From positions 1 through 33,935 of IMG/VR virus record IMGVR_UViG_3300042294_002378: a stretch of 33,935 nucleotides of DNA; one strand, written 5' to 3'. Source of the stretch: a virus. Every line of letters starts with the position of its first letter. Position 1 is the first letter of the stretch. The position numbers were made by a program, and so were the translations under genes. The notes under the pieces were generated by a model. The model did no database searches and was not told the DNA's origin. It saw only the letters and a list, made by a program, of their open reading frames with translations. Positions 1-33,935 of this stretch are shown piece after piece.

Positions 1-1386
1 TGTTGACCAACTAAACGCTAAGTTTTTATACTTTGATATTGATAAGCTATTTGCAACAGGAGAACTCGTACCAATACCCAAATTACCACCAGCATCCAGC
101 GTCATAGCCTGAGTAAACGATATCGCGTTACCTGCAGTGCCGGATGGGGCGGTATACCATTTGTGACCAGCATCTTGGTTATACATAAATGCACCAACAC
201 CTGTGTATTTATATGTCCATGCTAATGATGAGTTTAAATACGCGTTGTTTGTTTGCCAAACTTGTTGTGAACCTGTTCCGTTTGAATATGAACCAAAACC
301 ACCAGTAGTATTGATGTCTAAATTTTTAACAGGGCTTCCCCAAGCACTCGGAGTAACCCCCAAGCCTAGGTTGCCGGAGGAGTCGAGGCGCATCTTAGAA
401 GACCCGCCAGCAATAAAACTTAAATCAGTAGAAGCCGAAGCTGCTACTGGGACACCTTCGATACCTGCATAATTATAATTGTCAAATAATCGTAGTTTTG
501 AACCATTAGAAGTTGACGGACTATATGCAGCAATTGCCACACCTGTTCCACCATTTGTCTGCACTTCCAGTTTTCCATAAGTTCCGGGCGAACTCGTGCC
601 GATACCCACATTACCATTAGCATCTTTATACAACTGACCAGAACCAATGTTTATTACACCAGTACCACCCGTTAAAGTGCCTGTGTAGCTTGGATTGGTA
701 TTATTTAAATATCCGCTCAAATCTGGGCCGGTGATCGCACCTGTGCTGGAGTTGTAGCTTAGGTTTTGAGTGACCGAGATAGCCGCTCTTGCTCTAGCAT
801 TTGTGAAATAAAGGTTGGTTGAACCTTCTACCACCGAATCAGTAGAACCAGGTGACGCGCTAATCTCAACATAAGCAGAACCAGACCAGCGGTAGGTTTT
901 GTTGGTATCGAGCGTAACGTAGATTTTGCCGGTTTCACCCGTTGCAGGAAAAGCCGCTTGATTGGCATACTCCAACACATCGTCTACATAGCTTGGCAAA
1001 TTGATTGCCGGAACTTTAGCCGATGAGTCCAATGGCGCATAACCGCTGGCGGCGCCTTTATTGGCCGCTACTTCAAACGATCCTAGCGTTCCTGCCGTGT
1101 TGCGTTTTTCAATGCGAGAACCCGCAGCCCACGCCACCGCCGTTGTGCTTTCTTGACCGCGAACGACGGTCAATGTGTCGTTAGATCGGCCTGTGACTTT
1201 GACAATCTCCCAAGCGTTTTCGTTACCGTTGCCGTCAATACCTACCAACGTCAGCAAGAAGTAATTGCCGTTCGTAGGTGCCGGAAACTTAGCACCATGC
1301 CCAGTAGCAAGCGTTAAAGTGGTGGTGCTATTGCTGGCGCTTGCCGCCAATGAACTTGACGCATTATTGGTAAATAACTGGGCCAT
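1..1386 (-). CDS. tail fibre protein, N-terminal part (runs off left edge)
   Basis: The frame starts at ATG 1386 and stays open to base 1, so 462 residues are visible and the C-terminus is missing. The N-terminal ~120 residues (MAQLFTNNASSSLAAS, then a TTTLTLATGHGAKFP stretch and TLTVVRGQESTTA) look like the common virion-attachment domain of phage fibres. Further along are an YFTNARARAAIS segment and repeated turns of the type GNVGIGTSSP, GNLGLGVTPSAWG and GNLGIGTSSP, typical of beta-rich fibre shafts in environmental phages. It probably forms a trimeric receptor-binding fibre at the tail. It lies 2 bases after the stop of the fibre-tail adaptor gene, and an intramolecular chaperone or receptor-binding tip would be beyond the window. 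The fibre call is firm; receptor specificity cannot be read. Confidence 0.85.
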   Translation of the reverse strand, partial: MAQLFTNNASSSLAASASNSTTTLTLATGHGAKFPAPTNGNYFLLTLVGIDGNGNENAWEIVKVTGRSNDTLTVVRGQESTTAVAWAAGSRIEKRNTAGTLGSFEVAANKGAASGYAPLDSSAKVPAINLPSYVDDVLEYANQAAFPATGETGKIYVTLDTNKTYRWSGSAYVEISASPGSTDSVVEGSTNLYFTNARARAAISVTQNLSYNSSTGAITGPDLSGYLNNTNPSYTGTLTGGTGVINIGSGQLYKDANGNVGIGTSSPGTYGKLEVQTNGGTGVAIAAYSPSTSNGSKLRLFDNYNYAGIEGVPVAASASTDLSFIAGGSSKMRLDSSGNLGLGVTPSAWGSPVKNLDINTTGGFGSYSNGTGSQQVWQTNNAYLNSSLAWTYKYTGVGAFMYNQDAGHKWYTAPSGTAGNAISFTQAMTLDAGGNLGIGTSSPVANSLSISKYKNLAFSWST

Positions 1387-1388
1387 GA

Positions 1389-1667
1389 TTAAATCTCTTT
1401 TACTTTGATTTTGAATTCGTCCTGTTTAACCAAACCGTCGGCGGTTGTGGTTGTTACAGTGATTTTGTAGGTTGTGCCATTGATGCCACCGGAAATAATC
1501 AGCTTTAGCAAAGGATCATTTACAAAAACTGATTCGATGGTCAACCCCGCTTGATCCACGGTAGCGCTGGTACTTTGCACATTGTCGTTATCCGTTAGCC
1601 ATTCGCTGTAATCGATGCTGTACGAAAACACATCAGCCGGTTGTTTTGTAAAGTTTCCAAGGATCAT
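1389..1667 (-). CDS. phage fibre-tail adaptor-like protein
   Basis: This 92-residue protein has the pattern of small phage fibre-tail adaptor proteins: an N-terminal FTKQPADVFSYSIDYSEWL segment (the family hallmark is a dipeptide-rich 'D..DY..WL' near the start), then a beta-rich body ending in a TYKITVTTTTADG strand and a charged tail. It starts at ATG 1667, which overlaps the TGA of the upstream Ala-rich gene as ATGA, so translation is probably coupled. It sits directly before the fibre gene, where an adaptor is expected. The family assignment is from memory of the motif and no search was run. Confidence 0.7.
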   Translation of the reverse strand: MILGNFTKQPADVFSYSIDYSEWLTDNDNVQSTSATVDQAGLTIESVFVNDPLLKLIISGGINGTTYKITVTTTTADGLVKQDEFKIKVKEI

Positions 1668-2968
1668 GCTGTCACCATCATGGTTCTATCTTCAAAAGGA
1701 ATAATCATGTCACGCGAATCGCTTGGCACGGTCATGTAGCGCTCGGCTGGTGCGGGTATGTCTGAGTTAGAAACGGCATAAGCATTCCCTACCATCGCGG
1801 TAGCGGTGTCGTTGACTGCACCCGAACGGATTCCGGTGGCGGTAATTTGGGCTACAACAACCGCAATCGCTGTTGTGTTACCTGCGTGTTTTTGTTTGGC
1901 GCTGGCATTGCCTGATGCAAAAGCGTTATTGACTGCATCGGCTCTAAACTGCGTTCCATACAAATCGGCAATTAGAAAACCATTCGCCTGACCTTCAGAC
2001 ATTGCAAACACTTTTCTAACACCAATGGCGGCAATGTTTGCAGAAAATGCGTCTGCCAAAGCGTAATCAACATATTTAATACGCGCCTTTGGGTTATAAG
2101 CTGCCGCTACCGCATTAGCGCTTGAGCGTGGCAATACAACACGAGTCGCTTGGGCTGTTGCGGTCGCTCCGCTAGTGACATTAACCTTTCCATGTAAAAT
2201 GTAAGTCGGTGCAACCGCTTGGGCGGTGTTTTGACCGAGCGCAACCGCTTTGCCAAAGTAGCGAACAAACGATTTTGAAGCGCTGGTTGCATCCGCAAAA
2301 TCAAACGAACCGATGGTTGCAATGATTTTGATACGGTCTTGTGGAATAGTGCCGGTTGCGGTCGATGTTGCATTTAGCACATAGCCATCGTGGTTGTAAT
2401 ACGAGTGGCCTGATGCCTTCTTGCTTGCCTCTGCCCGTGTGTATTCGACTCCGGCGTAAATGCCTTGCACTAAGACGTAACGTGTGACTTTTCCGTAAGG
2501 CTGATTGGGTGAAGCCAAACAATTGGTGTTTGATTTCCCAGGAAACACAACATGCGGTTTGCACAAAACAACCGAAGCGGCTGATGTTGCGCTGGCACTG
2601 CCAATAGCTTGTGCGGTTAGCGCCTCACCCGTTGCATGAGCATCACCGCCAGCTTGGCCAAATACGTCGCGCCGAATGGCTCCCGCACCAAACGCCGTCG
2701 CCGTGGCATTGCTTTTTCCTGCAAAGAGCGTTGTTGGATTAACCGCAAAACTGACACCGGCTTGCCCCGTGGCTTTGGCGACAATTTTTTGCCATTCAGT
2801 AATGTGAATGCCAACAACTGCGTCACCGTAGGCAAAGCCGTGGGTGGTGCGCGTTTGATTGGCGCTAATAACGGTGGCAACAGCCGTAGCAACCACAGCG
2901 GCGCGAACAATCCAATTAGGAACTGTTGCGCCGTTGAGGATTACGCCATTGATTGACCCCGTGTTCAC
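1664..2968 (-). CDS. Ala/Thr-rich virion-associated protein of unknown function
   Basis: The 434-residue protein starts at GTG 2968, with a TTAGG ribosome site about 5 bases upstream. Its composition is unusual: long runs in which every second residue is Ala (for example AVVATAVATVISA, NATATAFGAGA, SGATATAQATRV), interrupted by FAGKSN, FPGKSN and LHGKVN-type turns. The alternation suggests stacked short beta strands. The C-terminus changes character to two short 'R-x-M-x-V/I-P' segments (ERYMTVPSDSR, MIIPFEDRTMMV), a tail seen in several phage structural proteins near fibre genes. Its position between a tail-tip-like protein and the fibre adaptor argues for a virion role. I do not recognise a named family. 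No signal peptide is convincing. Confidence 0.6.
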   Translation of the reverse strand: MNTGSINGVILNGATVPNWIVRAAVVATAVATVISANQTRTTHGFAYGDAVVGIHITEWQKIVAKATGQAGVSFAVNPTTLFAGKSNATATAFGAGAIRRDVFGQAGGDAHATGEALTAQAIGSASATSAASVVLCKPHVVFPGKSNTNCLASPNQPYGKVTRYVLVQGIYAGVEYTRAEASKKASGHSYYNHDGYVLNATSTATGTIPQDRIKIIATIGSFDFADATSASKSFVRYFGKAVALGQNTAQAVAPTYILHGKVNVTSGATATAQATRVVLPRSSANAVAAAYNPKARIKYVDYALADAFSANIAAIGVRKVFAMSEGQANGFLIADLYGTQFRADAVNNAFASGNASAKQKHAGNTTAIAVVVAQITATGIRSGAVNDTATAMVGNAYAVSNSDIPAPAERYMTVPSDSRDMIIPFEDRTMMVTA

Positions 2969-2986
2969 GCGAACCTAAGCCGTTTT

Positions 2987-3382
2987 TTAGTCTAGGCCAA
3001 AGACAATCGCGTTAGCCGCGAAAGACAACACGTCGCCAGGGCTGAGTGTTTTTGGTGCCGACAATTGGGCATAAAACAAACGGTTGCCGTTGGTCGCCGC
3101 ATCAAACAATGCCAAGTGCGTGATTGTGACAGACGCCGACGCATTACCGTTGGCTGGGAATGTCAACGCCGCTGTGTTTTTGGTCTGGCCGTTGGCATCA
3201 ATTGACGTCCATGCGGCTGATTGACGCGCGTAACCGGTGTAGCTGGTTTCTGTGCCGCCGACCGCTTCACCTGGATCAGACTCGAACAAGCCGACGTAAA
3301 CGGTGGTAGGCGGTGTAATGGCGTTGTTGCGCAAGAAATGCTCAACGATTTTTTCTTCAAGGTAATTACTAAAAGCACCCAT
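2987..3382 (-). CDS. small tail/fibre-associated structural protein
   Basis: This is a 131-residue protein with a strong AAGGA ribosome site 8 bases before ATG 3382. The start (MGAFSNYLEEKIVEHFL), the YVGLFESDPGE segment and the TITHLALFDAATNGNRLFYA segment match a widespread family of about 120-160-residue phage proteins annotated as tail-fibre-related or Gp80-like. The body is predicted to be mostly beta. It lies between an adaptor gene and the Ala-rich structural gene in the same orientation, which supports a virion function. The exact role is unknown. Confidence 0.6.
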   Translation of the reverse strand: MGAFSNYLEEKIVEHFLRNNAITPPTTVYVGLFESDPGEAVGGTETSYTGYARQSAAWTSIDANGQTKNTAALTFPANGNASASVTITHLALFDAATNGNRLFYAQLSAPKTLSPGDVLSFAANAIVFGLD

Positions 3383-3399
3383 GATATTTTTCCTTTCAG

Positions 3400-4086
3400 T
3401 TAGCTTGGATTCGGTGTGACGTTAGGGTTGGCTGGCGCCATAAAATTCGGGTTAGCACCCGTTTCCACCTTGGCTTTGCCGGTGAGCGCAGCGAGATAGG
3501 CAGACTGGTGAGCCGCAGCGCGATTAACGTCAGCGGCGTACTCGGTATCTTTGCTATACGCGCGGTACAGCATGTAGTCGAGCAACACGGTTTGGTAAAT
3601 GTCATCGATGGAAATGGTACTTACCAATGTTGCGTCAACGGGTGTCGCGGCATAAACCGCTTCAACATACCCTTGATTGATTGAAGGTTGCGGTGGATAA
3701 ACGTAGAACGTCTTTGGATCAAGAAAGTTATAGATGTAGTGTTTGACTGTTGCCGCAGCATTGGCAATATGCCAGTCGGGTACTTGCGCATCCAAAATTT
3801 CTCGCATCACGATACGGATTGAGCGCCCAGCGGTGTTTCCGTCCAGTCCCATGTTGCGCACAATGTCAATCAACTGCACCGCGTCGGCAGGCAGTGATTG
3901 CTTGGTGCCTGTTGCCAGTTTTACGGGAATGTTCTTGACGCATGAGTTCGGTTTAAACAACACGGTTTCGCGCTGTCCATCATTGAGCCAGCCAAGGAGT
4001 TCATCGGCAGGCCAGCGAACGCCAGTGGTGTCTTGTAAGATGGTTTGCGCTTTTGAAATGATCGATGTAACGGTTACGGTTGCCAT
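3400..4086 (-). CDS. phage head-tail adaptor protein (DUF6682-like)
   Basis: The 228-residue protein begins ATVTVTSIISKAQTILQD and continues RWPADELLGWLNDGQRE, the signature opening of the DUF6682 'phage adaptor' proteins (a helical bundle bound under the portal, comparable to T7 gp11-type adaptors). A central KTFYVYPPQP and late helical LLDYMLYRAYSKDTEYAADVNRAA segment also fit. It starts at ATG 4086 with GAGA 5 bases upstream, 11 bases after the stop of the 4098-4736 gene. It probably joins the portal ring to the tail. The Pro/Asn-rich last 20 residues look disordered. Family recognition is good; the structural role is from the family. Confidence 0.75.
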   Translation of the reverse strand: MATVTVTSIISKAQTILQDTTGVRWPADELLGWLNDGQRETVLFKPNSCVKNIPVKLATGTKQSLPADAVQLIDIVRNMGLDGNTAGRSIRIVMREILDAQVPDWHIANAAATVKHYIYNFLDPKTFYVYPPQPSINQGYVEAVYAATPVDATLVSTISIDDIYQTVLLDYMLYRAYSKDTEYAADVNRAAAHQSAYLAALTGKAKVETGANPNFMAPANPNVTPNPS

Positions 4087-4097
4087 AAAATTCTCGA

Positions 4098-4736
4098 TTA
4101 GTGTTGCGCTTTAACGCGAGCAGCAGATCGGCCCAGCGAACTGACAGTGTTGTTACGGGCGTTTGCAATGGCGCCTTCAAAACGTGTTCGACGGTCTAGC
4201 CCGTTGGCCGGATCAGACCACGGCTTATTGGGCATAAGCATCAATTTGGCAAGTGCGCCGTCAGCCAATGCGTAGATGTATTGGCTAAAAATCCATTTCG
4301 GAAAACTGGTGGCGCTTTGACTTGGTTGCAGTGCCAGTGTCATGGTTAGCCCTTTGTAGATATTGGCTTCTGGGATACCGGCCAAGATGATTTGATCGGT
4401 ATCGATTTGGGCGTAATACTTGGGCGTTGTCTGGGTTGTGCGCCAGCCTGGTATTTCTGCATCCAGTTGGATAATGGTTTTGGCTTCCAGTGGCACGTTG
4501 TTGTGCAGCGCGTTCATTACCACCGAGACATCCGCGCTCGCGGGCGGTTCAAGGTCGTAATAGGCTTCACCCGCCACCACGTCAATAGGGTCAGGCAGAT
4601 ATTGCCAAATCCAAGAACCCGCGCAAAAATCAATTACCGCACGCTTGATTGCGTTTTCGGTCACAGGGTCGGACGGGTCAGCGTTCAAAGACGGCAACAC
4701 CTCGTCGAGCAGTTCTGAATACTTGATATTTGCCAC
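4098..4736 (-). CDS. putative neck/adaptor protein
   Basis: The 212-residue protein starts at GTG 4736 (VANIKYSELLDEVLPSL). Helical N- and C-terminal parts flank a beta region (YYDLEPPASADVSVVMNAL; the conserved-looking PKYYAQIDTDQIILAGIP). The pattern 'helix - W..LP - Y.L..P - Y......L.L..IP - ..Y..ALADGAL..L' resembles phage head-tail connector proteins encoded beside DUF6682 adaptors. The C-terminus (TRFEGAIANARNNT then basic residues) fits this. It is upstream of the adaptor in the same operon. The family name is uncertain, but a neck role is likely from context. Confidence 0.55.
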   Translation of the reverse strand: MANIKYSELLDEVLPSLNADPSDPVTENAIKRAVIDFCAGSWIWQYLPDPIDVVAGEAYYDLEPPASADVSVVMNALHNNVPLEAKTIIQLDAEIPGWRTTQTTPKYYAQIDTDQIILAGIPEANIYKGLTMTLALQPSQSATSFPKWIFSQYIYALADGALAKLMLMPNKPWSDPANGLDRRTRFEGAIANARNNTVSSLGRSAARVKAQH

Positions 4737-4778
4737 GGTTAAAGCCCTATTGATGGTGAGCTTAGTATCACTTGCCTG

Positions 4779-4795
4779 TGACTATTTGACTGCTA
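4779..4795. repeat. 17-bp direct repeat, copy A (at a stop codon)
   Basis: TGACTATTTGACTGCTA is identical to 11070-11086. Read on the minus strand, the stop codon TAG of the 4793-5206 gene is its first three bases. Similarity continues into the coding side (GGCGTGC about 5 bases before each stop, preceded by CGA-T and CGA-C), so the shared block is nearly 37 bases with a few differences. The two copies bracket the portal-to-capsid block. Confidence 0.85.
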
Positions 4796-5206
4796 TTCAG
4801 GCACGCCAATCGACACATCTAAATCACGTTCCCATTCTTCAATCTGGTCGATCATGTCTTTTTTGCTTTTGTTGGTGCTTAGTTCCTTGTTCCATTTGTT
4901 CAAGGCATAGGCGGCCAACTCAGACTTGGATAACGTTTCAATTGGTTTGGAAAACACCTCTGGATCAATAGTGACATCGTTGCCATCTTCATCGGTCACT
5001 GCAATGGATACCGGCTTATCGACTGCCGCTTGATCCTTGGGGTTTTCAAGCTGCCATTGATCGGGATATTTCAAAAGCAATTTGGCTTGTGCGTCGGTCA
5101 CTTCCTGCACGTCGCCTTTACCGAGCCAGGTTTTACCGGAGCGTGCGATATTGTCGTAAGCGGCGGGTTTATTGCCGACATAAACCAAAGGAATAAGTCT
5201 TGTCAT
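4793..5206 (-). CDS. capsid-proximal protein with SAP/HeH-like C-terminal helices
   Basis: The 137-residue protein has GGAG 8 bases before ATG 5206. Its N-terminal half (PLVYVGNKPAAYDNIARSG, KTWLGKGDVQEVTDAQAKLL, KYPDQWQL) matches a small phage family often encoded just downstream of coat genes. The C-terminal ETLSKSELAAYALNKWN ... KSKKDMIDQIEEWE segment looks like a helix-extended loop-helix (SAP/HeH/Rho-N-like) module, which often binds nucleic acid. It follows a terminator at 5223-5255, so it may be transcribed at lower level than the coat genes or from read-through. Function is unknown; a capsid or neck role is inference. Confidence 0.6.
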   Translation of the reverse strand: MTRLIPLVYVGNKPAAYDNIARSGKTWLGKGDVQEVTDAQAKLLLKYPDQWQLENPKDQAAVDKPVSIAVTDEDGNDVTIDPEVFSKPIETLSKSELAAYALNKWNKELSTNKSKKDMIDQIEEWERDLDVSIGVPE

Positions 5207-5222
5207 GTTCTATTCTCCAAAC

Positions 5223-5255
5223 AAAAAAATAGGGGCAAGCCAAAGGCAAGCCCCC
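5223..5255 (-). terminator. rho-independent terminator after the decoration gene
   Basis: On the minus strand, GGGGC-TT-GCC-TTT-GGC-TT-GCCCC forms a stem with one small internal mismatch and is followed by TA and seven T residues (the plus strand shows the A-run at 5223-5229). It lies between the stop of the decoration gene (5274) and the start of the next gene (5206). Together with the terminator at 8159-8182 it bounds the scaffold-coat-decoration unit. Confidence 0.75.
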
Positions 5256-5273
5256 ATCGTTCACTCAAGACAA

Positions 5274-5681
5274 TTACTTGCCTTTGAATTCATAGGTAGT
5301 CACTACGTCAAGCTGACCGGATGCAACAGCGCCGCCAATGGTGGCGGTGATGTAAGCGTCATAAGCCAACACGACCGGTGCAACCGCACCTTCACGAGTA
5401 GCCGCAGCAGACGAAGTGGATGTTGCAGCCAATAACGCGGTAGCAGAACCACCGGACTCGCCATTAACGTACTCATAACCCAAAGACACGGTTGTGCTGG
5501 CGCCAAGGGCAGCGTTCACCAACTTAATGTCATAAATCTTGGTACCTGCGTACACTTTGTTCAAGCGTACTTTGTCGCCAGACGCCGCACTAGCCAAAGT
5601 AATGTAGCCGTGGGCATTAGCCAACGGGCAATCACCGCTGTAAACGGTATCAAGCAAAGAAGGGGCATTGATAGTTGCCAT
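5274..5681 (-). CDS. putative capsid decoration (cement) protein
   Basis: The 135-residue protein is small and rich in Ala, Gly, Thr and Ser: MATINAPSLLDTVYSG, then GYITLASAASGDKVRLNKV, IYDIKLVNAALGASTTVSLGYEYV and a final DVVTTYEFKGK. The ATG at 5681 is preferred over the in-frame TTG at 5687 because GGAG is 8 bases upstream of the ATG. The predicted all-beta fold, the gene size and the position directly after the coat gene suggest a head decoration or cement protein. No signal or membrane segment is seen. A perfect 6-bp hairpin (5711-5732) sits in the gap after the coat gene. Function is inferred from context only. Confidence 0.6.
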   Translation of the reverse strand: MATINAPSLLDTVYSGDCPLANAHGYITLASAASGDKVRLNKVYAGTKIYDIKLVNAALGASTTVSLGYEYVNGESGGSATALLAATSTSSAAATREGAVAPVVLAYDAYITATIGGAVASGQLDVVTTYEFKGK

Positions 5682-5710
5682 GTTCAAATCTCCAAAAGTT
5701 AAGTTCAGAA

Positions 5711-5732
5711 TGGGGGCGCGTTACCACCCCCA
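5711..5732 (-). promoter_or_regulatory. intergenic hairpin between coat and decoration genes
   Basis: TGGGGG (minus strand) pairs with CCCCCA across a 10-base loop, just past the coat stop codon. There is no T-run after it, so it is not a classical terminator. It could protect the coat transcript 3' end or adjust the coat:decoration ratio. The role is inference. Confidence 0.45.
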
Positions 5733-5738
5733 GACTAA

Positions 5739-7013
5739 TTAAGAGCCAAGCAGTGTGCGACCTGCGGCTGATGCTGGATCAGGCGCATAAGAGTCCACTA
5801 CTGCTACACCAAAATCGGTGTCAGCGCCGTCGATTTTGAAGCGGATTTTGGCTGAACCAGTCATAGCCGCTGCGACCGTTTCGATACTGTTGCCGTGGTC
5901 AACTTCTTTTTCACTCCAGTCGTAGAAGTAATCAGAAGCCGATTTACCGTAGGCTTTAGCCATCGCTTGCGCACCGACAATGATCGCGCGGTCTACTGGT
6001 TGCGCTGTTTGCACAGTGCTTTCAGTGTAAGTACCGCCGTCAGAACCACCGGTATCTTTAATCACGTTGTCGCCAGCAGCGAAACGGATTGCATAACGGT
6101 TCAAACGTTTGATCAATACGCCATTCCACATGATGGTTTCGTAGGCGTCGAACAATGGATGTTTGTTGGTGCCTGCCGCTGATTTACGCTCGAAAGCATA
6201 TTGCGCCGCTTGTCTCCAAGTGGTTTGGCCGGTACGCGCTTGCAAGTACAACCATTGGCGTTCGGTCACGAACATAACCCACAAAGGATCATTCCAAGCA
6301 CGGTCGTCGCCTTTGACTTTGACAGACTGCATCACAATCGGGCTTTCACGCAATTGCGCCACAATGCGGTCGATGTCTTGCAAGGTCAACGCATCGTTAG
6401 TACCGATGTCATCTGGGCCAGTTGCATCGTTTGCCGCGAAGTAACGGTTTTTGGTTGGTGCTTTCACGCTGTTGACCATGATTGCGCTAAAGTCTGGATC
6501 AGCTTGAGAAGGGATAACCCAGTCAGTGGTTGATTGCGCACCACGGGCACCTGCCAAGTGAACCAAGGCAGTTTGATCTTCCAGACGTTGCATCCATGCT
6601 TGGATACCAGCCATGCTGATATTACGCAAGTTGTGGACGGTACGTTTTTGCGTCATACGACCACCGGAATCAGCACCACCACGGACTTGATCGATGCGAA
6701 CATCCATGCTTGAGTAAGTGAGCTGCATCATACGACCCTCAATACGAGTGTCGCCCATGACAGGCTTACCTTGCAGAATGTTGAACAGGTCAATCGATAC
6801 GGTGTCACCAGCGCCTTTAGCCAAGTCACCCGCTTTCACGATTGGGTAATCAGGGCTTGTTTGGCCTTTGGTTTTAGCAGCGAATGAGCCTTCTTTCGGC
6901 ATTTCGCCAGACAACAGATTCATAAAGCCAGGGGAGTGTTGCACGCGAGTGAACAAACCCACTGAATAGATTTTCCGCGCGAGAGCGGAACCGACAGGGA
7001 TATTGGTAGACAT
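5739..7013 (-). CDS. major capsid (coat) protein
   Basis: The 424-residue protein has GAGGA 6 bases before ATG 7013. The pattern MVMxx at the front, a PIVKAGDLAKGAGDTVSIDL strand, LQGKPVMGDTRIEGR, SSMDVRIDQVRGGADSG and then QKRTVHNLRNISMAGIQAWMQRLED is the signature of the DUF4043 / N4-gp56-type phage capsid family (HK97-like fold), including the basic RT-x-x-L helix. MWNGVLIKRLNRYAIRF and TAQPVDRAIIVGAQAMAKAYG are further family-like segments. It follows a scaffold gene (7030-8025) and precedes the decoration gene, as expected for a procapsid-assembling head. The length is normal for the family. I am confident of the role and less sure of the exact family label. Confidence 0.88.
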   Translation of the reverse strand: MSTNIPVGSALARKIYSVGLFTRVQHSPGFMNLLSGEMPKEGSFAAKTKGQTSPDYPIVKAGDLAKGAGDTVSIDLFNILQGKPVMGDTRIEGRMMQLTYSSMDVRIDQVRGGADSGGRMTQKRTVHNLRNISMAGIQAWMQRLEDQTALVHLAGARGAQSTTDWVIPSQADPDFSAIMVNSVKAPTKNRYFAANDATGPDDIGTNDALTLQDIDRIVAQLRESPIVMQSVKVKGDDRAWNDPLWVMFVTERQWLYLQARTGQTTWRQAAQYAFERKSAAGTNKHPLFDAYETIMWNGVLIKRLNRYAIRFAAGDNVIKDTGGSDGGTYTESTVQTAQPVDRAIIVGAQAMAKAYGKSASDYFYDWSEKEVDHGNSIETVAAAMTGSAKIRFKIDGADTDFGVAVVDSYAPDPASAAGRTLLGS

Positions 7014-7029
7014 TGCTTGTCCTCGTTAT

Positions 7030-8025
7030 TTACACAGTTTGAAAATACGCATCCATTTGATCGGGTGTCATGCTGGAAAACTTCTCAGCCAGTTGTAGGG
7101 CTGTCATGTTTTCCGCAGCTTCCCGTTCGTCTTGGGCGGCGTGTTGTCCTGCCGCTGCCTCAGAAAGCGAAGTAGGCACATTGGTGCGGTTCTTCTTGGC
7201 GGCTTGCGCGGCCAATGCTTGCGCTGCTTTTTGTAGCTCGGCGGCACTTGGTTGCGTAGTTGACTGTTGACCAGGCATTTCAATCGGGCCGATTGCCGCT
7301 TCCACCATTTCGGCGACTTTGGCAAACCGTTCTGAGAGTGACTTTTCAGCCCAAGCAGGTTGATTGCGTAGCGTTTGGTCGAACTGGCGAGCCAACTCGA
7401 ACGCTTCGGGATCACTGGCTTGGATGTGTGCGAGCTTAGGCACTGAATCAATCGCTTCTTGCACCGACTCGGTAGCGTTTTGCGCACGTTCCGCCTCTTG
7501 GCTTCTCACACTTTCTTCAACGGGGACTAGTTTGGCTTCCAGCGCTTTGGCCGCAGCCATTGACGCCATTACCGCTTTGTACACCGTCGGAAAATCCTCT
7601 TTCAGAACTTCTAAATCCTCATCGGATATATCATTCACAGCCGATTGCTCAGTGGTGCGGGCGCTTTCACCGTTGTTCGCCCCTTGATTTCCAGATTGAA
7701 CTATCTTTTCCAGAGCGGTTACACGGTCTTGCATTTCCTTGGCCAATTGCTCGGCGCGGGTGCGTTGATCGCGTTCGCTTTTCAGTACCGAATACGGGAT
7801 AACGTGCTTGCCATCCTTTGTAGCGATACCTTCGGGTTCGGGTTCGTTCTGTTTTTGCGTTTCTTGCTGTTGCCCTTCGTCTTGCTTGGTTGTCGATTCT
7901 TCGACCTTTGGCGATTCTTCGGCTTTTGGTGCAGGTGTGTCACCCGATTCCAATTGCTCAAAGGCTTTTGCCAAATCTTCTGGATTATCAGAAAGGTTTT
8001 CTAAATCGATCATCATTTCAGTCAT
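7030..8025 (-). CDS. scaffolding protein
   Basis: This 331-residue, highly charged Glu/Gln/Lys/Ala-rich protein is predicted to be helical and partly disordered. An acidic low-complexity region (residues ~25-70) is followed by DGKHVIPYSVLKSERDQRTRAEQLAKEMQDRVTAL-type coiled coil, and a short helical end MTALQLAEKFSSMTPDQMDAYF. ATG 8025 is preferred over GTG 8037 because GGAG falls 6 bases before it. Its place directly upstream of the coat gene, its size and its composition match scaffolding proteins, which fill the procapsid and leave before packaging. No protease domain is seen. Confidence 0.8.
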   Translation of the reverse strand: MTEMMIDLENLSDNPEDLAKAFEQLESGDTPAPKAEESPKVEESTTKQDEGQQQETQKQNEPEPEGIATKDGKHVIPYSVLKSERDQRTRAEQLAKEMQDRVTALEKIVQSGNQGANNGESARTTEQSAVNDISDEDLEVLKEDFPTVYKAVMASMAAAKALEAKLVPVEESVRSQEAERAQNATESVQEAIDSVPKLAHIQASDPEAFELARQFDQTLRNQPAWAEKSLSERFAKVAEMVEAAIGPIEMPGQQSTTQPSAAELQKAAQALAAQAAKKNRTNVPTSLSEAAAGQHAAQDEREAAENMTALQLAEKFSSMTPDQMDAYFQTV

Positions 8026-8158
8026 TACTAGCTCCACTTATCGTGTTGGAATACGGATTTGCGTAAGGCGAGGCCAATAACCCATGGCGGGGATTCTTGC
8101 CTTTACTGGAAATCTCAATATAAAGCGGCCAGAGCAATTCGACTGTTAGGCAATAGGC

Positions 8159-8182
8159 AAAAAAAACCCCACCGAAGTGGGG
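8159..8182 (-). terminator. rho-independent terminator upstream of scaffold gene
   Basis: On the minus strand, CCCCAC-TTCG-GTGGGG (perfect 6-bp stem with a stable UUCG loop) is followed by eight T residues. It lies between the end of the DUF5856-like gene (8205) and the scaffold start (8025). Downstream, 8026-8158 holds no gene of note apart from a 15-codon frame without a ribosome site, and is the place to look for a capsid-unit promoter; I see a TATATT at about 8118 but no good -35. Confidence 0.9.
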
Positions 8183-8204
8183 CTGCTAGTGGTCGCATCA
8201 CTTT

Positions 8205-8576
8205 CTAGGATAAAAAATGCAATTTATAGACGGTACTCATGTACAAGCCTTCAATTTCGTCGATGATGTTATGCAAGGCGGTTTCATCTTTTGGGATAGC
8301 CTCATAACGATAGCTATGTAACCAGTCGCGTTGGGCGTCCAGCTTATCTACGATAGCCTCATCACCTTCATTGGCGGATAACTGAATATCAATCAATCGG
8401 CGATACCTGCCTTGGTAGGCTTCGGTTAAGGTGTCGGCCAAGTCGATAATGCCGTTATAGAAATCGTCCAACGCTTTATGCTGCGCGTAGCTGTGCGTTT
8501 TCAGGTGCCCGATATGCGCCAAATCACGGGCTAAAAACAAAGTACCGATAATGACGCCAACTTTATCCGCTGCCAT
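8205..8576 (-). CDS. DUF5856-like helical protein (ferritin-like fold suspected)
   Basis: The 123-residue protein starts at ATG 8576, with GAGGTG 5 bases upstream overlapping the end of the preceding gene. The segment FLARDLAHIGHLKTHSYAQH followed by KALDDFYNGIIDLADTLTEA is the hallmark of a phage family listed as DUF5856, with His and Asp/Glu spacing like a Dps/ferritin four-helix bundle. It is the last gene before the 8159-8182 terminator. It is not part of the classic P22 head order and may be a virion or DNA-protection accessory. The fold and function are inference. Confidence 0.6.
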   Translation of the reverse strand: MAADKVGVIIGTLFLARDLAHIGHLKTHSYAQHKALDDFYNGIIDLADTLTEAYQGRYRRLIDIQLSANEGDEAIVDKLDAQRDWLHSYRYEAIPKDETALHNIIDEIEGLYMSTVYKLHFLS

Positions 8577-8578
8577 GA

Positions 8579-8851
8579 TTACACCTCGGCCACAATGCCG
8601 GTGGCAGTCGTGCCGGTAGCCCATACCCGTTTTACTCTCAAGGGGTGGCGGCCTGCAATCAAGTTGGCATAGGTCACAATCGAACCGTCAAACAAGGTCA
8701 CTTTAACTGCACCTGCCACGCTGACATACAAGCTCAATGTGCATTCGGTTAAGTCGGTGGTGTCGTTAGGCGTGACTGCAAACGCGCCTACCACTTCACT
8801 GGCAATGGTGCGGTTTTTGTTCGTGTGTCGGTCTTTGATAGTCGATGACAT
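8579..8851 (-). CDS. spike-base-like small protein (RCAP_Rcc01079-type)
   Basis: In this 90-residue protein, FAVTPNDTTDLTECTLSLYV, GAVKVTLFDGS, NLIAGRHPLRVKRVWATGTT and ATGIVAEV follow the pattern of the small spike-base proteins known from gene transfer agents and many phages (TPSDTTDL ... LYVG.aGdvkV ... vpaG..lPvRv.rV.aTGTTAt). It has AAGGA 5-6 bases before ATG 8851. In gene transfer agents such proteins cap head spikes; here it lies directly after the portal gene, so it is probably an exterior head or connector protein. The motif match is strong by eye; the role is by analogy. Confidence 0.65.
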   Translation of the reverse strand: MSSTIKDRHTNKNRTIASEVVGAFAVTPNDTTDLTECTLSLYVSVAGAVKVTLFDGSIVTYANLIAGRHPLRVKRVWATGTTATGIVAEV

Positions 8852-8860
8852 GATCTTTCC

Positions 8861-11023
8861 TTATTGAGTTTGAATAGCTGGCGCTTGAACGTCTACTTTT
8901 GGCGTTCTGACAATCGGTTCATATTTGGCGCGGGTTGATTCGGTTTGCACCTTTTCCGCCTCTGCGTTGGTTTTACGAATCTGCGCCGCTTTTAACGCAC
9001 TATCCAAAACAAACGCTTTTTGAGCCATGTCTTGTTGGATAGCCGCTGCTTGTTGTTGGGCTTGCATAGCCGCTTGCTGTTGCTCTGGGTCTTGGATGCC
9101 CACGGCAGCGCGTATGCGGTCGGCCAGCATGTGACGTTTTGGCATATCGGTGGCTTCAATCACAAAATCCACCACCTGCGCCTGCAATTGAGGCGGTAAC
9201 GACTTGGTAATCTCGGTCATCATCTGCAACTGTTGCATCCGGTAAGTCGGTGTACTTGGAACGTCGTCCAATACGATCTTGGCTTTGACCTTGGTCACGT
9301 TGTTGACGATGGTTGGCTGTCCGGTTTCTTGATCAACCGCAGGCATATTGAGCGGAATAACTTTTTTACCTTTGCCCTCACCAATAGTCACTTTGTTCGG
9401 GCCTTGCATCAGGTTTTGTTTGACCATTTCAAACAACATTTCGCCCACAATCCGACGTGCGTAAGCGTAGTTGTCGTTAATCTCGGCCAGTGTATTAACG
9501 CCCTGCTCGATCAAGCTATTGATAGCTAGACCGGATGACGCGCCGGATTGCTGGCCTTGCATCGATTTGTGAATACCGGACGCTTCGGCAATTTCTTGCT
9601 TGGCTTCCTGCATTACTTGGAATTGTTGTGTTGCCAATTCACCGCCTGGTTCTACCCTAAACTGACTGGTAGGCTTGCGATTGGCATTCATAATCACATA
9701 CGCGTCAGGACGGGCCACTTCTTGAGAGGCTTTGGCGTGATCCAGCACGGCGTCCGAATCGGTGATCACGCGGCGGCTGTTCAATGCCCATAGCATTTTG
9801 GATTTACGCGCGTTGACTTCATCTTGCGGTGACACCATCGTGCGCACCAAACCGTAAGGCACGTTGGTCAAATCTTCGCGGTGTCCAAAAAACGGCACAT
9901 ACGGGAATTGGTTGTGTTTGTACGGGCTAGGCACGTCATATAAGAAATGTGGCCCCGTGTACCATGCCAAACGAACCTTTTGGAACGTGGCTTCTTTGAT
10001 TTGGGCAATCCCTGACACAATCGCTTCATTGTGGCGCGGGTTGTTAAAGTCGGCTTCCATCGTGGTGCCGTTGGGCAAGGTCATTACATAACCACGTACC
10101 CATTTGCGGTACCAGATTTCATACAGGCAAATACGCATCCGCTGAATGTCGCGCCAATCGACGGCAGCAATACGGGTATCGCGTTCGATTTCCCATGACT
10201 GCACTAATCGGCTGTCTTGTTCGAGCAATGGATCAAAGCCAGCCCAGCCGCCTGTGGTCATTCTGAATAGGCCGGCATATTGCGGCATAAGGGCGATTGC
10301 GTGTTCCAGTTCTAGCCAACGTCTGCGGATCAGATACCGTGAGTCGGATAAGTCCGGTTGTTCTGAGCGCCAATCCCAAAAGATTTCGCGGCGGTGAACG
10401 TAACGCACTCGGTACGGACATTTGAACGGATCGTGTTCGCGTGCGACTTCCACCCAGCCTAGCCCCGCCTTGATTTGCGCGGCGTAGGCGTCTGACACGG
10501 CACGGTCTGCCCGTGATTCGATTTCAGCGTGTTTGAGTTTGACGGTTAGCGCTTCGGCTAGATCGTCGTCGCATTCTTCATCATCTTCTGGACGCACGCG
10601 CCAATCAGTACGGGCTTTGGCTTCCATACCCAGCACCGTATCAATGGTGGGCTTGATGATATTGGTGATAAGCGGCGGTTGCCCACGGTCTTTGAGCTTT
10701 TCTACCGTTTCGGGTGATAACTGGTTGCCGTCGTAATAGTCGGCGGCGCGGTCGGCTTCTCGACGCCAATGCGGTTGATGCTTAATTTCACGCAAGAACA
10801 TCTCGACCTGTGCGCGAGGCAAAGCCGTGTTCTCAAGATCATCAGGAATCTCGTTTGGGTTTTGGTTATCGGTTGGCGCTTCGCCAATAACAACATCACC
10901 ATTAGGCCTCTGGTCTGCTTGAAACCGCTTTGCCATGGTGGGGCCGCCAGCATTTGCACCTGGATAACCTGCCGAATCGCGGTCTATTGCCGCGTTTGTC
11001 AATTGAATGTCGCCTATAGGCAT
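8861..11023 (-). CDS. portal protein (P22-type)
   Basis: The 720-residue protein is close in size to P22 portal (725). TIDTVLGMEAKARTDWRVRP, the FDWRSEQPDLSDSRYLIRRRW region, VPFFGHREDLTNVPYGLVR, ASGLAINSLIEQGVNTLAEI and the LQMMTEITKSLPPQLQAQVV helix are all typical of the P22 portal family. The C-terminal part (from about residue 640) is a Gln/Ala-rich coiled coil, comparable to the barrel helix of P22. It starts at ATG 11023 after a 46-base gap following the large terminase gene. It forms the dodecameric DNA entry ring at one capsid vertex and docks the terminase and adaptors. Confidence 0.9.
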   Translation of the reverse strand: MPIGDIQLTNAAIDRDSAGYPGANAGGPTMAKRFQADQRPNGDVVIGEAPTDNQNPNEIPDDLENTALPRAQVEMFLREIKHQPHWRREADRAADYYDGNQLSPETVEKLKDRGQPPLITNIIKPTIDTVLGMEAKARTDWRVRPEDDEECDDDLAEALTVKLKHAEIESRADRAVSDAYAAQIKAGLGWVEVAREHDPFKCPYRVRYVHRREIFWDWRSEQPDLSDSRYLIRRRWLELEHAIALMPQYAGLFRMTTGGWAGFDPLLEQDSRLVQSWEIERDTRIAAVDWRDIQRMRICLYEIWYRKWVRGYVMTLPNGTTMEADFNNPRHNEAIVSGIAQIKEATFQKVRLAWYTGPHFLYDVPSPYKHNQFPYVPFFGHREDLTNVPYGLVRTMVSPQDEVNARKSKMLWALNSRRVITDSDAVLDHAKASQEVARPDAYVIMNANRKPTSQFRVEPGGELATQQFQVMQEAKQEIAEASGIHKSMQGQQSGASSGLAINSLIEQGVNTLAEINDNYAYARRIVGEMLFEMVKQNLMQGPNKVTIGEGKGKKVIPLNMPAVDQETGQPTIVNNVTKVKAKIVLDDVPSTPTYRMQQLQMMTEITKSLPPQLQAQVVDFVIEATDMPKRHMLADRIRAAVGIQDPEQQQAAMQAQQQAAAIQQDMAQKAFVLDSALKAAQIRKTNAEAEKVQTESTRAKYEPIVRTPKVDVQAPAIQTQ

Positions 11024-11069
11024 GGGATTTTCCAGTTATTCTTTTGCCGAGTGTATTTTGTGGGCTGTC

Positions 11070-11086
11070 TGACTATTTGACTGCTA
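11070..11086. repeat. 17-bp direct repeat, copy B (at terL stop codon)
   Basis: TGACTATTTGACTGCTA is identical to copy A at 4779-4795. On the minus strand it starts with the TAG stop of the large terminase gene and covers part of the short gap before the portal gene. The coding bases just before both stops are also alike (GGCGTGC), although the encoded C-termini are different proteins. Confidence 0.85.
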
Positions 11087-12538
11087 ACCTGCACGCCAGT
11101 CGTGATCACGGCGAGGGTTTAAGTATCCTTTTTGCGGGTCGGGTGGTGTGATGGCATAACGCAACATCATCATGGCGTAACGGCTGGCCGATATAGAGTC
11201 GTCGCGCTCTTTAACAATCTTGCCGTCTTTGCGGTGATAGAGTTGGCGCTCTGATAGCCAGTCTTTTTGGTTGCTAAACACCTTCCAGCGTCCGGTTTGC
11301 ATCCGGTTGAGCATTTCCAATACACCGGCCTCAACACTGGTACGCGATACCTTGTACCCGTTTTCGTCGCCTGTTTCTGGGAACTGCGCCATTTCGTGCA
11401 ACATGTTGACGCCTTGCACGCGGTATTGCTCGGCCAACTGAATACCAGAGCCTTTGTCGTGTTGTAAGCCGTCGTGCGGCCATGCACACGGTATCCAATG
11501 ACCTCGCTGCGTAATCAGTGGCGCAATTTGCAAAGGGATGGATTCGCGAATACGGATGCTGTCATACAGATAAACAATGTCGTTGTCTCGATCCCAAGCC
11601 AGCCACACCACCGCCGTGGGGTGATCCCAGCCAAAGTCGATGCCGCAAATGACAGGCCAAATATCGGGAATTTGAAACGGATCACACACAATGGATTCTT
11701 CGGTGACAGGGAAAATCAAGCCCGAACCCATGATTGGAATCCCTTTGGCACGGGCTTCTCGTTCGTGCGCTGGGTAACTGGCAATGATTCGCTCTTTATC
11801 TTCTTCGCTGTAATGCCCAACGTCGTCGATAGTCATGTTGATGTCAACACGGTCAGGGTTAGTTTCAAGTAAGAAACGGCTGACTACATCGGACATACCC
11901 AATAGCGGGGTGAACGTGATCCAGACAATCCCCTTGGTGGCGTTTGTTCTGGTCAATACTTCGGTGTAAATATCAATCGGTGGTTCTTCGTCAAGCGCGG
12001 CAAAGTCGAGTGTCTCGCCTTGCAGCTTTTCCCGTCCCTGCTCGGCTGACTTGAAATAGATACGGCTCAGACCACCGGACACATGCTTAACAAACACGCA
12101 ATCGACACAATCGGCCACGCCTTGCGCACGTTTGATGTCAACAATAAGCTCTTGTGGAATAGTGCCTGTTCCCCATTCACCAGGTCGGCCAAGTATCAAG
12201 CGCTGCATCGTGTCGCGGGTCGATTGCATGGATTGCCCAAGCGCCCAGCCCGTTACACCTCTTGACCATCTTTTTCCTTGCCACCAATCAGGGTACAGTC
12301 CGGTTAAGTGATAGGCACACTCATACGCCGATGACCACGTTTTACCCAACTGATTACCCGCACGAAACAAGCGCTCACGAAATTGATCACCGCTGTTGTG
12401 AAATTCAATCTGTTTGGAATAAGGCTTGTATCGGGCCAGCTTGTTTTTGTCCTGCCTGCGCTTTTGTTCTTGCAGCAGTAGCAGTAGGGCTTTTTGTTTA
12501 GATACGTTTTGTAGGTGTTTGGGAAGTTCAACCTGCAT
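11084..12538 (-). CDS. terL: terminase large subunit
   Basis: The protein has 484 residues from ATG 12538 (a TTG one codon earlier is possible). The N-terminal ATPase shows Walker A AGNQLGKT at residues 61-68, a Walker B LDFAALDEE at about 178-186 and a VWITFTPLLGMSDV coupling-type segment. The C-terminal nuclease has CGIDFGWDHPTA with the first metal-binding Asp at about 302, then YLYDSIR. This is the P22/T4-type Terminase_6 layout with a gp17-like nuclease. It packages DNA through the portal and cuts concatemers. The start overlaps the end of terS by 11 bases. The 17-bp repeat (11070-11086) begins at its stop codon. Confidence 0.93.
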   Translation of the reverse strand: MQVELPKHLQNVSKQKALLLLLQEQKRRQDKNKLARYKPYSKQIEFHNSGDQFRERLFRAGNQLGKTWSSAYECAYHLTGLYPDWWQGKRWSRGVTGWALGQSMQSTRDTMQRLILGRPGEWGTGTIPQELIVDIKRAQGVADCVDCVFVKHVSGGLSRIYFKSAEQGREKLQGETLDFAALDEEPPIDIYTEVLTRTNATKGIVWITFTPLLGMSDVVSRFLLETNPDRVDINMTIDDVGHYSEEDKERIIASYPAHEREARAKGIPIMGSGLIFPVTEESIVCDPFQIPDIWPVICGIDFGWDHPTAVVWLAWDRDNDIVYLYDSIRIRESIPLQIAPLITQRGHWIPCAWPHDGLQHDKGSGIQLAEQYRVQGVNMLHEMAQFPETGDENGYKVSRTSVEAGVLEMLNRMQTGRWKVFSNQKDWLSERQLYHRKDGKIVKERDDSISASRYAMMMLRYAITPPDPQKGYLNPRRDHDWRAG

Positions 12539-13094
12539 CAATCAGTAACCCCGTTTCTTGGGCCAATTGCGCGGTGATCCTCGCTATATCTTCATCGGTG
12601 AGATTGGCGTAATCATCTGGCTTGGTTTCTTGCGGCTTGAATAAGCCCATGGTGTCACCCAGCATACGCAATGCCGTGTTAGCGCCTGGTGCATCGAACT
12701 TGAATTCTCCCGACGGTTCGCCGTTAATCATCACGGGTTCAGCTTGCATACATCTGTCAACCACGGACATGAGGCGTGTAATCACCCACTCACGATCAAG
12801 ACCGGATTTTAGAATCGCGTTTTCGGTGGCAATGGCTGACAGTTCAGCGATGCGAGAACGCACGTCGGGCATTTTCTCCCACTTGTTGCGGATGGTTGAG
12901 ATGGTGACTTTGGCACCACTGGCAACCAGTGATTCTTTCATGTCCATGCCCAACGCACGGGCACGACAGTAGGCTTCTTGCTCAATGGTTAATCTGCCGA
13001 CACCCGCCATTGTTCCGTTAATCCGGCGAGTACCTTTTTTTGAGCCGCCTTTAGGTAGTTTCTTTGGCGTGCCGTCTTTCTTAAGCTGCGCCAT
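12528..13094 (-). CDS. terS: terminase small subunit
   Basis: The 188-residue protein has a basic N-terminus (KKDGTPKKLPKGGSKKGTRR) and a helix-turn-helix-like segment (LTIEQEAYCRARALGMDMKE, then SLVASGAKVTISTIRNKWEK), typical of Terminase_2-type small subunits that bind the pac site. The central REWVITRLMSVVDRCMQ helix probably drives ring assembly. The C-terminus (ANLTDEDIARITAQLAQETG) fits the large-subunit contact region. Its ATG shares one base with the stop of the upstream membrane-protein gene (TAATG), indicating coupled translation. The pac site may lie in or near this gene but cannot be read. Confidence 0.85.
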   Translation of the reverse strand: MAQLKKDGTPKKLPKGGSKKGTRRINGTMAGVGRLTIEQEAYCRARALGMDMKESLVASGAKVTISTIRNKWEKMPDVRSRIAELSAIATENAILKSGLDREWVITRLMSVVDRCMQAEPVMINGEPSGEFKFDAPGANTALRMLGDTMGLFKPQETKPDDYANLTDEDIARITAQLAQETGLLIDAG

Positions 13095-13399
13095 TACTTG
13101 ACTGACAGGTGAAACAAACTAAATACAGTGGTACCCAACAGCCCGATAATGCCGATTACGCCCGTGATTACCCAGCCTTTGACCATCTTGAGCATCGGCA
13201 TTTCCGTTTCCATGCCTCTGATGCGTTCTTCGTGTTCGTCGATATGCTCAAACGCCCGTGACAACGCTTCGCGCGTTTCGATGTGCTTTTGCTCCAGCGC
13301 TGCCAACTGAACTAGATTATCCGATATGGCTTGCAGCGTTTTTTCGATCATGCTTAGCCGATATTGAGTTAATTCGTCGTTGTTTTGTTCGCTGCTCAT
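13094..13399 (-). CDS. coiled-coil membrane protein (XhlA-like)
   Basis: The 101-residue protein has an N-terminal ~70-residue coiled coil (YRLSMIEKTLQAISDNLVQL, then EQKHIETREALSRAF with EHIDEHEERIRGMETEM) followed by one C-terminal membrane segment (VKGWVITGVIGIIGLLGTTV). This is the layout of hemolysin XhlA-type phage proteins found in lysis cassettes. It starts at ATG 13399 in a TAATG overlap with the Rz1 stop. It could assist holin function, or act elsewhere, since it sits between spanins and terminase. The topology is clear; the family call is tentative. Confidence 0.65.
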   Translation of the reverse strand: MSSEQNNDELTQYRLSMIEKTLQAISDNLVQLAALEQKHIETREALSRAFEHIDEHEERIRGMETEMPMLKMVKGWVITGVIGIIGLLGTTVFSLFHLSVK

Positions 13400-13683
13400 T
13401 ACTTTGTCTCTAGTTGTGTCCTTACGGAATTGATAACCTGCTCCCGCGTCAACACTGCATCAACGAGCGCGTTTTGTTTAGCTTTGCAATCTTTATAAAT
13501 CTGGTTGGCTTCGGTCAATGCACGGGCAATATCGTATTGATCGCCTGATGTCAGCGGCGCAACTGTGCCTTCGCAGCGCGTGAGTAGATCACTACTGACT
13601 GGCGGCGAGATCAGCGTTAAGCGCGTCGCGCAACCCGACAGGCAAATTGCAATCGATGACAGTAGGATCGTTTTGGCGTACAT
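13399..13683 (-). CDS. outer-membrane spanin lipoprotein (Rz1/LysC-like)
   Basis: The 94-residue protein has a lipoprotein signal: MYAKTILLSSIAICLSGC with the lipobox LSGC (Cys 18), so the mature protein starts at that Cys. A Pro-containing segment (LISPPVSSDLLTRCEGT) and the C-terminal QIYKDCKAKQNAL fit LysC/Rz1-type o-spanins. The gene starts inside Rz (13592-13960) in another frame and overlaps it by about 92 bases, the classic nested spanin arrangement. With Rz it should fuse inner and outer membranes in the final lysis step. It is longer than lambda Rz1, as usual for the LysC type. Confidence 0.8.
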   Translation of the reverse strand: MYAKTILLSSIAICLSGCATRLTLISPPVSSDLLTRCEGTVAPLTSGDQYDIARALTEANQIYKDCKAKQNALVDAVLTREQVINSVRTQLETK

Positions 13684-13960
13684 GAGCGGTTTCCTTAATG
13701 ATTTGCTGCAAACTGGCGGCGTGTTGCTTATTGGCGGCCAACTCCGCTTGTAATTTGGTCACGGCTAATTGATCGGTGGCTTTGGTGGTGGATTCCACCA
13801 CGGTTTGCACGGTGTCTTGTTTAGCTTGGACGGCGGCTTGTTCGACGGCTACCAAATGCGCTTTGTATTCGTAGCCGGAGGCGAATGAGGCAAGCAAGGC
13901 AACAGCCAGACCTGCATAAAAGTAGGGATTGATTAGCCCAAACATACCGAATGCCCCCAT
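13592..13960 (-). CDS. inner-membrane spanin Rz
   Basis: The 122-residue protein has an N-terminal membrane anchor (residues ~9-28, NPYFYAGLAVALLASFASGY) and a periplasmic coiled coil rich in Gln, Ala and Lys (VEQAAVQAKQDTVQTVVEST ... LQAELAANKQHAASLQQIIK), the standard i-spanin layout. Its end overlaps Rz1. The start overlaps the end of the endolysin gene. ATG 13960 is used; ATG 13945 is also possible and has GGGGG 8 bases upstream. It follows the transglycosylase and precedes the packaging genes. Confidence 0.8.
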   Translation of the reverse strand: MGAFGMFGLINPYFYAGLAVALLASFASGYEYKAHLVAVEQAAVQAKQDTVQTVVESTTKATDQLAVTKLQAELAANKQHAASLQQIIKETAHVRQNDPTVIDCNLPVGLRDALNADLAASQ

Positions 13961-14553
13961 GATTGAAATTTAGGTTGATGTTTGAACAGGATTCGCAGCG
14001 GGTATTCTTCGTTTTCACGCTGATTAGCTGCGGTAATACCTGGGTTCAAGTGTCCGGTGGCTTGCCAGTTGGTCGGCGTGATCGAAAGCTTTTGGCGTTT
14101 GTACACATAGCCAAGTCCGCCGTTGTAAGCAGACAAGGCAAAGTGCCATTTGTCACATTCGGTATCACCTTTGACACGCTCATAGAGCCAGCGGTCATAC
14201 CAAACACCTGCGCGGATTGCCCACGCTGGGTTAAACGGATCAACCACGCCCCAGTGATTGACGGTTTCAGACCAGTTGGCGGTTGCTGGCATAAACTGCA
14301 TCAACCCTTTAGCGCCTACTCTGGACAGAGATAGCGGGTTCCATGCCGATTCTTGTTGTATTTGCCCAGCGATTACCGGAACGGGCGCTGGAATACCAAA
14401 GCGAAACTGAGCCTCGCGGGTTATTTGCGGTCGATATTGATCCGCTGGCGCACAGTGAGCGGGAATAGCAAAGACAGGCGCAAAGCTGGCGATAAATACA
14501 AAGGCGGCAATGATGATGCCCGATTGGATACGTTTTGCTTTGCGCTTGGTCAT
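13933..14553 (-). CDS. exported lytic transglycosylase endolysin (SLT-type)
   Basis: The protein has 206 residues from ATG 14553 (GGAG 7 bases upstream; a longer frame from 14574 lacks a site). After a basic N-terminus comes a hydrophobic stretch at residues ~12-30 (GIIIAAFVFIASFAPVFAI), which is a signal peptide or a signal-arrest-release anchor. The catalytic domain has the SLT motif IAGQIQQESAWNP with Glu 68, GAKGLMQFMP at 80-89 and ALSAYNGG further on, as in PF01464 family transglycosylases that cleave peptidoglycan to 1,6-anhydromuramic acid. If exported by Sec, lysis timing would rest on a pinholin or membrane depolarisation. The order with Rz/Rz1 supports a lysis role. Confidence 0.85.
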   Translation of the reverse strand: MTKRKAKRIQSGIIIAAFVFIASFAPVFAIPAHCAPADQYRPQITREAQFRFGIPAPVPVIAGQIQQESAWNPLSLSRVGAKGLMQFMPATANWSETVNHWGVVDPFNPAWAIRAGVWYDRWLYERVKGDTECDKWHFALSAYNGGLGYVYKRQKLSITPTNWQATGHLNPGITAANQRENEEYPLRILFKHQPKFQSWGHSVCLG

Positions 14554-14557
14554 TGCC

Positions 14558-14920
14558 TTACTCCACAGACTCAAACAGCCTTTGTTTCAACTCGTAACCC
14601 ATCAACGGCCAAATTTTGTTGACTGCATTTTGACGGGCAATCTTTCTGCCGATTTCAGCATCAAAATTTTCGCGGCTGGCGCAAGCTGATTCGCCTGTAA
14701 CAGTAAAGCCGTTATTTAAAACTAATACACAGAAAGTCAACATACCTAGCGTTGTGTGATCGTCATCAGGTACTTCTACGCCTTCTCCGTTACCATTAAC
14801 GCCTTGCCGTGCAACAAAGTAGTAACCGCTTTTGATATTTGCTTCAATATCCGCTGGCGTTACGCGCGGAGCTGTTAAGCCTTTGTTTAGGATTTCTTGT
14901 TCGATTTGTTTATCTGACAT
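14558..14920 (-). CDS. Gp49-family phage protein (N4 gp49 / Sf6 gp66-like)
   Basis: The 120-residue protein contains the segment TFCVLVLNNGFTVTGESACA followed by FDAEIGRKIARQNAVNKIWPLMGYEL, which is an unmistakable match to the family named after N4 Gp49 and Sf6 gene 66 (PF13876). Its function is unknown, though the family is widespread in tailed phages, often near lysis or late genes. It has ATG 14920 and a CGGA site about 8 bases upstream. The stop TAA is 4 bases before the endolysin start, and the endolysin ribosome site overlaps its end. Confidence 0.85.
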   Translation of the reverse strand: MSDKQIEQEILNKGLTAPRVTPADIEANIKSGYYFVARQGVNGNGEGVEVPDDDHTTLGMLTFCVLVLNNGFTVTGESACASRENFDAEIGRKIARQNAVNKIWPLMGYELKQRLFESVE

Positions 14921-14925
14921 AAGTG

Positions 14926-15384
14926 TTATTCCGTTGTTTTTGGCAGCATTAGAACTGCGTCCGGTTCAGTGTTCTTGAAGTAGTCGATCATGTACGACGG
15001 ATCGTGTGTTGTGCTAAGCATTTCTACCGACGGCTGATATGCGGTTAGTCCGTCCTTACTTGTTTTCCATGTTCCGCCAACGTATTTGCCGCCGACTCCA
15101 TTGTCTGTGTTGTGGTAGATTGACTGATCGCTAAATGTTGGGTGGTTTGGCTTTTTGAACTCGTCACCTGCGTGGCCATTTTCGGCTGAGAATACGTTTT
15201 CACCGTATTTTTTAAAAGCGCCTTGCAGGTCGTAGTCGATATTGTCGTTAGCAAGGTTTCGTCCAATGCGACTTGATTCTTTAGCAATCCACTGTGCGTA
15301 CGCTTTTGTTTGATCGTCGTCCAGATTCGTATTGAAATTGCTCTTAAAATATTGATCTTCTGCAGTTAGCTCTTGCTCTGACAT
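14926..15384 (-). CDS. phage protein with conserved HPTFSDQSIYH motif
   Basis: The 152-residue, strongly hydrophilic protein has GGAG 6 bases before ATG 15384. The stretch FKKPNHPTFSDQSIYH, preceded by IDYDLQGAFKKYGE and followed by GGKYVGGTW and AYQPSVEML, is a motif I know from hypothetical proteins and from parts of larger internal virion proteins in podovirus-like phages. Here it is a free-standing small protein inside the lysis block. No membrane segment or catalytic pattern is obvious. Function unknown. Confidence 0.6.
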   Translation of the reverse strand: MSEQELTAEDQYFKSNFNTNLDDDQTKAYAQWIAKESSRIGRNLANDNIDYDLQGAFKKYGENVFSAENGHAGDEFKKPNHPTFSDQSIYHNTDNGVGGKYVGGTWKTSKDGLTAYQPSVEMLSTTHDPSYMIDYFKNTEPDAVLMLPKTTE

Positions 15385-15387
15385 GTC

Positions 15388-15600
15388 TTACTCCGTTACC
15401 AGTTGCCAATCATCGGCCAACAAATCCGATTGTCCTGGCAGCCAGTTGGTGATGACGTCGGTGTTGACCACGACAGCAATGAATTTATGATGACTGCCAG
15501 CGGTGGCGAGTATTAGGTGCGAGTTCACGGGCTGATTCCACCCGTCGCGCTTAATGCGTTTGCCGTTAAGCAGTTCTTCTAGCGCCTGTCCGAATCTCAT
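15388..15600 (-). CDS. Tad2-like anti-Thoeris protein (DUF2829)
   Basis: The 70-residue protein starts at ATG 15600 with GGGGA 8 bases upstream (an in-frame TTG at 15606 is weaker). MRFGQALEELLNGKRIKRDGW, then LILATAGSHHKFI and a final LPGQSDLLADDWQLV follow the DUF2829 pattern, now named the Thoeris anti-defence 2 (Tad2) domain. Characterised Tad2 proteins bind and sequester the cyclic ADP-ribose-type signal made by ThsB, blocking ThsA activation. Here it sits between the putative holin and a hypothetical gene in the lysis region, 2 bases after the holin stop. Many DUF2829 members are untested, so activity is inference. Confidence 0.75.
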   Translation of the reverse strand: MRFGQALEELLNGKRIKRDGWNQPVNSHLILATAGSHHKFIAVVVNTDVITNWLPGQSDLLADDWQLVTE

Positions 15601-15602
15601 TA

Positions 15603-15878
15603 TCAAATCCCCATTGATCCGGCAATGATTACGGCGCCGATAAGCACAGCACGCGCCAGCTTTTCAGTTGGGCTTGAATCGGTGACGACACGACCGATTG
15701 CATTGCGGCTAATCCAATAGCCAACCCAAGCCAACGTAGTAACGTGGCCGAGTTTGTAAGTGACGGTTTGAACGGCTGGGTAATCGTTGCCGATAACCGT
15801 TGCAAGTGCATACATGGCAAGGCCAGTAAGCAGCCAAGCAATCATGCGTAGCGTTCCGATTTGTTTGTTAGTTGTCAT
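15603..15878 (-). CDS. putative holin (three-TM type)
   Basis: The protein has 91 residues from ATG 15878 (GAGG 8 bases upstream); the longer reading from 16019 lies in the preceding gene and is rejected. Three hydrophobic segments are visible: MIAWLLTGLAMYALATVIG, LGHVTTLAWVGYWI and ARAVLIGAVIIAGSMGI, with short charged loops (RNAIGRVV and SPTEK). The GHVTLLAWVGYWI-R and late AR-x-hydrophobic patterns resemble the 'putative phage holin' family PF16931. It lies four genes upstream of the endolysin. No other multi-pass membrane protein is in the late block, which strengthens the call. It would release the endolysin or collapse the membrane potential. Confidence 0.65.
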   Translation of the reverse strand: MTTNKQIGTLRMIAWLLTGLAMYALATVIGNDYPAVQTVTYKLGHVTTLAWVGYWISRNAIGRVVTDSSPTEKLARAVLIGAVIIAGSMGI

Positions 15879-16197
15879 TGAGTGATCCTCGCGCGTTAGC
15901 GTCGATAGTATTGGCGGTTTGGCTATTTGATGTGCTTTCAGCCAGTAGCAGACGATCAGCAACCAAGGTGGCATAACCAGCAATATCAACCCAAGAATCA
16001 GCGTAATTAGGATCACCATTCACAATGCGTCCAAGTTTGTGGGCAATCATTTCGAGCGCTTCCGTTTGATCGTCTGACAGTAAATTTCTGCAATTGGCAA
16101 AGATTGTGCGTTTAAGTTCTTGGGTAATGCGTGCGTGTTCGTCGAACGATCCGTAACGCTTGCCGCGTTCGTTTAAGGTGTCGTGAATATCTGTCAT
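15868..16197 (-). CDS. DUF6378-like phage protein
   Basis: The protein has 109 residues from ATG 16197. DIHDTLNERGKRYGSFDEHA, LSDDQTEALEMIAHKLGRIV and NGDPNYADSWVDIAGYATLV match the DUF6378 pattern (ERG..YG.F..., ...mI..KigRi..GDp...DSW.DiaGY..L). This compact all-helical family is common in phages and resembles MazG-type helical bundles in its spacing, but the catalytic ExxE motifs are not evident. A nucleotide-related role is speculation. The start overlaps the stop of the winged-helix gene; the end overlaps the holin start by 11 bases. Confidence 0.65.
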   Translation of the reverse strand: MTDIHDTLNERGKRYGSFDEHARITQELKRTIFANCRNLLSDDQTEALEMIAHKLGRIVNGDPNYADSWVDIAGYATLVADRLLLAESTSNSQTANTIDANARGSLNDN

Positions 16198-16490
16198 GGC
16201 CTTCTCATGTTTGCAAAGATTCGCGCCAATAACAGCGCTGGGTTTTCTTTCGCTTCTGATTCCACCAACTTTCCCCAACGAGCGGTAAATTTGCGCCCAG
16301 TGCGAGCGATCTTTTCCATGTTGAACAGCGCATTGAGCGCGTCAATCGTTTGGCGATACGTTAAGTCGGTCAGTTGCGCGATTTCGTGACCTGTGAGCGG
16401 TCGATTTTCACGATCGATCACGTCCAGAACGCGCTGGCGGTATGTTTGTGTTGATAAATGACGTTTGGCGAGCACACGACGGCTTGCCAT
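16194..16490 (-). CDS. small winged-helix DNA-binding protein
   Basis: The 98-residue protein is basic at the N-terminus (MASRRVLAKRHLSTQTYRQR), then shows a winged-helix pattern: VLDVIDRENRPLTGHEIAQL / TDLTYRQTIDALNALFNMEK / IARTGRKFTARW. It begins at ATG 16490, sharing one base with the stop of the VRR-NUC gene (TAATG). As the second gene in the late transcript it could be a late regulator. No specific family is recognised. Confidence 0.6.
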   Translation of the reverse strand: MASRRVLAKRHLSTQTYRQRVLDVIDRENRPLTGHEIAQLTDLTYRQTIDALNALFNMEKIARTGRKFTARWGKLVESEAKENPALLLARIFANMRRP

Positions 16491-16900
16491 TAGTCAAACA
16501 ACGGTGGCGCGATCACTGGATCGACGCTTAGATAGCTGCACAACGCAACGCGAGCATCCTCAGCCGAGCGGCAAACAATGAAGCGCCAGCCCTGTTGCTG
16601 GTAATGGTCGCGCCATTCTTTCTGCTCAGGTGAGAGTGATCCGCTTGCCGATTTCATTTCAATCAGCAAACCTGGCTCATTGTGCAAGCTCTTAACCGGT
16701 AGTGTGAGATCAGGCACACCGCGTTTAGCACCAATGGCTTTCATCTGGGCGCCAACCAGCGCCGAGCGATTACCGCCGTTTGGACAGTGATAGAGCCAGC
16801 GCAAATCAGGCATGAGTGAACGGACAGACGCTTTGTGCGTCCATTTCACCAGCCTTGCTTGTTCGGCTTCTTCGTTGCGGTTAGTTGTGCGAGTTGTCAT
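16490..16900 (-). CDS. VRR-NUC domain nuclease
   Basis: The 136-residue protein has the VRR-NUC fold pattern: N-terminal YHCPNGGNRSALVGAQMKAI, then GAKRGVPDLTLPV (the conserved G-x-PD), GLLIEMKSASGSLSPEQKEW (the E-x-K catalytic pair) and a final GWRFIVCRSAEDARVAL. These stand-alone PD-(D/E)XK phage nucleases are thought to act on branched DNA (Holliday-junction-type or replication intermediates). It is the first gene of the leftward late block, with GGAG 4 bases before ATG 16900, and faces the non-coding region 16901-17519. Confidence 0.85.
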   Translation of the reverse strand: MTTRTTNRNEEAEQARLVKWTHKASVRSLMPDLRWLYHCPNGGNRSALVGAQMKAIGAKRGVPDLTLPVKSLHNEPGLLIEMKSASGSLSPEQKEWRDHYQQQGWRFIVCRSAEDARVALCSYLSVDPVIAPPLFD

Positions 16901-17067
16901 CAGGCTCCAGCCGAGTTGTAAACGGGGTTAGCGTTCAGTCAATCGGTCGGGCGCTGATTCGGTCTGTGATGGGGATCGTTCTTGCGTTCTTGCGGTCGTT
17001 CGTTCAGTCGTTGAGGAATTCTAAACCATCGACAATCCTTCATCAACTTTTTTCTAAAAAAACATTG

Positions 17068-17373
17068 AATTCTCGAAATTCTCCAAATCCCTCAAAATCC
17101 CTCGCGGCGTAAAACGCCGTTTTCGCTTGTATATCAAGCACTTAGTCGCGTTTTAGACAAAAATCCCTCAATCCCTCGTTTTCTCCATTCTCAAAAACAC
17201 ATACACGATTCAATTTTTTTAGAAAAAAGGGGGATGGTGCGAGAATTTGAGGGATTGAGGGATTGAGAGAGAGAGAAAAGAAAAAAAATAATAATTATCT
17301 TAATATTTCAATACCTTACAGACCACCACGCCTGCTTTTTCCTGTTCTCCAAATTTGAGGGATTTCGAGAATT
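17068..17373. repeat. iteron-like AATCCCTC clusters in inverted arrangement
   Basis: Seven copies of AATCCCTC or its complement lie in about 280 bp, left cluster direct, right cluster inverted, bracketed by the 12-bp inverted pair AATTCTCGAAAT. The AT-rich core between the clusters runs from about 17190 to 17340. Such clusters of short repeats next to an AT-rich stretch are typical of initiator or regulator binding regions. The binding protein is not known. Confidence 0.65.
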
Positions 17374-17438
17374 TTGAGGACAAATAAAATATTACGCGAC
17401 TAGAGCTGCAATTATTTTATTGACAAAAGTTGAAAAAG

Positions 17439-17453
17439 TTGAGAAACTCTCAA
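17439..17453. promoter_or_regulatory. repressor operator candidate O1
   Basis: TTGAGAAACTCTCAA is a perfect palindrome with 6-bp arms and a 3-base centre. It matches the motif found at 24909, 24953, 25652 and 27265. It lies 66 bases before the first gene of the accessory operon, just after a consensus TTGACA at 17420-17425, so it could block a promoter there; the -10 is poor (GAAACT at 17443). Confidence 0.7.
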
Positions 17454-17519
17454 TCACGGGCTAGGACGGCCAGTATTTAGAGAAAGGAAAAAATGACTGA
17501 CTGAACGCGAGGTATCAAA

Positions 17520-17750
17520 ATGAACACGAATAATAAAATCGGCATGGCCTGCTTATTGGCCGGAATCTTTTCACTGGGTTGGACATTCGGACAACCTTCT
17601 ACCAATGCGTGCATGGCATTGGCCACCACCACCCTAGCCTGTTTGTGCTGGACAGCGTGGCAACTCTCCGAGGCAACGGCAAAGATCGTGCTTTGTTACG
17701 GTTTGGTTGTTGGCGTGTTTGCGTCGGCGATTGCTGGCTTTATCGGTTAA
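17520..17750 (+). CDS. small membrane protein
   Basis: The 76-residue protein has GAGGT 6 bases before ATG 17520. It is almost entirely hydrophobic: segments at residues ~7-24 (IGMACLLAGIFSLGWTFG), ~31-47 (CMALATTTLACLCWTAWQL) and ~53-75 (TAKIVLCYGLVVGVFASAIA) give three membrane passes with very short loops. No family is recognised. It is the first gene of a rightward operon preceded by operator O1, so probably expressed early or as a lysogenic accessory. Confidence 0.6.
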   Translation: MNTNNKIGMACLLAGIFSLGWTFGQPSTNACMALATTTLACLCWTAWQLSEATAKIVLCYGLVVGVFASAIAGFIG

Positions 17751-17760
17751 GGGGGTTGTG

Positions 17761-18012
17761 ATGATTGCCGATTTAATCAATAACGCCCAACACTCAACCT
17801 TAAAAGACATTGCTGCTAGCTATAAAACCCACGACGACCTGACACGTTGGGTAAAGCATTGCTTTAGAGAGCTTGGCGTTGAGGATGCTCATCAATGCTG
17901 GAGCGAACAATTCTATGACCTTCAATTGTCAGCCAACAAGTATGAAGCGGCCATGAGTCGCATATTGGACGCTGCTTGTTCGCAGTGGAATGAAATCGCA
18001 GCGGCGGAGTAA
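17761..18012 (+). CDS. hypothetical phage protein
   Basis: This 83-residue protein is predicted to be helical (MIADLINNAQHSTLKDIAAS, ... RILDAACSQWNEIAAAE) with several Cys, His and Trp residues but no clear metal motif. It starts at ATG 17761, with GGGGG about 5 bases upstream; the next gene overlaps its stop. I do not recognise the family. Confidence 0.55.
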   Translation: MIADLINNAQHSTLKDIAASYKTHDDLTRWVKHCFRELGVEDAHQCWSEQFYDLQLSANKYEAAMSRILDAACSQWNEIAAAE

Positions 18013-18017
18013 TGGCT

Positions 18018-18425
18018 ATGTATGAACAATGTTTCTTTTCAAAATCGAAAAATGTCGTCGTTGACGGCTGTGTGAACGGTGTAGGTCTGTTTGGCGGTCG
18101 GTCGCTGGATCAATTGGCCTCTGACTATCCAGACATTGAGATAGTGGACGTTGAGGCGGCGGTTGAAATTATGGACGCAGCAAACCGTCGGCCCGTTAAG
18201 GAAACCACCAAGGAGCAATACTGGTACGCACTGGAAGTATTGCCGCCTCAGAACTGGAAACAAATTACAGGCGGTGATTATTTCCAAATGTGCGAATACT
18301 GGTCGGGTGACATCACCACCTACTATGCCCAATGGCATGACCGCTACTACACATGGATGGATAACGCATGGATGAAGCCAGCCGATGTGCTGGCTAAGTT
18401 GGCTGAGTTTGGTGGTGCCGCATGA
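18018..18425 (+). CDS. hypothetical phage protein (Trp/Tyr-rich)
   Basis: The protein has 135 residues from ATG 18018, chosen over ATG 18012 because GGAG falls 8 bases before it. The central part (EQYWYALEVLPPQNWKQITG, DYFQMCEYWSGDITTYYAQW, HDRYYTWMDNAWMKPADVLA) is unusually rich in aromatic residues. A 'YALEVLPP..W' phrase is shared with other uncharacterised phage accessory proteins I have seen, but I cannot name a family. It overlaps the next gene as ATGA. Confidence 0.55.
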   Translation: MYEQCFFSKSKNVVVDGCVNGVGLFGGRSLDQLASDYPDIEIVDVEAAVEIMDAANRRPVKETTKEQYWYALEVLPPQNWKQITGGDYFQMCEYWSGDITTYYAQWHDRYYTWMDNAWMKPADVLAKLAEFGGAA

Positions 18426-18655
18426 TGTACAACGGAATTGAGCTGGTAGACATTCCAAGCGGTATGGGCGGTCATTTTCCTGCTGCGATTGCAAATGACG
18501 AAGGTGACACGTTGAAAGTCATTTGTTTACATCCTGATTACTACAACAACTGGGTTTTGCAGGTTAAACGTAGTCAAGTTAAACCGTTTAGTTATCGATT
18601 GACTGATGACATGAAAAAAATAATAGACGAACGGTTTGTTAATGAACCCCCATAA
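18422..18655 (+). CDS. hypothetical small protein
   Basis: The 77-residue protein begins with two Met codons at 18422 inside an ATGA overlap, so translation is coupled to the preceding gene. The sequence looks like a small beta domain (LKVICLHPDYYNNWVLQVKR) followed by a charged helix (TDDMKKIIDERF). No family is recognised. Confidence 0.5.
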   Translation: MMYNGIELVDIPSGMGGHFPAAIANDEGDTLKVICLHPDYYNNWVLQVKRSQVKPFSYRLTDDMKKIIDERFVNEPP

Positions 18656-18812
18656 ACACCACTGGCTATTTTTAAGAATATCGGACGACAGTAGTGGCAA
18701 TCGGTTTACTTTGTACCAATGCCGCCGCTGTTATCTGATTTGCCAAGTCCCCACTGAATTGATAGGTAATCGTTATGAAAACAAAAGACAGAATCGCCAC
18801 TCATATAAATAG
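18642..18812 (+). CDS. 56-residue putative zinc-ribbon microprotein
   Basis: This frame, read ATG 18642 to TAG 18812, starts MNPHKHHWLFLRISDD and contains TLYQCRRCYLICQVP, with C-x2-C and a further Cys, plus His residues near the front, suggesting a half zinc ribbon. It overlaps the end of the previous gene by 14 bases and the start of the next by 38 bases. It fills an otherwise empty 120-base gap in a tightly packed operon. There is no strong ribosome site. It may be real or an accident. Confidence 0.45.
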   Translation: MNPHKHHWLFLRISDDSSGNRFTLYQCRRCYLICQVPTELIGNRYENKRQNRHSYK

Positions 18813-18984
18813 TAACGTGATTGGTCGCGTGAACGCTCAATGCAAAAGCATGGGGCTGAATGCCTCACAGATTAGCCGATGCGTAGCCGTGGCTTTGGAT
18901 TCACTCGAACGCGGATATTCGGCTGTTAAATCGGTTGATAAGGCGCTGGTTAGGGCTAAGTCAATAAAGGGTGTGGCGGTATGA
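18775..18984 (+). CDS. hypothetical small protein, possible DNA-binding helices
   Basis: The 69-residue, basic protein starts MKTKDRIATHINSNVIGRVN, then CKSMGLNASQISRCVAVALD, which could be a ribbon-helix-helix-like or helix-turn-helix segment. AGG lies 8 bases before ATG 18775. Its stop overlaps the next small frame as ATGA. No family is recognised. Confidence 0.5.
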   Translation: MKTKDRIATHINSNVIGRVNAQCKSMGLNASQISRCVAVALDSLERGYSAVKSVDKALVRAKSIKGVAV

Positions 18985-19058
18985 GTTGGTGCATAGATAA
19001 TAGCTGTGGCACGACGTATAAAGAGATAATCACTAAGGTTGATGGGGGGGTGCTATGA
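18981..19058 (+). CDS. 25-residue coupled microprotein
   Basis: ATG 18981 to TGA 19058 encodes 25 residues (MSWCIDNSCGTTYKEIITKV and five more). The start overlaps the preceding stop as ATGA, and its own stop overlaps the following start as ATGA. Exact double coupling fills the only gap between the neighbours and is the main support. It could be a translated coupling element rather than a functional peptide. Confidence 0.45.
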   Translation: MSWCIDNSCGTTYKEIITKVDGGVL

Positions 19059-19444
19059 AAGGCTTAATTTTTTTACTCTCAGTGGCCGCTTTGTCAGGAT
19101 CAAAAGCGTTTGCAGGTGAGGCCGAATGTCTGCGTGACATTATGGCCGCCGAAGGTCGCACGTTTGATGGCGTGGTAACGGTTGGACAAGCTGCCGTTGA
19201 AAAAGCACACGATGAACGCTCTACCATCTGCGAAATGGGCGGGGTGCATCGTAAACACCCAATCAAGGAAATGACCGACTACTACCTAATGTTGGCTCGT
19301 CAGTTGATTGCTCACCCGTCACATTCAATGAGCAAAGGTTCAGATCATTGGAACAAAGGCACTAAGCCCCAGTTTGACGGCACAGTTAAACGTCACACAG
19401 ACGGACAGGTATTTTATGTGTTGGCGCCAAGGGGGGAGAAATGA
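19055..19444 (+). CDS. exported SleB-like cell-wall hydrolase
   Basis: The 129-residue protein has a Sec signal peptide (MKGLIFLLSVAALSGSKAFA, cleavage after AFA at about 20). The mature start CLRDIMAAEGRTFDGVVTVG followed by QAAVEKA matches the beginning of the Hydrolase_2/SleB family (CL...iy.EAr.....G..AVg.Vv.NRv), where the Glu in 'EGR' position (residue 33) would be catalytic. A late GSDHWNKGTKPQFDG and GQVFYVL also fits SleB ends. Being in an operon with an early-type operator and away from the lysis genes, it may alter the envelope during infection or lysogeny rather than lyse. The family call is good but not certain. Confidence 0.6.
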   Translation: MKGLIFLLSVAALSGSKAFAGEAECLRDIMAAEGRTFDGVVTVGQAAVEKAHDERSTICEMGGVHRKHPIKEMTDYYLMLARQLIAHPSHSMSKGSDHWNKGTKPQFDGTVKRHTDGQVFYVLAPRGEK

Positions 19445-19746
19445 GTAAGCATACAAAAGGGCCTTGGGAAGTTACGCCAAACGCAAGAGGAGGATTTACG
19501 ATACAAAGCGGCGATGGATTAACTGTGGCTATTACCCCGGCGCCGTGGGGATTTACGACAGAAGATGCGGCACGAATTTGGGAAAAAAGACAAAATCCAC
19601 ATTTAATCGCCGCCGCACCTGATTTGCTGAAAGCGTTAGAGCAAATTGCCGCTTATCCAAAAACTAGGGCCGACGAATTGGATGCAAGTTCAATGCGCGA
19701 TATTGCCAGAACAGCAATCGCCAAAGCCAAAGGAGAAAACGAATGA
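19441..19746 (+). CDS. HTKGPW-family small phage protein
   Basis: In this 101-residue protein, MSKHTKGPWEVTP at the front and NPHLIAAAPDLLKALEQIAA near the middle are the two hallmarks of a very common phage protein of unknown function (HTKGPW...LIAAAPDLLxAL). It ends ARTAIAKAKGENE. It starts in an ATGA overlap with a GGGGAG site. A truncated relative occurs at 33577-33693. Confidence 0.75.
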   Translation: MSKHTKGPWEVTPNARGGFTIQSGDGLTVAITPAPWGFTTEDAARIWEKRQNPHLIAAAPDLLKALEQIAAYPKTRADELDASSMRDIARTAIAKAKGENE

Positions 19747-20006
19747 GCCTTAGACACCTTATGACCACTCGGCAAGTGGCTGAAAAGAACGGTGTGACAG
19801 TTGGCACGGTATCGCGTTGGTGCCGTGAAGGGGCTATTTTTCCAATCATTTTGATAAACGGTATCTGGATGATCGAGCCGTTTCACCGCGTGAACAAGAA
19901 TAAAGGCAAGGTAGGGGCGGGACGGCCACCAGGTTCGAGAAATCGCCGTCCGTACCCAAAGGGAGTTAAACGGCCTCGGAAACCAAAACCCGACGCCGCT
20001 GTTTAA
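19743..20006 (+). CDS. excisionase-like helix-turn-helix protein
   Basis: The 87-residue protein has AAGGAG 7 bases before ATG 19743. The N-terminal part (MTTRQVAEKNGVTVGTVSRW, then CREGAIFPIILINGIWMIEP) is a MerR/excisionase-type winged helix that reads a 'tRQVAe..gVt.gTVsRW...G' recognition helix. The tail has an AT-hook-like GRPPGSRNRRP followed by a Lys/Arg/Pro-rich end. It could be an excisionase or a small regulator. No integrase is seen in the window. It is the last gene of the operon, followed by the terminator at 20020-20047. Confidence 0.6.
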   Translation: MSLRHLMTTRQVAEKNGVTVGTVSRWCREGAIFPIILINGIWMIEPFHRVNKNKGKVGAGRPPGSRNRRPYPKGVKRPRKPKPDAAV

Positions 20007-20127
20007 TTTCCCGCTTGATGAGCGCAACATTCGATTGCGCTCTTTTTGCTTTTTCAGTAAATAACTTTTCTAACTGTTTAAGTTCGTCAATATCGAAGTG
20101 CTTAAACTCTGCAGGTTGCTGTTTCAT
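19966..20127 (-). CDS. 53-residue hypothetical protein at convergent operon end
   Basis: ATG 20127 overlaps the stop of the preceding minus-strand gene as ATGA and the frame ends at TAA 19966. The product is charged and helical (MKQQPAEFKHFDIDELKQLE, KLFTEKAKRAQ, IKQRRRVLVSEAV), typical of small coiled phage proteins. It overlaps the opposite-strand excisionase-like gene by 41 bases and contains the plus-strand terminator stem within its coding sequence. The coupling supports it; the overlap is unusual. Confidence 0.5.
   Translation of the reverse strand: MKQQPAEFKHFDIDELKQLEKLFTEKAKRAQSNVALIKREIKQRRRVLVSEAV
20020..20047 (+). terminator. rho-independent terminator of the accessory operon
   Basis: GAGCGCAA (20020-20027) pairs perfectly with TTGCGCTC (20035-20042) over a 7-base loop and is followed by TTTTT, then GCTTTTT. 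It lies 14 bases after the stop of the last plus-strand gene (20006). It ends the rightward accessory operon at its meeting with the leftward operon. Confidence 0.88.
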
Positions 20128-20282
20128 CGCTTACTCTTGGTCTGTCTGTGTAGATACTGACGCATTCTTAGCCCCGTTTCAAAATCGACCTTCTCTGCCT
20201 CTGTCATGGGCCTTGCTGGTGAAAAGCCTTTCATCCAGTTTGAGCCGCGTTTTTGTCTGGGTTTAATGAGCCTGTCTGCCAT
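20124..20282 (-). CDS. hypothetical small basic protein
   Basis: The protein has 52 residues from ATG 20282, where GGAAA precedes the start; the longer reading to 20315 lacks a site. Basic and short: MADRLIKPRQKRGSNWMKGF, SPARPMTEAEKVDFETGLRM. It overlaps the end of the DHFR gene by 20 bases and the next small gene by ATGA. No family is recognised. Confidence 0.5.
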   Translation of the reverse strand: MADRLIKPRQKRGSNWMKGFSPARPMTEAEKVDFETGLRMRQYLHRQTKSKR

Positions 20283-20769
20283 AACGTTTCCAAGTTTCAG
20301 TAGTATGCGTGCCATGATCCAATGCTTCTATCAATTTGAACCCGTGGTAAGGCATATCAAAGTAACGCGCGTTCTCGTCTGTGTGCAGCACGGGAATTCG
20401 CTGATGTATAACAGTTCGATAAATATAGTCCGCTGTATTCAAAGCCTCTTTATACAAACGCTCGCCACCAATTACAAATGCCTTTTCATGTTTAAGCCGC
20501 TGGGCTTTACCGATAGCACTGATTAAGTCGGTGGCTAAGATTCGATCACCTTGATGACTCCACCGTGCGTTTGCACTGACAATGATATTAGTGCGATCCG
20601 GTAACGGCTGGAACGGTAACGAATCCCACGTTTTCCGTCCCATGATGACAGCGTGACCTTTGGTGATTGCTTTAAACCGTTTTAAATCCTCTGGGCAATG
20701 CCAAGGGATATGATCATTCAACCCAAACAATCCATTTTTATCGACTGCTACGATGATATTTACTTCCAC
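20263..20769 (-). CDS. dihydrofolate reductase
   Basis: The 168-residue protein matches classical DHFR: NIIVAVDKNGLFGLNDHIPW, HCPEDLKRFKAIT (the conserved acidic residue, Asp 28, that protonates the pterin), GHAVIMGRKTWDSLPFQPLP, and AFVIGGERLYKEAL for NADPH. It reduces dihydrofolate to tetrahydrofolate with NADPH, supporting dTMP synthesis during phage replication. The start is GTG 20769, with AAAGG 9 bases upstream; GTG 20775 is in frame but only 3 bases from the site. Phage DHFR usually partners with a thymidylate synthase, which is not in this window. The gene lies in the replication operon. Confidence 0.9.
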   Translation of the reverse strand: MEVNIIVAVDKNGLFGLNDHIPWHCPEDLKRFKAITKGHAVIMGRKTWDSLPFQPLPDRTNIIVSANARWSHQGDRILATDLISAIGKAQRLKHEKAFVIGGERLYKEALNTADYIYRTVIHQRIPVLHTDENARYFDMPYHGFKLIEALDHGTHTTETWKRYGRQAH

Positions 20770-20775
20770 ACACAC

Positions 20776-20925
20776 CTACCTTTGATGCTTAATCAATGAC
20801 TGTTGGCCTTTGTCCAGTTCCCACGGGTATTCATTGCGGCAATTGGCACAAACCTTTTTTCTTAACGAGTAAAAAAGCAACATACCAAGGCCACATTTAG
20901 GGCATTTATCTTTCTCTGATGTCAT
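20776..20925 (-). CDS. 49-residue zinc-ribbon protein
   Basis: ATG 20925 to TAG 20776 gives MTSEKDKCPKCGLGMLLFYS followed by LRKKVCANCRNEYPWELDKG and a final SLIKHQR. Two CxxC pairs (Cys 8/11 and 26/29) make a classic zinc ribbon. The 'CP.CG..M ... VC.NC..EYPW.L' phrase is common in small phage proteins of unknown function. It fills the gap between the 20929-21153 gene and DHFR, which begins 6 bases after its stop. Confidence 0.75.
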   Translation of the reverse strand: MTSEKDKCPKCGLGMLLFYSLRKKVCANCRNEYPWELDKGQQSLIKHQR

Positions 20926-20928
20926 AAG

Positions 20929-21153
20929 TTAATCCTGTGGTGGCGTGCAAGTGTGAACCCCGTCGGGATCGTGTGTTAGTCGTTTTCCGCACCGTGGGCA
21001 AAAGTTAAATACTAGCTTTGGTGGCGTGGTGTAAAGCTTTGCTCCTTTCGGCAACAACAAATCGCCAGTGTCTATCATTGCTGTGTATCCGTCATAACTT
21101 TCAGCAGCGTCAATTACTTCACCTACCGGATTTTCAATAACTAATTTATTCAT
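20929..21153 (-). CDS. small zinc-ribbon phage protein
   Basis: The protein has 74 residues from ATG 21153 (AAGGTG 7 bases upstream; GTG 21156 is an alternative). The N-terminal beta part (PVGEVIDAAESYDGYTAMID, LLLPKGAKLYTTPP) is shared by many small phage proteins of unknown role; the C-terminus has FCPRCGKRLTHDPDGVHTCT, with three Cys and two His, so a metal site is likely. It is the second of two adjacent zinc-ribbon genes. Confidence 0.6.
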   Translation of the reverse strand: MNKLVIENPVGEVIDAAESYDGYTAMIDTGDLLLPKGAKLYTTPPKLVFNFCPRCGKRLTHDPDGVHTCTPPQD

Positions 21154-21451
21154 CACTTAACACCTTATCCAACCATTGTTGTAATAATCCCGCTTGTTCG
21201 CGCACGGCGTAGCTTTGTTCCATTAAATCTAGTTGCTTGGCCCCTTGTTTGTGTCCAGCAAACTTAACCAACGTATCCGCTTCAATTTCTAGCGATTTAA
21301 TTTCAGCCCTAATCTCGGCTAAACAATCTGTTTTCGCCTCTGCAATCCGGTCATGGATACCAAGCGGTACATCGTACTCACTCCAATATGCTGACGACCG
21401 TTCAAGTTCAACAGTTAGCTCTAATAATTTCTTTGCAACTTCAATGCTCAT
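21146..21451 (-). CDS. hypothetical coiled-coil protein
   Basis: The 101-residue, almost entirely helical protein (VAKKLLELTVELERSSAYWS, AEAKTDCLAEIRAEIKSLEI, LDLMEQSYAVREQAGLLQQW) has a start that overlaps the upstream stop as ATGA. No known family. Such small helical proteins are frequent in phage replication operons. Confidence 0.55.
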   Translation of the reverse strand: MSIEVAKKLLELTVELERSSAYWSEYDVPLGIHDRIAEAKTDCLAEIRAEIKSLEIEADTLVKFAGHKQGAKQLDLMEQSYAVREQAGLLQQWLDKVLSDE

Positions 21452-21648
21452 GCAATCACCACTAATTGACCGCCAGTTTCTACAACCAAACCAAAAAATA
21501 TAAGTTCCCGAATGGCCTCTTTTACGACGTTCTCACCGTGTTTTGAAAATAGCGTCCGCAATTCGGCGCGGGTTTGGCCGCCTTGCTCATCAATCCGGTT
21601 AAATACTTGTCTGTTTAGTTTTCTGTTCAATACTCTTTCTTTATCCAT
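21448..21648 (-). CDS. small winged-helix protein
   Basis: The 66-residue protein has the pattern RQVFNRIDEQGGQTRAELRT / LFSKHGENVVKEAIRELIFF / GLVVETGGQLVVIA, which reads as helix-helix-recognition helix-wing, a minimal winged-helix domain. It overlaps its upstream neighbour by 8 bases. It probably acts as a small DNA-binding accessory in the replication operon. Confidence 0.6.
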   Translation of the reverse strand: MDKERVLNRKLNRQVFNRIDEQGGQTRAELRTLFSKHGENVVKEAIRELIFFGLVVETGGQLVVIA

Positions 21649-22051
21649 TGTCTGTCATCCAATCTGGGGTTAGCGTTACGCAGTGTCGTTTCGGTCTACT
21701 GATACGGGCTTGTTCAAGCCGTTTTTTTTGTTGTCGTTGCATTTCGTTGGTGGCAAAACGACCGGACATAAATTTAACGAACGGATTTTCTAGGTTGATC
21801 GAAAAATTGCCAAGCGTTGGCGTTGAATCTTCTTTACGCTTACGCAGTACATGCCGAATGTCATCCTCGATATTGCGGGTGGCTTTGTAGTGCAATATTG
21901 CCGCTCGACCGTAAAGATAGCCGCCACCGCGCCCAGGCTTTTTGCCCACTGGTGTCGGAAAATGGAAAAGGTAGACGCGCAAAGAACGCAACCTAATCAC
22001 ATCAAATTCGAGAAGCTTGGCGGCTTCTTGTATTGTTACAAACTCACTCAT
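21641..22051 (-). CDS. MerR/excisionase-like DNA-binding protein
   Basis: In this 136-residue protein, SEFVTIQEAAKLLEFDVIRL with GYLYGRAAILHYKATRN forms a helix-turn-helix and wing typical of DNA-binding 'excisionase-family' proteins. The following part (EDDIRHVLRKRKEDSTPTLG, then NFSINLENPFVKFMSGRFAT) is basic and unlike excisionases, and it ends with a Cys and polar residues. It starts at ATG 22051. The role could be replication initiation, excision or regulation. Confidence 0.55.
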   Translation of the reverse strand: MSEFVTIQEAAKLLEFDVIRLRSLRVYLFHFPTPVGKKPGRGGGYLYGRAAILHYKATRNIEDDIRHVLRKRKEDSTPTLGNFSINLENPFVKFMSGRFATNEMQRQQKKRLEQARISRPKRHCVTLTPDWMTDNG

Positions 22052-22063
22052 ATCTAAGTGTCC

Positions 22064-22297
22064 TCACTTTAAGTTCTCGGTCAAAGCCTGCGACACCGCT
22101 TTTATGTCGTCGGGCGCGGCTTGTTCCAAGGTTTCATATATCCGTCGCATTCGACCAACGCGGCGGTGTTTAGCTCTGCGGAATATCTCGCGATAATTGC
22201 CGCAAAATTCGTTGGTGATACCCGCTTCTAGCATCACCCCGTAGACTTCCATCAACTGCTTTTCTGATAGTTGGCAGATTTGATTTGCCAGTGCCAT
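22064..22297 (-). CDS. hypothetical small helical protein
   Basis: The 77-residue, basic helical protein (MALANQICQLSEKQLMEVYG, EIFRRAKHRRVGRMRRIYET) starts at ATG 22297, sharing one base with the stop of the primase-helicase gene (TAATG). It may cooperate with the primase because of translational coupling. No family is recognised. Confidence 0.55.
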   Translation of the reverse strand: MALANQICQLSEKQLMEVYGVMLEAGITNEFCGNYREIFRRAKHRRVGRMRRIYETLEQAAPDDIKAVSQALTENLK

Positions 22298-24657
22298 TAG
22301 TCAACATCCCCCAGCCAGTACATAGGACTCGGATCACCAAATTGGATACCAGGTGACATTGTGATAAGGCCCGAACCGATTGCTGTATCAATCAACTGCT
22401 CAAAGTCGCGGACTTTCATCTTCATCAGCTTGAGTAATTTCCCTCTTGGCATAGCGCCAGCCGATAGCGGTATTTTGTAGCGCTTATCATCTGCATAACG
22501 TTTGGCAAACTTGACGTACTCGACCAGTTTTTTAATGTCTTGATCGACTTGCGAAGCCACACGGTTTTTGCGCACTGCTCTAACCATGTTCATATCGAAG
22601 TGGCGCACAAAATCAATTGCCCATTTCAGGTGATCCGGCTTAACAATCTGCGCGTTCGGATCAATTGCTTTTGCCGCAATCATGGCCAGTCGCAATGATT
22701 TCTCAAACGTCCGGCCTAGCAACACGTCCAAGCCTTCCGGCTCAAATTCATCTTTCAATTGGTTTAGCTCTATCTCAAACGTGCGTAACAGTTCGCGGCA
22801 ATCGGTATCAATGACCATAGGCACGGTGACAGCTCGCATTTCTGCGGCTGACAAATCCGATAAGTTACCGGCACGTTGAATAGGTGACGCAACTGCTTTG
22901 CACCAATCAATGATGGATTGAGGCGGCAACGGTGCATTGTTCATCTCATGGCGCACTAACTGACGCGGCTGGGTTGATTCGATCACCAGCAACCGACCCA
23001 AGAAACCATCGTGAACCAAATCATCGGTTAAGTTGCCGTAGAACGTGCCAGGTGTTGTGGCGCCCAATAGCGTGATGGCTGGGTTGTAAATCATCCGCTC
23101 GATGACTTCTTCATGCTTTTTTAATGTCATGCTGGAATACACGGGCGGACGTATGACACCATCCAACTTACCAAAGGCTTCAACCAACTTATCAATCGCC
23201 GCTTCACTGTTTGAATTGCCTTTACTGCGCGACATCTTTAACAGCTTGCCCATTTCGTCAATGATGGCGATATGTGCGGGTGACTTGAGTAAGGCACTGA
23301 ACACCGCGCCAGCGGATGTATAGCCAGAACCCGCCACCATGTTTCCCAAACCTGCCGCGTCCAATATGATTTCAACGGCTGACTGCGGATATTCTTTGCC
23401 TTCGGTAGACTTGGCCACCATCACGACATACAAACTTGTAAAGTTACCCATGTTTGAACGGTAAATTCGCTGGGTAACGGTAGCGCCTAATGCCACTGCT
23501 GCCGCCACTGCCAGCTCCGGTTGATACTTTGGTGCGGTGTTGCTGATCCAGCGTGCCACCTCGCCTAATATGCCTGGTGGATTTAACACAAAGTTGGGAA
23601 TCGCCTTTGCCGGTGCTTCACTGGTGGTGGGCGGTAACATGACTGGCGGCGGCTCAACGATTGCTATTGGTTTTTTATCCCAAGGCATAACGGCTACTGC
23701 CGCTGGTGCGCTTGCTGTCAATATAATGTGCTGCTCATTGCTTGGAATCATTGAGCGCAACGCCTCGGCAGCGTCGGCAAACTTGCACCCGTGAATGTGC
23801 ATAATCAAATCAATTGGCGTTAAGCCGTAGTTGCCGCCAAAATCAAAAATGCCCGACGGGTGAATGCCGACGTTTGGATTTTTGCAGTTACGCCAAGTCG
23901 CTATGCAACGATAGCCGTCTTGATGGGGTTTAGCTGTTGGTACCAGCTTTGTTACCCATTCATCAAGCCGGTTTAACGCATCCCGATTTAAGTCGCGGTA
24001 GTAGGCGGCTGCGATGGATAAGTCGGTATTGATTGGCTCGTTGGTATCTGCGTGTTTGGTGCGCTGATACTTGTGATCTTCTTGGGTTTGGTAAGGCGCC
24101 AGCGTTTTGGCGACCTGTTCCAGAAAATCATCCGGCAACACCGGCAAGTCTTGCGGATCGTAATCCTCTAGCAAATCCTCTGTTAGATAGACATAAGTGT
24201 GCCCCTCTGGATGGATCGTGCCAGGCATGAGCGTTTGGCGACCGTCGGACAACACATCCAACACTCTTGCGCCGTTAATGTTAAAGCTGCATGACTTCTC
24301 GCCGTTGTAGCGAAAGAAAGCGGTGTAACCCTTTGCGCCTTTTTTCTTAACAGGCGTGTAAGGAATCATCTGTTCCAATGCGTCTGTTCCAGGCGCATCG
24401 TAATCGCGATCCAACCCAATCACGCCAGATAGCTCACCTGTCAACAGGCCCAGACCAGCATCCGGCCATTGATACCAGTGATCTAACTCGATGTCGGTGG
24501 GTAATCGGTGTCCGTAGCGTTCGTGCCAGTCGAACATCCCGCGCCAACCGGTGGATTGTGACCACTGGCCAGGACGTTTCGTGCCTGGTGCTATCGGTAC
24601 GACGCTATAACCACGTTCGAGATAGGCATACGCCCGTTGCTCGAATGGACTAGACAT
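22297..24657 (-). CDS. primase-polymerase / DUF3987-type helicase
   Basis: The 786-residue protein shows two functional halves. Residues ~1-180 match the bifunctional primase/polymerase domain (Prim-Pol): GYSVVPIAPGTKRPG, LLTGELSGVIGLDRDYD with the metal-binding Asp pair at 83/85, and PGTIHPEGHTYVYL. A second module at ~225-300 has LVPTAKPHQDGYRC and GIHPSGIFDFGGNYGLTPID, as in phage primases. Residues ~350-750 match DUF3987, a helicase-like ATPase: VVMVAKSTEGKEYPQSA takes the Walker A place but lacks the usual GKS/T end, while AHIAIIDEMGKLL gives a good Walker B. It should prime and unwind at the phage origin. It begins 8 bases before the Cro-like stop. Confidence 0.8.
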   Translation of the reverse strand: MSSPFEQRAYAYLERGYSVVPIAPGTKRPGQWSQSTGWRGMFDWHERYGHRLPTDIELDHWYQWPDAGLGLLTGELSGVIGLDRDYDAPGTDALEQMIPYTPVKKKGAKGYTAFFRYNGEKSCSFNINGARVLDVLSDGRQTLMPGTIHPEGHTYVYLTEDLLEDYDPQDLPVLPDDFLEQVAKTLAPYQTQEDHKYQRTKHADTNEPINTDLSIAAAYYRDLNRDALNRLDEWVTKLVPTAKPHQDGYRCIATWRNCKNPNVGIHPSGIFDFGGNYGLTPIDLIMHIHGCKFADAAEALRSMIPSNEQHIILTASAPAAVAVMPWDKKPIAIVEPPPVMLPPTTSEAPAKAIPNFVLNPPGILGEVARWISNTAPKYQPELAVAAAVALGATVTQRIYRSNMGNFTSLYVVMVAKSTEGKEYPQSAVEIILDAAGLGNMVAGSGYTSAGAVFSALLKSPAHIAIIDEMGKLLKMSRSKGNSNSEAAIDKLVEAFGKLDGVIRPPVYSSMTLKKHEEVIERMIYNPAITLLGATTPGTFYGNLTDDLVHDGFLGRLLVIESTQPRQLVRHEMNNAPLPPQSIIDWCKAVASPIQRAGNLSDLSAAEMRAVTVPMVIDTDCRELLRTFEIELNQLKDEFEPEGLDVLLGRTFEKSLRLAMIAAKAIDPNAQIVKPDHLKWAIDFVRHFDMNMVRAVRKNRVASQVDQDIKKLVEYVKFAKRYADDKRYKIPLSAGAMPRGKLLKLMKMKVRDFEQLIDTAIGSGLITMSPGIQFGDPSPMYWLGDVD

Positions 24658-24862
24658 CCTGCACCATGCTTGGCCGTACGATCTTCAAGGGCAATCCGGC
24701 TAAGATGGCTATCTTGGTGGCGTGCTTGCTGGGAATGGTTTTCCAGTTGTAGACCGACTGGTAGGAGATTTTTAGTTCTGTTGCCAGCTTTGCTGGGCCA
24801 CCTGCTCTCTCAATGATCCCTCGGACGGTGTAGCCGATGGGCAAATGCTTGATTTTTGGCAC
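24650..24862 (-). CDS. Cro-like repressor
   Basis: The 70-residue protein starts at GTG 24862 (MPKIKHLPIGYTVRGIIERA). It has a helix-turn-helix: GGPAKLATELKISYQSVYNW followed by KTIPSKHATKIAILAGLPL and a RPS tail, like Cro/YdaS-type regulators that read '..VykWk.IP...a..IA.l.Gl....RP'. It is transcribed away from the CI-like gene across a region with two operators, the standard genetic switch. It likely represses the cI promoter during lytic growth. The replication operon follows it directly. Confidence 0.75.
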   Translation of the reverse strand: MPKIKHLPIGYTVRGIIERAGGPAKLATELKISYQSVYNWKTIPSKHATKIAILAGLPLKIVRPSMVQDV

Positions 24863-24908
24863 TTCTAACTCACTTGGCTTGCGCCGTTGTTGTACATTTT
24901 CGCCACAG

Positions 24909-24923
24909 TTTAGCTTTTCTCAA
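24909..24923. promoter_or_regulatory. repressor operator candidate O2
   Basis: TTTAGCTTTTCTCAA has TTTAG and CTCAA half-sites (one mismatch from the TTGAG-N5-CTCAA palindrome). It differs by a single base from the site at 27265-27279. It lies between the Cro-like and CI-like genes. On the minus strand the neighbouring TTGACA at 24944-24949 could be a -35 for the leftward promoter, with the site near the -10. Confidence 0.65.
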
Positions 24924-24952
24924 TTTTTTTTTCCAGAAAAATCTTGTCAAAG

Positions 24953-24967
24953 TTGATGTTTTCTCAT
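24953..24967. promoter_or_regulatory. repressor operator candidate O3
   Basis: TTGATGTTTTCTCAT has half-sites TTGAT and CTCAT, each one mismatch from the motif. The centre-to-centre distance to O2 is 44 bp, about four helical turns, which would allow cooperative binding on one face. It lies 42 bases before the CI-like start, so it may serve autoregulation. Confidence 0.55.
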
Positions 24968-25008
24968 ACCATTTGCGCTCAAGGACTGAAACGAACGAAG
25001 GATCGAAC

Positions 25009-25629
25009 GTGCAAACCACACTGGCACAAAGGCTGAGAGCGGCGCGTGAAGCGCTGTTTCCCCATATCACGCAACGCGACGTTGCCAAGCGATTGAACAA
25101 ATCGCCTTCGGCAATCAACTTGTGGGAAGCGGGAAAAACTCAACCCAGTGCCGAAGATATTGTGGATTTGTCAAAGTGGTATCAGGTATCAACCGACTGG
25201 TTACTGGGTGCGGATTCAAACAAGCCCATTCACCGTGGGAACATGCCGCCGATAAACACGGTTCCGGTAGTGGCACCGATGGCTATTGCACGCTGGGCGT
25301 GGGATTCCGTGACGGAATACCTGCAAACATCCGTTGCCTATCCACCGCAAACCGCTGCCGCAATCATGGTGATGAGTGATGCGCTTACGTCGTCATGCCC
25401 AACTGGGTGTTATGCCGTTGTGAGCAAAGGTCGAACGGTGCAACCTGGCCAAGTGGTCTTGGCAACTTTGGGCAAAGCGTCTGAGCCAGTTGTTAGGCGA
25501 TTTGTGCGCGAAGGCGGTGACGAGTTGTTGATGGCTGACGATATGCGTTTTCCTACCTATCGTTTTAAAGACGGCGTGCGCGTTATCGGCACGGTTACTG
25601 AGGTGATAATTCGTAGGACGCTTGGCTAG
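25009..25629 (+). CDS. CI-like repressor with degenerate S24 domain
   Basis: The protein has 206 residues from GTG 25009 (AAGGA 6-7 bases upstream); a longer frame from 24856 crosses the operators and is rejected. N-terminal HTH_3 domain at residues ~5-65: LRAAREALFPHITQRDVAKR, NKSPSAINLWEAGKTQPSAE, WYQVSTDWLLG. The C-terminal ~90-206 has the shape of a LexA/S24 domain (VMSDALTSSCPTGCYAVV, then VQPGQVVLATLG, VVRRFVREGG, RFPTYRFKDGVRVIGTVTEV). The usual GDSM is replaced by MSDA and the catalytic Lys position seems to be Arg (VVRRF), with no Ala-Gly cleavage site visible. It may therefore not autocleave, and induction could use an antirepressor. It probably binds the TTGAG-N5-CTCAA sites. Confidence 0.8.
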   Translation: MQTTLAQRLRAAREALFPHITQRDVAKRLNKSPSAINLWEAGKTQPSAEDIVDLSKWYQVSTDWLLGADSNKPIHRGNMPPINTVPVVAPMAIARWAWDSVTEYLQTSVAYPPQTAAAIMVMSDALTSSCPTGCYAVVSKGRTVQPGQVVLATLGKASEPVVRRFVREGGDELLMADDMRFPTYRFKDGVRVIGTVTEVIIRRTLG

Positions 25630-25651
25630 TTAAAATTTTTTGAAAAATAAG

Positions 25652-25666
25652 TTGAGAAAAACTCAA
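25652..25666. promoter_or_regulatory. repressor operator candidate O4
   Basis: TTGAGAAAAACTCAA has perfect 5-bp arms and an A-rich centre. TTGAGA at 25652 can be a -35, with an extended -10 TGTGATAAC at 25671-25679 (16-base spacing), so repressor binding would cover the promoter of the 25720 operon. The complement differs by only one base from the site at 27265. Confidence 0.75.
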
Positions 25667-25719
25667 TTAGTGTGATAACTTATTTTTGCCTTAACAAGAA
25701 CCGAAAGGAGGATCGAAGA

Positions 25720-26097
25720 ATGGCAATTGAAGATTTATGTAACCAATGGCTAGAAGCCAAGAAAGCGGAAGCGGTGGCTAATAAGCGCCGTGTTGAACTT
25801 GAAAATCAGATCGTAGAGCTAACAGGCAAACGTGACGAAGGTTCGCAAACCCATAGCTTTACTGGCTTCAAAGTGACTGTGACCGGCAAAGTCACACGCA
25901 AGATGGATTGGAAAGCCTGGGAGTCTGTTAAAGCCCAGATTGATCCGCAAATCCACCCTGTTAAATACAAACCTGAGTTGGACGAAAAAGGCGTCAAGTG
26001 GCTACAAGAAAACAAGCCGGATGTTTACGCCCTGCTGCCAATGGAAGTTAAACCCGCTAAAACTTCAGTGGAAGTTAAGGTCGTTGAGAGTGAATAG
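25720..26097 (+). CDS. early phage protein near recombination module
   Basis: The protein has 125 residues from ATG 25720, with a full GGAGG 8 bases upstream; the longer reading from 25672 covers the promoter and is rejected. Helical N-terminus (MAIEDLCNQWLEAKKAEAVA, NKRRVELENQIVELTG) and a beta part with EGSQTHSFTGFKVTVTGKVT, a phrase typical of small phage proteins encoded beside Sak4-type ATPases. It may modulate recombination or protect DNA. The function is unknown. Confidence 0.6.
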   Translation: MAIEDLCNQWLEAKKAEAVANKRRVELENQIVELTGKRDEGSQTHSFTGFKVTVTGKVTRKMDWKAWESVKAQIDPQIHPVKYKPELDEKGVKWLQENKPDVYALLPMEVKPAKTSVEVKVVESE

Positions 26098-26278
26098 TAA
26101 GAAAGCAAAAGCATTGAGAAAGGTATTTGGCGGTTATCACCCAACCGATGAACGCCGTTATTTTTCCGAAGGCAAAGGCAAGCCTTGGCGTGTTGGCAAT
26201 CAGTCAACGCGTTCGATATATCAACGTGCCAAGCGTTCTGGCTCATGGCGTCAAATCTTGGGGGCTTCTCATGGCTAA
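26090..26278 (+). CDS. small basic early protein
   Basis: GTG 26090 overlaps the previous gene's stop and is preceded by AAGG at 9 bases. The 62-residue product is very basic: VNSKKAKALRKVFGGYHPTD, RRYFSEGKGKPWRVGNQSTR, IYQRAKRSGSWRQIL. Basic, aromatic-rich early phage proteins of this size are often nucleic-acid-binding. It overlaps the next gene by 8 bases. No family is recognised. Confidence 0.55.
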   Translation: MNSKKAKALRKVFGGYHPTDERRYFSEGKGKPWRVGNQSTRSIYQRAKRSGSWRQILGASHG

Positions 26279-26483
26279 AGGATCAATCTGGATTGAAGAT
26301 CAAGAAGGTGGTGGGGTGAATGTGGGGGTTGACTTTGGCGACGACCACGATGCTAACAGCCGAGCGCACTCAATGATTGCCGTGTTGCTGGAGTCCATTC
26401 TTGGCAGCGCCCAACATTTTGAAAAAATCGAAGATACCGTCGAAGAACTCGACGTTGAACCGAAGTTGATAGTAACGAAGTAA
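26271..26483 (+). CDS. small acidic early protein
   Basis: The protein has 70 residues from ATG 26271, with GGGGG 6 bases upstream. It is acidic (MAKGSIWIEDQEGGGVNVGV, DFGDDHDANSRAHSMIAVLL, EKIEDTVEELDVEPKLIVTK), in contrast to its basic neighbour. It lies directly upstream of the Sak4-like gene. No family is recognised; it could be a partner or inhibitor of the basic protein. Confidence 0.55.
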   Translation: MAKGSIWIEDQEGGGVNVGVDFGDDHDANSRAHSMIAVLLESILGSAQHFEKIEDTVEELDVEPKLIVTK

Positions 26484-26495
26484 GGAGCGAACGAT

Positions 26496-27269
26496 ATGGC
26501 ATTTGATTTAAGCAGTATCACCAAAGGCAAGCGATTAAGGGCGCCTAAGATTGTGATTTACGGGCCGCCGAAGATTGGCAAAACCACTTTTGCAGTGTCG
26601 GCGCCAGCGTCGGTGGGTATTCTCACTGAGGATGGTATAGACGCGATTGAGGCGACCGCGTTCCCACTGGCTAAGACCTATGAGGAAGTCATTTCCGCGA
26701 TTCATACGCTAAGAAATGACGCACATGAGTTTAAGACCGTGTTTGTCGATTCGTTGGATTGGCTAGAACCGTTGATCCATCAAAAGATTTGCATCGACAA
26801 CAAGGTGCCCAATATCGAGAGTATTGGCTATGGCAAGGGCTATATCATTGCCGATGATTTGTGGCGCCAATTCTTTAACGAGTTGGACACGCTGCGCAAT
26901 GAACGTGGCATGACCATTATCTGTATCGCACACGAACAGATTAACAAGGTGCGCAACCCTACCTTGACCGAAGATTATGACGCTTACAGCTTGAAACTTA
27001 ACAAGCGTGCAGTAGGCATCATCAGCGAGTGGGCGGACATCATTGGGTTTTGTGCCCACGATGTTCTTACACGACAGGTTGATAGCGGTTTTCAGCAAAA
27101 GGAAACCAAAGCAATCACCACAGGCCAACGCAAAATACACGTCAACCCGCACCCTGCTTATGTGGCTGGGAATCGGTATGGCGTGCAAGACACCAACCTG
27201 TCTTGGGATGCGTTTTTAGCGGCGCTAACAGAAGCCATGAATCGGCCTTCTGTTGCCCATAATGTTTAG
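26496..27269 (+). CDS. Sak4-like RecA-family ATPase (single-strand annealing)
   Basis: The 257-residue protein has AAGGAG before ATG 26496. RecA-core features: Walker A IYGPPKIGKTT at residues ~21-31, Walker B KTVFVDSLDWLE with Asp 85, and IICIAHEQINKV as a motif-like strand, plus RAVGIISEWADIIGFC. This is the AAA_24 / Sak4 family, phage single-strand annealing ATPases that work with an SSB partner. The next gene (27305) is a DUF669 protein often encoded beside it. It probably drives recombination and repair during replication. The length is normal for Sak4. Confidence 0.82.
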   Translation: MAFDLSSITKGKRLRAPKIVIYGPPKIGKTTFAVSAPASVGILTEDGIDAIEATAFPLAKTYEEVISAIHTLRNDAHEFKTVFVDSLDWLEPLIHQKICIDNKVPNIESIGYGKGYIIADDLWRQFFNELDTLRNERGMTIICIAHEQINKVRNPTLTEDYDAYSLKLNKRAVGIISEWADIIGFCAHDVLTRQVDSGFQQKETKAITTGQRKIHVNPHPAYVAGNRYGVQDTNLSWDAFLAALTEAMNRPSVAHNV

Positions 27270-27279
27270 TTTTTCTCAA
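27265..27279. promoter_or_regulatory. repressor operator candidate O5
   Basis: TTTAGTTTTTCTCAA overlaps the stop codon of the Sak4-like gene and lies 26 bases before the next start (27305). It shares 14 of 15 bases with O2 (24909-24923) and differs from the complement of O4 by one base. It would allow separate repression of the DUF669/RNA/exonuclease part of the operon. Confidence 0.65.
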
Positions 27280-27304
27280 TTTTCAATTAAGTAAGGAGTG
27301 ACCG

Positions 27305-27835
27305 ATGGCAGCATTGAACGGCTTTGACGCAAGTACAGTACCGGAACAGGAATCTTTTGACGCCCTACCCGAAGGGCAATATGTGGCAATCATTACAGAG
27401 TCGGAATTCAAACCGACAAAAAACGGCCAAGGCCAATATCTTCAATTTGTCTTTGAAGTAATCGACGGCCAATTCAAAGGCCGCAAACTATGGGCACGTT
27501 TGAATCTGCAAAACCACAACAAAACAGCGGTGGATATTGCACAGCGCGAACTGGGTGCAATCTGCCGCGCGGTGGGGATCATTCGTCCGAATGACTCGGC
27601 TGAGTTGCACAACAAAGCGATGCTGGTAACGGTGGGCGTTGAACTTGACGATAGAAACCGTCAAGCCAACATCATTAAGAAATACGAATCAGCAATCGGT
27701 GGAGCGCCAGCGATGCAACATGCGCCTGCACCTGCACCGGCGGCTCAAGCAGCACCGGCGACAGCCCCTTGGGGACAACAACCAGCACCAGCACCGGCAC
27801 CGGCAACACCGAATGGCGCAGCCCCTTGGCAATAA
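27305..27835 (+). CDS. DUF669 protein (SSB-like partner of recombinase)
   Basis: The 176-residue protein has AAGGAGTG before ATG 27305. DALPEGQYVAIITESEFKPT, then GQYLQFVFEVIDGQFKGRKL and WARLNLQNHNKTAVDIAQRE are typical of DUF669 phage proteins, which resemble OB-fold single-strand DNA-binding proteins. The end is an Ala/Pro/Gln linker of about 45 residues (HAPAPAPAAQAAPATA, PAPAPAPATPNGAAPWQ), as seen in SSB tails but without the usual acidic tip. It probably loads or stimulates the Sak4-like ATPase. O5 sits at its promoter position. Confidence 0.8.
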   Translation: MAALNGFDASTVPEQESFDALPEGQYVAIITESEFKPTKNGQGQYLQFVFEVIDGQFKGRKLWARLNLQNHNKTAVDIAQRELGAICRAVGIIRPNDSAELHNKAMLVTVGVELDDRNRQANIIKKYESAIGGAPAMQHAPAPAPAAQAAPATAPWGQQPAPAPAPATPNGAAPWQ

Positions 27836-27856
27836 TCTTTTAACAGGAATACAGAA

Positions 27857-28066
27857 ATGGCATTAAATCCAGCACAAGTAGTGGTCAAGTATGAATTGAA
27901 TCTTGACCAGGTTAATTTAATTTTGGCCGCTCTTGGCAAACTACCGTTTGAACAAGTTGATCAATTGGTCAACGGTTTTCGTTCGATTGCCTTGAATGCG
28001 TTGCGTGAGGCAGAAATTGCCAACGATGCAGCCGAAGTCAATCAAGAAAGCGAAGAAACAGAATAA
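27857..28066 (+). CDS. small phage helical protein
   Basis: The 69-residue protein has AGGA 8 bases before ATG 27857. ELNLDQVNLILAALGKLPFE and QVDQLVNGFRSIALNAL is a recurrent phage protein phrase (short helical protein with no assigned function). The acidic tail (NQESEETE) ends with a TAA that is the first part of the large hairpin 28065-28102. It is the last coding gene before the RNA region. Confidence 0.65.
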   Translation: MALNPAQVVVKYELNLDQVNLILAALGKLPFEQVDQLVNGFRSIALNALREAEIANDAAEVNQESEETE

Positions 28067-28102
28067 ACACACATAGTTTCACCTCCTTTGATATGTGTGT
28101 TT
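28065..28102 (+). ncRNA. 11-bp stem-loop with anti-Shine-Dalgarno-like loop
   Basis: AAACACACATA (28065-28075) pairs perfectly with TATGTGTGTTT (28092-28102). The 16-base loop contains TCACCTCCTTT (28079-28089), the same as the 3' tail of 16S rRNA (UCACCUCC plus U residues). It opens the RNA region and starts in the stop codon of the 27857 gene. The loop could pair with the AAAGGGGG ribosome site at 28906-28913, or mimic the ribosomal tail. On the minus strand the loop reads as AAAGGAGGTG before an ATG (28074), but that frame has only ten codons. Confidence 0.7.
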
Positions 28103-28209
28103 GGCGCCCGACTAACGCCTGACAGCCTGGAAAGACAGGCACCCTGACCCATGCGCGTTATGAGGGTGCATCGGCCAAGGTCGTGATGTCCTTTGGAAGT
28201 CCTGTACTT

Positions 28210-28236
28210 GCCCTGCTTTGATAGGGGGCTTTTTTT
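28210..28236 (+). terminator. terminator-like hairpin with T-run inside the RNA region
   Basis: GCCC-T (28210-28214) pairs with A-GGGGGC (28223-28229), with one bulged G, followed by seven T residues (28230-28236). It would stop many transcripts from the DUF669 operon. Together with hairpins at 28103-28119, 28125-28140 and 28141-28167 (ACCCT/AGGGT) it makes the segment 28065-28236 a compact structured trailer. Anti-termination may be needed to reach the exonuclease. Confidence 0.65.
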
Positions 28237-28905
28237 GAATTCGGCAGCAATGCCAATCCGCCGCCAGTCGGTCAACTGGTTTGTAGTGCTCTCAAGCTGT
28301 GAAAAACGCTCGGTCGGTGGCTCACGGCACCGCATATAAGCCCGTGATAGTTTGTTTAGCGTGATTACTTTCGTGGATATTCTGATTCACGCTAAAACCG
28401 AGCAACGTCCGCGCTGGCGACGGTAAAAAGGCCAGCACCATCACGCATGTTGATTGAAGCGTACCGTGAAACAACCTGAAATTGTGGCAACGGTGGGAAC
28501 CGCTACCTTGGATAACGCCTAAATGCCAAGCAGTCAACAGCCGTGATGGTTAATGCGTAGGCTGATACGCAACAAAAGATAAGGTGTAGTTGGCCGTAGT
28601 AGTCCTACAAGCTTGCTACATAACCGCTTTTGACGGGCAAAGCCAGAGTTTAGCACTGGCAACCATCAGATAGAAGGAATAAGACACGCGATTCCGCTTT
28701 TCCGTCGGAGCCAGTTGTTGAATAAACGGAACCTAAGCTGGTCGGGTAAGTACCAGCACTATGAAGGAATACCACTGCCTGTAATAGAAGGACAGGTCGG
28801 AGTGCGGAAACGTGGTCGTAGTGGTATTCACTTGATGGTGAACGCATGACATGAAGGCCACATGAGCAAGGTTTGCAACCTGCCACCATCACTAACCAAT
28901 TTCCT
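28237..28905 (+). ncRNA. large ornate structured RNA candidate (GOLLD/ROOL-like or new)
   Basis: About 670 bases with no plausible gene carry a dense series of perfect helices: GGCA-GCAA-TGCC (28243-28254, GNRA loop), CCAGT/ACTGG (28264-28279), TCACGG/CCGTGA (28322-28347), TTTAGCGTGA/TCACGCTAAA (28355-28396, 10 bp), GCTGGC/GCCAGC (28413-28436), CGGT-GGGA-ACCG inside GTGG/CTAC (28484-28506), CTTGG/CCAAG (28507-28530), TGCGTA/TACGCA (28554-28571), GCCAG/CTGGC (28642-28660), TTCCGT/ACGGAA (28700-28731), GCTGGT/ACCAGC (28737-28757), GAATACCACT/AGTGGTATTC (28767-28829, 10 bp, enclosing CCTGT/ACAGG and GCG-GAAA-CGT), TGATGGTG/CACCATCA (28833-28891, enclosing AGGTT/AACCT). GNRA loops on the plus strand set the orientation. 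Size and phage context resemble GOLLD; no known RNA class (RNase P, tmRNA, group I or II intron) is evident. Confidence 0.75.
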
Positions 28906-28918
28906 AAAGGGGGATAGT

Positions 28919-28957
28919 ATGAGTTTGAACAAAAAAACAGGTGTTTTTCATGCCTGA
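28919..28957 (+). CDS. 12-codon leader ORF
   Basis: ATG 28919 has a strong AAAGGGGG site 5 bases upstream (28906-28913) and encodes MSLNKKTGVFHA before TGA 28957. The exonuclease start (28950) lies inside it. This gives translational coupling, and the strong site may be masked or exposed by the preceding RNA. It could be only a spurious start site. Confidence 0.45.
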   Translation: MSLNKKTGVFHA

Positions 28958-30026
28958 TATTTCACAAAACATTGATCCGATTGTTAGCGAGATTTATCAG
29001 CAGTACGAAAAACAGTACGGAACAGAAAAAGCCCGTACCTATCTTGGTGCCAGCATTATCGGTCGAGAATGTAAGCGTGCCCTGTGGTACGGCTTTCGCT
29101 GGGCAGCTAAAGAACAGTTTGACGGTCGATTGCTCAGACTGTTTCAAACAGGCCACCTAGCAGAACCGCGTTTTGTCGCTGATTTGCGATCCATTGGGGC
29201 TACCGTTCACGAAGTCGATCCCAACACCGGCAACCAGTTTGCCTACTCCGACTTAGGTGGGCACATGCGCGGCAACACGGACGGCGTGGCACAACATATC
29301 CCCATGGGCGGCAAGCGTTGGCATGTGTGCGAGTTCAAAACACATGGATCAAAGTCGTTTGCCAAGCTCAAAAAGGAAGGCGTCAAGAAAGCCAAGCCGG
29401 AACATTGGATACAAATGAACACTTACATGGGCTGGAGTGGCATTGATCGAGCGCTTTATCTTGCCGTTGATAAAGATACCGACGAATTGCACTCAGAACG
29501 TCTTGAGTTTGAACCGTTGGAATTTGAGCGCACCAGGGTGAAGGCCGAATCCATCATTTTTGGTGGCGAACCACCAGCAAAGATAAGCGACGATCCAAAG
29601 TTCTACCTGTGCAGTTGGTGTACGTTCAACAAGATATGCCATAGCCATCAGGTGCCAGCCGTTACCTGTCGTTCGTGCGTTCATTCCACACCGGAACGCG
29701 AAGGTGATGGTCGATGGTCGTGCGCACATTGGAAACAGCCGTCAATCCCCGTTGATTTTCAGCGCGTCGGTTGTGATCAGCATCTACCGTTACCGTTTTT
29801 GCTGACCTATGCCGAAGCGGTAGACGCGGGTGAAGGCTGGATTGGTTTTGTGCGTAAAGACAACGGTGCGCAATTCTTAGTTGCCGTGCCGAGTGTAACA
29901 ACATTACACACCAACAACCCTACTTACACCACGCATGAAATTAGCGCCGCAGCCGATCATCGGGTTATTTGCAACGCGGGAATTGATGAAATTAGAACGG
30001 CGTTTGGCGCGTCGATTAAAGGTTAA
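28950..30026 (+). CDS. Cas4/RecB-like PD-(D/E)XK exonuclease with Fe-S cysteines
   Basis: The protein has 358 residues from ATG 28950 (AGGTG 6 bases upstream; GTG 28941 is an in-frame alternative). Nuclease core: GNTDGV with Asp 111, then VCEFKTHGS with Glu 128 and Lys 130, and a QMNTYMGWSGIDRALYLAV helix/strand like the RecB motif. Cys 41 near the front (IIGRECKRALW) plus Cys 221, 224 and 230 (YLCSWCTFNKIC) have the Cas4/AddB 4Fe-4S spacing. A second Cys set follows (CRSCVHS..., CAHW, GCDQH at 240, 243, 258, 275). It should resect DNA ends for the Sak4-type recombinase. It is preceded by the RNA region and followed by the pentapeptide gene. Confidence 0.85.
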   Translation: MPDISQNIDPIVSEIYQQYEKQYGTEKARTYLGASIIGRECKRALWYGFRWAAKEQFDGRLLRLFQTGHLAEPRFVADLRSIGATVHEVDPNTGNQFAYSDLGGHMRGNTDGVAQHIPMGGKRWHVCEFKTHGSKSFAKLKKEGVKKAKPEHWIQMNTYMGWSGIDRALYLAVDKDTDELHSERLEFEPLEFERTRVKAESIIFGGEPPAKISDDPKFYLCSWCTFNKICHSHQVPAVTCRSCVHSTPEREGDGRWSCAHWKQPSIPVDFQRVGCDQHLPLPFLLTYAEAVDAGEGWIGFVRKDNGAQFLVAVPSVTTLHTNNPTYTTHEISAAADHRVICNAGIDEIRTAFGASIKG

Positions 30027-30042
30027 TTATTGGAAAACAACA

Positions 30043-30702
30043 ATGAAAATTGAAATTAAACACAGATTTACGCAACAAATATTGTTTTCGCATGAGCAGG
30101 ACAATAATTTTATGCAATTAACATTGCAACTTGCAGTTAAAGCCAAAATAAACCTGCGTGGTGCCGACCTGCGTTATGCCAACCTGCGTGGTGCCGACCT
30201 GCGTGGTGCCGACCTGCGTGGTGCCGACCTGGGTTATGCCAACCTGCGTGGTGCCGACCTGCGTTATGCCGACCTGGGTTATGCCGACCTGCGTGGTGCC
30301 AACCTGCGTGGTGCCGACCTGGGTTATGCCGAACTGGGTTATGCCGAACTGGGTTATGCCGACCTGGGTTATGCCGACCTGCGTGATGCCGACCTGGGTT
30401 ATGCCAACCTGCGTGATGCCGACCTGCGTGGTGCCAACCTGCGTGGTGCCGACCTGCGTGGTGCCGACCTGTTGTGTATGGGCGATATGGAATTTATTTT
30501 CACAATGCAATTCGATCGTTGGCCAATAGGTTTTACAAGAGATACGCTTCAAATTGGTTGCCAACGTCATTCGATTGATGATTGGAAAAACTTTGATGAT
30601 GAGAAAATAAGAAAAATGGATACAACAGCGTTTGATTGGTGGTGCAAATGGAAAGATCATATCTTTAAAACAATTGAACTATGCGTAGGAAAACAACAAT
30701 GA
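30043..30702 (+). CDS. pentapeptide-repeat protein
   Basis: The 219-residue protein starts at ATG 30043. Residues ~37-143 are about 21 consecutive A(D/N)LxG-type pentapeptides (mainly ADLRG, ANLRG, ADLGY), which fold as a right-handed square beta helix. The helix ends in ADLL followed by a non-repeat C-terminus (FDRWPIGFTRDTLQIGCQRH, DDWKNFDDEKIRKMDTTAFD, WWCKWKDHI), a tail common in phage pentapeptide proteins. Known members of the wider family mimic DNA and bind gyrase (MfpA, Qnr), but many phage ones are untested. The stop overlaps the dUTPase start as ATGA. An antisense frame through the repeats is a by-product of the 15-bp period. Confidence 0.85.
   Translation: MKIEIKHRFTQQILFSHEQDNNFMQLTLQLAVKAKINLRGADLRYANLRGADLRGADLRGADLGYANLRGADLRYADLGYADLRGANLRGADLGYAELGYAELGYADLGYADLRDADLGYANLRDADLRGANLRGADLRGADLLCMGDMEFIFTMQFDRWPIGFTRDTLQIGCQRHSIDDWKNFDDEKIRKMDTTAFDWWCKWKDHIFKTIELCVGKQQ
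30151..30471 (+). repeat. 15-bp tandem coding repeat array
   Basis: About 21 copies of a 15-base unit, GCC-GAC-CTG-CGT-GGT and close variants (GGT-TAT, AAC for GAC), encode the pentapeptide helix. Units are almost identical at DNA level, including synonymous positions, which implies recent expansion or gene conversion rather than old selection on protein alone. Length variation by slippage is likely. Confidence 0.9.
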
Positions 30703-31112
30703 ACATATTAGCAACCAAACAACTAAAAAAAGCCCACCCAACCGACGCCGCTTTTGACATTGAAGCATCAGAAGATGATGTGATTTTTTGCGGCGATAGC
30801 GCATTGATTAGCACCGATTTGAAGGTGGCAATCCCTAATGGCTACTGCGGGATTCTTAAATCGCGTAGTGGATTATCGGTAAAACACGGTATCGACGTTG
30901 GTGCAGGCGTGATTGACGCTGGCTACCGTGGCGAAGTCAAAGTATTGCTACGCAATCACTCGACCGAAGATTTTGCAATTCGTGTGGGTGATCGGATTGC
31001 ACAGTTAATGATTGTGCCGGTACCGGAAATTGAATGGATCGTTGTTTCAGAACTACCGGAAGCAGATCGTGGTGATAACGGATTTGGTAGCAGCGGTGTA
31101 GGTCATGTTTAA
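30699..31112 (+). CDS. dut: dUTPase
   Basis: The protein has 137 residues from ATG 30699 (AGGA 8 bases upstream, inside the GGAAAACAACAATGAA block that is also before the pentapeptide gene). All five trimeric dUTPase motifs are visible: DAAFDIEAS (1), KSRSGLSVKHGIDV (2), GVIDAGYRGEVKVLL (3), RIAQLMIVPVPEI (4) and RGDNGFGSSGVGHV (5). It hydrolyses dUTP to dUMP, preventing uracil incorporation and feeding dTMP synthesis, which pairs with the phage DHFR. Length and motifs are complete. Confidence 0.95.
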   Translation: MNILATKQLKKAHPTDAAFDIEASEDDVIFCGDSALISTDLKVAIPNGYCGILKSRSGLSVKHGIDVGAGVIDAGYRGEVKVLLRNHSTEDFAIRVGDRIAQLMIVPVPEIEWIVVSELPEADRGDNGFGSSGVGHV

Positions 31113-31251
31113 GGCCATTGCAAACCTACTTCTTAATGCCAGTGTTTGCGTAACTGTATTGGCAATTTGCTTAATTATTGGCGTGATTGTTGGCGTTCAA
31201 TATGTGCTTTCGTCTTTGTTTCAATGCCTGATGGAGTGTGAGCGTGAGTGA
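31105..31251 (+). CDS. 48-residue single-pass membrane protein
   Basis: ATG 31105 (overlapping the dUTPase stop) to TGA 31251 encodes MFKAIANLLLNASVCVTVLA, then ICLIIGVIVGVQYVLSSLFQ and CLMECERE. One long hydrophobic stretch (residues ~9-38) with flanking Cys and a charged C-terminus suggests a small membrane protein. It fills the only gap between dut and the next gene and overlaps the latter's start. No family is recognised. Confidence 0.6.
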   Translation: MFKAIANLLLNASVCVTVLAICLIIGVIVGVQYVLSSLFQCLMECERE

Positions 31252-31429
31252 CGGCACAGAACGCTGGGATCAAGACGCCGAGTATCTGTATAGCAGAGCA
31301 AGTCGGCTTGGCAAAAGGCCAACAGAACAACAAGAAGATGCTTTCTGCCAGCGCGTGTTCGAGCTGGTAGACGGTGGCATGTATTCAGAGGAAGCGCAAA
31401 GACAAGCGTTCGGGGAGTTGATGGGGTGA
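31244..31429 (+). CDS. hypothetical small protein
   Basis: The protein has 61 residues from GTG 31244, with GGAG 7 bases upstream; GTG 31238 is in frame but poorly spaced. Hydrophilic and helical (ERWDQDAEYLYSRASRLGKR, EQQEDAFCQRVFELVDGGMY). The stop TGA overlaps the helicase start GTG. No family is recognised; coupling to the helicase suggests a related role. Confidence 0.55.
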   Translation: MSDGTERWDQDAEYLYSRASRLGKRPTEQQEDAFCQRVFELVDGGMYSEEAQRQAFGELMG

Positions 31430-33033
31430 TCAGCCTAAGACCATACCAAACCGAAGCTGTGCAATCTATCTACGACTATTTTGGTTCTCAGCAAGGTAAT
31501 CCTTTGATTGTCCTTCCTACCGGTGCAGGCAAAAGTTTAACTATGGCGGCATTTATCAAAGGCGCTCTTGAACAATACCCAAACACGCGGATTATTTTAT
31601 TGACCCACGTTAAGGAGCTTATTGAACAAGACGCTGCCGCCATTGTGCGTTACTGGCCGGAAGCGCCTATTGGATTGTGGTCTGCCAGCGTTGGTCAAAA
31701 GCGAAAGGAACAGATCACAGTTGCCGGTATTCAATCAATCCACCGGCTACCGGCTAAGTTTGGCGGTACTGACTTGGTAATCATCGACGAGGCGCATTTA
31801 GTTAGCAAAAAGTCAGACACCATGTATGGCCGGTTCCTAGACGGTTTACGCCAATACAACCCAGCACTCAAAGTGATTGGGCTTACCGCCACGCATTACC
31901 GTATGGATTCTGGCCTATTGACCGATGGCGAACACAGGATATTTACCGACATCGCTTATGAGGCACATGTTGGCGATTTGATTAAAGCCGGTTACTTGTG
32001 TCCGTTGGTGGCTAAGAACGGTGCCACCAAAGCCGACCTGTCAGACGTGCATACCCGTGGTGGTGAGTTTGTCGCCAGTGAGTTGCAGCACGCAATGGAT
32101 AAAAGCGACCTGATAAATGGGGCGCTGGATGAGGTGGCGAACTACGCACACGACCGCAACCATATTCTAGGTTTCTGTTCTGGTATTGAACACGCGGCCC
32201 ACTGCGCAGAGTTAGCCAGAGAACGCGGTTGGATAGCGGATTTTGTTAGCGGCGATATGGGCAAGATGGAGCGCGAAGCCAAACTTAATGCGTTCAAGTC
32301 TGGTAAGACGCGATTTCTGTTCAATGCCATGTTGCTAACCACCGGATTCGATATGCCTGACATTGATTGCATCGTGATGTTACGACCAACCAAATCAACG
32401 GGGCTTTATGTGCAAATCATGGGGCGTGGTTTACGCAAACATCCAAGCAAAGACAACACCTTGGTTTTGGACTTTGCCGGTAACGTCGAACGCCACGGGC
32501 CGATTGACCAAATCAGAGTTAAAAAGAAACGTGAAGGCGGTGGCGAAGGTGTGAGCGTTGCACCAGTGAAAGAGTGCCCAAGTTGCCATGAATTCGTTCA
32601 TCCGTCCGTCATGCTGTGCCCTAACTGCGAGTATGAATGGCAGTCAAAAGCGGCGCATGGCACCGAGGCGGCTGATGCGGTCATCGTAGCGGCGTTAGAG
32701 CAACCGAAAAAGTATTTAGTAACCGACGTGGATTATTCCCGTTATTCAAAGATAGGCAAACCCGATTCCATACGAGTTACCTATTGGTGCGGCCCGACTT
32801 CATTTTCTGAATGGCTTCCGATTAACGACGAGCGTTCGCACGTCAAAAAGCATTACATATCGTGGTGCTGGAAGCGCGGGATTTTGGCCGCCGATACGAT
32901 TGAGGATTTCTTAATAATGGCAGACGAGTCAAGGATTCCGAAACCATCCACCATCACAGTTAAGCCAGACGGTGAATATTGGCGAATTATTGATGTTCAT
33001 TTTGATTGGAATAAACAAGAGGTAGCAGCATGA
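31426..33033 (+). CDS. SF2 DEAD/DEAH-box helicase with zinc finger
   Basis: The 535-residue protein starts at GTG 31426 (GTGA overlap, GGGGAG upstream). ATPase core: LRPYQTEAVQSI (Q-type), VLPTGAGKS at residues ~29-37, LTHVKELIEQD, DLVIIDEAH at 117-124, GLTATHYR, and a second domain with FSGIEHAAHCAEL-type strand and QIMGRGLRKHPSKDNTLVLD (motif VI). The C-terminal part has ECPSCHEFVHPSVMLCPNCE, a zinc ribbon. This is a ResIII/DEAD-type phage helicase, probably for replication or recombination restart. It lies in the nucleotide/recombination operon. Confidence 0.88.
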   Translation: MISLRPYQTEAVQSIYDYFGSQQGNPLIVLPTGAGKSLTMAAFIKGALEQYPNTRIILLTHVKELIEQDAAAIVRYWPEAPIGLWSASVGQKRKEQITVAGIQSIHRLPAKFGGTDLVIIDEAHLVSKKSDTMYGRFLDGLRQYNPALKVIGLTATHYRMDSGLLTDGEHRIFTDIAYEAHVGDLIKAGYLCPLVAKNGATKADLSDVHTRGGEFVASELQHAMDKSDLINGALDEVANYAHDRNHILGFCSGIEHAAHCAELARERGWIADFVSGDMGKMEREAKLNAFKSGKTRFLFNAMLLTTGFDMPDIDCIVMLRPTKSTGLYVQIMGRGLRKHPSKDNTLVLDFAGNVERHGPIDQIRVKKKREGGGEGVSVAPVKECPSCHEFVHPSVMLCPNCEYEWQSKAAHGTEAADAVIVAALEQPKKYLVTDVDYSRYSKIGKPDSIRVTYWCGPTSFSEWLPINDERSHVKKHYISWCWKRGILAADTIEDFLIMADESRIPKPSTITVKPDGEYWRIIDVHFDWNKQEVAA

Positions 33034-33374
33034 GTAAAAAAATAGCGATGTTAAATACTGGTGGTTATTACGAATATGTGATCATCCCTGAATCAATTCC
33101 GCCACAAGGCATTTTTGATTTAATGACCGCTCAGGTGTTCAAAAAAGATTACAACGATCCTTGGCGACATGTAAACGACAAGAATGTTGAGGTTCTATTC
33201 ATTGACCCTGCTGAACTACCAACACCAGACAATCAACCCGTTATCGAAATGCGCGAGGTTCTGGAGGAAAACAACCGGCTCACACGGGAAAACGAGCGAC
33301 TGCTTGAAAAGCTATCTAAGTTAGAGGCAAAGCCAACATCCACCGAGGTTGTTATTGCTGGGGGTGAGGCATGA
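33030..33374 (+). CDS. hypothetical protein with C-terminal coiled coil
   Basis: The 114-residue protein has GAGGT before ATG 33030. The N-terminal part looks like a small beta domain (MLNTGGYYEYVIIPESIPPQ); residues ~73-103 (VLEENNRLTRENERLLEKLS) form a coiled coil, then KPTSTEVVIAGGEA. It overlaps its neighbours by ATGA on both sides. No family is recognised. Confidence 0.55.
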   Translation: MSKKIAMLNTGGYYEYVIIPESIPPQGIFDLMTAQVFKKDYNDPWRHVNDKNVEVLFIDPAELPTPDNQPVIEMREVLEENNRLTRENERLLEKLSKLEAKPTSTEVVIAGGEA

Positions 33375-33580
33375 GCGCAAACAACAACGGCGGGCCAGCG
33401 TTTCCAGATTCTGATGGTCAAACGGATTATACGGGTGGCATGACCTTGCGCTATTATTTCGCGGCGAAGGCGATGCAAAGTCAAATAGCCGCAAATCTTA
33501 ATCTTAGAGGTGAGGACGTTGCAAAAAAGGCATATAAATATGCTGATGCCATGCTTGCACAACGGGAGCGTGGGGAATGA
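33371..33580 (+). CDS. GGPAFP-family small phage protein
   Basis: In this 69-residue protein, NNNGGPAFPDSDGQTDYTGG with MTLRYYFAAKAMQSQ and a helical end (KKAYKYADAMLAQRERGE) match a very common phage protein (GGPAFP...GMTLRDYFAAKAM) of unknown function. The start overlaps the previous stop as ATGA, with a GGGGGTGAGG site. Confidence 0.75.
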   Translation: MSANNNGGPAFPDSDGQTDYTGGMTLRYYFAAKAMQSQIAANLNLRGEDVAKKAYKYADAMLAQRERGE

Positions 33581-33693
33581 GTGAGTTAAAGCATACGCAG
33601 GGGCCTTGGGTTTTAGCTCCGCATGAAAGAATGCCTAATGGCGTAGCCAAACAAGTTATTGCTAAGGCCAAGGGGTCGGTATGCCAAACCTAA
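33577..33693 (+). CDS. truncated HTKGPW-type protein
   Basis: The 38-residue frame, ATG 33577 to TAA 33693, starts MSELKHTQGPWVLAPHER and ends VAKQVIAKAKGSVCQT. The front matches HTKGPW and the back matches IAKAKGEN of the intact 19441-19746 protein, while the LIAAAPDLL core is absent. It is therefore an internal deletion derivative that kept its start (ATGA overlap). It may be a remnant or a short active form. It overlaps the next gene by 13 bases. Confidence 0.5.
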   Translation: MSELKHTQGPWVLAPHERMPNGVAKQVIAKAKGSVCQT

Positions 33694-33920
33694 CCCCCCA
33701 AGATATTCGCATGGAACTCTACATAGCCAACAAAACCTTGGCTAAAGCCCAGTCTGATATTAAGTATTGGGAGAGTCTGATTGAAACCATGAGTCATGGG
33801 TGCGATTACTGCGCCCATTTCAGCAAGAACGCTTGCGCATTGGCCGGTGGTGTTACGCCACCTGCTCACGTTTTACAAAGCGGGTGCCCTGAATGGGTAT
33901 CCGACGGTATTCCATTTTGA
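33681..33920 (+). CDS. Cys-rich small phage protein
   Basis: The 79-residue protein has AAGGGG before ATG 33681. N-terminal helix (TPQDIRMELYIANKTLAKAQ), then a Cys module CDYCAHFSKNACALAGGVTP...GCPEWVSDGIPF. The pattern CxxCxH...C...GC resembles the second Cys set at the C-terminus of the exonuclease (28950-30026). A metal site is likely. It is the last complete gene before the edge. The family recurs in phage accessory regions. Confidence 0.65.
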   Translation: MPNLTPQDIRMELYIANKTLAKAQSDIKYWESLIETMSHGCDYCAHFSKNACALAGGVTPPAHVLQSGCPEWVSDGIPF

Positions 33921-33935
33921 GGGAACAAAATGCAA

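Follow-up and report, generated by a model that had tools for sequence, protein, structure and literature searches.

Modular phage RNAs with a tRNA-shaped unit form a widespread, apparently undescribed family

GOLLD is a large, ornate, phage-borne RNA that occurs near tRNA islands and has a variable region or linker that sometimes holds tRNAs (PMC12286853). ROOL is likewise a large phage RNA near tRNA islands, and the put antiterminator RNA of HK022 is also a structured phage RNA of early operons. The stable RNAs C and D of T4 (species 1 and 2; NC_000866), by comparison, are small non-tRNA molecules encoded in a phage tRNA cluster, and RNA C has a true T-arm at its end. The RNA family described here resembles GOLLD in size, in phage carriage and in the vicinity of tRNA islands; it differs in being an open-ended modular array, whereas GOLLD has a conserved 3′ domain.

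Our starting point is positions 28237-28905 of a viral DNA stretch of 33,935 nt (IMG/VR record IMGVR_UViG_3300042294_002378), the whole of which we call the window. A sequence-only reading had proposed a large structured non-coding RNA here, in a region without a plausible gene. The latter point was borne out, as open frames do not exceed 84 codons on either strand and neither the ORFs nor a family search support a gene. The region is flanked by a small ORF without a known family and by the gene of a Cas4-like exonuclease (28941-30026, plus strand; phrog_1990, E=1.7e-100), which lies directly 3′ of the RNA and outside it; the RNA has the same orientation as these flanking genes. Upstream lies the gene of a single-strand DNA-binding protein (SSB; 27305-27835, plus strand; phrog_6015, DUF669). 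The nearby genes that were searched are Sak4, SSB, the Cas4-like exonuclease, dUTPase and helicase, and none of the RNA's neighbours is an RT or TnpB/IscB gene. In the same neighbourhood, positions 29935-30702 encode a pentapeptide-repeat protein that is also found in locus L010 (from position 4673); its repeat block has 256 versus 215 residues, the phages being otherwise near-identical.

The stems listed in the earlier reading are present on the plus strand: two of 10 bp, TTTAGCGTGA/TCACGCTAAA (about 28355-28396, pairing 28355-28364 with 28387-28396) and GAATACCACT/AGTGGTATTC (28767-28776/28820-28829), and one of 8 bp with an inner stem, CCATCACG/CGTGATGG (28438-28445/28542-28549). The fold is more stable than that of shuffled sequences (z −2.9, 0/20), and the opposite strand is equally stable by this comparison (z −3.1). 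As both strands score alike, energy alone settles neither the case for a structured RNA nor its strand. Covariation was therefore decisive in the analysis of two building blocks, a hairpin module and a tRNA-like unit; it was judged against 500 shuffled and against slid structures, a procedure that only approximates per-pair statistics.

The hairpin module (28437-28550, plus strand) consists of a foot, ACCATCACG/CGTGATGGT, a CA/GC internal loop, an inner stem, TGTTGATTG/CAGTCAACA, and a hypervariable tip (28457-28530). Its foot pattern, CACGCATGNNGATTG...CAGTCNNCAGYCGTG, has matches in at least 120 viral contigs and in only 4 of 84,980 species genomes. Among 137 modules we counted 118 distinct tips of 24-79 nt, while the two inner pairs that the pattern leaves free stay paired as GG/CC, AG/CT, CG/CG, GC/GC, GA/TC, AA/TT and others. 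In 24 distinct rows, pairing was 97.9% and the covariation score was 0.297, compared with 0.088 for shuffled (0/500) and at most 0.087 for slid structures; positions fixed by the pattern, being unable to vary, were excluded from this evidence. One U-G pair is constant in all 24 modules, the columns elsewhere covary, and G-U wobbles are frequent, which indicates that the pairing takes place in RNA and not in DNA.

The tips are exchanged even between close relatives. Two loci, L008, found through relatives of the exonuclease, and L009, found by a motif scan, have flanks about 97-98% identical to the window, and within an otherwise identical RNA they carry a different cassette of about 210 nt in the interior (about 28450-28665). 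The cassette ends compensate each other, with GTTGATTG/CAGTCAAC in the window and GGCGATTG/CAGTCGCC in L008. This swap, together with the few identical tips that recur in differing contexts, would also suit a DNA-level explanation, by which the imperfect palindromes are recombination sites of the integron attC type and the tips mobile cassettes. We regard this as highly improbable: the common G-U wobbles and the constant U-G pair point to RNA, there is no associated recombinase, and no integron core sites were recognised by eye.

The second building block, the tRNA-like unit (28545-28667, plus strand), has an outer stem, GATGGTT/AACCATC, followed by a 2-nt linker, a D-like hairpin, TGCGTA-GGCTGA-TACGCA, a variable arm and a T-like hairpin, GCCAG-AGTTTAGCA-CTGGC, that abuts the 3′ outer strand; the two loops kiss through GCUGA/UUAGC. 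The likeness to tRNA lies in the acceptor-like 7-bp stem, the linker and D-like arm, the T-like arm abutting the acceptor strand, and the elbow formed loop to loop. Differently from tRNA, contact at the elbow is made by a kissing helix of Watson-Crick pairs, GCUGAU/AUCAGC, and the unit has neither an anticodon arm nor a CCA end, no CCA having been found after the outer stem.

The D-like anchor was matched in no fewer than 120 viral contigs. Of 145 such anchors, 122 are accompanied by a matching outer strand and an adjacent downstream hairpin, whose loop is mostly NTCAGY even though the search did not require this. The complementary loops GCTGAT and ATCAGC change jointly to ACTGAT/ATCAGT. A descriptor that specifies structure only and names no sequence found 20 units on the forward strand of 109 related regions, as against one on the reverse strand and one in shuffled sequence; applied to both strands of the whole window, its sole match was 28545-28667 on the plus strand. 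In an alignment of 32 rows, pairing was 97.1% and 11 pairs had changed on both sides (covariation 0.345, shuffled 0.159 with 0/500, slid at most 0.117). The kissing helix was 96.4% paired in these rows and includes a change from G-C to A-U, and covariation was seen in every helix of the unit as well as in the kissing pair. With the window held out, a covariance model trained on 28 units, R1, recovered 28545-28667 (66.9 bits, E=2e-16) and the variant unit of L008 (E=4.6e-7). Its second match in the window, 14675-14750 (E=0.24), was low-scoring and was taken as chance.

Since the covariation of both unit and hairpin module exceeds that of shuffles, we accept the structure, and 28237-28905 is confirmed as a real structured non-coding RNA. 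Its homologues show base-pair covariation and no conserved reading frame, the interior cassette being replaced between close relatives. The idea of a single conserved full-length RNA was dropped; the array is modular and can be aligned only block by block.

Outside the two building blocks, the 5′ domain (28237-28436, plus strand) contains the first 10-bp stem and, at 28405-28436, a pseudoknot of the H type (CGTC/GACG and GCTGG/CCAGC), which recurs in locus L139 with the compensatory change ACATC/GATGT. Elsewhere in this domain the few close relatives do not differ, so that covariation is uninformative, and the same holds for the 3′ linker domain (28668-28833, plus strand), whose hairpins, among them the second 10-bp stem, are assigned from sequence and fold. 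Two more H-type pseudoknots, GGTGTCCTC..CACCGGAAAAAGG..GAG, flank the array of L139 (2262-2300 and 2905-2940) and resemble the one in the window. At the 3′ end, 28834-28890 (plus strand) closes perfectly over 7 bp (GATGGTG/CACCATC) in the MFE fold and is possibly a second, shorter tRNA-like unit; R1 gave no match to it. At the other end the RNA may extend slightly 5′ of 28237, because an intrinsic-terminator-like hairpin with a T7 tract ends at 28236 (28210-28236, plus strand; a consensus match only, the region as a whole being not above chance) and a related hairpin motif, GACAGCCTGGAAAGACAGGCACC, lies upstream of it (28121-28143, plus strand).

This upstream motif recurs in phage RNA. Exact matches, with GARAGA loop variants, were found in 41 viral contigs, in which a hairpin module often follows directly 3′, and the motif is present in the crAss-like phage cr55_1 and in Pseudanabaena phage Pan5. 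In cr55_1 (L050), 1,150 nt without annotated genes (1206-2358) contain an exact TGACAGCCTGGAAAGACAGGCAC, which suggests that a large structured RNA is carried there. The hairpin GACAGCCTGGARAGACAGGC, with ACGTCTGAGAATGGACGT before it, also stands alone just 5′ of genes in other phage groups (L011, L012, L026, L034, L036, L040 and others). The half of the HK022 genome that was searched with its put RNA in mind had no copy of the shared 20-nt hairpin motif.

The foot of the hairpin module and the outer stem of the unit have one strand in common in the window, GATGG (28545-28549), which a pseudoknot-free fold assigns entirely to the module (p=1.00 vs 0.00). The tRNA-like form may thus need strand exchange or processing, and this predicted preference counts against the functional reading that we favour below. 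Free-standing units exist elsewhere, for example in L118 with an outer stem of 18 bp, which shows that module and unit are both real elements. The shared strand could act as a switch, and from this follows a rival account in which the RNA is a cis-regulator, the alternative pairing of GATGG upstream or downstream controlling termination or translation of the next gene. The terminator-like site before the RNA would suit it, as would L136 and L147, where a single hairpin module forms a 5′ leader between a promoter-like TTTTTTTTGGTATACACT and the ribosome-binding site. Yet the genes downstream are unrelated between phages (the exonuclease in the window, ban in P1, a holin in lambdoid phages), many arrays end in a terminator of their own, and no consensus promoter was found, so that we think this account quite unlikely.

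Comparison with known RNA families gave no assignment. A cmscan search with all 4,227 Rfam families had no match in the window at gathering score, a search of 27800-29000 with permissive filters (E≤10) returned chance matches only, and in about 40 related loci the sole families above gathering score were tRNA, C4 and isrK. The earlier proposal of a large structured RNA of a new class therefore stands, while membership in GOLLD or ROOL, its other suggestion, does not: the model of ROOL was unmatched at either threshold, and so was that of GOLLD, in the related loci as well. HEARO likewise had no match at these two thresholds, and the alternatives raised at the time, a decayed group II intron and an OMEGA-type RNA, found no match to the respective models. 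A hammerhead was considered owing to a CUGAUG core-like stretch in the D-like loop and discarded, as the surrounding sequence is not that of a hammerhead. A BLASTN search of cultured phages with all 961 nt of the region also gave no match, because conservation is limited to the short feet of the modules.

A scaffold or cage in the manner of GOLLD and ROOL could be envisaged, with pseudoknots and kissing loops holding multimers together and tips or linkers carrying tRNA-like cargo. A likeness to GOLLD (PMC12286853) is indeed seen in the size, the pseudoknot and kissing loops, the tRNA clusters and the pieces of tRNA embedded in these RNAs. A fixed cage is, however, ill-matched by a module number and order that differ freely between phages, down to lone units and the lone 5′-leader modules of L136 and L147, and with the missing Rfam match this makes a cage improbable in our view.

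Nor is the unit a decoding tRNA, since it lacks both an anticodon and a CCA end. ARAGORN found 0 tRNA genes in the window and, like the Rfam tRNA model, does not recognise the unit; in related phages that model matched only their true tRNAs. On T4, the descriptor finds a genuine tRNA, but neither it nor R1 finds a unit in rnaC or rnaD, and RNAs C and D differ from the present family in that neither fits the kissing-loop unit. Pieces of tRNA do at times make up third arms and hairpin tips (L124, L257, L139, L008). The variable arms of two units, in L124 and L257, consist of a tRNA D-arm and T-arm without an anticodon arm, and the cassette of L008, as read from its sequence, holds a T-arm, GTGAG-TTCAATT-CTCAC, along with a piece that resembles a D-arm, with no tRNA called by ARAGORN. 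True T-arms were found within these RNAs or next to them in 16 of 109 regions, some of the arms belonging to real tRNA genes, compared with 1 of 105 control regions.

Units occur in about 240 cultured-phage records, including P1, P7, D3, HK629, HK633, PAJU2, phiEt88 and numerous Klebsiella phages. At a loose threshold, 781 plasmid records matched as well, 328 of them over at least 80% of the query. A 171-nt stretch of P1 has matches in 844 of 5,426 complete E. coli genomes (16%), and among the matches listed nearly all have no annotated feature beneath. Random draws of species genomes yielded matches in 2 of 274 and 7 of 299, the starting genome counted in each; both are lower bounds, as few candidates were scored per genome. 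This distribution is the pattern of phages and prophages.

Many of these phages place the RNA in tRNA clusters. In viral contigs, a tRNA gene lies within 1 kb of 12 of 118 module loci (4.1 expected) and of 12 of 115 unit loci (5.0 expected), on the same strand in all 24. The P1 array runs from downstream of dmt through to tciA and includes tRNA-Asn and tRNA-Thr; the D3 unit sits between tRNA-Met and tRNA-Gly/Asn/Thr, that of phiEt88 13 nt before tRNA-Phe, and those of KP591P1 and HC6 beside the tRNAs of a cluster. Other settings are found in HK629, whose unit follows Q and pR′ and precedes the holin gene, and in L016, L025 and L038, whose arrays lie 3′ of an integrase gene with a terminator at the end. 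The P1 unit lies at about 69819-69916 of NC_005856 (L297). Two antisense ORFs annotated in this phage, plp and upl (69472-70041), run across both tRNA-Thr and the RNA array, and in D3 orf86 overlaps a unit; all three are probably not genes. A CRISPRi map of P1 found plp, upl, trnT, tciA and trnI nonessential on a laboratory host (PMC10695390).

The same-strand placement beside tRNA genes and the alternation of units and hairpins within arrays are what one would expect of maturation elements of phage tRNA operons, which would be spacers that fold co-transcriptionally, recruit RNase P/E/Z and hold adjacent tRNAs and genes in register, without a function in trans. This reading appears unlikely to us, since most loci, the window among them, lack a tRNA gene within 1 kb and the hypervariable tips would be left unexplained.

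The interpretation that we prefer, held tentatively and somewhat short of probable, is a modular phage RNA acting as a tRNA mimic that occupies host factors. In RNAs of this family, a hairpin with conserved foot and exchangeable tip alternates with the tRNA-shaped unit, in which the kissing helix stands in for the D-loop/T-loop elbow and the variable third arm for the anticodon arm. The RNA would be made together with phage tRNAs and matured like them, as RNAs C and D of T4 are, and might then occupy host factors that recognise the tRNA elbow, the likeliest targets being enzymes of tRNA processing or defence nucleases directed at tRNA; it would be in its hypervariable tips that the RNA changes under selection.

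Phage tRNAs are known to counter anticodon nucleases, and by analogy the mimic may possibly serve as a decoy for tRNA-binding host factors, a step about which we are more doubtful than about the mimicry. A counter-defence decoy agrees with the hypervariable arms and with the P1 region being dispensable on a laboratory host, as one expects of an accessory factor. Against it count that the window has no tRNA gene, its RNA lying among recombination genes, and that no defence system is linked to the RNA. Extended to all phages concerned, the arrays of P1, D3, lambdoid, Klebsiella and uncultivated phages might be diversifying tRNA decoys against host tRNA-targeting immunity, a generalisation that we advance with the same reserve.

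We are, in contrast, highly confident of the family itself and of its structure: tRNA-shaped modular RNAs are widespread in phages and apparently undescribed. The open-access literature that was searched contains no description of such an RNA family, though a paper behind subscription could exist. No Rfam family covers the unit, which is mostly unannotated or hidden under spurious ORFs such as P1 plp/upl and D3 orf86. What began as a metagenomic curiosity is now testable in the laboratory phages P1 and D3, and it bears on two old questions, the role of the non-tRNA stable RNAs in phage tRNA clusters, such as T4 RNAs C and D, and the reason why phages retain tRNA clusters.
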